From NCBI RefSeq assembly GCF_025567045.1, contig NZ_JAOQJK010000006.1, positions 175,816 to 239,815 of the forward strand: 64,000 nt of DNA, given 5' to 3'. Positions 1 to 64,000 of the stretch are shown here, one piece after another (position 1 is the stretch's first letter; each line of letters opens with the position of its first letter). The notes under the pieces are model-generated. The model did no database searches, had not been told where the DNA came from, and worked only from the letters and a program-made list of their open reading frames with translations. The position numbers were made by a program, and so were the translations under genes. The DNA comes from Barnesiella propionica. Lineage in GTDB: Bacteria; Bacteroidota; Bacteroidia; Bacteroidales; Barnesiellaceae.

Positions 1-8
1 AGAGTTAG

Positions 9-49
9 AAAAACGTTTTTTTTCGTTTTCCTGAAAAAAAAACGTTTTT
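9..49. repeat. AT-rich inverted repeat upstream of bioB
   Basis: A perfect 15-bp inverted repeat (9-23 and 35-49) whose outer ends each contain the 12-bp palindrome AAAAACGTTTTT (9-20 and 38-49). The two palindromes are 29 bp apart centre to centre and end just before the -33 element of the bioB promoter. It could be the hairpin of a terminator of an upstream gene, or a twin operator for a repressor of bioB. The sequence alone does not decide. Confidence 0.5.
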
Positions 50-50
50 A

Positions 51-81
51 TTGCCATCAAAGAACTATTTCCATAACTTTG
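51..81 (+). promoter_or_regulatory. bioB promoter, Bacteroidota sigma-70 type
   Basis: TTG at 51-53, 20 bp spacer, TAACTTTG at 74-81. This matches the phylum's -33 TTG / -7 TAnnTTTG consensus. The predicted start of transcription near 88 leaves a leader of about 100 nt before the bioB ATG. Confidence 0.65.
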
Positions 82-103
82 CGACAGGGAAATACGAACA
101 GAA

Positions 104-178
104 ATGCAGAATAAACCACACTTTCACCGTGGCTCCATACCTTCTTTAAGGAGGATTTCCCTAAGAAACACATATTAA
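104..178 (+). CDS. Possible 24-codon upstream ORF in bioB leader
   Basis: ATG at 104 opens a 24-codon frame ending TAA at 176-178, 11 nt before bioB. It begins MQNKPHFHRG and is rich in basic residues and histidine; I know no family for it. Its own start has no clear ribosome site, but a strong AAGGAGG lies inside it at 148-154. That sequence is too far (about 35 nt) from the bioB ATG for ordinary use. AGGGAAAT at 86-93 can pair with ATTTCCCT at 155-162, folding the leader around this ORF. Translation is unproven. Confidence 0.25.
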   Translation: MQNKPHFHRGSIPSLRRISLRNTY

Positions 179-189
179 ACTAATCTGAC

Positions 190-1152
190 ATGATCGAAGA
201 AATTAAAAACAGAATTCTTGCGGGAGGTGAAATAACCCCGGCAGAAGCCGTGGAATTATCGAAGGTCACGGACAGGGAATCCTTGTACGCCGCCGCCGAT
301 GAAATACGCAGGGCTCTGTGTGGAAACAAACTGGACACATGTTCCATTGTCAATGCTCGCTCGGGCAAATGTCCCGAGAACTGCAAATGGTGCTCCCAAT
401 CGGCTCATCACCAAACAGGAGTAGAGATATATCCTATTCTCCCCGAAGAAGAAGTTATGAAAATGGCCCGGGTCCATGACAGGCAAGGTATAAAACGTTT
501 TTCCCTGGTAACCAGCGGAAGAACTGTCAGGAAAACCGAAATGACCGAATTTTGCAAGATGTTCCGCCGCATTCACGCCGAAACGGGAATGAGAACTTGT
601 GCTTCGATGGGATTACTGAACCGGGAAGAATTGGAAATGCTCAAAGAAGCAGGAGTAAAACGTTATCATTGTAATCTGGAAACTGCATCTTCTTACTTCC
701 CTACCTTGTGTACAACGCATACGACCGAAGATAAGAAGAAAACTATACGGATAGCAAAAGAGCTGGGCTTTGAAATCTGTTCGGGCGGCATCATAGGTAT
801 GGGAGAAACGATAGAACAACGTATAGAAATGGCATTCGAGTTAAAAGTACTGGGAGCAGAATCGGTTCCTATGAATATATTGAACCCTATACCGGGAACA
901 AAACTCGAGAATACTCCTCTTATTTCGGAAGACGACGTCTTGCTTACCATAGCCATATTCCGTTTCATACTGCCCCGAACACGGCTGATGTTTGCAGGAG
1001 GCCGGGCCCGGCTCTCCAGAGAATCGCAGAAAAAAGCATTATTATCGGGGCTCAACGCCAGTATGGTGGGTGACCTGCTCACGACCATAGGCAATAACGT
1101 TAAAGAAGATATGGAAATGTTCCGGGAATCGGGATATGATACGACGCGATAA
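190..1152 (+). CDS. bioB: Biotin synthase BioB
   Basis: Radical-SAM enzyme that inserts sulfur into dethiobiotin in the last step of biotin synthesis. The CxxxCxxC cluster motif is at Cys61, Cys65 and Cys68 (CPENCKWCSQS), followed by the family's NLETA and NPIPGT segments and a C-terminal region containing FAGGRARLS. At 320 residues it is the usual length. The ATG at 190 gives the expected short N-terminal helix. No other biotin gene lies next to it in the window, so here it is a single-gene unit: it has its own promoter and a strong terminator follows at 1173-1209. The leader holds palindromes and a small ORF that may control it. Confidence 0.96.
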   Translation: MIEEIKNRILAGGEITPAEAVELSKVTDRESLYAAADEIRRALCGNKLDTCSIVNARSGKCPENCKWCSQSAHHQTGVEIYPILPEEEVMKMARVHDRQGIKRFSLVTSGRTVRKTEMTEFCKMFRRIHAETGMRTCASMGLLNREELEMLKEAGVKRYHCNLETASSYFPTLCTTHTTEDKKKTIRIAKELGFEICSGGIIGMGETIEQRIEMAFELKVLGAESVPMNILNPIPGTKLENTPLISEDDVLLTIAIFRFILPRTRLMFAGGRARLSRESQKKALLSGLNASMVGDLLTTIGNNVKEDMEMFRESGYDTTR

Positions 1153-1172
1153 GGATATTGTTGATAATCTTA

Positions 1173-1209
1173 AAAAAATCCGGCGTACTTTATTTTCGCC
1201 GGATTTTTT
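1173..1209 (+). terminator. Rho-independent terminator after bioB
   Basis: Perfect stem AAAAAATCCGGCG (1173-1185) with CGCCGGATTTTTT (1197-1209), 11-nt loop, ending in a T run. Confidence 0.85.
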
Positions 1210-1280
1210 ATATCGGGATATTTTGTCCATGAATAAATACTTTTTAGGGAACAAATGGAGGAGGATTGTCACAAAAGTGA

Positions 1281-1288
1281 TAACTTTG
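1281..1288 (+). promoter_or_regulatory. -7 element upstream of the DUF4199 gene
   Basis: TAACTTTG at 1281-1288 followed by C matches the phylum's -7 consensus. No TTG is found at the normal -33 distance. Predicted transcription start near 1295, about 22 nt before the ATG at 1317. Confidence 0.45.
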
Positions 1289-1316
1289 CATTTTATACAG
1301 AAAATAAATAACACCG

Positions 1317-1862
1317 ATGGAAGAAACAGCGAAACCGAAAGGACTTTTAAAACAAGCAATGGAAATGGGAGCTTATTTCGGACTCTTTCTGCTGGTCAAG
1401 TTCCTATTAGCGACGCAAAGTCTGAATAATCCGCTTTTAAACCTGGCATCTCTGTTGATGCTTTTTGCTATTCCGTTCGTCGTATATTATCTGATGCTAC
1501 GGTTCAAAAAGACAATCATCGAAACAAATGTTTTTTCCCAGCTTTGGATGTTCGGAATATTATTATTTTTTTTCGCATCTTTAATTAGCTGTCTGGGCGA
1601 ATATATCTATATAGACCCCAACTATCTGAATACACAAATAACGGCAATGTTGGCAATGTTGGACGATATGGAGCAGCTCAAGGGTAATGAAACGCTGAAC
1701 ATGATGAAGGATGCAATGGCAAACGGAGCTACACCCACTCCGTTTGGAATGATCATGCAAACGATCTGGGCTAACACATTCGTCGGTTCTTTGTTATCCA
1801 TTCTTTTAGCACTTATACTCAATAATACACGCCAAAAATCCGGTTTCAATAAAGAAAACTAA
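1317..1862 (+). CDS. DUF4199 family integral membrane protein
   Basis: A 181-residue membrane protein of the Bacteroidota family DUF4199, function unknown. Four hydrophobic segments are visible (about residues 17-35, 42-62, 76-95 and 148-170). A polar loop between segments three and four contains the stretch AMLDDMEQLKGNETL. It precedes a polyprenyl-phosphate-type glycosyltransferase by 8 bp, an arrangement I recall as common in this phylum, so it may help that enzyme in the inner membrane. Assignment rests on length, topology and context; no catalytic residue is apparent. Confidence 0.8.
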   Translation: MEETAKPKGLLKQAMEMGAYFGLFLLVKFLLATQSLNNPLLNLASLLMLFAIPFVVYYLMLRFKKTIIETNVFSQLWMFGILLFFFASLISCLGEYIYIDPNYLNTQITAMLAMLDDMEQLKGNETLNMMKDAMANGATPTPFGMIMQTIWANTFVGSLLSILLALILNNTRQKSGFNKEN

Positions 1863-1870
1863 GCATCACT

Positions 1871-2818
1871 ATGGATATTTCTCTGGTCATCCCCCTTTTT
1901 AACGAAGCCGAATCGCTTCCCGAACTTACCGCTTGGATCGAACAGGTGATGAAAGCACATAATTACAGTTATGAAATTCTATTCATCAATGACGGTAGTA
2001 CCGATGGCTCCTGGCAGGTTATAGAATCGTTGCAAAAAAAGAATCCGCAGATCAAGGGCGTCAAATTCCGAAGGAATTACGGAAAATCACCAGCTCTCTA
2101 CACCGGGTTCCAACGGGTACAGGGAGATGTAGTGATCACAATGGATGCAGATCTTCAGGACAGTCCGGACGAGATACCGGAACTTTACCGCATGATAACA
2201 GAAGAGGGATACGATCTTGTTTCAGGATGGAAAAAGAAAAGATATGACCCGTTAAGCAAAACTATTCCTACCAAAATATATAATGCTACCGCCCGAAAAG
2301 TAAGCGGTATATACCTACATGATTTTAACTGCGGATTAAAAGCTTACCGGAATGAGGTGGTTAAAAATATAGAGGTCTATGGAGATATGCACCGTTATAT
2401 CCCTTATCTGGCTAAAAATGCAGGCTATACCAAAATAGGAGAAAAGGTTGTTCGTCATCAGGCTCGTAAATATGGCAAGACTAAATTCGGTCTGGATCGC
2501 TTTATCAACGGTTATCTCGATTTAATGACTTTATGGTTTTTCTCCCGTTTCGGAGTGAAACCCATGCATTTTTTCGGATTGTTGGGAAGTTTTATGTTCG
2601 CCTTGGGCTTTATAGCTGTCATTATAGTAGGTACGACCAAGTTATACAACATGTATTCGGGCAATCCTTATCGTCTGATAACCGATTCACCATATTTTTA
2701 TTTGTCGCTCACCGCCATGATATTAGGAACTCAACTATTTCTGGCCGGTTTTATAGGTGAACTTATTTCACGCAATGCACAAGACCGGAATCATTATCAA
2801 ATAGAAAAAGAAATTTAA
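1871..2818 (+). CDS. GT2 glycosyltransferase, polyprenyl-phosphate (DPM1/GtrB-like)
   Basis: Transfers a sugar from a nucleotide donor to a membrane polyprenyl phosphate. The 315-residue protein has a GT-A domain with NDGSTDG at 40-46 and the metal-binding MDADLQD at 91-97, then two C-terminal membrane helices (about 232-255 and 273-298). This is the GtrB/DPM1-like architecture. It is co-directional with the upstream DUF4199 gene and with the nitroreductase 12 bp downstream. The actual sugar cannot be read from the sequence. It may feed O-antigen or teichoic-like glycan modification, or glycoprotein synthesis. Confidence 0.88.
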   Translation: MDISLVIPLFNEAESLPELTAWIEQVMKAHNYSYEILFINDGSTDGSWQVIESLQKKNPQIKGVKFRRNYGKSPALYTGFQRVQGDVVITMDADLQDSPDEIPELYRMITEEGYDLVSGWKKKRYDPLSKTIPTKIYNATARKVSGIYLHDFNCGLKAYRNEVVKNIEVYGDMHRYIPYLAKNAGYTKIGEKVVRHQARKYGKTKFGLDRFINGYLDLMTLWFFSRFGVKPMHFFGLLGSFMFALGFIAVIIVGTTKLYNMYSGNPYRLITDSPYFYLSLTAMILGTQLFLAGFIGELISRNAQDRNHYQIEKEI

Positions 2819-2830
2819 AATATTGTTTAT

Positions 2831-3376
2831 ATGAATCCAGAAGCCTCCTCATTGCCCGTATTGGAATTGCTCCAGAAACGTTGTTCGGTACGAAGGTTCT
2901 CAAAATCTCCCGTAGAGCAGGAGAAACTGGAATATATCCTTGAATCAGCCAGCGTAGCTCCATCGGCGGTGAACTTTCAACCTTGGTTATTCCTTGTAAT
3001 AAGAAAAGAGGAACAAGCTGAAAAATTACGTCGCTGTTATCCGCGCGAATGGTTCCGCGAAGCACCTGTATATATTATTGCCTGCATAGATCATGACGCC
3101 AGTTGGAAAAGAGCTAATGACGGGAAAGATCATGGCGATATAGATATAGCTATAGCAACTGACCACCTGTGTACGGCAGCAACCGATGCAGGACTGGGAA
3201 CATGCTGGGTATGCAATTTCGATGCTAATTTATGCCGTGAATTATTCAATATGCCAAAAAATCTGGAACCGGCCGTTATTATCCCCGTAGGATATCCGGC
3301 AGATGCCGACGTATTCGCCACAACACCTAAAAAAAGAAAAGCGATAAACGAAATTATAAAATGGGAAAGTCTTTAA
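2831..3376 (+). CDS. Nitroreductase family FMN oxidoreductase
   Basis: NAD(P)H-dependent flavoprotein of the nitroreductase fold, 181 residues. It has the N-terminal FMN-phosphate site RCSVRRFS (about 16-23), the SVAPSAVNFQPW segment (41-52) and the C-terminal glycine-proline loop VIIPVGYPAD. The substrate is unknown; this family reduces nitro compounds, quinones or flavins. Its stop overlaps the start of the next gene by 16 bp, so the two are translationally coupled. Confidence 0.88.
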   Translation: MNPEASSLPVLELLQKRCSVRRFSKSPVEQEKLEYILESASVAPSAVNFQPWLFLVIRKEEQAEKLRRCYPREWFREAPVYIIACIDHDASWKRANDGKDHGDIDIAIATDHLCTAATDAGLGTCWVCNFDANLCRELFNMPKNLEPAVIIPVGYPADADVFATTPKKRKAINEIIKWESL

Positions 3377-3873
3377 CTAAAATAGCAATTGCAGGGTTTC
3401 TGCTCTGTATCGTTACAGTCTTTCTTTACGGCTGCGGCGATTCAGGCTGTCTGGATAATCGCAGCAGTATGCCCATTGCCAATTTCTACAACACCAACAG
3501 CCCATCACAACAGCTTAGCATAGATTCCATATCGGTTTACGGCCTGGGGCAAATCAACGATTCTTTGTTACTGGACAGTGCACGAAACGTTTCTCAAATA
3601 TCCCTGCCATTCCGAAACTCTCATGATACGACCCAGTATGTAATACATTATAACCAGCATAATCTTTCTTTCGACCAGTATAACGATACGCTCACATTCA
3701 TCTATCATCCTTATCCTTATTTCGTATCGGCAGAATGCGGAGCAATGTTCAACTATATCATGGACAAATGGGAATATACCCGTAACGTACTCGATTCCAT
3801 GGCTGTTGTGGTAACTGAGATCACGAACGAAAACGTTGAAAGTATAAAACTGTTCTATGAAATTAATAAATAA
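3361..3873 (+). CDS. DUF6452-type lipoprotein
   Basis: A 170-residue predicted lipoprotein. It has a hydrophobic signal segment with lipobox FLYGC (Cys25) and a second pair of cysteines nearby (GCGDSGCLD). The rest looks like a small beta-sandwich without catalytic motifs. I place it in the Bacteroidota family DUF6452, which I recall being paired with DUF6048 as here. It overlaps both neighbours (16 bp upstream, 17 bp downstream), so the pair is co-translated. It probably sits on the outer membrane with the next gene product. Function unknown. Confidence 0.75.
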   Translation: MGKSLTKIAIAGFLLCIVTVFLYGCGDSGCLDNRSSMPIANFYNTNSPSQQLSIDSISVYGLGQINDSLLLDSARNVSQISLPFRNSHDTTQYVIHYNQHNLSFDQYNDTLTFIYHPYPYFVSAECGAMFNYIMDKWEYTRNVLDSMAVVVTEITNENVESIKLFYEINK

Positions 3874-4663
3874 GCTCATATTAATTACCGGATTGCTGAC
3901 GTGCACGTTTCCGGCATATTCCCAACGGCGTGTCATTACTCCGGTGGAACCGGGCTATGAACAGAAGTATATAACACAAACCGCCGTAGATTCAGTCGCT
4001 CCTGAAAAGGAAGAAGAAAAGCCCCCTAAAATATACCCGTTATTCAATGGTATAATGGTAGGAGTAAATGTATTTGATCCTGTTGCGAATCTATGCGGGC
4101 AAAAATACGGTAACTACGAAATAGGAATAGAGGTGGATCTTCTGAACCGTTTTTTCCCCGTATGGGAAATAGGAATAGGACATGCCAAAAGTACTCCCGA
4201 AGACATGAACTTTACTTATCTGACTAAAGGAGCTTTGTATAATCGCATAGGATTAAACTATAATTTTAAATATAAGAGCGATTCTCCCAGCTTTTTTTAT
4301 ATAGGACTCCGCTACGGATTCTCAATGTTTTCTTACGATATCAATGATATCACTATGAATTCTCCATACTGGGAGGAGTCCCAGGTTATCAATATTCCGG
4401 ACCAGAAATCACATGCACACTGGCTCGAAGGCCTGGTAGGCCTACGGGTACAGATATACAAGAATTTTTTCATGGGATGGTCGGTCCGGTATAAATATAT
4501 GCTTTCTTACAAGAAGAACATAAATTCCGATCCTTGGTTTATACCCGGATACGGTACCAAAGGTTCCTCCCTGGGTTTTACCTATAACCTCATGTACCGG
4601 CTACCCATAAAAGGTAAAATATCCAAAGCAAAACCGGAAATCGTAGGAGATACTAAAAAATAG
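3857..4663 (+). CDS. DUF6048-type outer-membrane beta-barrel protein
   Basis: A 268-residue exported protein with a signal peptide ending near AYSQ (residue 23). A short charged linker rich in Glu, Lys and Pro is followed by a run of alternating aromatic/hydrophobic strands typical of a small outer-membrane barrel (for example NRIGLNYNFKYK and FFYIGLRYGFSMF). It is the likely partner of the lipoprotein whose end it overlaps by 17 bp. No enzymatic signature is seen. The family assignment (DUF6048) is from memory of the gene pair. Confidence 0.75.
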   Translation: MKLINKLILITGLLTCTFPAYSQRRVITPVEPGYEQKYITQTAVDSVAPEKEEEKPPKIYPLFNGIMVGVNVFDPVANLCGQKYGNYEIGIEVDLLNRFFPVWEIGIGHAKSTPEDMNFTYLTKGALYNRIGLNYNFKYKSDSPSFFYIGLRYGFSMFSYDINDITMNSPYWEESQVINIPDQKSHAHWLEGLVGLRVQIYKNFFMGWSVRYKYMLSYKKNINSDPWFIPGYGTKGSSLGFTYNLMYRLPIKGKISKAKPEIVGDTKK

Positions 4664-4698
4664 TCTTAAAAATATTCGCTCTTGCCTTTCTGTTTACA

Positions 4699-5058
4699 TC
4701 AAACCAACTCACTCCATTCCTCCGGTCTGAATCCGATCAATACCCGATTATCATTTATTAATAGCGGACGCTTAACCAGCATTCCATCCGTAGACAGTAA
4801 AGCAATCTGTTCTTCTTCGCTCATGGCGGGTAATCTATCTTTAAGTCCCATACTCTTATACAAAAGCCCACTCGTATTAAAAAACTTTTTAACGGGTACT
4901 CCACTTCGGAGAATCCAATCCTTGAGTTCGGCATATGTAGGATTATTTTCGGTAATATGGCGACTTTCATAGGTTATTCCGGATTCGTCCAGCCATTTAC
5001 GGGCTTTACGACATGTATCGCACGCAGGATATTGTAAAAACAAATATTTCATAATCAT
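4699..5058 (-). CDS. ArsC/Spx-family thioredoxin-fold protein
   Basis: A 119-residue protein of the ArsC/Spx/MgsR fold: N-terminal beta strand, then CDTC (CxxC redox pair near residues 14-17), and the conserved LLSTDGMLVKRPLL and GFRPEEW segments. Such proteins are either arsenate-reductase-like thiol enzymes or, as Spx, redox-sensing RNA polymerase partners. No arsenic genes lie nearby. The start could be ATG 5058 or ATG 5052 (MKYLFLQYP). The T run of the terminator behind pepD touches this start, so expression may depend on read-through. Confidence 0.82.
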   Translation of the reverse strand: MIMKYLFLQYPACDTCRKARKWLDESGITYESRHITENNPTYAELKDWILRSGVPVKKFFNTSGLLYKSMGLKDRLPAMSEEEQIALLSTDGMLVKRPLLINDNRVLIGFRPEEWSELV

Positions 5059-5064
5059 AAAAAA

Positions 5065-5092
5065 CGGGGATCGAATATTCTATCCATCCCCG
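5065..5092 (-). terminator. Terminator between pepD and the ArsC/Spx-like gene
   Basis: Stem CGGGGAT (5065-5071) with ATCCCCG (5086-5092). On the minus strand it is followed by a T run at 5064-5059 that directly abuts the downstream ATG at 5058. Confidence 0.7.
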
Positions 5093-5118
5093 AAAAGCTT
5101 ATATGGTTAATAATCATC

Positions 5119-6585
5119 TTACTTTTTCTCAGGGATATTTTCCAGAACTGCCACCAGCAATTTCCAGAAATCGGCTACTGTTTTTATCTCTACTTTCTCA
5201 TTGGGAGAATGCGGATGCTTAATAGTCGGTCCGAATGAAATCATATCCAAACCGGGATAAGCGGAACCGATTATTCCACATTCCAATCCCGCATGCATCA
5301 TTTTGACTTCGGGTTTACGTCCCAACACTTTAGGGTATATCTCTTCCATCAATTTAAGTACCGGAGATTCAAGATTCGGCTCCCAGCCGGGATACGCTCC
5401 GGAAAATTCGACTCTCGCTCCGGCTAAAGAAAAGACACTTTCCAGCGAAGATGCCAGGGCCATCTTCATCGATTCGCTTGAGCTTCGTACCAAAATACTG
5501 ATATCAATAGCCCCTCCGGATGTTTTTACGATAGCCAAATTGGAAGATGTCTCTACTACTTCCGGAGACTCCGGAATCATGCGGTACACATTATTAGGAC
5601 ATGCCACAACAGCATTGATAAGATCGTCCTGTATAGGTTCGGGAATAAGCGAAAGAGGCAGATTGGCTTCCTCGGCACGGAACAAAAGATTTTCCTCGAT
5701 ATATCCGTACTCATGTTTCAATGTATCGGCAAATATATCTACTGTTTTCAGGAAATCTTCTTTTTCCTCAACAGGAATTGTTACAGCAGCTACAGCTTCA
5801 CGGGGTATTGCATTACGCAATGTCCCGCCTTCATAGAAAGCCAGGCGTGCTTCATGGGCGGAAACGACTTCTTTCAGGAAACGGAACATTTCTTTATTGG
5901 CATTAGCCCGTCCGAGATGAATATCCACACCGGAATGACCTCCGTGCAGCCCTTCCAGAATAACTTTATAGGCAACCTCATTCTGAGGAGTATATGGTTC
6001 TTCTTTATAGCGAAAGCTTACATTGACATCTATACCGCCAGCACAGCTAATATATAATTCACCGTCTTGTTCAGAATCGGTATTGAGCAGTATCTTTCCC
6101 TGGAGTTCTCCCGGTTTCAGACCTATCGCTCCATACATTCCGGTCTCCTCGTCATAAGTGAACAAGGCCTCGATAGGACCATGTTTCAATTCATCAGATT
6201 CCAGAACCGCAAGAATAGCCGATACGCCTATTCCGTTATCGGCTCCCAGTGTAGTTTCCTGAGCCGTCACCCATTCTCCGTCGATACGGGGGAGTATAGG
6301 ATCGGTTTTAAAATTATGTTTTACATTGCCGTTGGCCTGAGGAACCATATCCATATGCCCTTGTAAAATAACCGGGCATCTGTTTTCCATACCCGGTGTC
6401 GCAGGTTTGCGGATAATCACATTACCCGCTTCGTCCCGATAAGTATCAAGCCCGTGAGACTTCCCGAACTGCATAATATACTCGGTTATTTTATCTAAAT
6501 GTCCCGATGGATGGGGAATCTTGCAAATTTCGGCAAAATGCTTCCAGATAGCCTGAGGCTGAAGCGATGATAAGGTATTATCCAT
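5119..6585 (-). CDS. pepD: Aminoacyl-histidine dipeptidase PepD (M20)
   Basis: Zinc dipeptidase of family M20C that hydrolyses Xaa-His and other dipeptides in the cytoplasm. Metal-site segments seen: QGHMDMV (His77, Asp79), TTLGADNGIG with the bridging Asp, the catalytic pair in YDEETGM, and HAGLECGI near the C-terminus. About 488 residues, normal for PepD. The open frame extends to a TTG at 6594, but ATG 6585 (MDNTLSSLQP) is the better start. A terminator follows at 5065-5092. The flippase-like gene lies just upstream in the same direction. Confidence 0.94.
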   Translation of the reverse strand: MDNTLSSLQPQAIWKHFAEICKIPHPSGHLDKITEYIMQFGKSHGLDTYRDEAGNVIIRKPATPGMENRCPVILQGHMDMVPQANGNVKHNFKTDPILPRIDGEWVTAQETTLGADNGIGVSAILAVLESDELKHGPIEALFTYDEETGMYGAIGLKPGELQGKILLNTDSEQDGELYISCAGGIDVNVSFRYKEEPYTPQNEVAYKVILEGLHGGHSGVDIHLGRANANKEMFRFLKEVVSAHEARLAFYEGGTLRNAIPREAVAAVTIPVEEKEDFLKTVDIFADTLKHEYGYIEENLLFRAEEANLPLSLIPEPIQDDLINAVVACPNNVYRMIPESPEVVETSSNLAIVKTSGGAIDISILVRSSSESMKMALASSLESVFSLAGARVEFSGAYPGWEPNLESPVLKLMEEIYPKVLGRKPEVKMMHAGLECGIIGSAYPGLDMISFGPTIKHPHSPNEKVEIKTVADFWKLLVAVLENIPEKK

Positions 6586-6615
6586 AACTATCAAATTTAT
6601 AGGTTTAACATATTT

Positions 6616-7641
6616 CTATTCTGCCGGTTCACAGGAAACCAGATCTTTTTCCGGTAAATCGTTCTTTTTCCGGTCCAAGGCAATGGAGAAAAAGGTATAT
6701 ATTCCCAATAATACGATCAACACCATTTGTGAACCGTGAACAACCAAAGCGAATGCCCCCGCTTCTGTAGCTCCCACTCCGTAGAAAGAGAGTCCGGCAA
6801 TAATCGCCAGGTGCCAGGGCCCGAGCCCCCCCTGTACGGGCAAGCCCATACTTAAACTGCCCAACACATACAAGGTAAGGGCAACCAGTATTCCCAGATC
6901 TTTTGTCCATTGGAAGGCAAAGAAACAAACATATAGCTGGAGAAAATAACAAGTCCAGATAAATATAGTATAAAACAAGAACTGAAATTTACCTTTCATT
7001 TTAAGTACCGTACTGAAACCTGTCCACAGATTTTGCACCATAGCTTTTACTTTTAAAGCCCATTTATTAGTCGTATTCTTACGGAAAAGCCATAAAACAG
7101 AACCTATCGCCAGCAGCAATATAGCATATAACCAGGGTGACGTAACGGTATTGACCAATCCCTGCTGTACCGAAGGATAATCGCTCAGGAATTTAAGAAA
7201 TACGTTCATGTTAAGGAAAAATACCGAAATGGTAAGTATAAGTACCGTCAAAGTATCGGTCAAACGATCCGAAACCATCGAACCGAATACTTGTGAAAAA
7301 GAAGATTTCTCTCTATGTGCTATATATCCGCAACGCCAAACCTCTCCCAACCTGGGAAAAACCAAATTCATCGCATACGTGCCGAATATGGCATTTACAA
7401 GGCTTCTCATCGAGGGTGATAGCCCCAGTGCCCGTAACTGCAAACGCCACCGGAAAGCCCTGGCGATATGACTGAAAATACTGATAACCATAGATACGGC
7501 TATCCAAAAATAATTAATATCTGATTTAAGAATAGAAAAAATCTCTTTCGTGTCGAGTTTACTGTATAAATACCAAAAGAGAGCCACGCCGCATATCAAA
7601 GGCAGGACGTACTTTACTATATTACTGAGTATTTTTTTCAA
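6616..7641 (-). CDS. LPG-synthase-like flippase (UPF0104 family)
   Basis: A 341-residue polytopic inner-membrane protein with about eight hydrophobic helices and the family patterns HIARAFRWRLQLRALG, FPRLGEVWRCGY and the late VQGGLGPWH segment. It corresponds to the membrane half of lysylphosphatidylglycerol synthase (UPF0104) without the soluble aminoacyl-transferase domain. Such stand-alone forms are thought to move lipids or lipid-linked molecules. The start is a TTG at 7641, 4-5 nt after an AGGA ribosome site; there is no better ATG. A candidate -7 element lies at 7682-7689. Confidence 0.85.
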   Translation of the reverse strand: MKKILSNIVKYVLPLICGVALFWYLYSKLDTKEIFSILKSDINYFWIAVSMVISIFSHIARAFRWRLQLRALGLSPSMRSLVNAIFGTYAMNLVFPRLGEVWRCGYIAHREKSSFSQVFGSMVSDRLTDTLTVLILTISVFFLNMNVFLKFLSDYPSVQQGLVNTVTSPWLYAILLLAIGSVLWLFRKNTTNKWALKVKAMVQNLWTGFSTVLKMKGKFQFLFYTIFIWTCYFLQLYVCFFAFQWTKDLGILVALTLYVLGSLSMGLPVQGGLGPWHLAIIAGLSFYGVGATEAGAFALVVHGSQMVLIVLLGIYTFFSIALDRKKNDLPEKDLVSCEPAE

Positions 7642-7681
7642 TTTTCCTGTTTTAAAAAATATTATTGTACCTTTGTGTCTC

Positions 7682-7689
7682 GCAAAGAT
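7682..7689 (-). promoter_or_regulatory. -7 element for the flippase gene
   Basis: On the minus strand TATCTTTG followed by C (plus-strand CAAAGATA at 7682-7689) fits TAnnTTTG. No convincing -33 TTG is seen. Confidence 0.4.
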
Positions 7690-7702
7690 ACGAGATAATC
7701 TG

Positions 7703-7710
7703 TAACTTTG
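7703..7710 (+). promoter_or_regulatory. -7 element for rsmA
   Basis: TAACTTTG at 7703-7710 followed by G fits the phylum consensus. A TTTG at 7672-7675 lies 27 bp upstream, too far for a normal -33. Transcription would start near 7717. Confidence 0.4.
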
Positions 7711-7769
7711 GTACGTCCGGAACTATTTAATTTAACTCCGGTAATAAGTTTACACATTGATTAACAGTC

Positions 7770-7802
7770 ATGGAAACGAACCGAAAAAGTAATGATAAAT
7801 AA
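7770..7802 (+). CDS. Possible 10-codon leader ORF overlapping rsmA start
   Basis: ATG at 7770 reads [10 protein letters not shown] and stops at TAA 7800-7802, 8 nt inside rsmA (ATG 7792) in another frame. A ribosome ending here would sit on the rsmA start, so coupled initiation is possible. No family is known and it may be chance. Confidence 0.2.
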
Positions 7803-8577
7803 CGTAAAACCCAAAAAATCACTGGGGCAACATTTCCTGAGAGATATGGATATCGCCCGCAGTATAGCCGACACGATAAGCGGGTACAAAGATATTCCTG
7901 TACTCGAGATCGGGCCTGGCATGGGTGTTCTTACTCAATTTCTCATTGAAGCCGGACATGACCTTACGGTCGTTGAGTTAGACAGGGAATCGGTAACTTA
8001 CCTGGAAGAGCATTTTCCCCAACTCAAAGGAAGAATTATCGGAGAAGATTTTCTGAAGTTAAAACTGGACCAACTTTTTCCCGGCCAGTTTTGTGTCATA
8101 GGAAATTATCCTTACAACATTTCAAGCCAAATTTTTTTTAAAGTAATAGATTACCGGGATCATATACCCTGCTGCAGTGGTATGATACAAAAAGAAGTAG
8201 CGGAACGCATGGCGGCTTCTCCGGGAAACAAAACATACGGTATATTAAGCGTACTCATGCAAGCATGGTATGACATCGAATATTTGTTTACCGTACCCGA
8301 ACATGTTTTCAATCCGCCTCCGAAAGTCAAATCGGCAGTCATAAAAATGACTCGCAATACCACTCAAAAACTCGATTGCGACGAGACCTTATTTAAACGA
8401 GTCGTCAAAACGAGCTTTAACCAGCGACGAAAAACCTTGAGGAACTCGCTTAAACCCTTGGTGGGAAAAGAGAGTGAGATTTTCGGTGATGAAATATTCA
8501 ACAAACGTCCCGAGCAATTATCGGTCGCTCAATTTGTCGAGCTGACAAACCGAATCGAGAAATACATACCCGAATAG
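7792..8577 (+). CDS. rsmA: 16S rRNA A1518/A1519 dimethyltransferase RsmA (KsgA)
   Basis: SAM-dependent enzyme that dimethylates two adjacent adenines of the 3'-end hairpin of 16S rRNA. It has the N-terminal KKSLGQHFL motif, SAM-binding EIGPGMG (39-45) and the catalytic NYPYNIS (105-111, the NLPYNIS motif with Tyr for Leu). The C-terminal helical domain carries [11 protein letters not shown]. At 261 residues it has the usual length. MgtE follows 48 bp downstream in the same direction. Confidence 0.96.
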
Positions 8578-8625
8578 TAACATGCAGAAGAAAATATCTT
8601 TCTTCTAAAAAAATGGAGGAACACA

Positions 8626-9972
8626 ATGGAAAAATTCACACCGGAATATATCCAGAACTTCCAACAAATCATTCTTAACGACGATAAAGAGAAAGCAAAA
8701 GAGCTGCTCAAAGAACTACACCCGGCAGACATTGCCGAGTTATACCAGGTTCTTAATCTCGATGAAGCCGAATACATCTACTTGCTGCTGGACGGAGAAA
8801 AGGCCGCGGACGTACTGATGGAACTGGACGACGACGATCGTAAGAAAATGCTGAAACAGCTTCCTAACGAAGTCATTGCCAAGCAGTTTATCGACTATAT
8901 GGATACGGACGATGCCGTAGACCTGATCCGTGAAATGGACGAGGAGGCTCAGGAAGAGATACTTTCCCATATTGACGACGTAGACCAGGCGGGAGATATC
9001 GTAGATCTGTTGAAATATGACGAAGATACGGCCGGCGGTCTTATGGGAACTGAAATGGTTGTCGTAAACGAAAACTGGAGTATGCCCGAATGCCTGAAAC
9101 AGATGCGGCAGCAAGCCGAACATATGGATGAGATTTATTACGTGTATGTAGTTGACGATGATTTTCGTTTACAAGGCGTATTCCCTTTAAAAAAGATGAT
9201 TACTCATCCGTCTGTTTCAAAGATCAAGCATGTGATGCGGAAAGATCCTGTTTCGGTAAAAACAGACACTCCTATAGACGAAGTGGCTCTTACGTTCGAA
9301 AAATATGATCTTGTAGCCGTTCCTGTAATAGACAGTATAGGCCGGCTGGTAGGAAGAATTACGGTAGACGACATAATGGATGAAGTGCGGGAACAATCGG
9401 AAAGGGATTATCAATTAGCTTCCGGTTTGTCTCAGGACGTTGAATCGGACGATACTATTTTCATGCAAACAAAAGCCCGCCTTCCCTGGTTGCTCATAGG
9501 TATGTTCGGCGGAATTACAAATTCCGTTATCCTGGGAAACTTCGAAGCCGGTTTTATCACTAACCCTGCCATGGCATTATTTATTCCCTTGATCGGAGGA
9601 ACCGGAGGTAATGTAGGTATACAATCCTCCGCTATCGTAGTGCAAGGCCTTGCCAACGGTACGCTGGAAATGAAGAATGCAGGAAAACAGTTGCTGAAGG
9701 AACTGGGGGTTGCCCTCATCAACGCCTGTATGATCTCATTGCTGGTCTTTGTATATAACTGGTTTCTCCTCGGCAACGTTTCCACTACGATATCGGTATC
9801 GCTTTCCCTTTTTACGGTAGTGATATTCGCATCCATATTCGGAACACTCGTGCCTATGACACTGGAACGCTTCAAAATAGATCCGGCAATAGCTACAGGT
9901 CCCTTCATAACTATTACCAACGATATTATCGGTATGCTTATCTACATGAGTATCAGTTTCGCACTCATGTAA
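8626..9972 (+). CDS. mgtE: Magnesium transporter MgtE
   Basis: Inner-membrane Mg2+ channel. The N-terminal acidic helical-repeat domain (about 15-130), a pair of CBS domains (about 135-255) and the C-terminal five-helix pore domain (about 275-448) with PLIGGTGGNVGIQSSA are all present. In known MgtE proteins, magnesium bound between the N and CBS domains closes the pore. Length 448 is normal. An unusually good ribosome site GGAGGA lies 7 nt before the ATG. The gap to rsmA is too short for an M-box riboswitch. Confidence 0.95.
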   Translation: MEKFTPEYIQNFQQIILNDDKEKAKELLKELHPADIAELYQVLNLDEAEYIYLLLDGEKAADVLMELDDDDRKKMLKQLPNEVIAKQFIDYMDTDDAVDLIREMDEEAQEEILSHIDDVDQAGDIVDLLKYDEDTAGGLMGTEMVVVNENWSMPECLKQMRQQAEHMDEIYYVYVVDDDFRLQGVFPLKKMITHPSVSKIKHVMRKDPVSVKTDTPIDEVALTFEKYDLVAVPVIDSIGRLVGRITVDDIMDEVREQSERDYQLASGLSQDVESDDTIFMQTKARLPWLLIGMFGGITNSVILGNFEAGFITNPAMALFIPLIGGTGGNVGIQSSAIVVQGLANGTLEMKNAGKQLLKELGVALINACMISLLVFVYNWFLLGNVSTTISVSLSLFTVVIFASIFGTLVPMTLERFKIDPAIATGPFITITNDIIGMLIYMSISFALM

Positions 9973-10022
9973 ATACGGTAAAAAACGAAAAACGGCGACC
10001 CGTACATATTAAATTTTAAAGT

Positions 10023-10050
10023 AAAAATCGGCTTTAAGAAGCCGGTTTTT
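10023..10050 (+). terminator. Terminator after mgtE
   Basis: AAAAATCGGCTT (10023-10034) pairs with AAGCCGGTTTTT with one mismatch, then a T-rich stretch. This closes the rsmA-mgtE unit. Confidence 0.75.
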
Positions 10051-10129
10051 ATTATTTTTGTAAACTTATTATCAATAAAATACATAAGGGCTTTATTTCT
10101 GTTACAGCACCCTTTTTTATATCAGACTT

Positions 10130-10951
10130 ATGAAACAAACAATACTTGACATCAACGATATACAGGATATTATTCCGGCACTGAGAAGCAAGAACGGAGA
10201 AAAAACCATAAAATGGCTGATGCGCGTATGTGACTTAGACCGCATTAACGGCTTATATGGCCGTAATTGCGAAAAACGGGGAGCCGATTTTGTAGACTCC
10301 ATTTTAAATGATCTGGGAATAACTTTAAGAATAGATAATGAAAATATCCTTCACCGCTTACCTGAAGGAGCTTTCATTACAGTTTCCAACCATCCTTTCG
10401 GTGCACTGGACGGTGTCATACTCATAAAGATGCTTGCCCAGCAACGTCCTGATTTCAAAGTCATGGTAAACTGGATACTGAATTACATACAAGCCATGTC
10501 GGATAATTTTATCGCCGTAGACCCCATTTCCAATCCCGACAAAAGGAGCGTATCCATGGCAGGAATCCGGGAAGCTCTGAAACAGGTAAGGGACGGCCAT
10601 CCTATCGGTTTTTTCCCCGCAGGAGCAGTTTCTAAATGGAATCACAAATTACAACTATGCGACCGGCAATGGCAACCTAATATTATACGGCTTATTCAGC
10701 AGATGAAAATTCCGGTGGTACCTATCTATTTTCATGGTAGCAATTCGGTAATGTTCAATATTCTGAGCCTTATCAGTTGGAAATTACGTACCTTTTTGTT
10801 ACCTATGGAAGTTTATAAAAAAGAAAACAGCGAAATGCATATTTCAATAGGAGAACCTATCTCCTGGGAAAGACAGAAGGAATATAAAAGCGTAGAAGAA
10901 TTAGGAAGTTTCCTGAAAGCCGAAACTTATAAAATGCGAAAACTGAAATAA
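10130..10951 (+). CDS. PlsC/GlsA-like lipid acyltransferase
   Basis: Member of the LPLAT acyltransferase family, 273 residues. The catalytic motif is SNHPFGALDG (His-x4-Asp) near residue 85, with a second block FFPAGAVSKW near 163 (the family's substrate-binding EG-type region) and a third, VVPIYFHGSN, near 202. It resembles the O-acyltransferases of ornithine/glycine lipid synthesis in Bacteroides (GlsA type) as well as 1-acylglycerol-3-phosphate acyltransferases. No N-acyltransferase partner is adjacent, so the acceptor is open. It probably acts at the inner face of the cytoplasmic membrane. Confidence 0.8.
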   Translation: MKQTILDINDIQDIIPALRSKNGEKTIKWLMRVCDLDRINGLYGRNCEKRGADFVDSILNDLGITLRIDNENILHRLPEGAFITVSNHPFGALDGVILIKMLAQQRPDFKVMVNWILNYIQAMSDNFIAVDPISNPDKRSVSMAGIREALKQVRDGHPIGFFPAGAVSKWNHKLQLCDRQWQPNIIRLIQQMKIPVVPIYFHGSNSVMFNILSLISWKLRTFLLPMEVYKKENSEMHISIGEPISWERQKEYKSVEELGSFLKAETYKMRKLK

Positions 10952-11053
10952 GTATCGACCTATTAAAAGCACCGGAAAAGGACGACAGGATATAAATTTA
11001 ATTTTGTATCTTTGTTCTATAGTAAATGATTTTTTAGCGAGAAAACAAATAAA

Positions 11054-12295
11054 ATGACGACAGCCGAAATACAGCAAGTAAAACAACGTTTCGGAATCAT
11101 AGGTAATACTCCCGGACTTATACGGGCGATTACCCGAGCACTGCAAATAGCACCTACCGACTTTTCGGTGCTTATCACAGGAGAAAGCGGTTCGGGAAAA
11201 GAATTTTTTCCTAAAATTATACACACCAACAGCCAGTGCAAACATGGTAAATATATAGCAGTGAACTGCGGTGCTATTCCGGAAGGAACAATAGATTCCG
11301 AATTATTCGGCCATGAAAAAGGTTCGTTTACCGGAGCTATATCCGACCGTAAAGGATATTTCGAAGAAGCAGACGGAGGCACTATATTCCTGGATGAAGT
11401 GGGGGAACTCCCTCTTACGACCCAGGCACGATTACTCCGCGTACTGGAAAGTAAAGAATTTATGAAAGTCGGTTCCTCGATCGTTAAAAAAACCAATGTA
11501 CGTATTGTAGCCGCAACAAACCTGAATATGCTAAAAGCCATATCGGAAGGCAAATTCAGGGAAGACCTATATTACCGTCTCAGTACGGTTACGATAGAAA
11601 TTCCGCCGTTGCGTGAAAGGGGTGATGACATACTTCTCCTGTTCAGAAAATTCTCCAGTGATTTTGCAGAACGCTACCATATGCCGGCAATCCAACTCAC
11701 TGAGGACGCAAAACGGGTTTTACTCGATTACCGGTGGCCCGGTAACGTACGTCAATTAAAAAATATAGCTGAACAGATATCTATTTTTGAAACCACCCGG
11801 GATGTAAACAGTTCAGTATTGCAGACTTATCTGCCGCAATACGCATCATCGGTTCCTGCCGTACTATCAAACAAAGACGGCGGTTTCAACGATACGGAAC
11901 GGGAAATGCTCTACAAAATTATTGTAAAACTACAAAAAGAAATGACGGAACTACGGGCCACAGTGGAAGATATGTCCCGGAAGAATCATTCCGAAAAAGT
12001 AGAACCTTGCGCAATGTTCACGCAAGAAACACCCAACCTGCCCCAGGCTATTGTTCCCAGCAGTGTCACGGTTCCGGTACACAGCCGGCATTTTGAACAT
12101 GTAGAGAGCGAAATAGTACATCCTGTCAATGACTATATTGAAGAAGAAACACCTTTCTCACTCGAAGATACTGAACGTGAAACCATACGGAAGGCCCTGA
12201 TTCGTAATAACGGAAAAAGGAAAAAAACCGCCGAAGAGCTGAAAATATCGGAACGGACGCTGTACCGCAAAATCAAAGAATACAATCTGGAATAA
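11054..12295 (+). CDS. Sigma-54-dependent transcriptional activator
   Basis: AAA+ enhancer-binding protein of 413 residues that remodels RNA polymerase-sigma54. Walker A is GESGSGKE (43-50), the sigma54 contact loop is GSFTGA (90-95, Ser for the usual Ala), followed by GTIFLDEVGEL (Walker B) and the arginine-finger region. The C-terminus has a Fis-type helix-turn-helix (KKTAEELKISERTLYRKI). It lacks an N-terminal receiver or sensor domain, so control must come from a partner, level or ligand elsewhere. It begins a run with lptE (4 bp gap), a TPR-like gene and secG. Confidence 0.92.
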   Translation: MTTAEIQQVKQRFGIIGNTPGLIRAITRALQIAPTDFSVLITGESGSGKEFFPKIIHTNSQCKHGKYIAVNCGAIPEGTIDSELFGHEKGSFTGAISDRKGYFEEADGGTIFLDEVGELPLTTQARLLRVLESKEFMKVGSSIVKKTNVRIVAATNLNMLKAISEGKFREDLYYRLSTVTIEIPPLRERGDDILLLFRKFSSDFAERYHMPAIQLTEDAKRVLLDYRWPGNVRQLKNIAEQISIFETTRDVNSSVLQTYLPQYASSVPAVLSNKDGGFNDTEREMLYKIIVKLQKEMTELRATVEDMSRKNHSEKVEPCAMFTQETPNLPQAIVPSSVTVPVHSRHFEHVESEIVHPVNDYIEEETPFSLEDTERETIRKALIRNNGKRKKTAEELKISERTLYRKIKEYNLE

Positions 12296-12299
12296 ACTT

Positions 12300-12797
12300 A
12301 TGAAAAAATTTATAGCCATCTTACTTGTAATGTTATCATCATGCACCATCTCATATAAATTCAACGGTGCATCGATCGATTACAATAAGATCAAAACTAT
12401 ATCGGTATCGGACTTTCCCATAAAAGCGGCATTAGTATATCCACCGTTATCTCAGGTATTCACCGACGCATTAAAGAATATCTATATTCAGCAGACCCGC
12501 CTGAATATGGTAAAAAATAACGGAGACCTCCAGGTCGAAGGAGAGATAACACGGTATGACCTGAGTCCTCAGGCTGTTACAGAAAATGCTTATGCATCCC
12601 AAACCAGACTCACCATCGGAGTAAAAGTCCGCTATACCAATACGAAAGAACCTCAATTCGACTTGGATCAGGAATTTACTGCTTACCGGGACTTTTCCAG
12701 TACGCGGATGCTAACCGATGTACAGGATGAACTGATCAAAGAGATCAGTGACGAACTTGTCGACCTTATTTTTAATGCAACCGTAGCCAACTGGTAA
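12300..12797 (+). CDS. lptE: LptE-like LPS-assembly lipoprotein
   Basis: Predicted outer-membrane lipoprotein of 165 residues that would plug the LptD barrel and help insert lipopolysaccharide. Signal and lipobox MLSSC (Cys15) lie at the N-terminus, followed by an alpha/beta domain with the typical segments VYPPLSQVFTDALKN and LQVEGEITRYDL. It starts 4 bp after the sigma-54 activator and ends 8 bp before the next gene, so it is co-transcribed with them. LptC is encoded separately at 27.9 kb. The Bacteroidota LptE family is divergent, hence moderate certainty. Confidence 0.85.
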   Translation: MKKFIAILLVMLSSCTISYKFNGASIDYNKIKTISVSDFPIKAALVYPPLSQVFTDALKNIYIQQTRLNMVKNNGDLQVEGEITRYDLSPQAVTENAYASQTRLTIGVKVRYTNTKEPQFDLDQEFTAYRDFSSTRMLTDVQDELIKEISDELVDLIFNATVANW

Positions 12798-12805
12798 AAA
12801 TAGCT

Positions 12806-13549
12806 ATGAACGGAGAAGAATTACGAAATATATTACAAGAAAAAAACGATTATAAACTAACGGAAGAAGATATCCGCGAGCTTATAAAAGAATACCCTTA
12901 TTTCGAGATTCCCGTTCTTCTTTACCTCAAACAATACGGGATATCCGATCATTCACAATGGCTGCAACGGGCCTCTATATATTCGGGAAACCGGAAAACG
13001 CTCTACAGACTTGTTTGTAAAGAGAGCCACCGTTATGATTCGTTATATCCGGAAAAAAATATACCGGAAGTAACGGAAGATAAAACTCTGTCGGCCATTG
13101 ACTTGTTTCTCGAAAAATACAACTCTGGTAATAAAGAGGAAGAAAATACTCTCGAATCGTTACTCGCCCCTTCGGTCGATTACATATCGTTATTACAGTC
13201 GGAAGAAAAACTCAAAACTATAGCCGAAACCAATAATGAAGGAACGGAAAACGAAATAGACCGACTTATTTCACAGTCGGAGAATCTGAACATACGGCTT
13301 TCGGCCCCTCAAACTTCTAATTCTCTTAAAGAAGAGAACAGAGATAATAGTACAGCCGAAGGAGATGAAAGCAATGAAGATACATTCCTGACGGAAAGCC
13401 TGGCAAAAATTTATATCAAACAACGCCGATATTCCAAAGCTTTGGAAATAATTAAAAAATTAAGTTTGAAATATCCGGAAAAAAATGTTTACTTTGCAGA
13501 CCAAATAAGATTTTTGGAAAAATTGATTATTAACATAAAAACAAAATAA
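12806..13549 (+). CDS. Uncharacterised TPR-like protein between lptE and secG
   Basis: A 247-residue soluble protein without signal peptide. The N-terminal half is helical (YFEIPVLLYLKQYG); an acidic, low-complexity middle (about 150-190) follows. The C-terminus is one clear tetratricopeptide-like unit, ESLAKIYIKQRRYSKALEII. I recognise no catalytic motif. Its fixed place between lptE and secG suggests a role in envelope-protein traffic, but this is inference. Confidence 0.7.
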   Translation: MNGEELRNILQEKNDYKLTEEDIRELIKEYPYFEIPVLLYLKQYGISDHSQWLQRASIYSGNRKTLYRLVCKESHRYDSLYPEKNIPEVTEDKTLSAIDLFLEKYNSGNKEEENTLESLLAPSVDYISLLQSEEKLKTIAETNNEGTENEIDRLISQSENLNIRLSAPQTSNSLKEENRDNSTAEGDESNEDTFLTESLAKIYIKQRRYSKALEIIKKLSLKYPEKNVYFADQIRFLEKLIINIKTK

Positions 13550-13554
13550 TAAAA

Positions 13555-13923
13555 ATGTCTACATTAATTACAGTAATAATCCTTGTCGCATCTATATTGA
13601 TGATTGGCATCGTACTGATTCAGAAATCCAAAGGGGGCGGACTTGCTTCAAATTTCGCTTCATCGAACCAAATCATGGGTGTACGTAAAACCAATGATTT
13701 TGTAGAAAAAGCCACATGGACTTTGGCTATAGTTATTGTTGTTTTAAGTATTTCTACCGTTTTCTTTTTGCCGTCCCACAATAAAGATATTAATGGTGAT
13801 TCGGAAATTAAAGATATGGTAAAAACAGAAATTCCTGTAGCAGCTCCAAACTTTGAAACTCAAACTGCTCCGGCCACTACTGCTCCGGCAGCAACTGAAG
13901 CACCTGCAGAAAACGCTCAGTAA
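13555..13923 (+). CDS. secG: Preprotein translocase subunit SecG
   Basis: Small subunit of the SecYEG channel. Two membrane helices (about 3-22 and 57-75) flank the conserved loop IQKSKGGGLASNF. The C-terminal tail beyond residue 85 is a low-complexity Ala/Pro/Thr/Glu region, common in Bacteroidota SecG. At 122 residues the length is typical. Start 5 bp after the upstream gene; a strong terminator follows. Confidence 0.94.
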   Translation: MSTLITVIILVASILMIGIVLIQKSKGGGLASNFASSNQIMGVRKTNDFVEKATWTLAIVIVVLSISTVFFLPSHNKDINGDSEIKDMVKTEIPVAAPNFETQTAPATTAPAATEAPAENAQ

Positions 13924-13942
13924 AATTTATTCTTATATATTA

Positions 13943-13975
13943 AAAAGCACCTTCATAAAAAATGAAGGTGCTTTT
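13943..13975 (+). terminator. Terminator after secG
   Basis: Perfect 14-bp stem AAAAGCACCTTCAT (13943-13956) with ATGAAGGTGCTTTT (13962-13975), 5-nt loop. Confidence 0.85.
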
Positions 13976-14074
13976 CTTGTTCCCTCTATTCTCCCGTTGA
14001 GAACTATATTCTTTAGAAAACAAAACTCTTTTTACCCAAGTCTCCTGCACGACTGAGTAAAGTACATATAATAC

Positions 14075-14108
14075 AAAATCCTTTATCCTGAACAGGATAA
14101 AGGATTTT
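14075..14108. terminator. Terminator after recA (symmetrical)
   Basis: Perfect 16-bp inverted repeat (14075-14090 with 14093-14108, AAAATCCTTTATCCTG arm) with A runs on one side and T runs on the other. It can stop transcription from both strands and closes recA. Confidence 0.8.
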
Positions 14109-14129
14109 AATATATTGTCCTACTAAATA

Positions 14130-15176
14130 TTATTTTACAGATGCCAGTGCTTCCATGATAAGTGCCTCCAGTTCATCGGCCAATTCAGGGTTATCATTTA
14201 TACATTTTTTAGCGGCATCACGTCCTTGCCCCAGCTTAGTATCTCCGTAACTGAACCATGAACCGCTTTTCTTAACAATTCCCTTTTCCACTCCCAGGTC
14301 TATTATTTCACCTGACCGGGAAATACCTTCCCCGAACATAATATCGAATTCTGCTTTGCGGAACGGAGGTGCAACTTTATTTTTCACTACTTTCACCCGG
14401 GTTTGATTACCAGTAACTTCATCGCCATCTTTTATTTGCCCTATACGGCGTATATCAATACGTACCGATGCATAGAACTTTAAGGCGTTACCTCCTGTCG
14501 TGGTTTCGGGATTACCGAACATAACTCCCAATTTATCGCGCAACTGATTAATAAATATACAGGTAGTATTGGTCTTGCTGATTGTAGCCGTAAGTTTCCG
14601 TAAAGCCTGGGACATCAAACGCGCCTGTAACCCCATTTTAGAATCTCCCATGTCGCCTTCAAGCTCTGCTTTCGGCGTAAGGGCAGCAACCGAATCTATC
14701 ACGACAATATCGACTGCGGAAGAACGAATCAATTGTTCTGCTATTTCCAGAGCTTGTTCCCCGCTATCGGGCTGGGAAATCCATAGATTCTCCACATCGA
14801 CCCCCAATTTCTCGGCATAGAATCGGTCAAAAGCATGCTCAGCATCGATAATGGCAGCTATACCGCCTGCCTTTTGGGCTTCTGCAATAGCATGGATAGC
14901 TAATGTCGTTTTACCGGATGATTCCGGACCATATATCTCAATTACGCGCCCTCTCGGAAAACCTCCTACTCCTAAGGCTGCATTCAACCCTATAGATCCG
15001 GTAGGAATCACTGCTACTTCTTCTACGTGGTCATCTCCCAGTTTCATGATAGCTCCACGCCCGTAATTCTTTTCGATTTTCTCCATAGCGGCTTGCAGCG
15101 CTTTGAGCTTTTCATTCGGCACAGGTACTCGGCCAGCGGCTTTTTCCTCTGTAATTTCAGTTTGTTTTTCTGACAT
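14130..15176 (-). CDS. recA: Recombinase RecA
   Basis: DNA-strand exchange ATPase and LexA co-protease of 348 residues. Walker A is GPESSGKTT (83-91), with [10 protein letters not shown] as Walker B and the DNA-binding L2 loop region [15 protein letters not shown]. The N-terminal oligomerisation helix includes [15 protein letters not shown]. It lies 15 bp downstream of bcp on the same strand and ends at a strong terminator. Confidence 0.97.
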
Positions 15177-15191
15177 AACGTATTTTTTTCT

Positions 15192-15647
15192 TTATTTATA
15201 ATTCAGTATCTGACGGGCATGATCTTTCGTATCTACCTTTGTAATGATATTTTCTATCACGCCTTTTTCATCGATAATAAAAGTCGTACGTACTGTACCC
15301 ATATATTCACGGCCGGCCATTTTTTTCAACGCCCAGACTCCGAAAGCCTGATTAAGACTTGTATCGGTATCGGCAATTAGGGTAAAAGGCAGAGATTGCT
15401 TCTCAATAAAATTACGGTGCGACTTTTCATTATCCTTGCTTACGCCTATCACTTCATAACCGGCCTTACGCAGTTCTTCATAACCGTCTTTCAGGCTACA
15501 AGCTTCGGCTGTACATCCTGGTGTATTATCTTTGGGATAAAAGTAAAGTGCTATTTTCCGCCCTTTAAAATCACTCGTCCTAACCTCTTTTCCATTTTGG
15601 TCCTTTCCCAATATTTCAGGAACTTTATCTCCTATATTCAATGCCAT
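15192..15647 (-). CDS. bcp: Thioredoxin-dependent thiol peroxidase Bcp/PrxQ
   Basis: Peroxiredoxin that reduces peroxides with thioredoxin. It shows the Bcp signature FYPKDNTPGCTAEACSL with peroxidatic Cys in PGCT and a possible resolving Cys five residues later. The open frame runs upstream to 15728, but the conserved protein begins at ATG 15647 (MALNIGDKVPEI), giving 151 residues, the family length. A -7 element lies at 15760-15767. It is probably co-transcribed with recA, 15 bp downstream. Confidence 0.95.
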   Translation of the reverse strand: MALNIGDKVPEILGKDQNGKEVRTSDFKGRKIALYFYPKDNTPGCTAEACSLKDGYEELRKAGYEVIGVSKDNEKSHRNFIEKQSLPFTLIADTDTSLNQAFGVWALKKMAGREYMGTVRTTFIIDEKGVIENIITKVDTKDHARQILNYK

Positions 15648-15759
15648 AATATTTATTTTTATCCGGAACAACAAATATACATAATTTCGTACAGAATAAC
15701 TACGGTCTTCCCGCATTTCAATTATCATACTCTCGTACCGTTCTTAAATTCTTACTGTA

Positions 15760-15767
15760 CAAAGATA
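15760..15767 (-). promoter_or_regulatory. -7 element for bcp-recA
   Basis: Minus-strand TATCTTTG (plus-strand CAAAGATA at 15760-15767). The -33 region overlaps the preceding terminator. The predicted leader before ATG 15647 is about 105 nt. Confidence 0.4.
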
Positions 15768-15771
15768 AAAA

Positions 15772-15804
15772 AGAGCCTGTGCACTTATATTGCACACAGG
15801 CTCT
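15772..15804 (-). terminator. Terminator after carboxynorspermidine dehydrogenase gene
   Basis: Stem AGAGCCTGTG (15772-15781) with CACAGGCTCT (15795-15804). On the minus strand a T run follows (15771-15766). Confidence 0.8.
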
Positions 15805-15832
15805 AATTATTATTTAATAACGTTTTAATAAG

Positions 15833-17026
15833 TTATAATTCTAGATCGCCATTAAATATCTCATGCCAAGGTAATCCTTGTTTATTAAGTTGTTCCATAA
15901 AAGGATCCGGATCAAACTCTTCTACATTCCAAACGCCCGGTTTCTTCCATATCCCTTCCAGGAATAATTTTGCTCCTATCATTGCGGGCACCCCGGTAGT
16001 ATAACTTACGCCCTGAGCTCCGGTTTCCAGATAAGCGGCATGATGGCTGCAATTATTATATACATAATAAGTCATTTCTTTTCCGTCTTTCAGTCCCCGA
16101 ATGCGGCAACCGATAGAGGTCTCTCCTGTATAGTTCTCTCCTAAATCTCCGGGATTAGGCAATACGGCTTTCAGGAACTGTATAGGTACAATCTCATGGC
16201 CATTATACATCACCGGATCGATACGGGACATACCGATATTCTGAATAACCCGCAAATGCGTAAGATACTCCTGGCCAAAAGTCATCCAGAAACGGGCTCT
16301 CTTTAATGTCGGGAAGTTTTTAGTCAAACTTTCTAACTCCTCATGATACATCAAATACGACTCTTTAGGCCCTATATTAGGATAGGTCAACGGCATATGT
16401 ACCGACAACGGATCCGTTTCTTTCCACTCACCGTTTTCATAATATTTACCACGTTGTGTGATTTCACGTATATTGATCTCCGGATTAAAATTCGTTGCAA
16501 AAGCCTTATGGTGATCTCCGGCATTACAATCCACGATGTCAAGATATTGTATCTCGTCAAAATGATGTTTAGCGGCATAAGCCGTATATACTCCGGTTAC
16601 ACCCGGATCAAACCCGCATCCGAGAATAGCTGTAAGACCGGCATCTTCAAAACGCTTTTTATAAGCCCATTGCCAGCTATATTCATATTTAGCCTCGTCA
16701 ATAGGTTCATAATTAGCCGTATCGAGGTAATTAACTCCACATTCCAGACAGGCATCCATAATCGTAAGATCCTGATAAGGAAGCGCCACATTAATTACAA
16801 TATCGGGGGTATGTTTCTTAAACAAAGCAACAAGCTCTTCGACTTTATCGGCATCCACCTGATCGGTTTTAATATTCTTCGCCCCTATTTTTTCTACTAA
16901 AGCATCACATTTGGACTTAGTACGGCTTGCCAGAACGACCTCGGTAAATACGTCCGGATTCTGAGCTACTTTATTCACAACCACCGAGCCGACTCCACCG
17001 GCCCCGATAATAAGAACTTTTCCCAT
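15833..17026 (-). CDS. Carboxynorspermidine/saccharopine dehydrogenase-like enzyme
   Basis: NAD(P)-dependent reductive condensing enzyme of the saccharopine-dehydrogenase family, 397 residues. The N-terminal dinucleotide fold has LIIGAGGVGSVV (4-15), followed by GCGFDPGVTGVY in the middle and the characteristic YNNCSHHAAYLETG near the C-terminus. The length and motifs match carboxynorspermidine dehydrogenase, which in gut Bacteroidetes makes carboxyspermidine from aspartate semialdehyde and putrescine. The decarboxylase is not in the window. Lysine-type saccharopine dehydrogenase is the less likely alternative. It ends at its own terminator. Confidence 0.85.
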   Translation of the reverse strand: MGKVLIIGAGGVGSVVVNKVAQNPDVFTEVVLASRTKSKCDALVEKIGAKNIKTDQVDADKVEELVALFKKHTPDIVINVALPYQDLTIMDACLECGVNYLDTANYEPIDEAKYEYSWQWAYKKRFEDAGLTAILGCGFDPGVTGVYTAYAAKHHFDEIQYLDIVDCNAGDHHKAFATNFNPEINIREITQRGKYYENGEWKETDPLSVHMPLTYPNIGPKESYLMYHEELESLTKNFPTLKRARFWMTFGQEYLTHLRVIQNIGMSRIDPVMYNGHEIVPIQFLKAVLPNPGDLGENYTGETSIGCRIRGLKDGKEMTYYVYNNCSHHAAYLETGAQGVSYTTGVPAMIGAKLFLEGIWKKPGVWNVEEFDPDPFMEQLNKQGLPWHEIFNGDLEL

Positions 17027-17154
17027 TTATTTCTATTTTAAATTATATCGTTTTTACGTTATAGTTATATTCTATCAAACTACCTGCAAAGATAATATTT
17101 ATCGGAAAACTTTTCTTAACTCCGAAAGAGTTTTACACGGTGAACATTATCCCG

Positions 17155-17192
17155 AAAAACAAACCGGGGAACCACAATGTAGCTCCCCGGTT
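17155..17192 (-). terminator. Terminator after inositol-phosphate synthase gene
   Basis: Stem AACCGGGGA (17162-17170) with TCCCCGGTT (17184-17192). On the minus strand TTTGTTTTTC follows. Confidence 0.7.
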
Positions 17193-17213
17193 CCATTTTA
17201 TATCGAATAATGA

Positions 17214-18521
17214 TTAATCGATCTCTTCATCGGCTTCATAACCACCCATTTCACGTATAGCATTCTTCAACATAACGTATTGTTGGAAAAGATGGTTCAC
17301 GGGGATTTCGTCCTGAGTGTAATCATGCATAGGGCTCTTCAGGAAGAAACTCAGGAAACGCTGTGTTCCATAACGTCCTGCGCGTGCAGCCAGATCGCTC
17401 AACAATACAAGGTCAAGCAACAAAGGAGCTGCCAGGATAGAATCACGGCAAAGGAAATTGATTTTTATCTGCATAGGATATCCCATCCATCCGAAAATAT
17501 CGATATTATCCCATCCTTCTTTATTGTCATTACGGGGAGGATAATAGTTTATACGTACTTTATGATAGTAATCGGAGTATAAATCAGGTTGATCTTCGGG
17601 AATAAGAATAGATTCCAGAGTAGATAGTTTACTAACTTCTTTTGTACGGAAGTTCGCAGGTTCGTCCAGCACCAGACCGTCACGGTTACCTAATATGTTA
17701 GTAGAGAACCAACCGTCCAGACCGAGACAACGGGTTCCGATAATAGGTGCGAATCCTGATTTAACCAATGTCTGACCTGTTTTAAAGTCTTTACCGGCAA
17801 TAGGCATTTTTGTTTTTTCTGCCATTTCCCACATTGCAGGAATATCGACAGTTGTATTAGGAGCACCCATAATGAAAGGAGCTCCTTCGGCTAAAGCTGC
17901 ATAAGCATAGCACATAGAAGGAGCAATATGTTCCTTGTCATCATCTTTCATAGCCTGCTCCAAAGCAGCTAAAGAACCGTGTACCGGTTCATATACAGGT
18001 ACATATATTTCGGTAGAGGCCGCCCAGATAACTACAACACGTTTGCAATTATTATCTTTCTTGAATTTACGAATATCTTCGCGAAGCTGCTCCATCATAT
18101 CCCAACGGTTCTTACAATCCTTTACATTTTCACCGTCCAGACGTTTTGCATAGTTATGGTCGAAAGCAGCCTTCATAGGAACGATCTTTTCCAGTTCATC
18201 CTTAACCGGATTGATATCTTTTTCCTTCAATACTTCGCAATTAATAGCCGATTCATAAGCATTTGCAGGATAAACATCCCATGCACCGAATACAATATCA
18301 TTCAAGTTGGCCAATGAAACAATGTCACCATAATGTTTATACTGCTTATTCGCTCCTTTTCCTACACGAATCTTATCGTATTGCGTCATAGAGCCGACAG
18401 GTTTTGCCAACCCTTTGCGAGCCATCAAAACTCCTGTCATAAAAGTTGAAGTAACAGCACCTAAGCCTACACAAAGTACGCCCAATTTTCCTTCAGCTTT
18501 TTCCACATTAATTTTTTCCAT
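17214..18521 (-). CDS. Myo-inositol-1-phosphate synthase (MIPS)
   Basis: NAD-dependent isomerase that converts glucose 6-phosphate to myo-inositol 1-phosphate. A Rossmann start VLCVGLGAVTSTFMTG (15-30), the GKDFKTGQT block, the STNILGNRDG block (the family's SYNHLGNNDG) and the KINFLCRDSILAAPL block identify it. The length of 435 is in the shorter bacterial/archaeal range. It is the last gene of a five-gene minus-strand inositol-lipid cluster, separated from the HAD gene by 208 bp in which I see no clear promoter. Role: provides the inositol headgroup for inositol phospholipid or sphingolipid. Confidence 0.94.
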   Translation of the reverse strand: MEKINVEKAEGKLGVLCVGLGAVTSTFMTGVLMARKGLAKPVGSMTQYDKIRVGKGANKQYKHYGDIVSLANLNDIVFGAWDVYPANAYESAINCEVLKEKDINPVKDELEKIVPMKAAFDHNYAKRLDGENVKDCKNRWDMMEQLREDIRKFKKDNNCKRVVVIWAASTEIYVPVYEPVHGSLAALEQAMKDDDKEHIAPSMCYAYAALAEGAPFIMGAPNTTVDIPAMWEMAEKTKMPIAGKDFKTGQTLVKSGFAPIIGTRCLGLDGWFSTNILGNRDGLVLDEPANFRTKEVSKLSTLESILIPEDQPDLYSDYYHKVRINYYPPRNDNKEGWDNIDIFGWMGYPMQIKINFLCRDSILAAPLLLDLVLLSDLAARAGRYGTQRFLSFFLKSPMHDYTQDEIPVNHLFQQYVMLKNAIREMGGYEADEEID

Positions 18522-18729
18522 AATCTTCTTCTCGTTAAAAAATAACTGTATTTATAGTTTATTTTGCTTTCTTTATCCAAAAAACTTAGTAAAGATAGGG
18601 CGATTTTTTATGATAAAAAATCTTTTACGCCTAATTATTGCATGAGCAACATTAATATTTGCAATTTTTTGTATTAAAAAATACTTTTATATTAAAACTA
18701 CTCGTTATAAAGCACCATATATTAAAATA

Positions 18730-19437
18730 TCACAATAAAAAATCCCTCAACTGTCCGAAATTCGTAATTATATTTTTATGTTTTACAGCATTTTCTTCCT
18801 CACTCCACGGTTTACCTTTGATCCATATTGCCTGGCATCCCAAACTCTCGGCGGGACAAATATCTTTTTTATAGCTATCTCCCACCACTACTACCTCTGA
18901 AGGTAATAAGCCCAACGCTTTCACCCCCATTTCGAATATAGCCGGGTCGGGTTTCCGTACACCTACTACTGCCGATTCTATAATGGAATCGAACAATCCC
19001 AAAAGCCCGAAATCTTTAAGTACTGTCTCTATATTGCCATAAAAATTGGAAACCAAAACCACAGGATATTTAACTTTAATTTCACATATCAACTCTTTTG
19101 CGTTATTAACACAATATTTTGCCCGATTATAGCAGTATTCTGCTATATCGGAGGAGAAAAACCGATACTTCTTATCTAAATAACCTTCATCGGTAAGATT
19201 CCGCAGTTCCAACTCCATCTTGATCCGCAACAAATCTCTAAAATTATGTTCCGGCTTAATATATGGATTACGGGCCAATGCCCTTTCGGCATAAACATAC
19301 GCATTCCGAAATTGTTCTTTATTCACCGGAATCCGACTCTCCTGATACCCATCCCAAATAACTTCACTCCAATGGTCTCCATTCGAGTCTATTGTTCCGC
19401 CATAATCAAAAATTATTCCTTTTACATCCATCATCAT
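18730..19437 (-). CDS. HAD-superfamily phosphatase in inositol-lipid cluster
   Basis: HAD hydrolase of 235 residues with a helical cap (about 20-110). Motif I is FDYGGTID (nucleophile Asp11, but Gly13 in place of the second Asp), motif II VLVSNF, motif III Lys in VRKPDPAIF and motif IV VVVGDSYKKD. Context suggests it removes the phosphate from phosphatidylinositol phosphate or from inositol phosphate. The Gly in place of the acid/base Asp occurs in part of the superfamily and may alter the rate or reaction. The start is one of three adjacent ATG codons (19437, 19434, 19431), 5 bp after the upstream gene. Confidence 0.82.
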   Translation of the reverse strand: MMMDVKGIIFDYGGTIDSNGDHWSEVIWDGYQESRIPVNKEQFRNAYVYAERALARNPYIKPEHNFRDLLRIKMELELRNLTDEGYLDKKYRFFSSDIAEYCYNRAKYCVNNAKELICEIKVKYPVVLVSNFYGNIETVLKDFGLLGLFDSIIESAVVGVRKPDPAIFEMGVKALGLLPSEVVVVGDSYKKDICPAESLGCQAIWIKGKPWSEEENAVKHKNIITNFGQLRDFLL

Positions 19438-19442
19438 CCGGT

Positions 19443-20363
19443 TTATTTGGCAGTAAGCTCAAGAGTAAATTCTTTACATATATTTTCATGCCTCCGTACC
19501 ATATATATCAACATGATATTCAAGACCGTAATCTCAAATACGAAATATAGCCACGGCATGTCGATAAATAACGCTATAAATAACGCTATAACTCTCGTAT
19601 TGAAAGAAAGCATATTGGTATATTTCATCAACGGTTTACTTTTGGCACGGAAACGTTCCCTGAATTCCAGTGGGATTTCTTCTCCGTATTTTTCTTTCAA
19701 TACTTTGCGAAACCGTTGCATGTTAGGAGTAAAACTTTCCTGAGTCTTTGTATAATTGCGATAAAAGAACAACACCAGTTTCCTGAAAAAATCTCTTTTC
19801 CAGGACAGGGATTTGAAATTACGGGTCAATTGTTCCGTATCATCTAATTCGCTGCCCGATTTCCCCTTTAAAAAATAGAGGTGAAAATTCCGGTAATAAT
19901 CGGCCATAGAGGCTTGGGTTGCATGAAAATAGCCTGCGACTACAGCCAAAACAAAAATATATCCGCTCCAGCCTTCAAAATGCATCATGCGCAAGCATAT
20001 TGCCACATATATGGTAACGAACCATAAATCTCCGCTGACTCCGTCCAGTATGCGGCCTATACGTGAAAATTGTTTTGTCATGCGGGCCAATTGGCCGTCT
20101 GCACTATCATACGAGTTGGCCCAAACGAGCAAAAACATACCCAATACATTCAACCATAAATCGTTATAATAAAATAACACACCAGCCGCTACCCCCAAAA
20201 ATATCGAAGCAATGGTAACGGCATTAGGTTTTACCCCCAAACGTTCGAAAAGAAGCGCCCACCGGTAACCGACAGGCCGATAAAACCATAAATCTATAGT
20301 TTCTTCGGTATCCATCGATTTGAGCGTATCCTGTAATGAAACTTTAGGTCTCGATTCTTTCAT
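19443..20363 (-). CDS. CDP-alcohol phosphatidyltransferase (inositol-lipid cluster)
   Basis: Integral membrane enzyme of 306 residues that joins an alcohol phosphate to a CDP-activated partner. The signature starts correctly as D86-x2-D89-G-x2-A-R94 and continues to G103-x3-D107, but the fourth Asp falls at 112, one residue later than the consensus D-x3-D. About six membrane helices are present. In this context it probably makes phosphatidylinositol phosphate, or uses a CDP-inositol donor if the neighbouring nucleotidyltransferase makes one. It sits between the ATP-grasp and HAD genes with gaps of 20 and 5 bp. Confidence 0.87.
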   Translation of the reverse strand: MKESRPKVSLQDTLKSMDTEETIDLWFYRPVGYRWALLFERLGVKPNAVTIASIFLGVAAGVLFYYNDLWLNVLGMFLLVWANSYDSADGQLARMTKQFSRIGRILDGVSGDLWFVTIYVAICLRMMHFEGWSGYIFVLAVVAGYFHATQASMADYYRNFHLYFLKGKSGSELDDTEQLTRNFKSLSWKRDFFRKLVLFFYRNYTKTQESFTPNMQRFRKVLKEKYGEEIPLEFRERFRAKSKPLMKYTNMLSFNTRVIALFIALFIDMPWLYFVFEITVLNIMLIYMVRRHENICKEFTLELTAK

Positions 20364-20383
20364 CCTTTATACTTTTTCTATAC

Positions 20384-21244
20384 TTATATTTTTTCAATCA
20401 ATTTTTTTATACACGACGCTATATGCGGAGCAGCTTCGCTACGACAAGGCGCAAAACTAGGCCAGTCATTAAAATCAATAATGCGTATGACCCCTTCCGG
20501 AGATATTACGCAATCACCGCCATACACGTGTACTTTTAATACGTCGGCCGCAACTTCACATATCTCTCGCATTGCTGCCACTTCAAATGGTATACCGGTC
20601 GCCTTCCCATTAATAGCTTCCAAACCGAACTTACTATGATTCATATCAAAAGGATAAAACCAATAAAAAAACGGTGAATCTTTTACTCCGTAAAATTTAA
20701 CAAGGTCTCCTACCAGATGTTTATTAATAACGGCTCTTTTAATTCCACGCAAAGCATATTCACTTAATACGTCTTGAGCTTCTTGCTCATGACGAACATA
20801 GCTCACATCCTCTTTATGCATCGCATGGAAATCACCTCGTTTAATCCAACAGTTCGTAAAATTATGGGCTTCCAATTGTCCGGTCACATTTTCTTCTGTA
20901 GAAACGATCAGGCTTTCGGGGTATGGTACCCGATTATCTATCAAGATGCGTGTCATTTTTTCCCGTGTACAGTTTTCTATGCCAAAGCCTGAATTAACGA
21001 CAAGTGCCCCTTCCGTTTCTTTTTGTTGCAATAATTTTATCGACGCCTGTTCTCTGCACATATTCACAATCACATCTTCAGAAACTTCTCCTTGCAAGAA
21101 CTGATCTTCGGAATAGAATGTTATTCCATATCCTTCTTTTTCCAGATTTTCCATAGTTAACCTGAAAATCGCGGCATCATTGCCAATATGATTAGGAGAA
21201 TATGCCCCGGCTCTCATGATCCCGGCTATTTTCATTTTTTTCAT
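20384..21244 (-). CDS. ATP-grasp protein of the inositol-lipid cluster
   Basis: A 286-residue protein with the ATP-grasp fold: NCWIKRGD with a probable ATP-binding Lys135, the central strand VINKHLVGDLVKF (172-184), VYGGDCVISP and the metal-binding end RIIDFNDWPSF (254-264). ATP-grasp enzymes form carboxylate-amine bonds, but inositol-polyphosphate kinases (ITPK) share the fold and carry a similar DxNxFP ending. Inside an inositol-lipid cluster either an inositol-phosphate kinase or an amino-acid ligase acting on the lipid headgroup is possible. It lies 13 bp after the nucleotidyltransferase. Function inferred only from fold and neighbours. Confidence 0.78.
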   Translation of the reverse strand: MKKMKIAGIMRAGAYSPNHIGNDAAIFRLTMENLEKEGYGITFYSEDQFLQGEVSEDVIVNMCREQASIKLLQQKETEGALVVNSGFGIENCTREKMTRILIDNRVPYPESLIVSTEENVTGQLEAHNFTNCWIKRGDFHAMHKEDVSYVRHEQEAQDVLSEYALRGIKRAVINKHLVGDLVKFYGVKDSPFFYWFYPFDMNHSKFGLEAINGKATGIPFEVAAMREICEVAADVLKVHVYGGDCVISPEGVIRIIDFNDWPSFAPCRSEAAPHIASCIKKLIEKI

Positions 21245-21257
21245 GCTCCTTATGTAT

Positions 21258-21956
21258 TTATCTTTTTACAAAAGATTCCGCCTTTGGTATATCGCCGGCA
21301 TGGTCCACATCTATTATTTTTCCAAAAGGGAAAGCCCGGAGTATCAATCCCGACTCAACCAAAGCACGCTGATAATTACGCATGCGTGAAACTCCAGCTT
21401 CTATTGTATTCTCCAATACATTTATAGCAGGAGAAGTCAGAGCATAAATACCGCCCGATATATACCGGGCTCCTTCATAGTAGCTATCTTTAAATCCATC
21501 TATGCTCAAATCATCCCTTGTCGATACGTACAATGGTTTTTCATCGTCTATATAATCGGTTACGGCCATCAAGCCGTCCAGCCTGTTATCTGCTTCAAAA
21601 GCCTGTATATACGACGCGAATTCATCTTCGCGAAACATAGTGTCCACTGTGGTAAGACAGAATTTCCCGTTTTTCAGAAATGATCGCAACTCATAAAAAC
21701 TATGCATAGAACTAGGCGTAGATTTTACTACAAGGTTCAAAGGAACAGGGCATGAAACGGCATCGAGATATTCTTTTACCCCGGTCATTTCCTGATTGAC
21801 AATAATGCTTATACTTTCAGCATTATTCTCCGTAAAAATACGTATAAGACGCCCTATCATCGTTTCGCCGTTGATATTCACCAACGGCTTCGGAGTTTTC
21901 ACACCCTCTTCCACCAGACGAGATCCCTCGCCTGCTGCAATAATCGCATATTTCAT
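21258..21956 (-). CDS. NTP transferase family nucleotidyltransferase (inositol-lipid cluster)
   Basis: A 232-residue nucleotidyltransferase with the N-terminal AIIAAGEGSRL motif (4-14), TPKPLVNINGETMI with the catalytic Lys, and a metal-site Asp in LTTVDTMF. It belongs to the sugar-1-phosphate/inositol-1-phosphate nucleotidyltransferase group. With a MIPS and a CDP-alcohol phosphatidyltransferase in the same operon, activation of inositol 1-phosphate to CDP-inositol, as in archaeal di-inositol-phosphate synthesis, is a reasonable inference. It is probably the first gene of the cluster unless transcription enters from pdxA, 50 bp upstream. Confidence 0.82.
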   Translation of the reverse strand: MKYAIIAAGEGSRLVEEGVKTPKPLVNINGETMIGRLIRIFTENNAESISIIVNQEMTGVKEYLDAVSCPVPLNLVVKSTPSSMHSFYELRSFLKNGKFCLTTVDTMFREDEFASYIQAFEADNRLDGLMAVTDYIDDEKPLYVSTRDDLSIDGFKDSYYEGARYISGGIYALTSPAINVLENTIEAGVSRMRNYQRALVESGLILRAFPFGKIIDVDHAGDIPKAESFVKR

Positions 21957-22006
21957 TTACTTTTGTTTTAAAGCCATCGGAACATATCTTATGCTCCTCT
22001 TGTCAC

Positions 22007-23110
22007 TTAATCTTTATCGGTATCGGCAGTCAGGTCCAGCACTTCATTATCGCCACTCTTATCATAATATTGCTTACGAAGAGGAGAGGCATGCATTTCG
22101 ATATAATTTTTCCGGTTCCGATACACGTCTATTGCCAGATACAAAGCATGACGGAATGATTCTTCCGAAGCTTTCCCCTGCCCGGCAATGTCGTAAGCGG
22201 TACCATGATCGGGAGACGTGCGAACGTAGGGAAGTCCGGCTGTGAAATTCACGCCGTCATCCATAGCTATAGCCTTAAACGGAGCCAATCCTTGGTCATG
22301 GTACATTGCCAATACTCCGTCAAAGCTTTTATAGTGTTCTGTTCCGAAAAATCCATCAGCAGGATAAGGTCCGAAACATAACAATCCTTTGTCATTACAT
22401 TCCTGTATAGCAGGAATTATTTTTTCTTCCTCATCCGTTCCTAACAGACCGGAATCACCGGCATGCGGATTTAGAGAAAGAACAGCTATACGGGGCTTCA
22501 CAATACCGAAATCCTGTATAAGGGATTTATGAAAAACCTGTAATTTTTGGATAATCGCCTCTTTCGTTACATGGGCCGATACCTCCGATAAAGGCAAATG
22601 ACCTGTTACCAAAGCTACCCTGAGTGTATCATTAAGAAGTATCATCAACGCACGGGCGCCGTTTCCCAATTTCCGTTCCAGATATTCGGTATGTCCGGGA
22701 AAATCAAATTTATCGGACTGGATATTATGTTTATTGATAGGAGCCGTAAGGAGCACATCAATCAGCCCGGATTCCATATCGTCCGTAGCTCTTTCCAAAG
22801 CTGCAAAAGCCGCTTCACCCGCTTGGGGGGTAGAACGCCCTATTTCCACTTTCACTTCTTCGTCTATACAGTTTATAATGTTGAGCTTACCTTCGTCTAT
22901 CTGGTCGGCACTGTTCACGATATTGAAATTAACAGGAGCCATATCCAAAGCTTTACGATGATATGCCGCAACTTTGGCCGAACCGTATACCACAGGAGTA
23001 CATAGCTCTACTATACGCGGATCGCTCAGCGTTTTAAGTATGACTTCGTAACCTATTCCGTTAATATCACCTTGAGTAATACCGACTTTTATTTTATATT
23101 CCTGATCCAT
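22007..23110 (-). CDS. pdxA: 4-hydroxythreonine-4-phosphate dehydrogenase PdxA
   Basis: NAD-dependent oxidative decarboxylase in the DXP-dependent pyridoxal 5'-phosphate pathway. The conserved ITQGDINGIGYEV (N-terminus), metal-site His in FPGHTEYLE, LNPHAGDSGLLG, AMYHDQGLAPFK and VRTSPDHGTAYDIAG are all visible. Length 367 is slightly longer than the enterobacterial form, with a short charged C-terminal tail. It lies directly upstream of the inositol-lipid genes and downstream of rlmN, same strand. Confidence 0.96.
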   Translation of the reverse strand: MDQEYKIKVGITQGDINGIGYEVILKTLSDPRIVELCTPVVYGSAKVAAYHRKALDMAPVNFNIVNSADQIDEGKLNIINCIDEEVKVEIGRSTPQAGEAAFAALERATDDMESGLIDVLLTAPINKHNIQSDKFDFPGHTEYLERKLGNGARALMILLNDTLRVALVTGHLPLSEVSAHVTKEAIIQKLQVFHKSLIQDFGIVKPRIAVLSLNPHAGDSGLLGTDEEEKIIPAIQECNDKGLLCFGPYPADGFFGTEHYKSFDGVLAMYHDQGLAPFKAIAMDDGVNFTAGLPYVRTSPDHGTAYDIAGQGKASEESFRHALYLAIDVYRNRKNYIEMHASPLRKQYYDKSGDNEVLDLTADTDKD

Positions 23111-23231
23111 AATAACTTATCAATTATTCTTTCATTCATCGTACTCCCGGAAAAATCATTTTTAAATATTTTCCCTTAATGAACCGACTAAGATAGACAA
23201 AATTTACGATATCGTAAAAAATTAGGCTCAA

Positions 23232-24269
23232 CTATTTAGTAAAACCATTTTGATTACCCGACTTACGGGCTGTTGAAAGCATACCGCATGCAGCAAATAT
23301 ATCTTCTCCCCGGGAAGATCGTATCGTTGCGGTCACACCTCTTTTATTCAGAACATTACGAAAATCAATCATTGCCTGTTCATCCGAAGTTTTAAGTTCT
23401 ACACCGGGTATTGCATGAAAACGGATTAAATTCACCCGGCAATTCATCCCATTGAGAAGACGGGACAAATCTTCGGCATGCCGACGGGAATCATTATACC
23501 CGTTGAAAAGAATGTACTCGAACGAGAGACGGCGTTGTCCCGAAAAATCGGTTTCACGTAACATATCCAGAACTTTATCCATAGGAAAAGCCTTCTCCAC
23601 AGGCATAATATTCATCCGTTCATCCGGATAAGGAGAATGGAGACTTACGGCAAGATGACAATGGCTTTCATTCAGGAAACGACGTAAACCCGGAATATGC
23701 CCGATAGTGGAAACTGTAATACGCTTGGGGCTCCAGGCAAATCCCCAGGGTTCCGTAAGGATACGCAAAACTTTTAGCAATTCGTCCATATTATCAAAAG
23801 GTTCTCCCATTCCCATAAAAACAATATTTGTCAACATCTCGCTATCCGGAACAGAGACTATCTGGTTTATAATTTCATGGGACGTAAGACTACGCCGGAA
23901 ACCTTGTTTCCCAGTCATACAAAAATGGCAATTCATCTTACATCCCACCTGGGAGGAAACACAAAGGGTAAACCGCTCTTTATCGGGAATATAAACCGAT
24001 TCTACTGAACTGCCCTGCCCTGTTTCGAAAAGATACTTCACGGTACCGTCAACAGAACGCATATCTTCCGCAGGAGCATAATAACCGACATCGTATAATG
24101 AAGATAAATTGTCCCGATTATTTTTTGACAGATTAGTCATTTCGTCAATCGAATTTACACGGTGTCCGTAAATCCAGGACGCTATCTGCTTTGCTGTAAA
24201 ACGAGGCATTCCTAACCGGACTACAATCTCTTGCAATTCTTCGATAGTCTTTCCTGCTAAATGTTCCAT
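23232..24269 (-). CDS. rlmN: Dual-specificity RNA methyltransferase RlmN
   Basis: Radical-SAM enzyme that methylates C2 of A2503 in 23S rRNA and A37 of some tRNAs. The cluster motif CKMNCHFC is preceded by CVSSQVG; the MGMGEPFDN and RITVSTIGH blocks and the catalytic Cys in FAACGMLS near the C-terminus are present. The frame extends to 24302, but ATG 24269 (MEHLAGKTIEEL) has a good TTAGGAGA ribosome site and gives 345 residues, the normal length. Confidence 0.96.
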   Translation of the reverse strand: MEHLAGKTIEELQEIVVRLGMPRFTAKQIASWIYGHRVNSIDEMTNLSKNNRDNLSSLYDVGYYAPAEDMRSVDGTVKYLFETGQGSSVESVYIPDKERFTLCVSSQVGCKMNCHFCMTGKQGFRRSLTSHEIINQIVSVPDSEMLTNIVFMGMGEPFDNMDELLKVLRILTEPWGFAWSPKRITVSTIGHIPGLRRFLNESHCHLAVSLHSPYPDERMNIMPVEKAFPMDKVLDMLRETDFSGQRRLSFEYILFNGYNDSRRHAEDLSRLLNGMNCRVNLIRFHAIPGVELKTSDEQAMIDFRNVLNKRGVTATIRSSRGEDIFAACGMLSTARKSGNQNGFTK

Positions 24270-24377
24270 ATTATCGTCTCCTAATTTTTCGCAAACGTAC
24301 ATAAAGTTTTCGGGTTCTAAAAGTTCTTTCTTAAAAATCGAACCTTATCATTCATTCTGTCACAATATAATAAACAA

Positions 24378-24408
24378 CCGGGACCGTCTTATGGTAAGAC
24401 AGCCCCGG
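24378..24408 (-). terminator. Hairpin terminator after the PpiD-like gene
   Basis: CCGGG (24378-24382) pairs with CCCGG (24404-24408) and GTCTT (24386-24390) with AAGAC (24396-24400). On the minus strand a T-rich tract TTGTTTATT follows. Confidence 0.6.
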
Positions 24409-24427
24409 CAAAAATATATAATCTATA

Positions 24428-26539
24428 TTAGAAGAATTTTATAAGTGTATCTTCAATATCGGCTTTATCGCGCAATACATTCAACAACTGACTGTTGATA
24501 GAATACATATAGCTTTGTTCCAGTTTCTGTGACTCTACAGCAGGGTTGAACGGCTGAGCAGAAACATTCTTATTGAATACAGAGAATACATAAACGCCAC
24601 GATTACCTTTAGCCGGTCCCTGAAGTTTTCCATTGTCGGCATAAGGAGCCAAAGCGCTCAAAACAGGTTCATAGCCTACTCCGGCAATAGAAGGAGAGGA
24701 GAAAGAAATAAACTTGGCTGTATCTACTTTCGAATTCATAGCCTGTGCATACGCTTCCAAAGTAGTAGCATTCTTAGCAGCCAGTTCTTTCATGATCATT
24801 TCTGCTTTTTTATCGTTCATCAGCTGAGCTTTCACATAATCTTTAACTTCATCCAGCGGAGCATATCCTTTTTTAGTCACTTTATCCAAAGCTACTACCA
24901 GGAATTTATCCCCCACAGTATAAATTTCGGAAACATCTCCTTTTCCTGCATTGAACGCCCAACGAATAGCCTGACGGGCATCCTCAATTCCGGGAAGAGA
25001 ATAACTTTCAGGTGTAACTTCCATATCCATCACGCTGAAGCTGCTTTCCTTTGCCGATTCAGAAAAAGATTTAGCATCGTTGTTTTTTGCTATGTAACTA
25101 CTTAGACCATTATAAAGGTCGGTATAAGTTTCTGTACTGGGATTCACAGCCATAGAAAGTTCTGCAACTTTATATTTCTTCACCGGAGCCGTGCGTTCCA
25201 AAACTTGTACAATATGCGATCCGGACAAACTTTCTGTCTGGAAATATCCGTTTCCTTGTTCTCCGAATACAGCCTTGATAAAAGCCTTACCTACAGAAGG
25301 AGCCATATTTTCGGTGATCCAGATACCTTCTTCACCCGCTCCTAATTTTTTAGCCAAAGCTTCAAAATCTCCGCCATTCTTCAATACGTTCATAGCACTG
25401 TCAAGTTGAGTGTTCTTTGCTCCGGCTACAGCGATAGGAAAAGATAATAAACGTACTTTTACAGAGTCGGGAGCAACTTTAGATGCCATAAGACGATACA
25501 TCGTATATGTATTGTTTTCAAAAACCGGGCCATTAACCGCATTAATCTGCGCAGTTTCTACAAATTTCCTTACATCAGGTGTCAAGGCTCTTTCTGAAAC
25601 AAAGATATCGGAATAAGGTATATCTGAATTATTATTCACTACATCGGCAACATCAGCGGAAGTAGCAAACTGTTCCTGTACCATATCAAATTTTTCTTTT
25701 ACTTTCGCAAAATCAGCTTTACCCGGAACAATATCTACAGTAATATATTTCAAAGAGCGGCGTTCCGGTGTCTCGAAACGTTTTTTATCCTTATTATAAG
25801 CAGCTTTAAGTTCGCTATCGGATATGACGATAGCCGAATCGGAAACAGTATTGTAAGACTGTACCGCATAAACGATGTCTGCACTTACTTTACCATCTTC
25901 AAACGATGACTCGATATCCAGATTATTAGGCGCTATGGCTTTCGTGATTAACTTAGCGAATTTTTCTATAGCGCGATTCTCCTTTACTTGTTTTTCGAGA
26001 GATAACCACATTTGACGTTGCGGCTCGATCTGTGCCATATTCTCTGCGGTATAGCCATGAGCCTGAGGATCCAGAATTACCTGTACAAAGTTATTCAATG
26101 CCTGACGGTCAAACTGTCCGGTTTGAGGATTGGTAAAATACTGACGTACCATAGGAGAAATATTCTCTCCCTGAAGTAAATCGAACAATTCCTCTTTCGT
26201 TACGGTCATACCCAGTTTTTCTATTTCGTCATTCAGGACAAGCTCATTGACCATTTGGTCAAAAACTTCTTTATTTATACGGGAAGTAGAACCTTCGGGA
26301 AGCGTCATACCTCTTTGTGCATACATCTGCTGCAGTTCTTCCGTCCTGCTTTTAACTCTTTGCTGGAACTCTTCGGTTGTAATCTTCGTTCCGTTTACTT
26401 CCGCAACCTTGTTTTTGTTCATCATAAAAAAGGTGTGACCCGAATTCAAAAAGTCACCTACAATAAAAGCAAGCAGAGCCACCCCGATCACAATAACGAG
26501 AAGGCCGGCTTTACCCCTGATTTTTTCTAATGTAGCCAT
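24428..26539 (-). CDS. PpiD/SurA-like periplasmic foldase (SurA_N, parvulin-like)
   Basis: Membrane-anchored periplasmic chaperone of 703 residues. One N-terminal membrane helix (about 12-30, LLVIVIGVALLAFIVGDFL) is followed by a SurA_N-type helical domain, including NKVAEVNGTKITTEEFQQ. A parvulin-like segment is around 340-440 and a long alpha-helical C-terminus follows. It would assist folding of proteins leaving the Sec channel. The parvulin domain looks divergent, so chaperone rather than isomerase activity may dominate. It is downstream of the CBS protein gene with a gap of 114 bp. Confidence 0.9.
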   Translation of the reverse strand: MATLEKIRGKAGLLVIVIGVALLAFIVGDFLNSGHTFFMMNKNKVAEVNGTKITTEEFQQRVKSRTEELQQMYAQRGMTLPEGSTSRINKEVFDQMVNELVLNDEIEKLGMTVTKEELFDLLQGENISPMVRQYFTNPQTGQFDRQALNNFVQVILDPQAHGYTAENMAQIEPQRQMWLSLEKQVKENRAIEKFAKLITKAIAPNNLDIESSFEDGKVSADIVYAVQSYNTVSDSAIVISDSELKAAYNKDKKRFETPERRSLKYITVDIVPGKADFAKVKEKFDMVQEQFATSADVADVVNNNSDIPYSDIFVSERALTPDVRKFVETAQINAVNGPVFENNTYTMYRLMASKVAPDSVKVRLLSFPIAVAGAKNTQLDSAMNVLKNGGDFEALAKKLGAGEEGIWITENMAPSVGKAFIKAVFGEQGNGYFQTESLSGSHIVQVLERTAPVKKYKVAELSMAVNPSTETYTDLYNGLSSYIAKNNDAKSFSESAKESSFSVMDMEVTPESYSLPGIEDARQAIRWAFNAGKGDVSEIYTVGDKFLVVALDKVTKKGYAPLDEVKDYVKAQLMNDKKAEMIMKELAAKNATTLEAYAQAMNSKVDTAKFISFSSPSIAGVGYEPVLSALAPYADNGKLQGPAKGNRGVYVFSVFNKNVSAQPFNPAVESQKLEQSYMYSINSQLLNVLRDKADIEDTLIKFF

Positions 26540-26653
26540 TGTGTTACTTTGTTATTTTATATTTTTTATTTTATATTTTTTATTTCAAGTCTGTAAGGGC
26601 ACGAAGATACAAAAAATGAATTTATATGACAATGAATAGCAAAAAAAAATCCA

Positions 26654-27913
26654 TCATTCCTCAATTTTCATGCGCACCAGTTCTATTTTAGTAGTATTCA
26701 ATTTTATAATGGTGAATTCATAGTTTTCTATCCTGATCTTTTCGCCTTGTTTAGGAAGAGTCTGATAATGAAAAAGTATATATCCTGCTATTGTCATATA
26801 ATCGTCGCTTTCGGGAAAACCCAGATCAAACATCTCGTTTATTTTCTCGATTTCCATACGGCCGGAAAACTCAAATTCTTTTTCGTTGATACGGCGGGCC
26901 ACCAGATTTTTCATATCATGTTCATCTTCAATATCTCCGAATATTTCTTCTACCAAATCTTCCAGTGTTACTATTCCGGCTGTTCCTCCAAATTCATCCA
27001 CGACTACTGCCATGCTTTTCTTTTGCTGCATCAAACTTCTCATCAGCTTATCGGCGGGCATCGTTTCAGGAGTAAAAACGACAGGTTTGATACTCTTCTT
27101 CCAGTCTTCGGACTGCCGAAACATCTCCGAAGCATAGATATATCCCAACACATTATCGATATTATCCCTGTAAACAACGATCTTGGATATGCCCGTTTTA
27201 ATAAACAAATCCAATAATTCCGATATGGCGACAGTATCAATATCCACCGCTACGATTTCAGGACGCGGAACCATACAATCCCTGACATGTGTATTGGAAA
27301 AATCCAACGCATTCTGGAATATTTTCACCTCCTTTTCCATACCGGTATCTGCAGGAGAATCTTCTATACTTTGCTGTATAAAATAGTCCAGTTCTACTTT
27401 GCTCATCATATTTTCCATAGGCTGTCTTTCGATCTTCACTCCGAACAACCGCATAATTCCTTTCGAAACCATCGAAGTGAAACGAGATACCGGATAAAGT
27501 ACGACATATATCAAATAAAGAGGCAATGAAAAAAAACGTAACGATAGATTGGGGTTTACCCGAAAAACCGTCTTAGGAATAAACTCGCCGGTAAAAAGAA
27601 TGATTATTGTGGAAAGAAGGGTCTGCATCGTAACGACAAACGCAGGATTATTCCACACCCTACTAATTGCCGGCTCCAGAAGCATAGCCATTCCCACACC
27701 GTAAATTACAAGTGCGATATTATTTCCTACCAGCATCGTAGAGATAAACATCTCCTCATTCCGGTAAAATACGTTTAAAATAGAACTGATAAGATTTTTT
27801 TGCTTCATATCCAATTCGGCACGAACTTTATTGGACGAGACAAATGCAATTTCTATCCCTGAAAAGAACGCGGAGAAAAGCAAAGACACGAGTATAATAA
27901 CAATCCAATTCAT
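26654..27913 (-). CDS. CNNM/CorC-type membrane protein (HlyC, GldE-like)
   Basis: A 419-residue protein with an N-terminal DUF21/CNNM membrane domain (four helices up to about residue 150, motif FSGIEIAFVSSNKVR), a CBS pair (about 205-330, ending in VDEFGGTAGIVTLEDLVEEIFGDI, shown here as the family hallmark in part) and a C-terminal CorC_HlyC domain (about 345-415). Homologues act in Mg2+/Co2+ extrusion; GldE relatives assist gliding motility in other Bacteroidota. Nothing for gliding is nearby, so ion transport or sensing is likelier. It follows lptC by 10 bp. Confidence 0.9.
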   Translation of the reverse strand: MNWIVIILVSLLFSAFFSGIEIAFVSSNKVRAELDMKQKNLISSILNVFYRNEEMFISTMLVGNNIALVIYGVGMAMLLEPAISRVWNNPAFVVTMQTLLSTIIILFTGEFIPKTVFRVNPNLSLRFFSLPLYLIYVVLYPVSRFTSMVSKGIMRLFGVKIERQPMENMMSKVELDYFIQQSIEDSPADTGMEKEVKIFQNALDFSNTHVRDCMVPRPEIVAVDIDTVAISELLDLFIKTGISKIVVYRDNIDNVLGYIYASEMFRQSEDWKKSIKPVVFTPETMPADKLMRSLMQQKKSMAVVVDEFGGTAGIVTLEDLVEEIFGDIEDEHDMKNLVARRINEKEFEFSGRMEIEKINEMFDLGFPESDDYMTIAGYILFHYQTLPKQGEKIRIENYEFTIIKLNTTKIELVRMKIEE

Positions 27914-27923
27914 TACAATCAGT

Positions 27924-28625
27924 TCATTTTTTTGACACAGACTTCTCTGGTTGTTTATCCCTTATTTTGTGATTGGTTCTCTGGACCGGAGCTACAGCAA
28001 CAGCCCCGGAGGAATCTGCCGCTACCGAATCTGCCGCAGCCCTCTTAAAAGGAAATATACCCTGAGGCTGACGTATAACATAATTGGTCATTTGTTCATT
28101 CGATACGAAACCAATTCCTTCAATTACTTCTTCAGGTTTTTCTATATGAATAAAGGAATCGGAATAAATCGTCCGGCTACGCTGATCCCAGAAAAGTTGT
28201 TCGGTAAGTATCAGTTCTTTTTTTACGTTCTCGATATGCACATTTCCGTCTATTCTCCACAATTGCCTGTTTTTGAAAAACGTAGCCGTATCGCCCTTAA
28301 TAGAAGCTTCGGTACGGAACATAGGGTCGAATTTTTCCACATATATACCTTGAGGAAAAAGCCAATAGGGGTCGGGGGCATTATCAAACATCAGCCATTC
28401 TTTGGCCGTAATACGATATTTCGTTACCCCTGAATCGGAAATGAATGTGAGTACATCCAGAGAGCGCAGAGTAGGTACGGCGGCGGCATCTTTGAAACCC
28501 TCGACTATTTCATTTTTCGGTTTGGAACATGCAGAGAAAAAAAGCGGTATTATTATTAACGCCGCTACAACAGACCATGCACCCCGTACCAAACTTATAT
28601 TGTTATGTATCTTATCAGTCGTCAT
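27924..28625 (-). CDS. lptC: LPS-export protein LptC
   Basis: Predicted membrane-anchored periplasmic component of the Lpt bridge that moves lipopolysaccharide from LptB2FG to LptA. A hydrophobic N-terminal segment ending in LFFSAC suggests a lipoprotein (Cys33), a known variation in Bacteroidota. The beta-jelly segments are typical, such as YRITAKEWLMFDN, and later strands cover about 60-190. The C-terminal tail is low-complexity and basic. Located between the outer-membrane protein gene and the CBS membrane protein. Confidence 0.88.
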   Translation of the reverse strand: MTTDKIHNNISLVRGAWSVVAALIIIPLFFSACSKPKNEIVEGFKDAAAVPTLRSLDVLTFISDSGVTKYRITAKEWLMFDNAPDPYWLFPQGIYVEKFDPMFRTEASIKGDTATFFKNRQLWRIDGNVHIENVKKELILTEQLFWDQRSRTIYSDSFIHIEKPEEVIEGIGFVSNEQMTNYVIRQPQGIFPFKRAAADSVAADSSGAVAVAPVQRTNHKIRDKQPEKSVSKK

Positions 28626-28780
28626 GTTATATTAATGCACATCACCGGAACGGACTATATCAAATTTCTGGTTACGTCCCGAAACTCCGTATGAGGGACA
28701 AAATTACAAATAGTTGATAAGCATGCCAAATATTAAGAGTAAAAGTTTCTTAGCCGAAATACACGGTAGCAACCTAAAAA

Positions 28781-28804
28781 AAGGCAACCCTCATGAGTTG
28801 CCTT
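28781..28804 (-). terminator. Terminator after the outer-membrane protein gene
   Basis: AAGGCAAC (28781-28788) pairs with GTTGCCTT (28797-28804). On the minus strand the T run at 28780-28775 follows. Confidence 0.75.
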
Positions 28805-28830
28805 AAAGAAATATATGGTTTCTCTCTCAA

Positions 28831-30072
28831 TTATTCAAACTTGCGTTGCCAGAACCACATTTCATTAAACGTTATCCCGAGCGAAATCCTGAAAAAATCT
28901 TCTTTAATAAGTTTCGAAGGGCTTCCCTGCCGATTGACATATTCAAAAGAAAGGTTCACGATAGATTTATCGTTACGCAGAGGAAAACCGAAACCGCACG
29001 ATACGCCATACTCATTCAGGTCGTTACCCCGGATATTCAAATAGGAGCGGTTATAAAAACCACCCACCCTATAACGTATATGCTGAACATATCCGCCACT
29101 CATTAAAGAAGGCAGATACTCTGCTCCTAACGCCAATTTATAACGGTTATTCAAGGAATATCCTGAATTCGTCGAAACATTATAATAAGGCATATCGGCC
29201 CAATTTTGATAAGTTGCATCCAATCCTATCGTCAGCCGGTTATCATAAATATATGAAATACCGGCTCCGAAAGTATGAGGCAATTTGTAATTATTTTTCA
29301 TATTCACCGTAGTATCCAAAGTAGAAGTTCCGGCCGTAAGGTCATAAGTACTCGACGTAGCCTTGCCCAACAAACTCTTTGAAGGAGAATAGACCAGACC
29401 GACAGTAGCTTTATTCTTTTTATTAAACGGGTGTGTATATTGCAAACCAAATTGAAGATGAAAGTCTTTTACTGCCATAGTCGTCTCGAATAAACCCTGG
29501 CTGGAACCGTCGGTAGTGGCATATATATTATTAACAATATTACCGAACAGATACCCCACATTCACGCCCAATGATAACCTTTTCCATAATCTGCCGCTTA
29601 CTCCTATGTATAACTGGGAGATTCCCCCCTCTCCTGAACGGGAATCGGAACCGTTGCTAATACTTTTTCCGAAAGCATAACCCACCGACGAATAAGGCAG
29701 CAATCCAATACTCCCTCCCATATAACGCCCCAAAGGAAACTGCATGGTTATATAATCCAACCCTCCTCCCTGCGATTGTTCGGAAACAGAATTTTCCTTA
29801 GACCATATGCTCTGATAATTAATACCCATATCGAAAAGGAATGTTAATGAGTCCATTGAAGCATACGAAGCCGGATTCATAACATTTATCTGTCGTTTCC
29901 CCTGCATAGCATAACCTACGCCGCCCATCGCTTTCTGCGCACCTATAGCATTATCATCTAAAAGACCATATCCGAATTGTGAATAAGGGGAGTTTGTTCC
30001 GTTTTGCGCAACGACTGGTATTGTCAGAAGAGAAGCTAACAAGCAAATAATCAGTTTGTTATATTTCAACAT
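28831..30072 (-). CDS. Uncharacterised outer-membrane barrel protein (FadL/OmpP1-like)
   Basis: A 413-residue exported protein with a cleavable signal (end near VVAQ, residue 22) and a mature N-terminus rich in NSPYSQFGYG. Repeated beta strands run through its length, with a C-terminal Phe-Glu after an aromatic strand. The ALGAEYLPS and KAMGGVGYAM segments resemble FadL/OmpP1-like or PorV-type barrels of Bacteroidota. The substrate is unknown. It overlaps the end of coaX by 14 bp, so it is translated from the same message, and ends at a terminator. Confidence 0.8.
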   Translation of the reverse strand: MLKYNKLIICLLASLLTIPVVAQNGTNSPYSQFGYGLLDDNAIGAQKAMGGVGYAMQGKRQINVMNPASYASMDSLTFLFDMGINYQSIWSKENSVSEQSQGGGLDYITMQFPLGRYMGGSIGLLPYSSVGYAFGKSISNGSDSRSGEGGISQLYIGVSGRLWKRLSLGVNVGYLFGNIVNNIYATTDGSSQGLFETTMAVKDFHLQFGLQYTHPFNKKNKATVGLVYSPSKSLLGKATSSTYDLTAGTSTLDTTVNMKNNYKLPHTFGAGISYIYDNRLTIGLDATYQNWADMPYYNVSTNSGYSLNNRYKLALGAEYLPSLMSGGYVQHIRYRVGGFYNRSYLNIRGNDLNEYGVSCGFGFPLRNDKSIVNLSFEYVNRQGSPSKLIKEDFFRISLGITFNEMWFWQRKFE

Positions 30073-30787
30073 TATCGTAAAGTATTCTGTTTAAACCTTT
30101 CAGAACTAAATTTTTATCTACAAATATGGGACTTTTTAATTTAGCTGCCAATAATAAAGCATCCCCACCCGTTAAAAAAACGAAAAGCGAGGGACATTTC
30201 AATTGCAAATCCCTAATATATCCTTCTATCTCTAATAATATGCCCCTAACCACACCCGAACGGATAGCAGTAGGAGTATCATACCCCAATAAAGGTAAAT
30301 CTCCTTCAGGTCCCACCATCGGCAAGCGTCCTGTACCCTGATTAAGAGCCGTAAAACGCAAGTTAATGCCCGGAGCGATATTTCCTCCTAAAAAACAACC
30401 GTCACTTCGTAAAAAATCGTAGGTAATAGCTGTTCCGGCATCTATTACCAGCACGTCGGACTGCGGATATTGTTCCATAGCTCCGACTACTCCGGCTATA
30501 CGGTCCCGTCCCAAAGTATCCGGAGTACGATAGCCCAAAGTTACCGGCAAACGGGTATCTTTATTAAAATCTACAAATAGAGGGAATTTATTCCTTAGCA
30601 TATCCAGCAGAGAAATATCATAGCGTGCCACAGAAGAAAAAATAGCTGCGTCTACCTTTCTGCCCGATATCAGTTCATCAACGAAGCTCTCGTCCCAATG
30701 CACTGTTTGTCGCACTTTCACCAGCTCTCTTCCTTCGAAAAGAGCCAATTTGGCAGAAGTATTTCCCTGATCTATGATTAAATTCAC
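30059..30787 (-). CDS. coaX: Type III pantothenate kinase CoaX
   Basis: Phosphorylates pantothenate in the first step of coenzyme A synthesis. The ASKHA phosphate loop IIDQGNTSAKLALFEG, TPDTLGRDRIAG and the VIDAGTAITYDF motif identify it. The frame reaches a TTG at 30805, but this lies on the probable -7 element (30802-30809). The family normally begins right at this phosphate-loop strand, so I choose the GTG at 30787 (242 residues). Neighbouring outer-membrane and Lpt genes follow on the same strand. Confidence 0.93.
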   Translation of the reverse strand: MNLIIDQGNTSAKLALFEGRELVKVRQTVHWDESFVDELISGRKVDAAIFSSVARYDISLLDMLRNKFPLFVDFNKDTRLPVTLGYRTPDTLGRDRIAGVVGAMEQYPQSDVLVIDAGTAITYDFLRSDGCFLGGNIAPGINLRFTALNQGTGRLPMVGPEGDLPLLGYDTPTAIRSGVVRGILLEIEGYIRDLQLKCPSLFVFLTGGDALLLAAKLKSPIFVDKNLVLKGLNRILYDNVEI

Positions 30788-30801
30788 TGCTAATATTTTG
30801 T

Positions 30802-30809
30802 GCAAATAT
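30802..30809 (-). promoter_or_regulatory. -7 element for coaX
   Basis: Minus-strand TATATTTG followed by C fits TAnnTTTG. It predicts a start of transcription near 30795, only 8 nt before the GTG start. This argues against the upstream TTG. Confidence 0.5.
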
Positions 30810-30965
30810 ACAAAACACGGCTTTTATAAACATCCAGTAAGTCGTTAAATTTAGCTTTCAACCGCTATTTCGCCTGTTTTCACCGACCAATAGCCATTTT
30901 TTTGTTTTTTCGGACTATAAATAACTTCCGGGACAGGAAAAATTCATGGCAAAAAAAAGAAACTA

Positions 30966-30996
30966 TTGGGGAAACAAAAAAGAATATGTAAGTTTG
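30966..30996 (+). promoter_or_regulatory. Promoter of the ftsB-like gene
   Basis: TTG at 30966-30968, 20-bp spacer, TAAGTTTG at 30989-30996: a full match to the phylum consensus. It places the transcription start near 31003, 17 nt before the ATG at 31020. This rules out the upstream TTG as a start codon. Confidence 0.7.
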
Positions 30997-31019
30997 TACT
31001 ATCAAGTACCGGTATAAAA

Positions 31020-31352
31020 ATGAAAGAAAAGTTTAAAAATATATGGGCGTTCGTTCGCAAACATGTATCATTGATACAATTATTTGCTATCGGTTTCACT
31101 ATATATATAATCTTTATAGACGAATATAATGTAATAAAAAACCTGCGGTACGACATGCAAGTCAAAGAGTTACGCGGAGAAGTAGAACGGTATAATAAAC
31201 TTACGGAAGAATATAACGAACGTGTTTTCAAATTAAATACCGATAAAAAATACCTGGAAAAGGTAGCCCGTGAACAATATAGGATGAAACGTGCGACCGA
31301 AGATATTTACATAATAACAGACAAAAACAAAACACCCGAAAACGATGAATGA
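31020..31352 (+). CDS. FtsB/DivIC-family septum protein
   Basis: Bitopic cell-division protein of 110 residues: short cytoplasmic N-terminus, one membrane helix (about 18-36) and a periplasmic coiled coil (VKELRGEVERYNKLTEEYNE) with the C-terminal region KYLEKVAREQYRMKRATED typical of FtsB/DivIC. It would bridge FtsQ and FtsL in the divisome. The ATG at 31020 is chosen because the promoter covers the upstream alternative. Its end overlaps the next gene by 8 bp. Confidence 0.88.
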   Translation: MKEKFKNIWAFVRKHVSLIQLFAIGFTIYIIFIDEYNVIKNLRYDMQVKELRGEVERYNKLTEEYNERVFKLNTDKKYLEKVAREQYRMKRATEDIYIITDKNKTPENDE

Positions 31353-31689
31353 AAAAGCACGTAATCTATTGCTCACCCTGTCTCTTACGATTGTAATGAT
31401 ATCGGCTGCCTTACCTATTTTTATGGTACAATGGACTGTAACTCCCTATTTATTTGCCGTAGGTGCCGCCGGCACCACAATCGCCCGGCTCACACGTAAT
31501 TATACAGGAAAAAATTTCCGGTTAAAACGATTATACCGCATAGAATTATTCTCTTCTTTCGCATTGCTCATCGCCTCATTTTTTCTGTTCAGGGGAGAAA
31601 GAGACTGGATCATGTTCCTGACCGTAGCAGCTGTATTACAATTATATACTGCATTTTTAATACCTAAAGTCGAAAAAGAAAAAAATTAG
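31345..31689 (+). CDS. Small uncharacterised membrane protein downstream of ftsB
   Basis: A 114-residue protein with four predicted membrane helices (about 9-26, 32-48, 68-84, 88-108) and basic loops (RLTRNYTGKNFRLKRLYRIE). No family function is known to me. The 8-bp overlap with the ftsB-like gene implies coupled translation. It is convergent with rodA (14-bp gap), with no obvious terminator between. Confidence 0.75.
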   Translation: MNEKARNLLLTLSLTIVMISAALPIFMVQWTVTPYLFAVGAAGTTIARLTRNYTGKNFRLKRLYRIELFSSFALLIASFFLFRGERDWIMFLTVAAVLQLYTAFLIPKVEKEKN

Positions 31690-31703
31690 ATCAACCGGTT
31701 CAT

Positions 31704-33155
31704 TTAATAATGATCGGAACGACGGGCATCGATACTCAACAACACGAAAAGTAAAATAGTAAAGCCCCATAATGAGGAACCGCCATAACTGAAAAACGGA
31801 AGCGGAATGCCAATCACCGGACATAATCCTATGACCATACCTACATTAATCCCTACGTGGAAAAACAAGATAGATGCAACACAATAAGCATACACCCGTC
31901 CAAATGACGTACGCTGCCGTTCGGACAGTACAATCACCCGGAATATAAGAGCGGCAAAAAGTATGAGTACGATAGCCGATCCCCAGAATCCTTCCTCCTC
32001 GCCTATCGTACAGAATATAAAGTCTGTATCCTGTTCAGGCACATATTTTAATTTGGTCTGGGTTCCGTTCAGGAAACCTTTGCCCCAAAAGCCGCCCGAC
32101 CCGATAGCTATTTTGGACTGATTGACATTATATCCGGCCCCTCGGAGATCTTCTTTCATTCCCAGCGCAACTTCAATCCTCATTCTCTGATGATATTCCA
32201 GAATGTCATTAAATACATAATTGACCGAAAACAAAAAGATTACAGAAGCTAATGCAAAACTTATAATTACGAGCCACTTGCTTATTCTGCTCTGTAAATA
32301 CAACAATAACAGATATAACGAAGTCAATAGTACCGCCGCTAATCCTACATATACTCCATGTACCGGAACACCGAACAATGTCGTCACGTAACAACCGATA
32401 GCAATTATTGCGTAACCTATGAAAAGATTACGGAAGACATACAGATTACGGCAGGAAACAAGAACCATCCCGGCCATAACCAGCAATATAAAAATGAGGA
32501 CAATCGTTTCACCCAAAGAAGATGCCCCCCACATCACATCGGAATATTTAAGACCCACGACGAAATAAAGAACTGCACAAAATCCGCCGAACAGAACCAT
32601 TCCGCTCATTCCTTCCCGGTACAAGACAAATACTAATGCCGTATAAACCAATGCCGAGCCTGTCTCCTTCTGCATCATAATCAGAAGGATAGGTAAAACT
32701 ATAATAATTACTGCCCGTATAAAATTTGCCGGTTTGGTCAAAACAAAATTATAGGTACTAAAAAGACGGGCCAGGGCCAAAGAGGTAGCAAATTTGGCAA
32801 ATTCCGCAGGCTGAAGGCTCACCGGCCCCAACTTCAGCCAGGAATGAGAACCTTTAATATCCGGTGCCAGGAATATCGTAGCCGCAAGTAAAACAATAAG
32901 TATGACATATATCAGATACGCGTACGTCTCATATACGCGGGCTTCTACCATAAGAATCATAAATGCCATAACAAAAGCCAAACCTATCCACAACAATTGT
33001 TTGCCCGAACGTTCTGCATAATCGAAGATACTGGCATGATCGAAATCATAGCTGGCGGCATATATACTTATCCATCCGGCAAAAACCAGAAGGGCGTATA
33101 AGACGACCGTCACCCAGTCGACCGATTTCCATATATTAATGTTTCTTGACCCCAC
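31704..33155 (-). CDS. rodA: Peptidoglycan glycosyltransferase RodA
   Basis: SEDS-family polymerase of the elongasome, working with PBP2. A 483-residue protein with about ten membrane helices. It carries the SEDS hallmarks EQDTDFIFCTIGEEEGF near residue 375 and GLCPVIGIPLPFFSYGGSS near 445. The start is a GTG at 33155 (VGSRNINIWKSVDW); no ATG exists before the first helix. It overlaps the PBP2 gene by 20 bp and is the last gene of the mre-mrd operon. Confidence 0.95.
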   Translation of the reverse strand: MGSRNINIWKSVDWVTVVLYALLVFAGWISIYAASYDFDHASIFDYAERSGKQLLWIGLAFVMAFMILMVEARVYETYAYLIYVILIVLLAATIFLAPDIKGSHSWLKLGPVSLQPAEFAKFATSLALARLFSTYNFVLTKPANFIRAVIIIVLPILLIMMQKETGSALVYTALVFVLYREGMSGMVLFGGFCAVLYFVVGLKYSDVMWGASSLGETIVLIFILLVMAGMVLVSCRNLYVFRNLFIGYAIIAIGCYVTTLFGVPVHGVYVGLAAVLLTSLYLLLLYLQSRISKWLVIISFALASVIFLFSVNYVFNDILEYHQRMRIEVALGMKEDLRGAGYNVNQSKIAIGSGGFWGKGFLNGTQTKLKYVPEQDTDFIFCTIGEEEGFWGSAIVLILFAALIFRVIVLSERQRTSFGRVYAYCVASILFFHVGINVGMVIGLCPVIGIPLPFFSYGGSSLWGFTILLFVLLSIDARRSDHY

Positions 33156-34998
33156 TATATATTATTGTATTTGATTCCAACATGCGGCTTTCGAGATATT
33201 GCCGCTCAGGAGATATTTTCCCTGTCAGGTATTTTTCCATCATAAGGCTTCCGATAGGTACGCCGAACGTCGCCCCGAAACCTGCATTCTCTACATATAC
33301 GGCTATTGCGATTTTCGGGTTGTCCATAGGAGCAAATCCCATAAAAGCGGAATGATCCTTCCCGTGAGGATTTTGTGCAGTTCCCGTTTTGCCGCAAACA
33401 TCGATACCGGGTATCGCCCCGATACGGCAGGTACCGCCAAGTACCGCCATACGCATACCTTCCACGATATAATCATAATAATGTTTATCGACCCGGGTAT
33501 GTTTCGCAACCGTATATTCAGGATTCAGAACCGTATCTTGTATCTCTTTTACTACGTGAGGCGTATAAAAATATCCCCGGTTCGCTATTGTTGCCGCCAG
33601 ATTAGCGATTTGAATAGGAGTAGCCAGTACCTCTCCCTGTCCTATGGCTACCGATATAATAGTGAGTGCACTCCACCTGTTCTCTCCGTAAGCCTTACTA
33701 TAGTAAGCACTGTTAGGAATAAACCCCCGGCTCTCGCCCGGAAGATCAACACCCAACCGGTAACCATATCCCATTGACACCAGGTAATCTTTCCACAGGT
33801 TAAAAGCTTTTGCCGGCGAACCATATTTTTTTCTATTATCTATCATGGCCCTCAGCCCGTAACAAAAATATGCATTACAAGAAGTACGCAAAGCCGGTAA
33901 AAGGGATAAAGGACTTTCATGCGCATGACATCCTACTTTGAGACGGCCTGCTACAAAACCATGCATACAAGAATACATGGTATTAGGCGTTATTATACCT
34001 TCCTGCAAAAATATAAGTCCCTGAGTAGGTTTAAAAGTAGAACCGGGAGGATAGGCGGCCAACAAAGCCCTGTCAAACAACGGTTTATAAGGATCTCTAT
34101 TCAGACGGGCATAATTTTTGCCTCGTTCACGTCCGACCAAAGAAGAAGGATCGTAAGTAGGGCTGGAAACTAATGCCAGTATCTCTCCGGTAGAAGGCTC
34201 TATAGCGACTATAGCACCTATCTTGTTCTTCATGAGTTCTTCTCCGTAGGCCTGTAAATCGGCATCAATAGAAAGCTTCAGATTTTTGCCCGACACGGGA
34301 GAAACATCAAACATGCCGTCTTCATATTTTCCCTTTATACGCCCGTGAGCATCACGCAAAAGTATCTCTACTCCTTTTTCTCCGCGCAGAACCGGTTCAT
34401 AAGAACGCTCTACCCCAAGGTCGCCGGTATAATCTCCACGAATATAATAATCATCCCGTTCAATATCCCGGGGAGAAACTTCCCTGATATTTCCCAATAC
34501 ATTTGCAGCCACCGGATAAGCATACTGACGAAGCATACGGTTCTGTATGAAGAAACCCGGAAAACGGTACAGTTTTTCCTGAAGGCGGCCGTAATCCTGT
34601 GCCGAAAGCTGGGTCATAAATGTTTGTGGCGTATATGAAGAATAGCCGGGGTTGAGCCTCGGATTTTTCATATCTTCCATCCTTTTATCAAACTGCTGAC
34701 GGGTTATCCCCACTGTTTTGCAAAAATCGAGCGTATCGAAAGACTGTACCTCGCGTACAATCATCATAACGTCATAAGCAGGCTGATTATATACCATCAG
34801 CTTCCCGTTACGGTCATAGATGAGTCCGCGCGAAGGATATTGTATCTTTTTAAGAAAAGCATTATTATCGGCAAAACGTTTGTAATCATTATCGAGTACC
34901 TGTAGTGAAAACAGGCGCACAAGATAAATAAGAACCACTGTAAAAATGATCCCGATAATCACATACTTGCGCTTTTCAAGATTATAATCTTTTCTCAC
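33136..34998 (-). CDS. mrdA: Penicillin-binding protein 2 (MrdA)
   Basis: Class B transpeptidase for lateral wall synthesis. One N-terminal membrane helix (about 11-31), a PBP dimer/pedestal domain, then the transpeptidase with PPGSTFKPTQG (active Ser in STFK), SCNAYF (SxN) and GKTGTAQNPHG (KTG). At 620 residues the length is normal. It begins with a GTG at 34998, overlapping mreD by 17 bp, and overlaps rodA at its end, so the three genes are tightly coupled. Confidence 0.95.
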   Translation of the reverse strand: MRKDYNLEKRKYVIIGIIFTVVLIYLVRLFSLQVLDNDYKRFADNNAFLKKIQYPSRGLIYDRNGKLMVYNQPAYDVMMIVREVQSFDTLDFCKTVGITRQQFDKRMEDMKNPRLNPGYSSYTPQTFMTQLSAQDYGRLQEKLYRFPGFFIQNRMLRQYAYPVAANVLGNIREVSPRDIERDDYYIRGDYTGDLGVERSYEPVLRGEKGVEILLRDAHGRIKGKYEDGMFDVSPVSGKNLKLSIDADLQAYGEELMKNKIGAIVAIEPSTGEILALVSSPTYDPSSLVGRERGKNYARLNRDPYKPLFDRALLAAYPPGSTFKPTQGLIFLQEGIITPNTMYSCMHGFVAGRLKVGCHAHESPLSLLPALRTSCNAYFCYGLRAMIDNRKKYGSPAKAFNLWKDYLVSMGYGYRLGVDLPGESRGFIPNSAYYSKAYGENRWSALTIISVAIGQGEVLATPIQIANLAATIANRGYFYTPHVVKEIQDTVLNPEYTVAKHTRVDKHYYDYIVEGMRMAVLGGTCRIGAIPGIDVCGKTGTAQNPHGKDHSAFMGFAPMDNPKIAIAVYVENAGFGATFGVPIGSLMMEKYLTGKISPERQYLESRMLESNTIIYSGVKKH

Positions 34999-35506
34999 GT
35001 TTACGTCCTAATAAAGAATCTATTCCTAAAATGAGGATAAATGTAAATATAGTAGACATGACAATCTTCCCTATCAATTGCGCCGGATTGAACAATGAAA
35101 ACGATTCGATAAAAAACAGCAGGGTGCAAAATACGAATACCAGCGTAAAAGTATAACGAGCATATAAACTAAAGCCGAACGTCCCTATCGACGGTAATGT
35201 AGATAAATAATCTTCATCGCCCCGGGATAAATAAAGAGATAAAACCGGACGGCGTACAAAAGCGAGAGTTACACACGCCAAAGCATTCATCCCAGGCGTA
35301 TCGCCAAATATATCCACAACCAATCCCAATAAAAAGGAAAGGGTAAGCAGCCAGTTTACAGGAACAGATAAGGGCATACTGATAATAAAATATATGAAGA
35401 TAAAGGGTATGGCTAACCCCATAACCGATATATTGTTACAGATAACGACCTGAACCAGCACCAATATAATAAACAGGAATATATAGTGTAATATCATCTT
35501 ACTCAT
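34982..35506 (-). CDS. mreD: Rod-shape protein MreD
   Basis: Inner-membrane elongasome component of 174 residues with five or six hydrophobic helices and little other sequence conservation. The open frame extends upstream to a TTG at 35560 inside mreC. ATG 35506 (MSKMILHYIF), overlapping the mreC stop by 8 bp, is the sensible start. Identity rests strongly on its position between mreC and mrdA. Confidence 0.85.
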   Translation of the reverse strand: MSKMILHYIFLFIILVLVQVVICNNISVMGLAIPFIFIYFIISMPLSVPVNWLLTLSFLLGLVVDIFGDTPGMNALACVTLAFVRRPVLSLYLSRGDEDYLSTLPSIGTFGFSLYARYTFTLVFVFCTLLFFIESFSLFNPAQLIGKIVMSTIFTFILILGIDSLLGRKREKRL

Positions 35507-36347
35507 GTCTTGCTCCTTCCTGTTCCAAATTTTTAAGTTCAAGATGACGATGGCTGGCAATAACCCTTACTGTGCTTAAACAAGCAAAATCTGATGAAAG
35601 CCGAACCTTCAAAGCGTAAAAATTGTCATTTTTCTGTTTGCTGTAATCGCTCACTGTCCCTACGATGATTCCTTCGGGGAATACGGCAGAATAACCGCTT
35701 GTTATAATAGTATCCCCTCTAGAGAAATTCACATGTCGGGGTAATTCTTCCAGCACGGCGTAACGGGCGTCTTTTCCGTCCCAAACCAAAGAACCGAAAT
35801 AATCGCTGCCTTTCACTTTGCAACTAAGACGTAACTTAGAATTGAGTAATGATATAGCCTGAGAATAATTTTCAGAAACCACATTAATAATCCCCACTAT
35901 CCCGTTCTGGTCCAATACACCCATTTCGGGACGAATACCGTCTTTACTTCCTTTATCCAAGGTGATATAATTCCGGCTATGCGTTACGCTGTTTTTTATT
36001 ACCTGTGCTATGATAAATGTATAATCCCGGTATGCAGTATCCGCCGCAACAGAATCGGCAAGAGCTTCGTTTTTATATTTCTGTAATTGTTCCCTGAGCG
36101 ATACGACTTCCATTTCCAGCATACCGTTCCGAACCTGGAGGTCGCTGTTTATATCGCGCAAATTAAAATATGAAGTTACATTATCCGTAGCATCGTATAC
36201 ACGGGCCGAAACTTCATTTGCGGAACTAAAAAATGCACTCTGATGATACGGATTGAAACGAAATAAAAGAACGCAACTGAGTATCACGTAGAAAGTATAT
36301 ACTATCCACGAACTATGTTTCAAAAGAAAATATAATAAGTTGCGCAT
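35499..36347 (-). CDS. mreC: Rod-shape protein MreC
   Basis: Periplasmic elongasome scaffold of 282 residues: short N-terminus, membrane helix (about 11-30), coiled coil (about 65-98) and the beta-rich MreC domain with RNYITLDKGSKDGIRPEMGV and GDTIITSGYSAVFPEGI. It activates PBP2-RodA. The 117-bp gap to mreB holds a large perfect inverted repeat (36381-36426). Confidence 0.93.
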   Translation of the reverse strand: MRNLLYFLLKHSSWIVYTFYVILSCVLLFRFNPYHQSAFFSSANEVSARVYDATDNVTSYFNLRDINSDLQVRNGMLEMEVVSLREQLQKYKNEALADSVAADTAYRDYTFIIAQVIKNSVTHSRNYITLDKGSKDGIRPEMGVLDQNGIVGIINVVSENYSQAISLLNSKLRLSCKVKGSDYFGSLVWDGKDARYAVLEELPRHVNFSRGDTIITSGYSAVFPEGIIVGTVSDYSKQKNDNFYALKVRLSSDFACLSTVRVIASHRHLELKNLEQEGARHE

Positions 36348-36380
36348 ATATTCTTAATAGGCTGTCTGTCGTTACTACAA

Positions 36381-36426
36381 CGAGTTACAACAGCGTCGCC
36401 CCGAAGCAAACCGTTGTTGTAACTCG
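36381..36426 (-). repeat. Perfect 12-bp inverted repeat between mreB and mreC
   Basis: CGAGTTACAACA (36381-36392) and its complement TGTTGTAACTCG (36415-36426) flank a 22-nt loop. No T run follows on the minus strand, so it is not a standard terminator. It could lower mreCD-mrdA-rodA expression relative to mreB or act as an RNA-processing or stabilising hairpin. Confidence 0.6.
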
Positions 36427-36464
36427 CAAAATCCTTTAAACCGGATATACCGGAAGCGCGGCTC

Positions 36465-37484
36465 TTACTTGATAAGGAACGAAAAATTCGAAATATTTTT
36501 CAGAGCGATACCTGTACCTTTAGCTACGGCATGCAACGGATCTTCCGCTATATGGAAAGGAATACCTATCTTATCGGTCAGCCTCTTATCGAGTCCCCGC
36601 AATAAAGCTCCTCCTCCCGCAAGATAAATACCGTTACGTACAACGTCGGCATACAACTCGGGAGGTGTCTGTTCCAAAGCACTTAATACGGCTGCCTCTA
36701 TCTTTGAAATAGATTTCTCTATACAATGAGAAATTTCCTGATATGAAACAGGGACTTCCATAGGTAAAGCGGTCATCTGGTTAGGGCCATGTACGATATA
36801 ATCTTCAGGAGGATCGGCAAGTTCAGTCAGGGCCGATCCCACATTTATTTTAATAAGTTCAGCCGTACGCTCTCCTACCTTCACATTATGTTGCCGTCGC
36901 ATATATTCCTGTATATCGGCGGTCAGGTCATCTCCTGCAATACGGATAGATTTGTTGGAAACGATACCTCCTAGCGAAATAACAGCTATCTCGGTACTAC
37001 CGCCTCCTATATCCACGATCATGTTACCTTCCGGGGCCTGTACGTCGAGGCCAATACCTATTGCAGCAGCCATCGGTTCGTATATCATATACACGTCACG
37101 TCCCCCCGCATGTTCCGAAGAGTCACGTACCGCACGTATCTCGACTTCGGTACTGCCGGAAGGGATACACACTACCATGCGCAAAGAGGGAGCGAACCAA
37201 TGTCCCTTGGTACTCACCATCTTCACCATTCCCCGTATCATCTGCTCTGCCGCATAAAAATCAGCGATCACACCATCTCTCAACGGTCTTATCGTACGAA
37301 TATTCTCATGCGTTTTTCCATGCATCTGACGGGCTTTTTCTCCTACGGCCAACAATTTATCGGTCCGTTTATCGAGAGCTACCACAGACGGTTCGTCCAC
37401 CACGATTTTATCATTATGTATGATAATGGTGTTGGCCGTTCCCAGGTCAATCGCTATTTCTTGTGTAAAAGAAAATAATCCCAT
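36465..37484 (-). CDS. mreB: Actin-like cell-shape protein MreB
   Basis: Cytoskeletal ATPase that positions the elongasome. The actin-fold phosphate loop 1 is IAIDLGTANTIIIH (11-24), phosphate 2 is MIVDIGGGSTEIAV, and the adenosine motif is GIYLAGGGALLRGL. Length 339 is normal. It follows purH by 69 bp on the same strand and is separated from mreC by a hairpin-bearing spacer. Confidence 0.97.
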   Translation of the reverse strand: MGLFSFTQEIAIDLGTANTIIIHNDKIVVDEPSVVALDKRTDKLLAVGEKARQMHGKTHENIRTIRPLRDGVIADFYAAEQMIRGMVKMVSTKGHWFAPSLRMVVCIPSGSTEVEIRAVRDSSEHAGGRDVYMIYEPMAAAIGIGLDVQAPEGNMIVDIGGGSTEIAVISLGGIVSNKSIRIAGDDLTADIQEYMRRQHNVKVGERTAELIKINVGSALTELADPPEDYIVHGPNQMTALPMEVPVSYQEISHCIEKSISKIEAAVLSALEQTPPELYADVVRNGIYLAGGGALLRGLDKRLTDKIGIPFHIAEDPLHAVAKGTGIALKNISNFSFLIK

Positions 37485-37553
37485 TTTTATCTTTTCGAAT
37501 AATTAAGTTTCGTTTTTATAAAAGAAACGGATTTCTAACGACCCGTGCCTTTA

Positions 37554-39077
37554 TCAGTGTTTAAAATGCCTGATCCCGGTCATTACCATAGCAATACCGT
37601 TGGCGTTGCAATAATCTACCGAAAGGTTGTCACGCATAGACCCGCCCGGCTGTATCACTGTATCGATGCCTGCTTCATGAGCAATCTCGACACAATCGGG
37701 AAAGGGGAAAAATGCGTCGGAAGCCATTACCGCCCCTTTCAGGTCAAAACCGAACGAACGGGCTTTCTCCACCGCCTGACGCAATGCATCTACTCTGGAA
37801 GTCTGTCCCACACCACTGGCACAAAGCTGTTTATTCTTTGCCAGCACAATGGCATTAGATTTGCTATGTTTTACTATCTTATTGGCAAAAAGCAAATCTT
37901 CTATTTCCTCATCCGTAACACCTTTTTCGGTCACCTGTCGCAACTCATCCGGTCTTTCCTGATATAAATCACGGTCTTGTACCAAAACTCCGTTAAGCAA
38001 TGAACGGAATTGCTTGGGCTTTATTGCATTTTCCTTCTGAATGAGGATAATACGATTCTTCTTCTGAGTGAGTACTTCCAGGGCATCCACACTATAATCA
38101 GGAGCTATAACTACTTCAAAGAATATTTTGTTTACTTCTTCGGCTACTGCCTTGTCTATAGGCCTGTTTGTAATAAGAACACCTCCGAATGCAGATACGG
38201 GGTCCGCCTCCAATGCGGCTTTCCACGCATCCAAAACAGTCGGACGGGAGGCGATCCCACACGCATTGTTATGTTTTAGTATAGCGAACGTAGGTTCTTC
38301 GAATTCACTGATAAGGGAAATAGCCGCGTCAATATCCAACAGGTTATTGTATGATATTTCTTTACCATGTATCTGCTCAAAGACTTCATCGAAATCCCCG
38401 AAAAAGAATCCTTTCTGGTGAGGATTCTCCCCATAACGCAAAACTTTGGCATGGTCTCCGGCACAACGGAATACACTATATTCATCATTATCGAAATAAT
38501 TAAATATAGCCGTATCATATCCCGAAGAAACAGCAAAAGCTTCTTTTGCAAACCACCTGCGGTCTTCAATAGAAGTTTCACCTCTTTTTTCACGCAGCAG
38601 GTCAAGTAACGGACCATATTGTGCCTTAGAAGCAACGATTACCACATCGTTAAAATTTTTGGCAGCAGCCCGGATAAGAGAAATTCCCCCTATGTCTATT
38701 TTTTCAATAATATCGGCTTCTGACGCCCCTGAAAGCACGGTTTCTTCAAAGGGGTATAAATCGACGATCACAAGGTCTATCGAAGGGATTTCATATTCGG
38801 CAATCTGGCTGGCATCATTTTCATTCTCACGACGGTTCAAAATACCACCGAATATCTTAGGATGCAATGTTTTCACACGCCCTCCCAGAATAGAAGGATA
38901 TCCCGTAAGATCTTCCACGGCACCACAGGGAAATCCCAGCGATTCGATAAACGTTTGCGTTCCACCTGTAGAAATAAAATTCACACCTTGTTCATGAAGC
39001 AATTTAAGTATCTCATTCAGACCATCTTTATGGAACACCGATACTAAAGCGGTTTTAATTCTCTTGTTTCCAGACAT
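37554..39077 (-). CDS. purH: Bifunctional purine enzyme PurH (AICAR transformylase/IMP cyclohydrolase)
   Basis: Catalyses the last two steps of IMP synthesis. The N-terminal IMP cyclohydrolase (about 1-195) includes STGGTQTFIESLG, GGRVKTLHPKIFGGIL and KNFNDVVIV. The AICAR transformylase follows with KHNNACG, SAFGGVLITNRPID and the late DAFFPFPDCVE segment. ATG 39077 (507 residues) is preferred; ATG 39089 is possible. The gene is first in an operon with the mre/mrd genes, apparently a conserved order in this order of bacteria. Confidence 0.96.
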   Translation of the reverse strand: MSGNKRIKTALVSVFHKDGLNEILKLLHEQGVNFISTGGTQTFIESLGFPCGAVEDLTGYPSILGGRVKTLHPKIFGGILNRRENENDASQIAEYEIPSIDLVIVDLYPFEETVLSGASEADIIEKIDIGGISLIRAAAKNFNDVVIVASKAQYGPLLDLLREKRGETSIEDRRWFAKEAFAVSSGYDTAIFNYFDNDEYSVFRCAGDHAKVLRYGENPHQKGFFFGDFDEVFEQIHGKEISYNNLLDIDAAISLISEFEEPTFAILKHNNACGIASRPTVLDAWKAALEADPVSAFGGVLITNRPIDKAVAEEVNKIFFEVVIAPDYSVDALEVLTQKKNRIILIQKENAIKPKQFRSLLNGVLVQDRDLYQERPDELRQVTEKGVTDEEIEDLLFANKIVKHSKSNAIVLAKNKQLCASGVGQTSRVDALRQAVEKARSFGFDLKGAVMASDAFFPFPDCVEIAHEAGIDTVIQPGGSMRDNLSVDYCNANGIAMVMTGIRHFKH

Positions 39078-39104
39078 ATAACAAAACATTCTTTATTTAC
39101 CCTA

Positions 39105-39112
39105 CAAAAATA
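39105..39112 (-). promoter_or_regulatory. -7 element for purH-mreBCD operon
   Basis: Minus-strand TATTTTTG (plus-strand CAAAAATA at 39105-39112). Transcription would start near 39098, giving about 20 nt before ATG 39077. Confidence 0.4.
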
Positions 39113-39355
39113 CAAAATAATGTCATATCCAACGATAAGAAAATCAGAAAGTTTTTGAAAAAAACACGAAGTTTACCCACAAGCTGTTTACAGTCTTTTT
39201 CAGAAAAGATAACAAAATTATATTTTCCAAGAGAACCGAGCGAACAAAGCTATGTGAAATCCTGTTATTTTTTCATCAGCAACCGAATAACACCAGGCAG
39301 GACCGCGAAGGATACCCGCCCGATATGATTTTAAAATCTCTAACGAAAAGAATGT

Positions 39356-42300
39356 ATGAAAAAACTATTTCTTTTATTTTTTACGCTATGCGCCATTTCG
39401 TTGCAAGCAAAGGCACAAAGCAGAAGCGTAAGCGGAACTGTGGTATATGCCGATGACGGGCATCCGATAATAGGTGCCACTATCATACCTAAAGGGCTTA
39501 CACAGGGTACTATTACCGACATCGACGGAAATTTCAGGTTACAAGTTCCTGACGGAATAAATACTCTTGTTGTCTCGTATGTAGGTATGCAGTCACAGGA
39601 AGTACCTGTAGGAAACGGCTTAAAAATCGCATTACAGAACAGTGAACACCAAATCGACGAGGTAGTCGTCACTGCACTGGGAATGAGACGCGACCGGAAA
39701 GGGCTGGGATATGCTGCACAAGACTTGAAAGCCAACGAATTGAACAAAGCGGGAACGACCAGTCTGGCAGACGCTCTGCAAGGGAAACTGGCAGGCGTTG
39801 AGATACGCCCGTCCAGCGGTATGCCGGGAGCGTCATCCCAGATCGTCATCCGGGGTGCACGTTCTTTCACCGGAAATAACATGCCTCTGTACGTTGTAGA
39901 CGGTATGCCTATACAATCAACCGCCGATTTCAGTACAGGACAAAGCGTGAGCGGAACGGACATAGCGAACCGTACCTTGGACCTGGACCCGAATGAGATA
40001 GAATCCATAAACGTACTCAAAGGGCAAGCCGCCGCCGCATTATACGGTATCAGAGCTTCCAACGGTGTTATTGTCATTACCACCCGAAGCGGTAAAGGTT
40101 TGAAACAGGGACGTCCCACCATTTCATTCACAACGAACATTAGCGCGGAAACCAACTCACGCATGCCGGAATTCCAGACTACCTGGGCACAAGGATATTA
40201 CAGTACAGCGAACGGCCAGCAAATGTATTCACCGACCTCTTCCATGTCATGGGGTCCACGTATATCGGAACTGCCCAATGACCCCGTCTACGGTGGCAAT
40301 ACTCCGAATTCATTCAACAACCAGGATCCCTCACAAACTCAAGGATTATATTATGTACCTCAACGTGCCCAGGCCGGACTTGATCCCTGGGTAAAACCAG
40401 GTGTATACCATAATACCAAAGATTTTTTTAAAACAGGTTTTACATTCAACACGTCTATCAATGTAAGTCAAAGGCTGGAAAAAGGTAATTATTCTTTCGG
40501 TATAGGAACAGCGAATCAAAACGGTATCGTTCCCTCTACAGGGATGACCCGGTATTCGGCTCGCGGAACCGTGGAACTGAACCTGACGGACGAATGGCGT
40601 ACCGGTTTCAGCGGAAATTTTGTACGCACCAACGTCGATAAAGCACCTACTGCAAATTCGGGAGTTCTCGCCGCCGTATACGGTTCTCCTGCAAGTTATG
40701 ACCTGAAAGGCATACCCTATGCTATTCCACAAGATCCTTATACACAAATCAGTTTCCGGTCTCTTACATTTAATAACCCTTACTGGGCTACCAAAAACAA
40801 TAAATTCAACGAGAATACCCATCGTTTTTTCGGCAATACATTCATTGAATATACTCCAAACATAAACTGGAGCGACGACAAAAAACTCTCGGTAAAATGG
40901 CAAATAGGAACCGACTCTTACACATCGCTTTATAAAGACTTATATGAATACGGCACACAGGGACAAGCAGGGAGCATTAAAAATTACGGAGTAACCAATA
41001 ATATATTCAACTCCCTGTTCACGGCTAATTATGAAATGGACCTGATGGAGGATCTTCAATTTGCGGCGATGCTGGGTAACGAAGTCAATCAAGAAAACAA
41101 ACGTACATACGAAGATTACGGGCAATCCTTCAATTTCGGAGGAAACCCCACCATCCAAAACACGACCATCCAAAGTTCTACATGGGAACGGAGAAGGGTG
41201 CGTACCGTAGGTTTCTTCGGTAGTATATCTCTTACCTGGAAAGACCAGTTATTTCTGAATATAACAGGACGTAACGACATTGTATCGTCGATGCCGAGAA
41301 ATAACCGTTCGTTCTTTTACCCGTCGGTATCTCTGGCATATGTGCTTACAGAGCTGGAAGCCTTGAAAGGGAACCCTATACTGTCTTTCGCTAAAGTAAG
41401 GGGATCATTTGCACAGGTAGGACAAGCCGGTACTTATTATGAGAATTATTATTATTCACCGTCCTATTCAGGGGGGTTCTGGACGAACAGGCCTATTATC
41501 TATCCTATAGGGGGCATTAACGCTTTCGAATCATATCCGGAATTATATGACCCCAAACTAAAACCGCAAAACACGAATTCGTATGAAGCCGGATTCGACG
41601 TAAGGTTGTTCAATAACAGGCTTTCCATAGATTATACATTCTCCCGGCAGAATATCAAGAACCAGATATTCCCCGTCCCATTGGCAGGATCTACAGGAGC
41701 CAGCCAGTACATGGCTAACGGCGGAAAAATACATACGAACGCTCATGAAATCATCATCAGCGGACAAGCTATCAATACGGCAGACTTCACCTGGGATATC
41801 GGGATGAACTGGTCATTTATACGAAATATGGTCGATGAACTGGCGCCGGGAGTCGAAAATATTTTCCTGGGAGGATTTGTCACCCCGCAAGTAAGAGCCG
41901 GTATCGGAGATACTTATCCGGTCATATACGGTACTGCATTCCGGCGTGACGATCAGGGACGCATTTTAGTAGACGAAAACCCGAACAGCAAAACCTACGG
42001 TATGCCTCTTACGGCGGGAGATCCGAAAGTCATCGCCAAATGTTCTCCCGACTTCGTTATGGGTATAAATACCTCTTTGAGATATAAACGGGTTTCTCTC
42101 AGCGCAACATTCTCCTGGCAGCACGGAGGAGAAATGTACTCAGGAACGAACGGATTGCTCGATTTGTACGGAGTAAGTAAAAAGACTGAAAACAGAACGG
42201 ATGCATTTGTCTATCCGGGTTACAAAGCGGATGGAACTCCCAACGATATCGTACGCGGCGGAGCAGATGATCCGGGAGCTTACGAGACCTTATATTCCGA

Positions 42301-42565
42301 CGTATTGGGAAACATCAACGAATACTCGGTACATGACGCTTCATTCTTTAAAATGCGAGATCTGACCGTAAAATATCAGTTGCCTAAGATAGGATGGTTC
42401 GACATATCGGTATTCGCATTCGCGCGTAACGTGCTCATATGGGCCAAGATGCCGAATTTCGATCCGGAGTCTTCTCAGGGAAATAACAATATGGGAGGTG
42501 TATTCGAACAATTCTCAATGCCTCAGACATCCAGCTACGGTGGCGGACTTTCCGTCACTTTCTAA
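39356..42565 (+). CDS. SusC/RagA-like TonB-dependent outer-membrane transporter
   Basis: A 1069-residue nutrient importer. Signal peptide to about residue 21 (LQAKAQ), carboxypeptidase-regulatory-like domain (about 25-100, including VVYADDGHPIIGATI), TonB plug (about 115-235 with ALQGKLAGVEIR, QIVIRGARSF and NVLKGQAAAALYGIRASNGV), then a 22-strand barrel ending in an aromatic strand (YGGGLSVTF). The ligand is unknown: glycans or peptides. The matching SusD gene starts 11 bp later, but no glycoside hydrolase or regulator is adjacent. Confidence 0.95.
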   Translation: MKKLFLLFFTLCAISLQAKAQSRSVSGTVVYADDGHPIIGATIIPKGLTQGTITDIDGNFRLQVPDGINTLVVSYVGMQSQEVPVGNGLKIALQNSEHQIDEVVVTALGMRRDRKGLGYAAQDLKANELNKAGTTSLADALQGKLAGVEIRPSSGMPGASSQIVIRGARSFTGNNMPLYVVDGMPIQSTADFSTGQSVSGTDIANRTLDLDPNEIESINVLKGQAAAALYGIRASNGVIVITTRSGKGLKQGRPTISFTTNISAETNSRMPEFQTTWAQGYYSTANGQQMYSPTSSMSWGPRISELPNDPVYGGNTPNSFNNQDPSQTQGLYYVPQRAQAGLDPWVKPGVYHNTKDFFKTGFTFNTSINVSQRLEKGNYSFGIGTANQNGIVPSTGMTRYSARGTVELNLTDEWRTGFSGNFVRTNVDKAPTANSGVLAAVYGSPASYDLKGIPYAIPQDPYTQISFRSLTFNNPYWATKNNKFNENTHRFFGNTFIEYTPNINWSDDKKLSVKWQIGTDSYTSLYKDLYEYGTQGQAGSIKNYGVTNNIFNSLFTANYEMDLMEDLQFAAMLGNEVNQENKRTYEDYGQSFNFGGNPTIQNTTIQSSTWERRRVRTVGFFGSISLTWKDQLFLNITGRNDIVSSMPRNNRSFFYPSVSLAYVLTELEALKGNPILSFAKVRGSFAQVGQAGTYYENYYYSPSYSGGFWTNRPIIYPIGGINAFESYPELYDPKLKPQNTNSYEAGFDVRLFNNRLSIDYTFSRQNIKNQIFPVPLAGSTGASQYMANGGKIHTNAHEIIISGQAINTADFTWDIGMNWSFIRNMVDELAPGVENIFLGGFVTPQVRAGIGDTYPVIYGTAFRRDDQGRILVDENPNSKTYGMPLTAGDPKVIAKCSPDFVMGINTSLRYKRVSLSATFSWQHGGEMYSGTNGLLDLYGVSKKTENRTDAFVYPGYKADGTPNDIVRGGADDPGAYETLYSDVLGNINEYSVHDASFFKMRDLTVKYQLPKIGWFDISVFAFARNVLIWAKMPNFDPESSQGNNNMGGVFEQFSMPQTSSYGGGLSVTF

Positions 42566-42585
42566 CCCGATAAAACATGTACAAT

Positions 42586-44025
42586 ATGAAAAAGTATTTT
42601 ATCATACCCATTGCTATCTTAATGGCTGCCTGCAGTGAAGATACGATGGACAACCTCAACAAGAACGAAAATGACCCTCATGACGTGCCGGCCAGGTTCC
42701 TGTTCACCGATACCGAAACAGCTTCGGCCTTTAGTGTCACGGCCAGCGACTTTGCATTTTATGCGTCTTCTTATATAGAGCATAACGTGGGAATTTTCAA
42801 TCAATTATATAATGCAGAGATAAGGAATCTCGAACCTTATGCTTCTACGACATATAATAACGTATGGAATAAAGCTTACCGGACATTGCTCAACTTGAAA
42901 ATTATCAGGGAGAAATGTTCTCCGGGCGGTTCGGAACAAGGGGCTAACCACCTGTTAGGCATGGCACAGATACTTACAGCCTACAATCTGGCTATCTTAA
43001 CCGACCTTATGGGGGATATACCCTGGTCGGAAGCCCTGCAACCGGGTGTTATCTACCAACCCAAATTAGATAAACAGGAAGATATATATAAAACCATATT
43101 CGAGTTACTGGACAATGCCGTGACAAACCTGCAGAAAAACGATGACCCGGCCCTCACTCCCGTGGGAGCTCAGGACCTCATTTACGGCCATCTGACCGCA
43201 GACCGGCAAAAAGAACTATGGATAAAAACGGCATACGGGCTGATGGCCCGTTATACCATGCATTTATCATACCGCAGTCCGCAGTACAGGAATGTTATCA
43301 GCTACGCCGAAAAATCTTTTACTTCGGCCGACGAAGATTTCAAATTTAATTACGACGGCTCGACCTCTATTAACCCGTTCTATGCTTTTTATACCAACAG
43401 GAACTATTTCGGAGCCAGTCAGAGCCTGAATGATAAACTTACGTCCATGAACGATCCGCGTTCCGCCGTCTTTTTCAAGGCGAATCCCCGCAGCGGGAAA
43501 ACCATTATTTTCGCACCTAACGGCGAGCCGGAACAACGACAAGGATACTATGCGATATCAGGATTATTGAATCCGCTGGCTCCTACTCATATGCTCAGTT
43601 ACCATGAGTTACAATTCCTGACAGCAGAAGCTTATGCGCGACTGGGAGAAAATACTCCGGCGGAAGCAGCTCTGAAGGCCGGTATCAACGCGGCATTCGA
43701 AAAAGTAGGCCTCACCGCGGATGAAGCGGAAGAATACTACACCCAATCCGTCCAAGCGAGATTCAGTGCCCATCCGTTAAAAGAGATCATGATACAAAAA
43801 TATTTATCGTTCTATGAAGATGAAGCCGTTGAAGCATACAACGACTATCGCAGGCTCAAAGCTATGGGAGAGGATCTTATACCCCTGGCAAACACGAAAC
43901 CTTTCCCGTTACGTTTTACTTATGGAAACAGCGACGTTGTGAGCAATAAAAATGTGGCTGCAGCTTACGGAAACGGGGACTACGTAAAAACCGATCCGGT
44001 ATGGTGGGCGGGAGGTACACGATAA
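42586..44025 (+). CDS. SusD/RagB-like surface lipoprotein (SusD-like_2)
   Basis: Surface lid of the SusC transporter, 479 residues. ATG 42577 also exists, but ATG 42586 (MKKYFIIPI) gives a regular lipoprotein signal with LMAAC (Cys16). The body is helical with TPR-like repeats and contains LTDLMGDIPWSEAL and HELQFLTAEAYARLGE, patterns of the SusD-like_2 subgroup. Closely coupled to the upstream susC-like gene. The substrate is not deducible. Confidence 0.93.
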   Translation: MKKYFIIPIAILMAACSEDTMDNLNKNENDPHDVPARFLFTDTETASAFSVTASDFAFYASSYIEHNVGIFNQLYNAEIRNLEPYASTTYNNVWNKAYRTLLNLKIIREKCSPGGSEQGANHLLGMAQILTAYNLAILTDLMGDIPWSEALQPGVIYQPKLDKQEDIYKTIFELLDNAVTNLQKNDDPALTPVGAQDLIYGHLTADRQKELWIKTAYGLMARYTMHLSYRSPQYRNVISYAEKSFTSADEDFKFNYDGSTSINPFYAFYTNRNYFGASQSLNDKLTSMNDPRSAVFFKANPRSGKTIIFAPNGEPEQRQGYYAISGLLNPLAPTHMLSYHELQFLTAEAYARLGENTPAEAALKAGINAAFEKVGLTADEAEEYYTQSVQARFSAHPLKEIMIQKYLSFYEDEAVEAYNDYRRLKAMGEDLIPLANTKPFPLRFTYGNSDVVSNKNVAAAYGNGDYVKTDPVWWAGGTR

Positions 44026-44144
44026 AAACAGGAAAATATACCTGATATTAGGGATAAAACAATAAAAAAATAACTGAATTTAGTGATTTCACAAGTCGTT
44101 GAAGCATACTAAATTTGCTAACAGAAAAGAAAGGAACATAAACG

Positions 44145-44651
44145 ATGAAAAAAACCGGAATTTTCTACGGGTCTTCGACCGGAAACACCGAAGATGTGGC
44201 GAAACGGATAGCTGCCAGAGCCGGCATTGCCGATAAAGATATACATAACGTAGCAGAAACTAAGCCTTCGGAAATTGCCGAATACGATATATTGCTATTG
44301 GGCAGTTCTACCTGGGGAAGCGGAGAGCTACAGGATGACTGGTACGATTTTCTTACGGGTATAGAAATACTCGATCTTAAAGATAAAAGTATTGCCATAT
44401 TCGGCTGCGGTGATGAATCGATGAGCGATACGTTTTGCAATGCGATAGGCATCATATACAAACGGATGCAAAAGACCGGAGCCCGTTTCTGCGGAGCATT
44501 CGAATCGGCCGATTATACCTTCGACGAATCGGAAGCTTTCATAGACGGCCGTTTTGTCGGTCTTCCTCTGGACGAGACTAACGAGCCGGAAAAAACAGAC
44601 GAAAGGATACGCCACTGGGTGGAATTACTGGAATCTGAATGCTTGAACTGA
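44145..44651 (+). CDS. fldA: Flavodoxin
   Basis: Small FMN electron carrier of 168 residues. The FMN-phosphate loop is FYGSSTGNTEDVAKRIA (7-23); the isoalloxazine loops are SSTWGSGELQDDWYDF (about 54-69) and CGDESMSDTFCNAIG (about 89-103). This is the long-chain flavodoxin form. Probably monocistronic, ending at a terminator (44692-44730). The electron partner is unknown. Confidence 0.95.
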   Translation: MKKTGIFYGSSTGNTEDVAKRIAARAGIADKDIHNVAETKPSEIAEYDILLLGSSTWGSGELQDDWYDFLTGIEILDLKDKSIAIFGCGDESMSDTFCNAIGIIYKRMQKTGARFCGAFESADYTFDESEAFIDGRFVGLPLDETNEPEKTDERIRHWVELLESECLN

Positions 44652-44691
44652 TTTTTTAAGTGAATATTAGGTTATATTATTGTGTAAGCCA

Positions 44692-44730
44692 GCCGTGCGG
44701 ACGAAGCGATTTCGACCGCACGGCGTTTTT
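44692..44730 (+). terminator. Terminator after flavodoxin
   Basis: GCCGTGCGG (44692-44700) pairs with CCGCACGGC (44716-44724), then GTTTTT. Confidence 0.8.
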
Positions 44731-44887
44731 AGAAAAATGCTTATCTAACGGGAAATAGCTCTCGAAATACTATCAATTCTCTTTTAATCATTATTTTTGG
44801 CTATATTTGAAAATGCTGTTTATAAACACGAACGTATACAAAACGACAATAATATATATATTTCTATTTTAAACCCAACTATATAAT

Positions 44888-45397
44888 ATGAGACGAATAA
44901 CACTTGATGCGCTACAGGAAAATTTTCTCCATATCATATCCAAAGAATGGATGCTTGTCACTGCCGGAACACCGGGACATTTCAATACAATGACAGCCAA
45001 CTGGGGAGGTACAGGTTTCTTATGGAACAGGCCTGTCGTTTTTGTCTTTATCCGTCCCGAGAGATATACCTATGAATTTATGGAGAGTAACGAGTATTTT
45101 ACTCTTTCTTTTTTAGGTGAAGAAAATAAAGCTATTCATAAAATATGCGGTTCTCTATCGGGGAGGGACATAGATAAAATAAAGGAAAGCGGATTATGCC
45201 CCTTAATACTGGAGAATAACCAAATCACTTATAAACAGTCCCGTTTAACACTGGAATGTAAAAAATTATACGACACAATGCTGAATCAAAAAAACTTCAC
45301 AGACAAAGTTCCACTGGGACAATGGTACGGAGGAACACACGGGAATCTCCACAAAATGTACATTGCCGAAATAACCGGTATATGGATAAAGGAATAA
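44888..45397 (+). CDS. Flavin reductase family protein (FMN-binding split barrel)
   Basis: A 169-residue flavin-reductase-like domain protein. The FMN-binding segment TAGTPGHFNTMTANWGGTGFL (from about residue 25, quoted in part) and FVFIRPERYTYEFMESNEYF match this fold. It may reduce flavins for a partner oxygenase or act alone on a small substrate. No partner oxygenase is adjacent; flavodoxin upstream belongs to a separate transcript. -7-like sequences at 44792-44799 and 44802-44809 could drive it. Confidence 0.85.
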   Translation: MRRITLDALQENFLHIISKEWMLVTAGTPGHFNTMTANWGGTGFLWNRPVVFVFIRPERYTYEFMESNEYFTLSFLGEENKAIHKICGSLSGRDIDKIKESGLCPLILENNQITYKQSRLTLECKKLYDTMLNQKNFTDKVPLGQWYGGTHGNLHKMYIAEITGIWIKE

Positions 45398-45518
45398 TAT
45401 ACAGCCTTTATATTTACTTCAAATCAGCTTATTAATAAATAACACTTAACATTTGTGTGTGCAATATATTCTCCTGGGACGTCATTGAACTAATGGCGCC
45501 CCACGTTTTAATCAAATG

Positions 45519-46820
45519 TTAAAACCCTATCTTTTCTTTATCTCCGGCTATGGCTACATACAAACGGGAGATGTCCAGATGTTCTGCTGCTACGCGGCGT
45601 ATTTCCTCTGCGGTAATTTCTCTGATAGTCTCGGCCTGGCGCGAATAATAATCAAAAGGGAGACCGTTCGCCAGCAATCCTATATACATATCGGCTACGG
45701 AAAAAGGAGAATCGCATCCCCGGGCCAGCTCTCCGCTCATATAATTGCGTACCATTGTCAATTCGTCCTTATCCATAAGGATCTCTTGCATGCGTTTTAT
45801 TTCACGGATCACTTCACGGATAAGCGGACGTGTGTATTCTGTCCCCGTTTGTGTCCCGACCGTAAAATAGCTACCATGCCGTAAACCGGCAACAGCAGAC
45901 GATATACCGTAAGTATATCCTTTTTCTTCCCGGATATTAGCCATTAGACGGCTACCGAAATAACCTCCTAACGCCGTATTAACGACACGCAGCTTCTGAA
46001 AATCGGGATGTGACCTCAATATTACGTGTTGGCCCACCCTTACCGAAGATTGTAAAGCACCCGGTTTATCTTCTATATATTCGAATTTATCGGCTGGCAG
46101 TACCGGATAATCAGGTATTGCCAACGGCTCTTCGGTAGCAGTAACAGTATATCTTCCGAACTTTTCTTCTATTCCTTTCAATATGTTGCGGGATATTTTA
46201 CCTGATATTACGATACGGCACCGTTCCGGCCGATAATATAATTTATGGAGCTTACGCAAATGGTTTACAGTCAGATTTTCATAATCGGAAACCGAAGGTG
46301 CATAAGCGTAAGGATGATCCTTTCCGAATATCTGTTTTCTAAAAGCATTGTTGGACAACGTCTGTACTTTTTCCAGAGAGATACGTAATTGTTGTTTACG
46401 CCGTTCCTTAAGCGTATAAAAATCCTGCTCGGGAAAATCGGGATATTTAACGATGGTTTCCAGCAAAGGCAGCACTTCATCGAAATATTTGTTAAGGCTA
46501 TACAGGGTTACATAAGAACAATGACTGGTTACGGTGGTTTGCAACCAGGCTCCGTAATAATCCAGCTTTTCCGCTATAGCGGCAGCCGACATACCGCCGG
46601 CTCCTTCTTTCAGCATTTTATTAGCCATATCGGCCGATAAATGTACAGGTTCTTCGTAATTCCCTATTTCCCACATCAGGTCTATCCGGCAGACATCTTG
46701 TTCACCCATATCCAGTATATATAGCTCGGTTGCATTAGGAAATACTACGCGGCGCGGCTGTGGCAGCCGGAACATGTCCGGTTCTTTTACCTGCGGAGGT
46801 ATCGTTCGGTCCAGTGTCAT
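45519..46820 (-). CDS. M16-family peptidase homologue lacking the zinc motif
   Basis: A 433-residue protein with the two-lobed M16 (pitrilysin/MPP) fold: LYSLNKYFDEVLPLLETI, the interlobe FGKDHPYAYAPS and the C-terminal NTALGGYFGSRLMANIREEKGYTYGI. Where active members have HxxEH, after the first strands, it reads HLSADMANKM (60-69), so it cannot bind catalytic zinc in the usual way. It matches the non-catalytic subunit type that pairs with an active M16 protein encoded elsewhere. No signal peptide is visible. Upstream kdsB is 3 bp away. Confidence 0.88.
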   Translation of the reverse strand: MTLDRTIPPQVKEPDMFRLPQPRRVVFPNATELYILDMGEQDVCRIDLMWEIGNYEEPVHLSADMANKMLKEGAGGMSAAAIAEKLDYYGAWLQTTVTSHCSYVTLYSLNKYFDEVLPLLETIVKYPDFPEQDFYTLKERRKQQLRISLEKVQTLSNNAFRKQIFGKDHPYAYAPSVSDYENLTVNHLRKLHKLYYRPERCRIVISGKISRNILKGIEEKFGRYTVTATEEPLAIPDYPVLPADKFEYIEDKPGALQSSVRVGQHVILRSHPDFQKLRVVNTALGGYFGSRLMANIREEKGYTYGISSAVAGLRHGSYFTVGTQTGTEYTRPLIREVIREIKRMQEILMDKDELTMVRNYMSGELARGCDSPFSVADMYIGLLANGLPFDYYSRQAETIREITAEEIRRVAAEHLDISRLYVAIAGDKEKIGF

Positions 46821-46823
46821 ATT

Positions 46824-47567
46824 TTACGATAATAGGGTTAGGGCTTTAATCATATCTTCAGGGGTATCTATACCCACAGTCTCCTGCGTGGTAATCCCCA
46901 CTTTTATTTTATATCCATTCTGTAGCCAGCGCAATTGTTCCAGTGACTCCGATAACTCCAGCGAGGACTGCGGCAAACGTGTAATTTCTCCCAATACATC
47001 GGAACGGTAAGCATACATGCCTATATGCTTATAGAACGTATGGTGTTTCAGCCATTCATCCGGTTCACAACCTCGTATATACGGAATTACCGAACGGCTG
47101 AACAACATAGCTTCGGAATTGTCATTTAATACGACTTTCGGAGAATTGGGATTGGATAAGGCTTCCCAGCCTTCGCACTCTTCAAAAGCCCGGACTAAAG
47201 TAGCGATTTGCGTACCGGGTGAATCGAAACAAGCCATAATAGATTCTATCTGTTCCGGCTTGATAAACGGTTCGTCACCCTGTATATTAATAACAATGTC
47301 GCTGGTTCCACCTATCTTTGTATAAGCCTCATAACAACGGTCTGTTCCGCTTTTATGTTCATCCGATGTCATTACGGCCATGCCGCCGAAAGAGGTAACA
47401 GCATCATATATGCGGATATCGTCCGTGGCAACATATACATGGTCCAGAACCAAGCGTACCTGCTCATATACGCGTTGTATCATATATTTTCCTTTCATAT
47501 CGGCCAACGGTTTTCCCGGGAACCGGGTAGAGGCGTAACGGGCCGGAATGATCCCTATAAAATTCAT
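46824..47567 (-). CDS. kdsB: CMP-KDO synthetase KdsB
   Basis: Activates 3-deoxy-manno-octulosonate to CMP-KDO for lipopolysaccharide core synthesis. N-terminal IGIIPARYASTRFPGKPL (4-21), NIQGDEPFI with the metal Asp and KHIGMYAYR are diagnostic. The frame extends to 47612, but ATG 47567 (MNFIGIIPARY) gives the normal 247 residues. Co-directional with the NfeD-type gene upstream (20-bp gap) and the M16 gene downstream (3 bp). Confidence 0.96.
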   Translation of the reverse strand: MNFIGIIPARYASTRFPGKPLADMKGKYMIQRVYEQVRLVLDHVYVATDDIRIYDAVTSFGGMAVMTSDEHKSGTDRCYEAYTKIGGTSDIVINIQGDEPFIKPEQIESIMACFDSPGTQIATLVRAFEECEGWEALSNPNSPKVVLNDNSEAMLFSRSVIPYIRGCEPDEWLKHHTFYKHIGMYAYRSDVLGEITRLPQSSLELSESLEQLRWLQNGYKIKVGITTQETVGIDTPEDMIKALTLLS

Positions 47568-47586
47568 ATCTTGTCGTATTAAAAAC

Positions 47587-48993
47587 TCATTTCTTATCCA
47601 CCGGCAGAACATATAACTGGCTGTTACCTGTCTTTATCACTCTGACCGGAGTTCCTTTTTCTATATATCCGTATAAAGCGACGGCGTCATAATCCACATC
47701 TTCAATACGGATTTTCCCGGAAGGACGCAATATAGTAGACGCTATGCCTATAGCCCCTACCCTTTTATCCAAACCGGACGGGACAGCGATGAAACCTTCA
47801 TCAATATCCTGTGTAGCATGTAACGCCAGGCGATTAAAAATACCTTTACGACCGATTTTATGCGAAAGATATATCATTACGGCCGTTCCCATTATCAGAC
47901 CTATGACAACGATGAGTATACTGCGGTTTATGTCCCCGCTTTCTACATAATCGAAATTAAAATTGACATTCCCCAGTAGAGCCAGGACAAGAGCTCCTAT
48001 CATCAATACGATACCGCTGATACCCGCTATGCCGAAGCCTGGTATGACAAATATCTCCAATATGAGCATAACGACCCCTGCAACAAACAACAGGATCTCC
48101 CAATTGGCAGCCAGACCGTCGAGATAAAGAGGGGCAAAATATAATACTGCAGCAATAAGTGCGGCAGCCGAAGGGAAACCGATACCGGGCGTTTGCAACT
48201 CAAAATAAATGCCTCCGATAATAATCATGACAAGTATTGCTTGCAATGCGGGATTGAGCAAGAAACCGACGATTTCATCATAAACAGAAGGACGGTATTC
48301 TCTCAATTCATACTGCTTATATCCCAGTTTATTCCTGATAATTTCATCCACGCTGCCGGCCATCCCTTCACTGAAACCATGTTGAAAGGCTTCTTCGGCT
48401 GTCAGTGTTAAAACTTTCCCCGAATCACTCAAATGAGGAACAACGATACGTTCATCCACCATAGCCTCGGCAATCAGAGGATCGCGGCGCCATTTAATTA
48501 CCGTATCGCCCTGAGCAGTAATAACCGTGTCTTTTCCATGGGCTTCGGCTGTAGCCCGGATCGTAGACCGCATATATGACTGGTATTTATCGGGCATGGC
48601 ACTTCCGGTCTCGTTCACGACTGTAACAGCTCCTATATTCGCGCCGGGCCTCATATATATACTGTCGCAGGCTATCGCGATAAGAGCCCCTGCGGAGGCT
48701 GCATTGTTATCGATAAAAGCATATACAGGTATAGAACTATTCAAAAACATGGTCCGGATAGAATCGGCATGTACGACCGTTCCCCCATACGTGTTCATAT
48801 GCACAAGAACCGCCGAAGCTCCCAGTTGCCGCGCTTCATTCATACCGCATTGTACATAACGCCACGTAGTACTACCTATCTCTTTTTTTAAGTCGATCTT
48901 ATATACAAGCGGTAATTTTTCTTCCGCCGATAGATAAAAATAACAAAAAAGGCAGCATAGAATAATTGTAATTCTGCAACAGAACTTTTTCAT
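47587..48993 (-). CDS. NfeD-type membrane serine protease (ClpP-class)
   Basis: A 468-residue member of the full-length NfeD family. Signal peptide or anchor (about 5-22), ClpP/SppA-like protease domain with HMNTYGGTV, the nucleophile in NNAASAGALIAIACD (about 95-109) and a probable catalytic Lys in DKYQSYMRS (about 135). Four or more membrane helices (about 240-375) and a C-terminal NfeD OB-fold domain (about 395-465) follow. Archaeal relatives cleave the C-terminus of stomatin partners; no stomatin gene is adjacent. It heads the run with kdsB and the M16 gene. Confidence 0.92.
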   Translation of the reverse strand: MKKFCCRITIILCCLFCYFYLSAEEKLPLVYKIDLKKEIGSTTWRYVQCGMNEARQLGASAVLVHMNTYGGTVVHADSIRTMFLNSSIPVYAFIDNNAASAGALIAIACDSIYMRPGANIGAVTVVNETGSAMPDKYQSYMRSTIRATAEAHGKDTVITAQGDTVIKWRRDPLIAEAMVDERIVVPHLSDSGKVLTLTAEEAFQHGFSEGMAGSVDEIIRNKLGYKQYELREYRPSVYDEIVGFLLNPALQAILVMIIIGGIYFELQTPGIGFPSAAALIAAVLYFAPLYLDGLAANWEILLFVAGVVMLILEIFVIPGFGIAGISGIVLMIGALVLALLGNVNFNFDYVESGDINRSILIVVIGLIMGTAVMIYLSHKIGRKGIFNRLALHATQDIDEGFIAVPSGLDKRVGAIGIASTILRPSGKIRIEDVDYDAVALYGYIEKGTPVRVIKTGNSQLYVLPVDKK

Positions 48994-49175
48994 CGGTTTC
49001 TTGTTATGTTATTAGTACACGAAAATATAATTTTTTTGTGGATAATTAAAATACTGAAACAAAGAAATTTCATTTTCTACTTTTTCTTTAATCGGAATAT
49101 ATTGATTATTACGGAATATTTTCATTGTGAAGTAGTTATATTTAACAATAACACATTCCTTTTAAAGAAATTTGC

Positions 49176-49206
49176 TTTTGTATTTTCCCAAATATGCTTA
49201 GCTTTG
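49176..49206 (+). promoter_or_regulatory. Promoter of the ECF sigma gene
   Basis: TTTTG at 49176-49180, 18-bp spacer, TAGCTTTG at 49199-49206, a good phylum-type promoter. Predicted leader about 50 nt. The rest of the 270-bp gap (48994-49263) is AT-rich with no gene seen. Confidence 0.6.
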
Positions 49207-49263
49207 TCATAGAGCAGTAGCATTGGAATAAACAGAGTTATTAATTTAATGAATTAAGCTTTT

Positions 49264-49767
49264 ATGAATTCAATTAAATTTCAACAGCGACTGCTGGGAT
49301 TGCAAGACAATTTGCTGAATTTTGCCTACATGCTTACCTCCGATCGAGAAGAAGCGAAAGATTTATTGCAGGACACGACACTTAAAGCTCTTGACAATGA
49401 AGAAAAGTACATCGACAACGTCAATTTTAAAGGCTGGGTGTTTACCATTATGCGTAACATCTTTATCAACAATTACCGTAGAATAGTTAGGAACCAGACC
49501 ATTGTAGACCAAACAGAGGATCTCTACCACCTGAATCTGCCCCAAGAATCGGGTTTCAATACTCCTGAAGGCTCCTTTACCGTAAAAGAAATAACCAAAG
49601 CCATAAACAGTTTTTCCGACGAATACAAAATTCCTTTCTCAATGCATGTCGCAGGTTTCAAATACCACGAGATAGCGGAGAAAATGGGATTGCCTTTGGG
49701 AACCGTGAAAAGCCGGATATTTTTTGCACGTCAAAGATTACAAGTTTTACTCAAAGATTATAAATAA
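49264..49767 (+). CDS. ECF-type RNA polymerase sigma factor
   Basis: A 167-residue sigma factor with region 2 (about 12-80: YMLTSDREEAKDLLQDTTLKAL and FKGWVFTIMRNIFINNYRR) and region 4 (about 110-165: FSMHVAGFKYHEIAEKMGLP and GTVKSRIFFARQRL). No anti-sigma factor is adjacent, unlike the SusCD-associated kind. Its targets are unknown; it could serve an envelope or general response. It is a single-gene unit with its own promoter and terminator. Confidence 0.93.
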   Translation: MNSIKFQQRLLGLQDNLLNFAYMLTSDREEAKDLLQDTTLKALDNEEKYIDNVNFKGWVFTIMRNIFINNYRRIVRNQTIVDQTEDLYHLNLPQESGFNTPEGSFTVKEITKAINSFSDEYKIPFSMHVAGFKYHEIAEKMGLPLGTVKSRIFFARQRLQVLLKDYK

Positions 49768-49805
49768 TATGATTTAGTAATATTCGGGAACAAGCCTGGA
49801 ATAAT

Positions 49806-49837
49806 AAACAGGGGATCTCCACTTCGATCCCCTGTTT
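49806..49837 (+). terminator. Terminator after the sigma factor gene
   Basis: Perfect 12-bp stem AAACAGGGGATC (49806-49817) with GATCCCCTGTTT (49826-49837), then a T-rich tract. Confidence 0.8.
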
Positions 49838-49905
49838 ATTTATTTTCGGTCTCCCGTAACCTATCTTATAAATTGACGGTTACCACCGAATGAGAACAAA
49901 AATCC

Positions 49906-51609
49906 TTACGGTATAAATATTTTCCGCGTGGTTCCATCGGACATTTGCAGGATATTTATCCCTTTTACCGTTTTCTCGTTCAAACGTTGACCGAGAGTAT
50001 TATAACGGGCAACTTCATATATACCGTCTGCCGCGATTTTGTCTGTTCCGGAAAAATTGTATTCCTCAATATTCTGAAAAATATTCCAGCCCGCTGTTGT
50101 TTTATATGTATTCAATTCTCCTTTGGGAACATATAAAACGCATGTAGACAGGTCTATTCCCATAAACTGTAAATAACCGTTACATACCGGAGGTGTCGAC
50201 GGTACGCTATATATCTTCGACAGATTTGAACAGTACAGGAATGCCCCGGAATAAATTGTGTGTAAGCCATCCGGAATCGTAACCGAAAGCAAATGCTGTG
50301 CATAAGCGAATGCTGACATGCCCACAGATAATGTACCGTCAGGAATTACATATTCGGTTCTTCCTGTCGGGAAAAGAGTCAATTCCGTTCCGCTTTTATT
50401 AAAAAGAACGCCATCGATGCTTTTATAAGAAACATTTCCTTCTCCCATTTCGATTCTTTGCAAATTATTGCAATACCCGAAAACATATTGTCCTATGGTT
50501 GAAACACCGTTACCCATGGTTACCGAGTTCAAATCGCTACAACCCCAGAAAGCTGCATTACCGACAGACGTAACACTCTGCGGCATTATAACGGAGACTA
50601 ATCCCGTATTGGACGCGAACGCATAAGTTGCAATTTCCTCAACACCTTCAGGAATCACATAATTACCGGCTTTCTTCCCCGGAAAGCAGAGTAAAACCGT
50701 ACCCTGTTTATTAAACAGCACATCATTTACACTTTTATATGCCGCATTACTTTCTGAAACCATTAACGATTCAAGTTCGCTACACATACTGAACGCCTCT
50801 TCTCCTATAGAAGATACTCCGGCACCGATCGTTACTGAAGCAAGAGAAAAGCACATCGAAAAGGCAGTTTTCCCGACAGTTTGTACATTATCGGGTATAG
50901 TTATCGACGCTAATGCGTAGCACTCCATAAATGCGGATTCTTCAATTTCACGAACACTGTTAGGAATCGTTACACCGGTCAGACCTTTACAACCCGCAAA
51001 CGCACGAGCCGCAATCTTATCAACTCCATTAGCAACCGGATAGTGCCCTGATTTTCCCGTAGGGAAATAAGTAAGTTCCGTTCCCGCCTTGTTATAAAGA
51101 ACTCCATCCACTGCTTTATAATATTGGTTCGCCGGATCTATCGAAACAGAGATTAAACCCGGACAATCTATAAACGAATAACCGTCTTCCACCGCTGTAA
51201 TACCGGACGGCAATACGATTGTTTGAAGAGACTTACAGGCATAAAACATATACGGCCCTATTTTGTCCGACACTGCAATATACATAAGAGCCTGACTTTC
51301 GTTCATATAATAAGGGTCGCCTCCTATAATATTCACATTCCCCAAATCGAGAGCAGCCAGTTTTCCATCAGTTTCATTCCCATAGTAATCCGAACCGGCC
51401 ATCTCACGAATAAATCTGATATCTATTCCGTTCAGACTTCCGTTTACTTTAAGATCGGTAATCTGAAATTTCTTATCCGGAGAGATTTTTTGAGATAAAG
51501 TTCCCGGATCATCTACTGTTACGATAATCTGTTCTGCCTTGCATGGCAGATTAACCGTTAGAAAAAATGAGAGCATCATGATTAATCCAGATAAACTTAA
51601 AGGTTTCAT
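49906..51609 (-). CDS. BspA-like leucine-rich-repeat surface protein
   Basis: A 567-residue secreted protein. Signal peptide ends near PCKAE (about residue 26). At least nine BspA/Treponema-type LRR units of about 23 residues follow (pattern xIGxxAFxxCxxLxSVTIPxxVxxI), interrupted by three copies of a longer insert with the form YKSIDGVLFNKSGTELTLFP. The C-terminus (about 530-567) has VARYNTLGQRLNEKT and KGINILQMSDGTTRKIFIP, a short beta tail common at the ends of surface proteins in this order. Role is probably binding to host or microbial surfaces. ATG 51609 is preferred over the TTG at 51615. Confidence 0.9.
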   Translation of the reverse strand: MKPLSLSGLIMMLSFFLTVNLPCKAEQIIVTVDDPGTLSQKISPDKKFQITDLKVNGSLNGIDIRFIREMAGSDYYGNETDGKLAALDLGNVNIIGGDPYYMNESQALMYIAVSDKIGPYMFYACKSLQTIVLPSGITAVEDGYSFIDCPGLISVSIDPANQYYKAVDGVLYNKAGTELTYFPTGKSGHYPVANGVDKIAARAFAGCKGLTGVTIPNSVREIEESAFMECYALASITIPDNVQTVGKTAFSMCFSLASVTIGAGVSSIGEEAFSMCSELESLMVSESNAAYKSVNDVLFNKQGTVLLCFPGKKAGNYVIPEGVEEIATYAFASNTGLVSVIMPQSVTSVGNAAFWGCSDLNSVTMGNGVSTIGQYVFGYCNNLQRIEMGEGNVSYKSIDGVLFNKSGTELTLFPTGRTEYVIPDGTLSVGMSAFAYAQHLLSVTIPDGLHTIYSGAFLYCSNLSKIYSVPSTPPVCNGYLQFMGIDLSTCVLYVPKGELNTYKTTAGWNIFQNIEEYNFSGTDKIAADGIYEVARYNTLGQRLNEKTVKGINILQMSDGTTRKIFIP

Positions 51610-51749
51610 ACGCAAATATTTTTTATATTGTTTATTTATTAATTATCAATGATTAAACTGATTATATATTTTCATATATAAAATTACAAATAAGCTTTTT
51701 ATCAAATTTTTCCTTCAAAATATAACGCAGAATATCGGCCTTAAAAATA

Positions 51750-52097
51750 TTATTCCTGATTTTTAAACTCCAATTCTGCTCCTGTTTTCAACTCAAAACC
51801 CTTATCCAGCGTTAAAGTGCCTTTTCTGGATTCTATAAATAATTGTGCATCGGAATCCTGCACAAAATCACCGGGCGTTTTAGAACCATCCACATTTCGT
51901 CCCATCTCAAAAGATGTCCTGAAGAAATAATGCTTTCCGTGGGCCTCCTCGTTTTGTAATGTAGTAAGAGCGAATACAGGAAAATAATCCTGTTTATATG
52001 ATGAAACAGCATAATTCCCATTATGAAAAGAAGTATTATTTATGCTGTCATAGCTACATTTAACGACCTTTTTTATAGCTCTTAGTATATTTATCAC
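51750..52097 (-). pseudogene. Fragment of a surface protein (coathanger-stack-like C-terminus)
   Basis: A 115-residue frame opening only with a GTG and lacking a signal peptide. Its last 45 residues (AQLFIESRKGTLTLDKGF and ELKTGAELEFKN) resemble the repeated beta-turn end domain found on Bacteroidota surface proteins, with a form like IxLxxGFxVxxGAxFxA. Such domains normally end much larger secreted proteins, so this is likely the 3' remnant of a decayed gene. A small functional protein cannot be excluded. Confidence 0.4.
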
Positions 52098-52306
52098 GTA
52101 TCACCCTCTTATAGAAGATTTCAAGTTCGATCTCTATCTTGTAAATATCAATCTTCAACCATTCATTTATACAAATTTAAAAAATATACATAAATAAACA
52201 AAGCATTTTATGCAATATTTTGTTATCAAATAAATATTTATTTCTATTATTTTAGAGATAGCAACCCGTACAGAATAAAAAAATTTTATCAACCGACAGA
52301 ACTTAC

Positions 52307-52314
52307 TATATTTG
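52307..52314 (+). promoter_or_regulatory. -7 element of the GT2 gene
   Basis: TATATTTG at 52307-52314 fits TAnnTTTG. Its -33 partner is weak. Predicted leader about 15 nt. Confidence 0.4.
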
Positions 52315-52335
52315 TTGGAAATTTAACGGACTATT

Positions 52336-53211
52336 ATGCTGTCGATACTCATTCCTTGTTATAATTATGATTGTTCGGCATTGGTGCAGGAATTGTACCG
52401 ACAGACTAAATTATTACCTTATCCCGTTGAAATACTGGTTGCTGATGATGCTTCATCCATGGATATATCACAACTGGAAAATAAGATAAATGCACTCGAG
52501 AATTGCAGATTCCTGAGGATGGAGTATAATTCGGGACGCGCCGTCATCCGGAATTATCTGGCCGGAATATCCCGTTACGAATGGCTACTGTTTCTCGATT
52601 GCGATGCAGCCATAATAAACAGCAATTTTCTGGCATGCTATATGGAAGCGACCAGCGGATACGATGTCGTATGCGGCGGTCTCAAATACCGTCGTCCTCT
52701 TCCCTCGTACGATCTCTCATTACGCTATTATTACGGTATTTCTGCAGAAGAACGTACGGCAGAGATGCGGAATAAAACACCATATGATAAATTCACAACA
52801 TTCAGCTTCCTGATAAAAAGAGAGGTATTCCAACAGATACGTTTTGACGAATCGTTCTATAAATACGGACATGAAGATTCGGTTTTCGGAACAGAACTGG
52901 AAAAGCGTAAAATAAAAATTCTCCACATAGACAACCCTCTCTACCATGAAGGATTGGAAACAAACGATAATTTCCTGCGCAAAACCGAGATTTCCATTGA
53001 AAATCTTATTGCTTTACCCGCCGCAAGTAAAGTTAAATCCCGCCTGATGTATACCTATAAAAAAATTAAAAGCATTAAATTATCCCCTGTCGTCCGCCTG
53101 GTTTTCATTATTCTCCGCAAACCGTTGTCTCTTCATCTTACAGGAAAGCATCCCCGTATGAGACTCTTTGCTTTTTATAAACTGGGATATTTATGTTATA
53201 TAGCTAAATAA
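52336..53211 (+). CDS. Family 2 glycosyltransferase
   Basis: A 291-residue inverting GT-A glycosyltransferase. It starts SILIPCYNYD, has the nucleotide-binding ILVADDASS (about 33-41), the metal motif LFLDCDAAI (about 86-94) and a late acceptor/base region FYKYGHEDSVFG (about 174-185). There is no membrane helix apart from mild hydrophobicity near the C-terminus. A single gene away from any polysaccharide cluster; donor and acceptor unknown. Confidence 0.88.
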   Translation: MLSILIPCYNYDCSALVQELYRQTKLLPYPVEILVADDASSMDISQLENKINALENCRFLRMEYNSGRAVIRNYLAGISRYEWLLFLDCDAAIINSNFLACYMEATSGYDVVCGGLKYRRPLPSYDLSLRYYYGISAEERTAEMRNKTPYDKFTTFSFLIKREVFQQIRFDESFYKYGHEDSVFGTELEKRKIKILHIDNPLYHEGLETNDNFLRKTEISIENLIALPAASKVKSRLMYTYKKIKSIKLSPVVRLVFIILRKPLSLHLTGKHPRMRLFAFYKLGYLCYIAK

Positions 53212-53262
53212 GTAAAAAAGATGCTTTCAAAAAAACTATCAGGTATAACAGACAAATAAATC

Positions 53263-55086
53263 TCATTTTTTCTCATATATCTGCATTTCGCAACGAGTAC
53301 AATCAAATTTCAATATCAGTTCCTTATTACCATAGTTCATCATCAACGGTTCTTTTAATTCTCCTCCGGCCGGTTTGCGTGTACAATATCCCAGCATAAA
53401 ACGAATACAATGCCGGGTAAACATCAAAGGTACTTGTTCTACCCGTTTACACTCAAAAGCCGGTTCTATCTTTTCAACACCATGTTCCCGGTAAAATTTC
53501 TCAGCCAGACTATTAGCGACATTCCCTCTGTAAGACAAAATCTTTTCAGGATATGAGATTCTTCCATTTTCTTTTTTCCTGAGATCGGGACGATGAGCCA
53601 AACGGCGCGCCATCATCAAGCGTTCTATGGCAAGCCTTTTCAGCTCCGATAAATGTGAAGCAGGTATAAAACAGCCTTTACTTCCAGAAATATCTATATT
53701 ATGAGGTTCAAAAATAGTATTTCCCAATTTTTCCAATAGCCGCTTTTGTTGTTCCCCTTGATCTTTACCGGCAGGCTCCAATACCATATCTCTACGAACC
53801 GTAACACATTTTCCGGTCTCATCTTGCAGAGACAAAGCTACTCCATCATACAACGGATATAAATGCATATCAAGTCCTATCCGCCTTTCTGCCGTTTTAC
53901 GCAATAATCGTTTTTCAAATTCCTGGTCAAAATTGCGATACAATACGTCACCGGAAAAAACCGGGGGCATAGATGCAGGATATATCCGATCACCCTCTAC
54001 CCGGTTGATCCGAAAACCGGAAAACTCACCGTTAGAATTAAAATAACCAATCCCGTCTCCATTATGTAACGTAATTTTAGTTTGTACCTGAATAAAATTA
54101 TTTCCGGTACGAGCCACCTTCCCGACATATTCCCCTAATGACTTCGGGGTATCTTGGGAAACAATCATTTCTTTCGTCCGGCCATCCAAAAAATAATGGG
54201 TAAAACCACGATTAAAACTTTTCGCCAGATCAGGCTCAAAATCCAAACTGATACGACCGGATGACGCCCGGACATATTCAGACCTGCGGGAAAAAATCGA
54301 ATCCAACATACGACGATAATAAGCCGTACAATTCTTTACATACGAAATTTCTTTGAGCCGTCCTTCTATTTTAAGAGAGGTAGCACCTGCATCCAGCAAT
54401 TGTTCCAGCCTATCACTCTGGTTCAGATCCTTCAAAGAAAGCAGATGCTTATCTTTCGCAAGAATTTTTCCGTCTCCATCTCTCAATGTATACGGCAAAC
54501 GGCAATACTGGGCACATTCCCCCCGATTGGCGCTACGACTGCACATAGCATGACTAAGATAACATTGTCCGCTATAACTAACGCAGAGTGCCCCATGAAT
54601 GAAAACTTCCAAAGGCACATCCGTGCCACGGGCTATTCTACGTATTTCCTCCAACGATAATTCCCGGGCCAGTACGACCTGCGAAAATCCGGCTTCTTGT
54701 AAAAACCTGACTTTGTCCAGAGTCCGGTTATCAGTTTGAGTACTGGCATGTAAAGCAATAGGAGGAATATCAAGACGGGTAATTCCCATATCCTGTACGA
54801 TAAGGGCATCTGCACCCGCACAATAGAGTTCCGCTATCAGTTTTTCCGCTTCCATGAGTTCATCCTCTTTCAAAAGAGTATTCAGGGCAACATATACACG
54901 TGCGTCATATTTGTGTGCCATCTCACACAACGCAGCAATATCTCCTACACTGTTTGCGGCAGCAGATCTCGCCCCGAAGCGGGGTGCTCCAATATATACA
55001 GCATCTGCCCCGTGCAAAATAGCTTCTTTTCCTACCTCCGCATTTTTTGCAGGGGATAATAATTCTATTTTACGAGGATTTTTCAT
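53263..55086 (-). CDS. U32-family peptidase/RNA hydroxylase (RlhA/TrhP-like)
   Basis: A 607-residue U32 protein. The N-terminal TIM-barrel-like domain includes LLSPAKNAEVGKEAILHGAD and LHASTQTDNRT. The cysteine set in CVSYSGQCYLSHAMCSR, RGECAQYCR and the C-terminal CTR/CTRCEMQ suits an iron-sulfur site. Homologues RlhA and TrhP hydroxylate a cytidine in 23S rRNA and uridine-34 in tRNAs; older annotations call them collagenases. Which RNA is used cannot be read here. ATGA overlap with the metA stop shows translational coupling. Confidence 0.9.
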   Translation of the reverse strand: MKNPRKIELLSPAKNAEVGKEAILHGADAVYIGAPRFGARSAAANSVGDIAALCEMAHKYDARVYVALNTLLKEDELMEAEKLIAELYCAGADALIVQDMGITRLDIPPIALHASTQTDNRTLDKVRFLQEAGFSQVVLARELSLEEIRRIARGTDVPLEVFIHGALCVSYSGQCYLSHAMCSRSANRGECAQYCRLPYTLRDGDGKILAKDKHLLSLKDLNQSDRLEQLLDAGATSLKIEGRLKEISYVKNCTAYYRRMLDSIFSRRSEYVRASSGRISLDFEPDLAKSFNRGFTHYFLDGRTKEMIVSQDTPKSLGEYVGKVARTGNNFIQVQTKITLHNGDGIGYFNSNGEFSGFRINRVEGDRIYPASMPPVFSGDVLYRNFDQEFEKRLLRKTAERRIGLDMHLYPLYDGVALSLQDETGKCVTVRRDMVLEPAGKDQGEQQKRLLEKLGNTIFEPHNIDISGSKGCFIPASHLSELKRLAIERLMMARRLAHRPDLRKKENGRISYPEKILSYRGNVANSLAEKFYREHGVEKIEPAFECKRVEQVPLMFTRHCIRFMLGYCTRKPAGGELKEPLMMNYGNKELILKFDCTRCEMQIYEKK

Positions 55087-56000
55087 CGAATATCCCTGAT
55101 ATCATAAGGAGTCTGTTGATAAACGAAATAGTTCAGCCAATTAGTGAAAAGCAGATTGGCATGTCCCCGCCAACGAACCAGCGGACCTTTTTCCGGATCA
55201 TCCCCGATATAATAATGACGAGGGACCGCAATGTCAACTCCTTTCGCTATATCGCGTTTATATTCATTATCAAGAGTGCCTGCGGAATATTCCGAATGTC
55301 CTGTAATAAAAAACTCCCGTCCACCCCGGGCCATAACCATATAGACACCCGATTCTTCGCTTTCGGAAAGAATCGTCAATTCCGGAACCTTTGCTATATC
55401 ATCATGTCTCACTTCGGAAAAACGGCTGTGAGGGACATAAAACTCATCGTCAAATCCTCTGAAAATAGGATTCTGGCAATCATACACCTTATGTCTGAAC
55501 ACCCCGAACATTTTTTCCTCCAACGAATACTTGGGAACCCGGTAAAAATGATACAATCCGGCTAAAGCAGCCCAGCAAATATATAGCGTAGATGTAACAT
55601 GATGATGAGCCCAATCAAAAATATCCGTCAATTCGTTCCAATAATCGACATCTTCAAATTTCATCTGCTCCACCGGTGCTCCCGTAATAATCATGCCATC
55701 ATAGTTCTCATCCCTGATGTCTTCAAACTCTTTATAAAACATCTGTATATGTTCTATCGGAGTATTACGGGAAATATGCCCTGAAGTGCGTATAAAATCC
55801 AATTCAATCTGTAAAGGAGTATTGGATAAAAGACGCAACAAATCTGTTTCAGTCACTATTTTAAGAGGCATTAAATTAAGAATCAACAGCTTTAACGGGC
55901 GAATATCCTGAGAGGAAGCCCGCAAATCGTCCATCACAAATATATTTTCCGCTTTTAATAACTCAACGGCCGGCAAGGAAGCCGGAATTTTTACTGGCAT
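55083..56000 (-). CDS. metA: Homoserine O-acyltransferase MetA (Glu111, predicted acetyltransferase)
   Basis: Activates homoserine for methionine synthesis. The frame reaches 56081, but ATG 56000 (MPVKIPASLP) has an AGGA ribosome site and gives 305 residues, which also makes the catalytic residues fall at the family numbers: Cys142 in CWAALAGLY, His235 and Glu237 in TGHSEY. Residue 111 in GAPVE is Glu; in studied MetA proteins Glu111 goes with acetyl-CoA and Gly111 with succinyl-CoA, so acetyl-CoA is predicted. No SAM riboswitch is seen. Confidence 0.95.
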   Translation of the reverse strand: MPVKIPASLPAVELLKAENIFVMDDLRASSQDIRPLKLLILNLMPLKIVTETDLLRLLSNTPLQIELDFIRTSGHISRNTPIEHIQMFYKEFEDIRDENYDGMIITGAPVEQMKFEDVDYWNELTDIFDWAHHHVTSTLYICWAALAGLYHFYRVPKYSLEEKMFGVFRHKVYDCQNPIFRGFDDEFYVPHSRFSEVRHDDIAKVPELTILSESEESGVYMVMARGGREFFITGHSEYSAGTLDNEYKRDIAKGVDIAVPRHYYIGDDPEKGPLVRWRGHANLLFTNWLNYFVYQQTPYDIRDIR

Positions 56001-56027
56001 ATTTTCCTGTTTTTTAATTCGAAAGTA

Positions 56028-56035
56028 CAAAAGTA
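56028..56035 (-). promoter_or_regulatory. -7 element for metA
   Basis: Minus-strand TACTTTTG (plus-strand CAAAAGTA at 56028-56035) fits TAnnTTTG. The leader of about 20 nt leaves no room for a riboswitch. Confidence 0.4.
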
Positions 56036-56227
56036 CAAAAAAAAATTGATGCATAATCATGAAAAAAGCCGGCCTCATCAAAACACGCCTAAAACAATCT
56101 ATATAAACACATTACACACACAAGCACATATAGCACATACCCTAAAATAAGTTATTGTAAATATAAATGTAACAAAAACGCAACAAAAAATATATGTTAT
56201 AAAACATATTTTCTCGAGAATTGTTAT
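56036..56227. other. AT-rich divergent spacer
   Basis: Spacer between metA and the small-peptide unit, containing ACACA-rich runs (56105-56145). No gene or RNA recognised. Confidence 0.4.
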
Positions 56228-56235
56228 TATATTTG
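56228..56235 (+). promoter_or_regulatory. -7 element for the 44-residue peptide unit
   Basis: TATATTTG followed by C at 56228-56235 matches the phylum's -7 consensus. The -33 region is weak. Predicted transcription start near 56242. Confidence 0.5.
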
Positions 56236-56255
56236 CAACGACAAAAGAATTAAAT

Positions 56256-56294
56256 ATGAACCGTTCTTCAAATGGTGAAGAACACAAAAGCTGA
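56256..56294 (+). CDS. Possible 12-codon leader ORF containing a hairpin
   Basis: ATG 56256 reads MNRSSNGEEHKS and stops at TGA 56292-56294, 5 nt before the next ATG. Inside it GTTCTTCA (56263-56270) pairs perfectly with TGAAGAAC (56276-56283) around a 5-nt loop. It could be a leader peptide or simply a hairpin in the untranslated region. Confidence 0.3.
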   Translation: MNRSSNGEEHKS

Positions 56295-56299
56295 AAATT

Positions 56300-56434
56300 A
56301 TGAATGAAGTATTAAATGAAATCTCTGGTTTACAGTATCAAATACAAAGATACCAGGCAATGAAAAACGGCACAATGTGTCAATTATTGTATGCAAAATT
56401 GCAAAAACTGATGGCTCTGAAAGCTGTCGCTTAA
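56300..56434 (+). CDS. Uncharacterised 44-residue peptide
   Basis: ATG 56300 to TAA 56432-56434. It starts MNEVLNEISGLQYQIQRYQA and ends QKLMALKAVA, with an NGTMCQLLYAKL middle. The pattern is amphipathic and helical with one Cys, no signal peptide and no double-glycine leader end. Evidence that it is real: it lies between a -7 element (56228) and a strong terminator (56471-56509) in an otherwise empty spacer and fills most of that transcript. I know no family for it. It precedes the exporter/PqqD/kinase operon by about 390 bp, but that operon has its own promoter, so a precursor role is only a possibility. A small regulatory protein is the other reading. Confidence 0.5.
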   Translation: MNEVLNEISGLQYQIQRYQAMKNGTMCQLLYAKLQKLMALKAVA

Positions 56435-56470
56435 TAGTGAAAAAATAATCTAAAAATAAAATCTGAGTGG

Positions 56471-56509
56471 AAAAGGCACCTTTGTATAAAAGCAAAGATG
56501 CCTTTTTTT
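56471..56509 (+). terminator. Terminator of the small-peptide unit
   Basis: AAAAGGCA-c-CTTTG (56471-56484) pairs with CAAAG-a-TGCCTTTT (56493-56506) with one mismatch, followed by a T run. Confidence 0.8.
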
Positions 56510-56527
56510 AATTCTTTTTTTCAGAAA

Positions 56528-56557
56528 AGGCTTTCCGGTCTCACGACCCAAAAGCCT
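56528..56557. repeat. Compact hairpin of unknown role
   Basis: AGGCTTT (56528-56534) with AAAGCCT (56551-56557) and inside it GGTC (56537-56540) with GACC (56545-56548) around a TCAC loop. No T run on either side. It lies between the small-peptide terminator and the exporter promoter. Confidence 0.45.
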
Positions 56558-56774
56558 CATTTAACCTAACCATGATAAATGTACATTGTAACATACCGCA
56601 ACCCTGGCTTGCCACAACTCTCTAAATAGAATATTATTATGTTTGTGTTTCTTATTTACAAAGAGAAACATTTACCCTTATTTTTCAAAACATATTAGAC
56701 GAATCAAGCTTTTTTCACTACAGAATGTAAGAAATAGACAATTAAAACAAATACAGTTTATCCGGAGCAAAAGC

Positions 56775-56806
56775 TTTTGTACTTTATATCATAATATATA
56801 TCTTTG
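56775..56806 (+). promoter_or_regulatory. Promoter of the exporter/PqqD/kinase operon
   Basis: TTTTG at 56775-56779, 19-bp spacer, TATCTTTG at 56799-56806: full match to the phylum consensus. The start of transcription near 56813 is about 15 nt before the ABC gene ATG. Confidence 0.7.
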
Positions 56807-56827
56807 TAACAACAACACATCTAAACG

Positions 56828-58531
56828 ATGCTTTCGTCCAAACTACGCACACTACTGAATATGCAGGGCAAGCGAAAGATTCTGCAATCGCTGGCCATAA
56901 TCCTTGCGACCGCGCTCTGTAATTTAATAGGGTTAGCTGTATTATTGCCGATACTTATCCTCATCCTCGACAATAATAATATCCTTACCAATCCTGTACT
57001 ATCATACCTATACCACAAAACAGGACTTGCCGATATTACATCATTTACTATAATCCTGTGTATATGCGTACTGGGGATTATATTATTAAAGAATATTTTT
57101 TATATTCTTCTGGTACAGAAACAAAGCCGCATATCTTTGTCTTTTTTCAGATTATACTCGACCCGGATGTATTCGACTTATCAGAATAAAGGACTGTTAT
57201 ATATTAAAAATCACAATACGGCTGAACTTATCAATAATGTAAACTCCGTATGCAGCAGATTGACCATGGGGGTTATATATCCATTATTCAATATGACAAG
57301 TGAAACCATACTCCTGATAATCATTACCGCCGGTTTATTGTGGTACAATGCATGGGTCGTATTACTTATCATGTGCATTATGGTTCCGGTGATACTTATA
57401 AACACTCTGTCCATTAAGCCCAGACTCGTGGAAAACGGTAAAGAAGAAAATAGATTACAAATATCCCAGAACAAAATCATGATGGAGTCTTTCCGGGGTT
57501 ATGCCGAAATAGAAATCAATAACGCCCGTCCATTCGTCTTTAATCAATATAAAGAAGGGCTAAAAAAACTAAGTCGTTGCCGGACCCGCTCGGCAGTTTT
57601 AAGTGCCATGTCGGGTCGTTTCTCTGAAATAAGTCTTATTAGCGGAACAATCGTGTTTATAATTTTCTGCATATTATCGGGGAAAGAGCTTTCATCCATG
57701 AAAATGATGTTCGGCGTATTTGCCCTGGCAGCTTACCGTATAGTACCGGGCATCAATACTTTATCGGGATTATGGCTAACGATAAAACGAAACAGTTATG
57801 CCATAGATATTGTAGCGGACACTATCAGGGATGATCCGGAAGAAATTCCTTCGAGTATAGAGAACATCCCTTTTTCGAAACAAATTAAAATAAACGATCT
57901 TTGTTTCTCCTATGACGGTGAACATCCTGTGATACAACATTTAAATATCACCATTTTCAAAGGAGAAAAAATAGGTTTTAAAGCTCCTTCCGGAACAGGA
58001 AAAACTACTTTATTCCATCTACTCATGGGACTATATACTCCTCAAAAAGGAAATATAACGGTAGATAATACAAATATAACTCCCGAAAATATAAGCGTAT
58101 GGCAAAAGCAATTGGCCTATGTATCTCAGGAAGTATTCATTCTGGATGCTTCACTGGCTGAAAATATAGCATTAGGGACAAACCGTGAACGTATAGACCG
58201 GGAAAAAATAGAACGCGTCATAGAAATGGCATCGTTAAGCGACTTCGTACATAATTTACCTAACGGACTTGAGAGTAACCCGGGTGAATTCGGTTGCCGC
58301 CTGTCGGGAGGTCAACGGCAGCGAATAGGCATAGCACGTGCTTTATATAAAGACGCATCTGTATTATTTTTTGACGAGGCAACATCGGCATTGGATAATG
58401 AAACGGAATGGGAAATCAACAAATCAATCAATCATCTTGCTGCAGAAAACAAGGAATTAACTATATTGATAATAGCACACAGAGAAAGCACGTTATCTTA
58501 TTGCGACCGAATTATAAATCTATCGAAATGA
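56828..58531 (+). CDS. ABC exporter, fused permease/ATPase
   Basis: A 567-residue half-transporter. Six membrane helices lie in the first 320 residues; the ATPase has Walker A APSGTGKTTL (386-395), signature LSGGQ (492-496), Walker B VLFFDEA (512-518) and the switch His in IIAHRES. There is no N-terminal C39 peptidase domain. The layout resembles PglK/MsbA-like exporters and the D-type exporters of lasso-peptide loci. It heads a five-gene operon; its stop shares ATGA with the next start. Cargo is unknown, presumably a product handled by the downstream genes. Confidence 0.92.
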   Translation: MLSSKLRTLLNMQGKRKILQSLAIILATALCNLIGLAVLLPILILILDNNNILTNPVLSYLYHKTGLADITSFTIILCICVLGIILLKNIFYILLVQKQSRISLSFFRLYSTRMYSTYQNKGLLYIKNHNTAELINNVNSVCSRLTMGVIYPLFNMTSETILLIIITAGLLWYNAWVVLLIMCIMVPVILINTLSIKPRLVENGKEENRLQISQNKIMMESFRGYAEIEINNARPFVFNQYKEGLKKLSRCRTRSAVLSAMSGRFSEISLISGTIVFIIFCILSGKELSSMKMMFGVFALAAYRIVPGINTLSGLWLTIKRNSYAIDIVADTIRDDPEEIPSSIENIPFSKQIKINDLCFSYDGEHPVIQHLNITIFKGEKIGFKAPSGTGKTTLFHLLMGLYTPQKGNITVDNTNITPENISVWQKQLAYVSQEVFILDASLAENIALGTNRERIDREKIERVIEMASLSDFVHNLPNGLESNPGEFGCRLSGGQRQRIGIARALYKDASVLFFDEATSALDNETEWEINKSINHLAAENKELTILIIAHRESTLSYCDRIINLSK

Positions 58532-59019
58532 CTCCTGTACTGAAGAAACCGAATGAAATATTGCTGGAACAAGTAAACGAGCTGATTCTTGCCGGACATC
58601 ATGTTCATCTACGGGTAAAAGGTATAAGCATGACTCCTACCCTGTTAAACGCAAGGGATATCGTCGAACTGGCACCCTGTAAAAAAAACAGATTGAAACG
58701 TCGGGATATTGTTTTATTCCGTTATAATGACCGGATTCTTTTACACCGTATTGTACGAAAAAACAAGAAAGGTCATTATAAAATATCAGGAGACGGCAAC
58801 TGTTCAGGTTATGAATATGCCACTCCGAAAGATATCATAGCACAGGTCGTAAAAATAAAAAAAGAAAACAAAAATATAGACTGTAACCATTTGCTATGGC
58901 ATATTTATTCTGAAATTTGGTTACTTTTACGGCCGGTACGGCGATATTTACTTTATGCGGGAAGATCTTTCTACAAACACTTAAATCACAAACGATATGA
59001 AAATAAAGAAAGGATATAA
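58528..59019 (+). CDS. S24/S26 signal peptidase-like protein
   Basis: A 163-residue protein with the S26 fold. The nucleophile region is VKGISMTPTL with Ser34; ILLHRIV places a His at 73, as in the Ser-His (SipW/Sec11) type; then YKISGDGNCSG (85-95). The C-terminal part (about 118-150) is moderately hydrophobic and basic rather than a clear anchor. It would cut an exported peptide or act as a dedicated processing protein of this operon. Start at ATG 58528, overlapping the ABC stop; a longer frame from 58408 lies inside the ABC gene and is rejected. Overlaps the PqqD gene by 23 bp. Confidence 0.85.
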   Translation: MTPVLKKPNEILLEQVNELILAGHHVHLRVKGISMTPTLLNARDIVELAPCKKNRLKRRDIVLFRYNDRILLHRIVRKNKKGHYKISGDGNCSGYEYATPKDIIAQVVKIKKENKNIDCNHLLWHIYSEIWLLLRPVRRYLLYAGRSFYKHLNHKRYENKERI

Positions 59020-59266
59020 GACCAGGCAGGTAGCCGGAGAGTGCCTGGTCGTTGCACCGGGAGACCTGCACGTCGATTTTACACGTATTATCTCCTTGAA
59101 TTCCACATCGGAATGGTTATGGAATTCTATCATCGGAAAAGAATTTAATACCGAAACCATTATTGATTTGCTATGTGAACAATATAATGTATCGAAAGAC
59201 GAAGCGGAAAAAGACAGTAAAAACTGGATCGAACAACTTCGCCAAGCACAGCTTATCGAAGAATGA
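58997..59266 (+). CDS. PqqD-like peptide-binding protein
   Basis: An 89-residue protein of the PqqD/RRE type: winged-helix-like beta hairpin LVVAPGDLHVDFTRIISLN and the hallmark SEWLWNSIIGK, then a helix with TIIDLLCEQYNVSKDEAEKD. In RiPP pathways such domains bind the leader of a precursor peptide. Here it is a separate protein between the peptidase-like and nucleotidyltransferase genes, with overlaps on both sides. This is the best clue that the operon handles a ribosomal peptide. Confidence 0.88.
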   Translation: MKIKKGYKTRQVAGECLVVAPGDLHVDFTRIISLNSTSEWLWNSIIGKEFNTETIIDLLCEQYNVSKDEAEKDSKNWIEQLRQAQLIEE

Positions 59267-60390
59267 AAGAAAAAGGGTTGATAACGGCTTATAAAAATCG
59301 GGCAAAAGAACTGCTCCCCATCTTATTAGTATCTGTTTTATGGGATAAACCGGTCGATGAGAATCATTTCATGGACATGAATGATACTCTATGGAATGAA
59401 ATTATTTCCATATCCGGACAACATGGCGTACTTGCTTTGGCTTTCGATGCTATGCTGACACTTCCAACTGAATTACAACCATCCCGTATCATCAGACTAC
59501 AATGGTTCAATATGGTTTGTCAGGTAGAAAATTTCAACGAACGGATTTACCGGGTAATTTTTTTACTAGACAAGTTGTTTACAGACGCCCATATCCCCTA
59601 TATGTTATTAAAAGGAATCGGAATTGCATCTTATTATCCTGTCCCGGAACATAGGTCCAGCGGCGATATAGATATATTTGTCCCGGAAAATGCAGAAAAA
59701 GCTATTAAAATAATAAAAAATGCCGGTGCGGTTCCCGACCATGATACGAAACGGCACTGTTGTTTATTCATTAACGGGGTGACAGTGGAAATCCATAGAT
59801 ACTGCATAGGGACAAAAGACAGAATGTTAGACAAACGTTACCAAATCATAAGCAAACGGTTATTAAAATATCCCCCACATCATATTCTTCTGCAAGACCA
59901 TGTAATTCCTGTTCCGCCGATAATGTTTGATGCCTGGTTTTTACCTATGCATCTCATGCACCATTTCATCTATGTGGGTATAGGACTAAGGCATCTCTGT
60001 GACTGGATTATATTTCTGCGCCGTTATTCAGAAAAAATAGATAAACGAATTTATGCGGCCGATATGGAATATATCCACATGATGCGTATTACCCGGGCAT
60101 TCGGGCATATCCTTACGGAGAAACTCGGGCTACCAGCCGATATGTTTCCTATCGGGCTGACTAATGACATAAAAGAAAAAAATGATGCCCGCCGCATTTA
60201 CGAGAATATAATGTATGGAGGTAACTTCGGGCGCCATTTACGATTTTCAACAAATCGCAAAATCCTGAAATTGCCAACTAAATTTACCTCTTTACTGCGT
60301 TTTGCCGATTCACAATGGAAGCAACAGATGGTAGATCCTCTTTCGGGCATTCGAGTACTTATAGGAGGTCTATTCCCCAATTCACATTAA
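59263..60390 (+). CDS. NTP_transf_5 nucleotidyltransferase-family protein
   Basis: A 375-residue protein of the uncharacterised nucleotidyltransferase family (NTP_transf_5). The MLLKGIGIA (114-122) and RSSGDIDIFV (131-140) segments provide the GS/DxD-like catalytic pair Asp135 and Asp137; VTVEIHRYC gives a third acidic position. The C-terminal half is helical (MHLMHHFIYVGIGLRHLCDW). Homologues recur in lasso-peptide and other RiPP clusters together with HPr-kinase-like proteins, where nucleotidyl or phosphate transfer to the peptide is suspected. ATGA overlap with pqqD-like gene; 11 bp before the kinase gene. Confidence 0.88.
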   Translation: MKEKGLITAYKNRAKELLPILLVSVLWDKPVDENHFMDMNDTLWNEIISISGQHGVLALAFDAMLTLPTELQPSRIIRLQWFNMVCQVENFNERIYRVIFLLDKLFTDAHIPYMLLKGIGIASYYPVPEHRSSGDIDIFVPENAEKAIKIIKNAGAVPDHDTKRHCCLFINGVTVEIHRYCIGTKDRMLDKRYQIISKRLLKYPPHHILLQDHVIPVPPIMFDAWFLPMHLMHHFIYVGIGLRHLCDWIIFLRRYSEKIDKRIYAADMEYIHMMRITRAFGHILTEKLGLPADMFPIGLTNDIKEKNDARRIYENIMYGGNFGRHLRFSTNRKILKLPTKFTSLLRFADSQWKQQMVDPLSGIRVLIGGLFPNSH

Positions 60391-60401
60391 ACTGAAAAAT
60401 T

Positions 60402-61280
60402 ATGCCGCAGTTCTGTATAGCAAATCATCGCTTCAAGATATTGACATCCGATCCGTATTTCATGGACGCCATGTATCCGTTCACCCCTTTTCGGATATCC
60501 GACGACGACAGACCGGACAATGATTTTTTATTTATCTTGCACCCCGAAGAAAATCTCGATCATATCGATATCGATACATTAATAAGAAAAGCCGATACGC
60601 AAGTAAAGCATATCGGTCAAGTTTCTATTCTGGAAAATACGGATAAAAGTATTCTAATTCAACATACATCCGATAATAAGGACCTCTTATTACTTTGGGA
60701 TAAAAACGACAATCATTTCTATTCCGACCTTTTATTAAAAGCCCCGCACGATCTGGCAAAATTGGATATGCAGATCATGCGTGCATTCAATTACGCAGCC
60801 CTTCGGGCCAATACTCTATTATTCCATTCATCTTGCATAGTAAAAGACAATAATGCCCGTCTTTTTCTCGGAAAATCCGGAACAGGTAAATCTACACATT
60901 CGGCTCTGTGGCTGGAGCATATACCAGAATCATATCTGCTCAATGACGACGTACCTGCCGTACGCATCTTACACAATGAAGTAATAGCCTACGGTACTCC
61001 CTGGAGTGGTAAATTGAATTGTTACAAAAACGAATCGGCTCCCGTTTCTGCATTTTTCAGATTATATCAGGGAAGAGAAAATACAATACAGAAGTTTACG
61101 GGGAAAGAAGCATTCATCCGTTTATATCCCTCTTGTGCTCCCGTATTCACCTGGTTTGAGGAAACTCAGGATCTGTATTGTAATTTCTTATCCGAGCTAA
61201 TTACCCGTATCAAAGTATACGAAGTACATTGTCTGCCCGATAAAGCAGCGGCACTCATGACTTTCGATGTATCGAAATAA
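60402..61280 (+). CDS. HPr-kinase/phosphorylase-like kinase
   Basis: A 292-residue protein with the C-terminal HprK fold. Walker A LGKSGTGKSTHS (156-167), LLNDDVPAVR (179-188) with Mg-binding Asp residues, and YGTPWSGK (197-204), a segment recalled from lasso-peptide kinases. The N-terminal 130 residues form a separate beta-rich region. There is no HPr gene nearby, so a sugar-PTS role is unlikely; phosphorylation of a peptide or small molecule is likelier. Last gene of the operon, 9 bp from the convergent prophage-like genes with no terminator seen. Confidence 0.87.
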   Translation: MPQFCIANHRFKILTSDPYFMDAMYPFTPFRISDDDRPDNDFLFILHPEENLDHIDIDTLIRKADTQVKHIGQVSILENTDKSILIQHTSDNKDLLLLWDKNDNHFYSDLLLKAPHDLAKLDMQIMRAFNYAALRANTLLFHSSCIVKDNNARLFLGKSGTGKSTHSALWLEHIPESYLLNDDVPAVRILHNEVIAYGTPWSGKLNCYKNESAPVSAFFRLYQGRENTIQKFTGKEAFIRLYPSCAPVFTWFEETQDLYCNFLSELITRIKVYEVHCLPDKAAALMTFDVSK

Positions 61281-61289
61281 CATTATTCT

Positions 61290-61706
61290 TTAGTTTTTGG
61301 AAACTTTACCGATAAAAATCATTAAACATACCCCCCCAATTCCCAGCGTCCACCAGCACCATCCAGGAACATGCTCCCGGTAAACTGTATCCCCTTTCAC
61401 CGGGTAACCTACCGAATCATGCACAAAAAAATAGTAAACCTTCCCCGGTACTGTCACCGGTGAATCCTTAATATTAAGCGAATGTGACAATTTACCATTT
61501 ATTACTCCGGCCCAGCTCTCTGCATACTGGTTTGCCAGATAGCTCACCGTATCTTCTGTCACTACGCTATCCCGATAGGGAACCAACTGCGTCTCCACCA
61601 ACGTATCTGTTTCTTTTGCAATCTGTGTGCGTATTGTTGGAATATAAACCGTCCGAGTACAGGACACGGCAAACAAGAGAATAACAAGATATAACAGTCC
61701 CTTCAT
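61290..61706 (-). CDS. Prophage-type lipoprotein with C-terminal membrane helix
   Basis: A 138-residue protein with a lipobox LFAVSC (Cys16), a beta-rich middle and a C-terminal hydrophobic helix (about 113-131). Being directly after an endolysin-like gene, it could be a spanin-like lysis protein, or an anchor or modulator. No family recognised. Its start overlaps the upstream gene by 4 bp. Confidence 0.6.
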   Translation of the reverse strand: MKGLLYLVILLFAVSCTRTVYIPTIRTQIAKETDTLVETQLVPYRDSVVTEDTVSYLANQYAESWAGVINGKLSHSLNIKDSPVTVPGKVYYFFVHDSVGYPVKGDTVYREHVPGWCWWTLGIGGVCLMIFIGKVSKN

Positions 61707-62095
61707 AATTTCAAGAATTCTCTCCGGTTATTACCGGCCCGATAACTCACATGAATCCACGTTAAATTACTTTCATCTATTAACTGGTCAAACTCCATAT
61801 CACTTAATAAAGCCAGCAATTTGCGGTTTTCTTCCACAGTGCCACCCGTGATATCCGCCGCCTCACCTCTCAAATGCTGGCTCGTCGGTGTACCTCCTAC
61901 AGCCTTATTTAGTATCGGGCTGCGATAACCGCTGTTCACCCTGATTGGCTTCCCATATCTTTCGCGCAAAGGGTCAAGAATCTTTTCTGCCAAAGTAGAT
62001 AATCTCACTTTCACATCGCCCGGAGCCGTATTATCTATTCCTTTTTTACGCGCCGTATCACTTGCGCAAAGTTCCTGTATCGTAAAATATTTCAT
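61703..62095 (-). CDS. M15-type peptidase (phage endolysin-like)
   Basis: D-Ala-D-Ala carboxypeptidase-like Peptidase_M15_3 domain of 130 residues. The zinc-site segments are VNSGYRSPILN, SQHLRGEAADI (His and Asp ligands) and TWIHVSY (third His). ATG 62095 (MKYFTIQELC) matches the usual start; ATG 62122 adds nine residues and remains possible. No signal peptide; a holin or membrane protein would be needed for lysis. The upstream small membrane protein may serve. Confidence 0.88.
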   Translation of the reverse strand: MKYFTIQELCASDTARKKGIDNTAPGDVKVRLSTLAEKILDPLRERYGKPIRVNSGYRSPILNKAVGGTPTSQHLRGEAADITGGTVEENRKLLALLSDMEFDQLIDESNLTWIHVSYRAGNNRREFLKL

Positions 62096-62129
62096 GATTT
62101 TCTTTTCTTTAAATAAGTCCATTATTCAA

Positions 62130-62480
62130 TCAATAGTCGCTCGGAGGCTGTCGTTTATTGCAGCCTCTTATATCGCAACGTTTAATTTCAGCTTCTTTAT
62201 ACTCCAGTTCTTTCTCATGTAGCTTATGAATATAAGCTAATTTATCGGCTTGTTCTTGGCGTAACTCTATATATAACGCATCTATCTTGGCATCTCTTTG
62301 AGAAATACGTTCTTCCAGCCATGCCACTTGTTTTCGCTCGTTCTCGTTCTCTATACCGTCAACTGCAGCATCTTCTTTCCGTTCGTTCACTTTACGGGTA
62401 GACCAGAAAGTAACCAGCCATTCTACTGCTTTAAAACCGCCCATGGCTCCTAACACCGATAAAAGACTGTTCAGGTCCAT
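62130..62480 (-). CDS. Small prophage coiled-coil protein
   Basis: A 116-residue protein with a short hydrophobic N-terminus (about 4-28, LLSVLGAMGGFKAVEWLVTFW) and a long charged coiled coil (about 36-95). It ends in a Cys-containing basic tail. Typical of membrane-linked accessory genes beside phage lysis genes; could be part of the holin system. Function unknown. Overlaps the upstream gene by 10 bp. Confidence 0.6.
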   Translation of the reverse strand: MDLNSLLSVLGAMGGFKAVEWLVTFWSTRKVNERKEDAAVDGIENENERKQVAWLEERISQRDAKIDALYIELRQEQADKLAYIHKLHEKELEYKEAEIKRCDIRGCNKRQPPSDY

Positions 62481-62701
62481 AAATTTTTCACGAATATACC
62501 TCCAACAATACCTATCCCGTCAAAAAACAAATCCAGAAGACTATCACCGTACCTTTCAGGATATGCAATATTCCCCGATTCACGTCCCGCCGCCAACCCG
62601 ACAGCCACTTCCCAGCTTCCTAAAGACACGATAAAACAAACCGCCAGATGCAGCACCTTATCTGGCACATGACCCGTCACCCAGTTATACAACCGCCTCA
62701 T
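62471..62701 (-). CDS. Small prophage membrane protein (holin candidate)
   Basis: A 76-residue protein with DKVLHLAVCFIVSLGSWEVAVG (quoted in part: DKVLHLAVCFIVSLG), a first hydrophobic helix (about 15-37) and a second (about 54-72). The DK-x-LH start recalls YfiM/DUF2279-like small membrane proteins. Position between the tail protein and the endolysin suggests a holin-like role, by context only. Overlaps both neighbours. Confidence 0.55.
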   Translation of the reverse strand: MRRLYNWVTGHVPDKVLHLAVCFIVSLGSWEVAVGLAAGRESGNIAYPERYGDSLLDLFFDGIGIVGGIFVKNLWT

Positions 62702-62885
62702 AACTCACGATTATTTCGGTTTCTGTCTCTTCATAAACTTCTTTTCCTTCTGAAACCTCCGTAACGTCCGGGAAAACTACAAGCTTATAACCATGCTCAA
62801 GCAAGGTTTCTGCATTCGGATTAAACACGTTCCCTATGTGACCGGGGGCGGGAATTAAAACCCCGTTTTCCAATTTTGCATACAT
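62685..62885 (-). CDS. Small prophage protein, unknown
   Basis: A 66-residue acidic soluble protein (MYAKLENGVLIPAPG at the start; many Glu in the C-terminal half). Similar short proteins often follow tail-fibre genes in Bacteroides prophages. No function can be given. Overlaps the next gene by 17 bp and follows the large tail gene by 14 bp. Confidence 0.55.
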   Translation of the reverse strand: MYAKLENGVLIPAPGHIGNVFNPNAETLLEHGYKLVVFPDVTEVSEGKEVYEETETEIIVSYEAVV

Positions 62886-62899
62886 AATAAAACCTCTTT

Positions 62900-64000
62900 T
62901 TATAATACTTCTTTCACTGTGATATTTTTAATAGTAAATTCCAACGGTGTATCATTATCTTCAGGATATACCGACAAGCTGCTTATAGATGACTGAATAG
63001 CCGTTATCCGTGCCGTAACGCTATTCTTATCCCCCGTTAATTGTATGGGAAAACTAATACCGGACAATACTATTATTCGGGTTAAAGTTTTGGCAATATC
63101 CGGCGATGTCCATTGCAGCGTAACATCATATTCTTTACCGGCTGTCGTCGGGATAGCAGTAAATGAATGTAACACATAGGTAGAACGCCCCTGAGAATCT
63201 TTCCCGGTTTGCCTGATTGTAAATGTCCCGTCCTGGTTATTCACAATCTCCGTAGCATCCCCGTTATTAACCGCCGCGCCGTTAAATGTCCTCACATATA
63301 CGGGATTGTACGGATTCTCATAAACCAGTTTGGCATTATTCCTATAACCTAATTTTTCCAATTTCATACTTACCAATTTCACCTGAAAAGGTGCATTAGA
63401 CGATACCAGATATAAATTTGCACTGCCCACCTGTGCCGTGCTTTCATTATTTAACTGGTCCCCGTATACCTGTTCAGATGACGTATATACGTAAAAAGGA
63501 GTAGTACGGTCGCTCCTTAAAAACCATACATTACATATATTTTTTTTGTTAGCCGTGTCCGTTGTCGGTTCAAACACTACGGTCAAACGATAATTTATCC
63601 CAAATTCAATTTCAATATTCTTTCCAAAATTTAGGCTAATAACCGGACGCGAACCGGGGCTTTCCGAAGCCGGTTGCACAATATCCACCAGCCAGGTTCC
63701 GTCCGGTTGTTTTTCTATCGTTCCGCTCCCTAACATATTTCCGCTAACATGGGGAATGGCATCAGAGAACAATACTTCTTTAGGTTCCATTTCCAAATTT
63801 ATAAGATGTTGCGCCGGAATAACCTCTTTTACACCTCCGGTCTCGGCTACATTAGCCGTATCACGTACCATATTAGTCGTCATATTCTTCCCTAATACTT
63901 CCGACAACATACCTACTTGTTCAGCCTTAAAGTCGTATATGGTAAATTCGTCACCTTCCGCATAGGGATTTATGTAAATATAAAAATTCAACGGAGTGCC
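62900..64000 (-). CDS. Prophage tail/receptor-binding protein, 5' end beyond window
   Basis: At least 366 residues; the first codons lie to the right of the window, since the frame is open across 64000 and the only apparent start at 63991 is an internal TTG. It begins (within window) with PLNFYIYINPYAEGDEF. Two jelly-roll or carbohydrate-binding-like beta domains are apparent (about 90-215 and 240-362), with segments such as GTFTIRQTGKDSQGRSTYVL. It probably forms part of the tail tip that touches the cell surface. No clear family. Confidence 0.65.
   Translation of the reverse strand, partial: GTPLNFYIYINPYAEGDEFTIYDFKAEQVGMLSEVLGKNMTTNMVRDTANVAETGGVKEVIPAQHLINLEMEPKEVLFSDAIPHVSGNMLGSGTIEKQPDGTWLVDIVQPASESPGSRPVISLNFGKNIEIEFGINYRLTVVFEPTTDTANKKNICNVWFLRSDRTTPFYVYTSSEQVYGDQLNNESTAQVGSANLYLVSSNAPFQVKLVSMKLEKLGYRNNAKLVYENPYNPVYVRTFNGAAVNNGDATEIVNNQDGTFTIRQTGKDSQGRSTYVLHSFTAIPTTAGKEYDVTLQWTSPDIAKTLTRIIVLSGISFPIQLTGDKNSVTARITAIQSSISSLSVYPEDNDTPLEFTIKNITVKEVL

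Follow-up and report, generated by a model that had tools for sequence, protein, structure and literature searches.

A Bacteroidota Gene Cassette Built from Lasso-Tailoring Families and a Candidate Family of Peptide Substrates

A five-gene operon of Barnesiella propionica, found in a 64,000-nucleotide stretch of DNA (hereafter the window), belongs to a widespread Bacteroidota cassette family whose genes are conserved together but reshuffled in order. We regard it as probable (roughly 0.6) that the cassette is a general-purpose, trans-acting system for the maturation and export of RiPP-type peptides, with substrates mostly encoded elsewhere. In the cassette family, the genes are co-conserved, the active sites are preserved, and a family of small peptides is both physically linked to the cassette and co-occurs with it; these peptides combine a conserved leader with a variable tail and are paired with lipoproteins. 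A literature search found no published account of the cassette, and the family is apparently undescribed so far.

Operon Structure and Component Proteins

The five genes are all present, compact and encoded on the forward strand (56828-61280). The ABC exporter gene (56828-58531, +) comes first, overlapping through ATGA with the S26-type gene (58528-59019, +), which in turn overlaps the PqqD-like gene (58997-59266, +) by 23 nt; the NTP_transf_5 gene (59263-60390, +) overlaps the latter by 4 nt, and the HprK-like gene (60402-61280, +) follows after a gap of 11 nt. A match to TTTG-N19-TATCTTTG, which we take to be the Bacteroides-type promoter consensus, lies at 56776-56806 (+) and stops 22 bp before the ABC gene begins, in agreement with the earlier note's description of a promoter followed by five overlapping or nearly overlapping genes. 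The window contains four such matches against 1.13 expected by chance, a number reached in 2 of 100 shuffles. Searches of the window with Rfam and ARAGORN returned no match and no tRNA, respectively. A GT2-like ORF (recognized by eye) is located at 52336-53211, with two other genes between it and the operon.

The family identities first proposed from the sequence are borne out above Pfam cut-offs for three proteins, and matches for the other two fall below them. The exporter (ABC_tran, 5.6e-28) comprises a membrane half and an ATPase half and is MsbA/PglK-like, these being its best NCBIfam models, both far under their own cut-offs; no C39 leader-peptidase domain was reported in the Pfam and NCBIfam scans. 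The stand-alone PqqD-like protein (PF05402, 1.1e-13) is of the RiPP recognition element type, and its nearest solved relatives by sequence are the lasso B1 proteins TfuB1 (7.9e-7) and TbiB1 (0.0028). The NTP_transf_5 protein (4.3e-39) has a nucleotidyltransferase fold with a GD-x-D motif (Asp135, Asp137), Lys117, Glu176 and His178, and its fold matches include FKRP, a sugar-phosphate transferase.

The S26 protein (163 aa) matches Peptidase_S24 (6.2e-5) and S26 (0.0037) below cut-off, and its family profile matches SEC11C (1.7e-6) and SEC11A (8.2e-6). Ser34 and His73 each occupy all 99 rows of the family alignment that have a letter there, and are invariant also in a set of 16. The protein has the catalytic Ser in GxSMxP and the His in an LHRI box that characterize S26B (SEC11/SipW type); by eye, no N-terminal hydrophobic segment or membrane anchor was seen. 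The HprK-like protein matches PEPCK under the Pfam cut-off (2.1e-5) and in a second comparison (0.0023), and its His142, P-loop Lys163, Asp182 and Asp183 are each found in 112 or 113 of 113 alignment rows. These weak PEPCK and P-loop matches and the conserved motif tentatively suggest a kinase. The His-Lys-Asp-Asp set of HprK and lasso kinases, described for the latter in the available text of PMC9266682, is thus represented, with residues matched to those of PadeK by order alone.

Distribution and Origin of the Cassette

Among 80 loci retrieved by their HprK-like gene, 78 have another component somewhere in the locus and 15 have all five; short loci from an evenly drawn genome set have another component in 30 of 30 cases. 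The grouping therefore exceeds chance, and the idea of a peptide-modifying operon survives the check on joint conservation that the earlier note had set for it. Of 393 evenly drawn Bacteroidales genomes, 61 have an HprK-like match at E ≤ 0.001, 30 of them strong (E ≤ 2e-20).

Vertical inheritance of the cassette as a feature of the lineage was rejected, as none of nine nearest-family genomes has an HprK match. Because of this absence, and because the metA flank is cassette-free in four relatives, the cassette looks inserted. Its G+C content of 0.39 is only mildly low; 22 picked window genes average 0.43 (sd 0.02). As to the operon being phage cargo, scans of viral contigs, with the HprK-like protein and the NTP_transf_5 protein as queries, yielded no confirmed relative, and the neighbouring prophage end runs on the other strand. 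The only small ORF seen just upstream of the operon (56300-56434) was rejected as a precursor; it is a resident gene, since homologues occur in 13 of 13 related genomes, all without an HprK match, and stand beside metA in the four relatives whose gene order was compared.

A Small-Peptide Family as Candidate Substrate

Outside the window, the cassettes are associated with small ORFs whose leader is conserved (YEAPxVEVxEVxVEKGFAxS) and whose Gly/Asp-rich tail varies; a near-invariant Ser lies 19 residues past the Tyr, and acidic residues occupy no fixed place in the tails. YxxP is the recognition motif by which lasso leaders bind PqqD-type proteins, according to the available text of PMC12710340. 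The family comprises 1848 proteins at E ≤ 0.01, each representing a cluster, and of the 12 members scanned, none matched Pfam and none matched NCBIfam significantly. The ORFs either adjoin cassettes or are spread through the genome in several copies, mostly distant from the cassette; one lies within 2.5 kb of it in 14 of 110 loci. One genome (G728) has the single-strand order YxxP, lipoprotein, PqqD, NTP5, ABC, HprK, S26, and another (G588) combines nine YxxP peptides, their leaders 90% and their tails 25% identical, with all five cassette families in one island.

The peptides also co-occur with the cassette across genomes. With peptide models (A2, A3) seeded from cassette genomes and statistics that ignore relatedness, YxxP was found in 12 of 30 strong-HprK genomes versus 4 of 363 others in the 393-genome set (Fisher 5.5e-12), and in 11 of 29 (5e-11) once the seed genome was removed. 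Within a single family, YxxP was found in 66 of 236 HprK-positive and 4 of 65 HprK-negative genomes (p = 1e-4), a difference that is not significant for strong peptide matches only (E ≤ 1e-8; 21/236 versus 2/65, p = 0.18). At least 14 of these 66 genomes have a YxxP ORF no more than 10 kb away from their HprK gene, versus about one expected, and 12 genomes remain after removal of two seed genomes. YxxP without a strong HprK match was seen in four genomes in each survey. Genomes with all five genes (n = 14) have YxxP ORFs in 12 cases, including five of the seven that gave no seed. Prevotella-type cassettes (HprK-S26-PqqD) have a clear match in only 2 of 13 cases; the survey behind this count omitted one locus (L063). 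With a broader model, 7 of 13 show a match at E ≤ 0.01, though several of these are weak.

A lipoprotein gene lies directly downstream of the YxxP ORF at 51 of 74 sites versus 169 of 1493 control ORFs (11%). The sites came from the loci in use, 60 chosen regions and the B. oleiciplenus locus rather than from all sites, and exclude repeated or X-rich peptides, peptides with E > 1e-3, and three at contig ends. The partner genes encode surface lipoproteins, at least some of them fimbrillin-type. The model made of one partner shows a Bacteroidales fimbrillin fold, and some partners contain BspA-LRR or BACON regions that pass the cut-off, or match FISUMP or GLUG weakly. Those ending inside their loci span 220 to 1334 aa; a length near 500 aa was rejected as an artefact of 1.5-kb flanks. 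With respect to Bacteroidales type V pili and fimbrillins (FimA, Mfa1-5, BF1861), such proteins are partners of the YxxP peptides and not cassette components. Partner genes did not figure in the earlier reading, being invisible from the window alone.

The YxxP ORFs are likely substrates of the cassette family. At the level of that family they provide what is expected of a RiPP system, a genetically encoded putative precursor that is associated with the enzymes and has a conserved leader and a variable core. The small ORF that the earlier note sought beside the genes thus exists as a conserved family adjoining cassettes, but it is mostly encoded away from them; none occurs in the 64-kb window or among nine genomes of the nearest family. 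By extension, YxxP peptides would be present in the Barnesiella genome and would serve its operon.

Proposed Mechanism and Relation to Known Systems

We infer the following route, including every reaction step, export and a surface role, from the family assignments and the peptide association. The PqqD-like protein would bind the YxxP leader of the small peptides, and the HprK-like kinase would phosphorylate the peptide, with the near-invariant Ser as prime candidate site. The NTP_transf_5 protein may then attach a nucleotide or sugar. The leader would be cleaved off by the Ser-His S26 protein, plausibly a leader remover as the earlier note had suggested, and export would fall to the MsbA-like ABC protein. 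The product probably acts with the surface lipoprotein that each peptide gene usually adjoins.

Like the tailoring systems of paeninodin and pseudomycoidin (B1, PadeK/PsmK, PsmN), the cassette has a stand-alone PqqD protein, an HprK-like kinase with the His-Lys-Asp-Asp set, a nucleotidyltransferase and an ABC exporter, and the YxxP leader is found in the associated ORFs. PsmN, of the pseudomycoidin type, transfers a hexose onto phosphorylated Ser according to the available text of PMC9266682. Unlike these systems, the operon has an S26B Ser-His protein in place of the B2 protease and the cyclase, and the candidate precursors are many, scattered and lipoprotein-paired, with no macrolactam evidence. 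The proposal in the earlier note of a peptide-modifying and exporting operon using a non-lasso route is thus supported in part, for a cassette drawn from lasso accessory families with neither cyclase nor B2 in the operon; its own window supplies no precursor.

Prochlorosins are products of a trans-acting, multi-substrate RiPP system, in which one enzyme set serves many precursors encoded at scattered sites; their leaders are conserved and their cores hypervariable. The cassette shares this arrangement; its enzymes are unrelated to the lanthipeptide synthetase of prochlorosins, and its precursors are paired with surface lipoproteins. The HprK-rel-A system (TIGR04352/TIGR04353) likewise combines, by model name, an HprK-related kinase and a PqqD-family chaperone, but the window proteins score far under both cut-offs (15.2 of 200 bits and 14 of 35 bits).

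Alternative Explanations

The cassette could instead act in the assembly of exopolysaccharides or glycoconjugates, which we consider unlikely. On this reading the ABC protein would flip a glycan, NTP5 and HprK would prime or modify it, PqqD would recruit a protein acceptor, and the YxxP peptides would be at most anchors or acceptors for the glycan. The cassette does lie between glycosyltransferase-like and Wza-type genes in 7 of 80 loci (one without Wzc on its contig), and a Pfam scan limited to L074 and L040 confirmed Poly_export, GNVR and Bac_transf. L074 has a PqqD domain fused to a GT4 glycosyltransferase, and the B. oleiciplenus ABC gene is adjoined by a Wzz-type protein. Genes named by eye add a Wza-type gene a few genes off in L061 and L078 and flippase- and GT-like genes near the cassette in L046, L052 and L078; the likeness of the ABC protein to MsbA and PglK and the FKRP fold match point the same way. 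Against this, the other 73 loci have no Wza-type gene immediately next to the cassette, and neither glycosyltransferases nor Wza/Wzc export genes are adjacent to the window operon. Two of the exopolysaccharide loci (L040, weakly at E 0.12, and L073) also have YxxP-like ORFs before lipoproteins, so the exopolysaccharide and peptide readings may be one. Capsule association, which the earlier note had named as evidence against a peptide system, is thus real in 7 of 80 loci, but with YxxP ORFs adjoining cassettes it does not overturn that idea.

A regulatory or housekeeping kinase module, with the YxxP ORFs as unrelated hitch-hiking leader ORFs of fimbrillin-type genes, is distinctly less probable. 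It would accommodate the tighter tie of YxxP ORFs to lipoprotein genes than to the cassette and the scarcity of clear YxxP matches at Prevotella-type cassettes, but it runs counter to the co-occurrence, the physical linkage and the logic of a PqqD protein and its leader, and in three loci (L036, L071, L096) a YxxP ORF directly precedes the HprK gene with no lipoprotein between.

A true lasso cluster with its cyclase and B2 protease elsewhere in the genome is largely refuted and very improbable, mainly because B2 (PF13471) occurs in just 1 of 50 cassette genomes: the PqqD-like protein is a B1-type leader binder closest to lasso B1, the paeninodin model gives a weak match to one YxxP peptide (E 0.12), and lasso clusters can include PqqD, HPr kinase and nucleotidyltransferase (in the available text of PMC7533575), but neither B2 nor the asparagine-synthetase-like cyclase matched among the five operon proteins (Pfam, E ≤ 0.1), as the earlier note had claimed, and of the features of a macrolactam-capable precursor the associated ORFs show the YxxP leader, whereas an acidic residue at a fixed position was not seen in their tails.

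Implications

The trans-acting peptide system proposed here links an uncharacterised, common Bacteroidota cassette with a peptide family that is very large and unannotated. Enzymes known chiefly from lasso tailoring thereby gain a candidate substrate, and a relative of signal peptidases becomes a candidate leader protease for RiPPs. In gut bacteria, peptide modification is also tied to adhesins of pilus-like type and, in some cases, to capsule loci. More speculatively, and with rather low probability, the system might generate phospho-glycopeptide surface variation, the near-invariant Ser being phosphorylated, NTP_transf_5 (or the GT4-PqqD fusion in exopolysaccharide loci) adding a sugar or glycan, and each finished peptide being either presented by, or incorporated into, a lipoprotein of type V-pilus fold specific to it. 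If so, one central cassette would give gut Bacteroidota an interchangeable repertoire of surface peptides.

Conservation and context of the cassette

The operon at 56828–61280 (forward strand), which encodes an ABC protein, an S26 protein, a PqqD protein, an NTP_transf_5 nucleotidyltransferase (NTP5) and an HprK-like protein, belongs to a conserved, reshuffled module. An HprK alignment scanned against genome contigs confirmed at least 583 relatives, and the best 80 of these, fetched for cassette analysis, contained HprK (80), S26 (74), PqqD (64), ABC (38) and NTP5 (21) anywhere in the locus, with all five together in 15 and HprK without another component in L017 and L033 only. The genes are mostly adjacent across loci, in variable order. 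In an even sample of 393 Bacteroidales genomes, an HprK-like match reaches E ≤ 0.001 in 61 and E ≤ 2e-20 in 30 of those 61, and 30/30 short loci taken from this draw contain at least one further component. Searches of one open-licence library gave no description of the cassette.

Some loci carry additional features. The S26 protein at L007 7172–7921 has a C-terminal extension, VanZ-like by eye, and several other PqqD-HprK-S26 loci have S26 ORFs of similar length. A conserved exported-looking protein of ∼150 aa precedes Prevotellaceae-type cassettes (L050 9176–9676 and 22 other loci), often with RpoD- and DegP-like genes (named by eye) ahead of it; the one such protein scanned had no Pfam match.

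In this lineage the operon seems to be an insertion, because four relatives have the flank without the cassette, reading U32 peptidase, metA, small ORF, ABC-F-like gene (by eye). In the nearest family among the drawn genomes, picked by PurH (82% identical), 0/9 genomes examined have an HprK match. The 44-aa ORF at 56300–56434 (forward strand), with a terminator-like hairpin (by eye) after it, has homologues in 13/13 related genomes and adjoins metA in the four whose flanks were compared; it is a resident small protein with no assigned function. A prophage-like end on the opposite strand (61290–64000, running off the window), with an M15-type endolysin (phrog_894), abuts the operon.

A candidate peptide substrate

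A survey of 898 small ORFs lying no more than 2.5 kb from cassettes (110 loci and the window) brought out one recurrent family, present at 14 loci. A leader of the pattern YEAPxVEVxEVxVEKGFAxS precedes a tail that is short and variable, and every aligned member keeps Tyr, Pro and one Glu. A Ser lies 19 residues after the Tyr in 144/152 members, although 120 of the 152 are the profile's own top hits and this conservation is therefore inflated. The tails are Gly/Asp-rich and of high entropy (∼2.7–3.6 bits per position), with Cys almost absent. Scans of twelve members yielded no Pfam family and nothing significant in NCBIfam; the profile matches 1848 database proteins at E ≤ 0.01. Lasso leaders are described as presenting a YxxP motif to RiPP recognition elements (PMC12710340).

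The YxxP family occurs in 12/30 strong-HprK (E ≤ 2e-20) versus 4/363 other genomes of the 393-genome draw (Fisher 5.5e-12, kinship ignored), in 11/29 strong-HprK genomes without the seed genome G001, and one of the four exceptions has a weak HprK match. A survey of the G001 family (301 genomes, HprK+ at E ≤ 1e-15) found it in 66/236 HprK+ versus 4/65 HprK− genomes (p = 1e-4, kinship ignored); strong peptide matches alone gave 21/236 versus 2/65 (p = 0.18). At least 14 of those 66 genomes have a YxxP ORF no more than 10 kb from HprK, against about 1 expected, and at least 12 when two model-seeding genomes are left out. The family is also present in 34/50 genomes behind fetched loci (22/38 without seed genomes) and in 12/14 examined genomes with all five genes (5/7 without seeds). 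All these counts ignore kinship among the genomes; G685 and G728, for example, have identical spacing. Genomes with the Prevotella-type cassette (HprK-S26-PqqD) have the family in 2/13, or 7/13 with a broader peptide model at E ≤ 0.01, several of these matches being weak.

Two arrangements place peptide and cassette together. G728 carries YxxP, lipoprotein, PqqD, NTP5, ABC, HprK and S26 in this order on a single strand. An island of about 53 kb in G588 (L219–L222) holds all five cassette families, nine YxxP peptides and nine large lipoproteins (about 760–1100 aa). Its peptides have leaders 90% identical (leader DNA also averaging 90%) and tails 25% identical, a pattern suggestive of successive duplications in which the tails were replaced.

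The 64 kb of the window contain no YxxP ORF; a YxxP-type substrate is predicted for its operon. In other genomes BspA-like leucine-rich-repeat proteins adjoin YxxP peptides; beside the secreted leucine-rich-repeat protein at 49906–51615 (reverse strand, BspA-like by eye) no YxxP ORF was found.

Proposed function

Lasso biosynthesis by the cassette is unlikely because the B2 leader protease occurs in just 1/50 cassette genomes. Most likely, PqqD would capture the YxxP leader, the HprK-like kinase would phosphorylate the peptide and NTP5 would make an addition to the phosphate; PsmN is described as putting a hexose on phospho-Ser in pseudomycoidin (PMC9266682). The S26 protein would then take off the leader, and the ABC protein would export a product acting at the surface together with its lipoprotein partner; we infer every chemical step of this order.

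A link to glycans is seen in 7/80 loci, all with NTP5, where glycosyltransferase-like genes flank the cassette on one side and a Wza-type gene on the other, the latter followed by a Wzc-type gene in six of the seven. Pfam confirmed Poly_export, GNVR and Bac_transf in L074 and L040 proteins, and a natural fusion that joins a GT4 glycosyltransferase to a PqqD domain in a single ORF (L074 7417–8847). Because L073 has YxxP ORFs with lipoproteins further on in the same locus as glycan genes, and the L040 glycan locus a weak YxxP-like ORF (E 0.12), the peptide reading and the glycan reading may each describe part of a single system.
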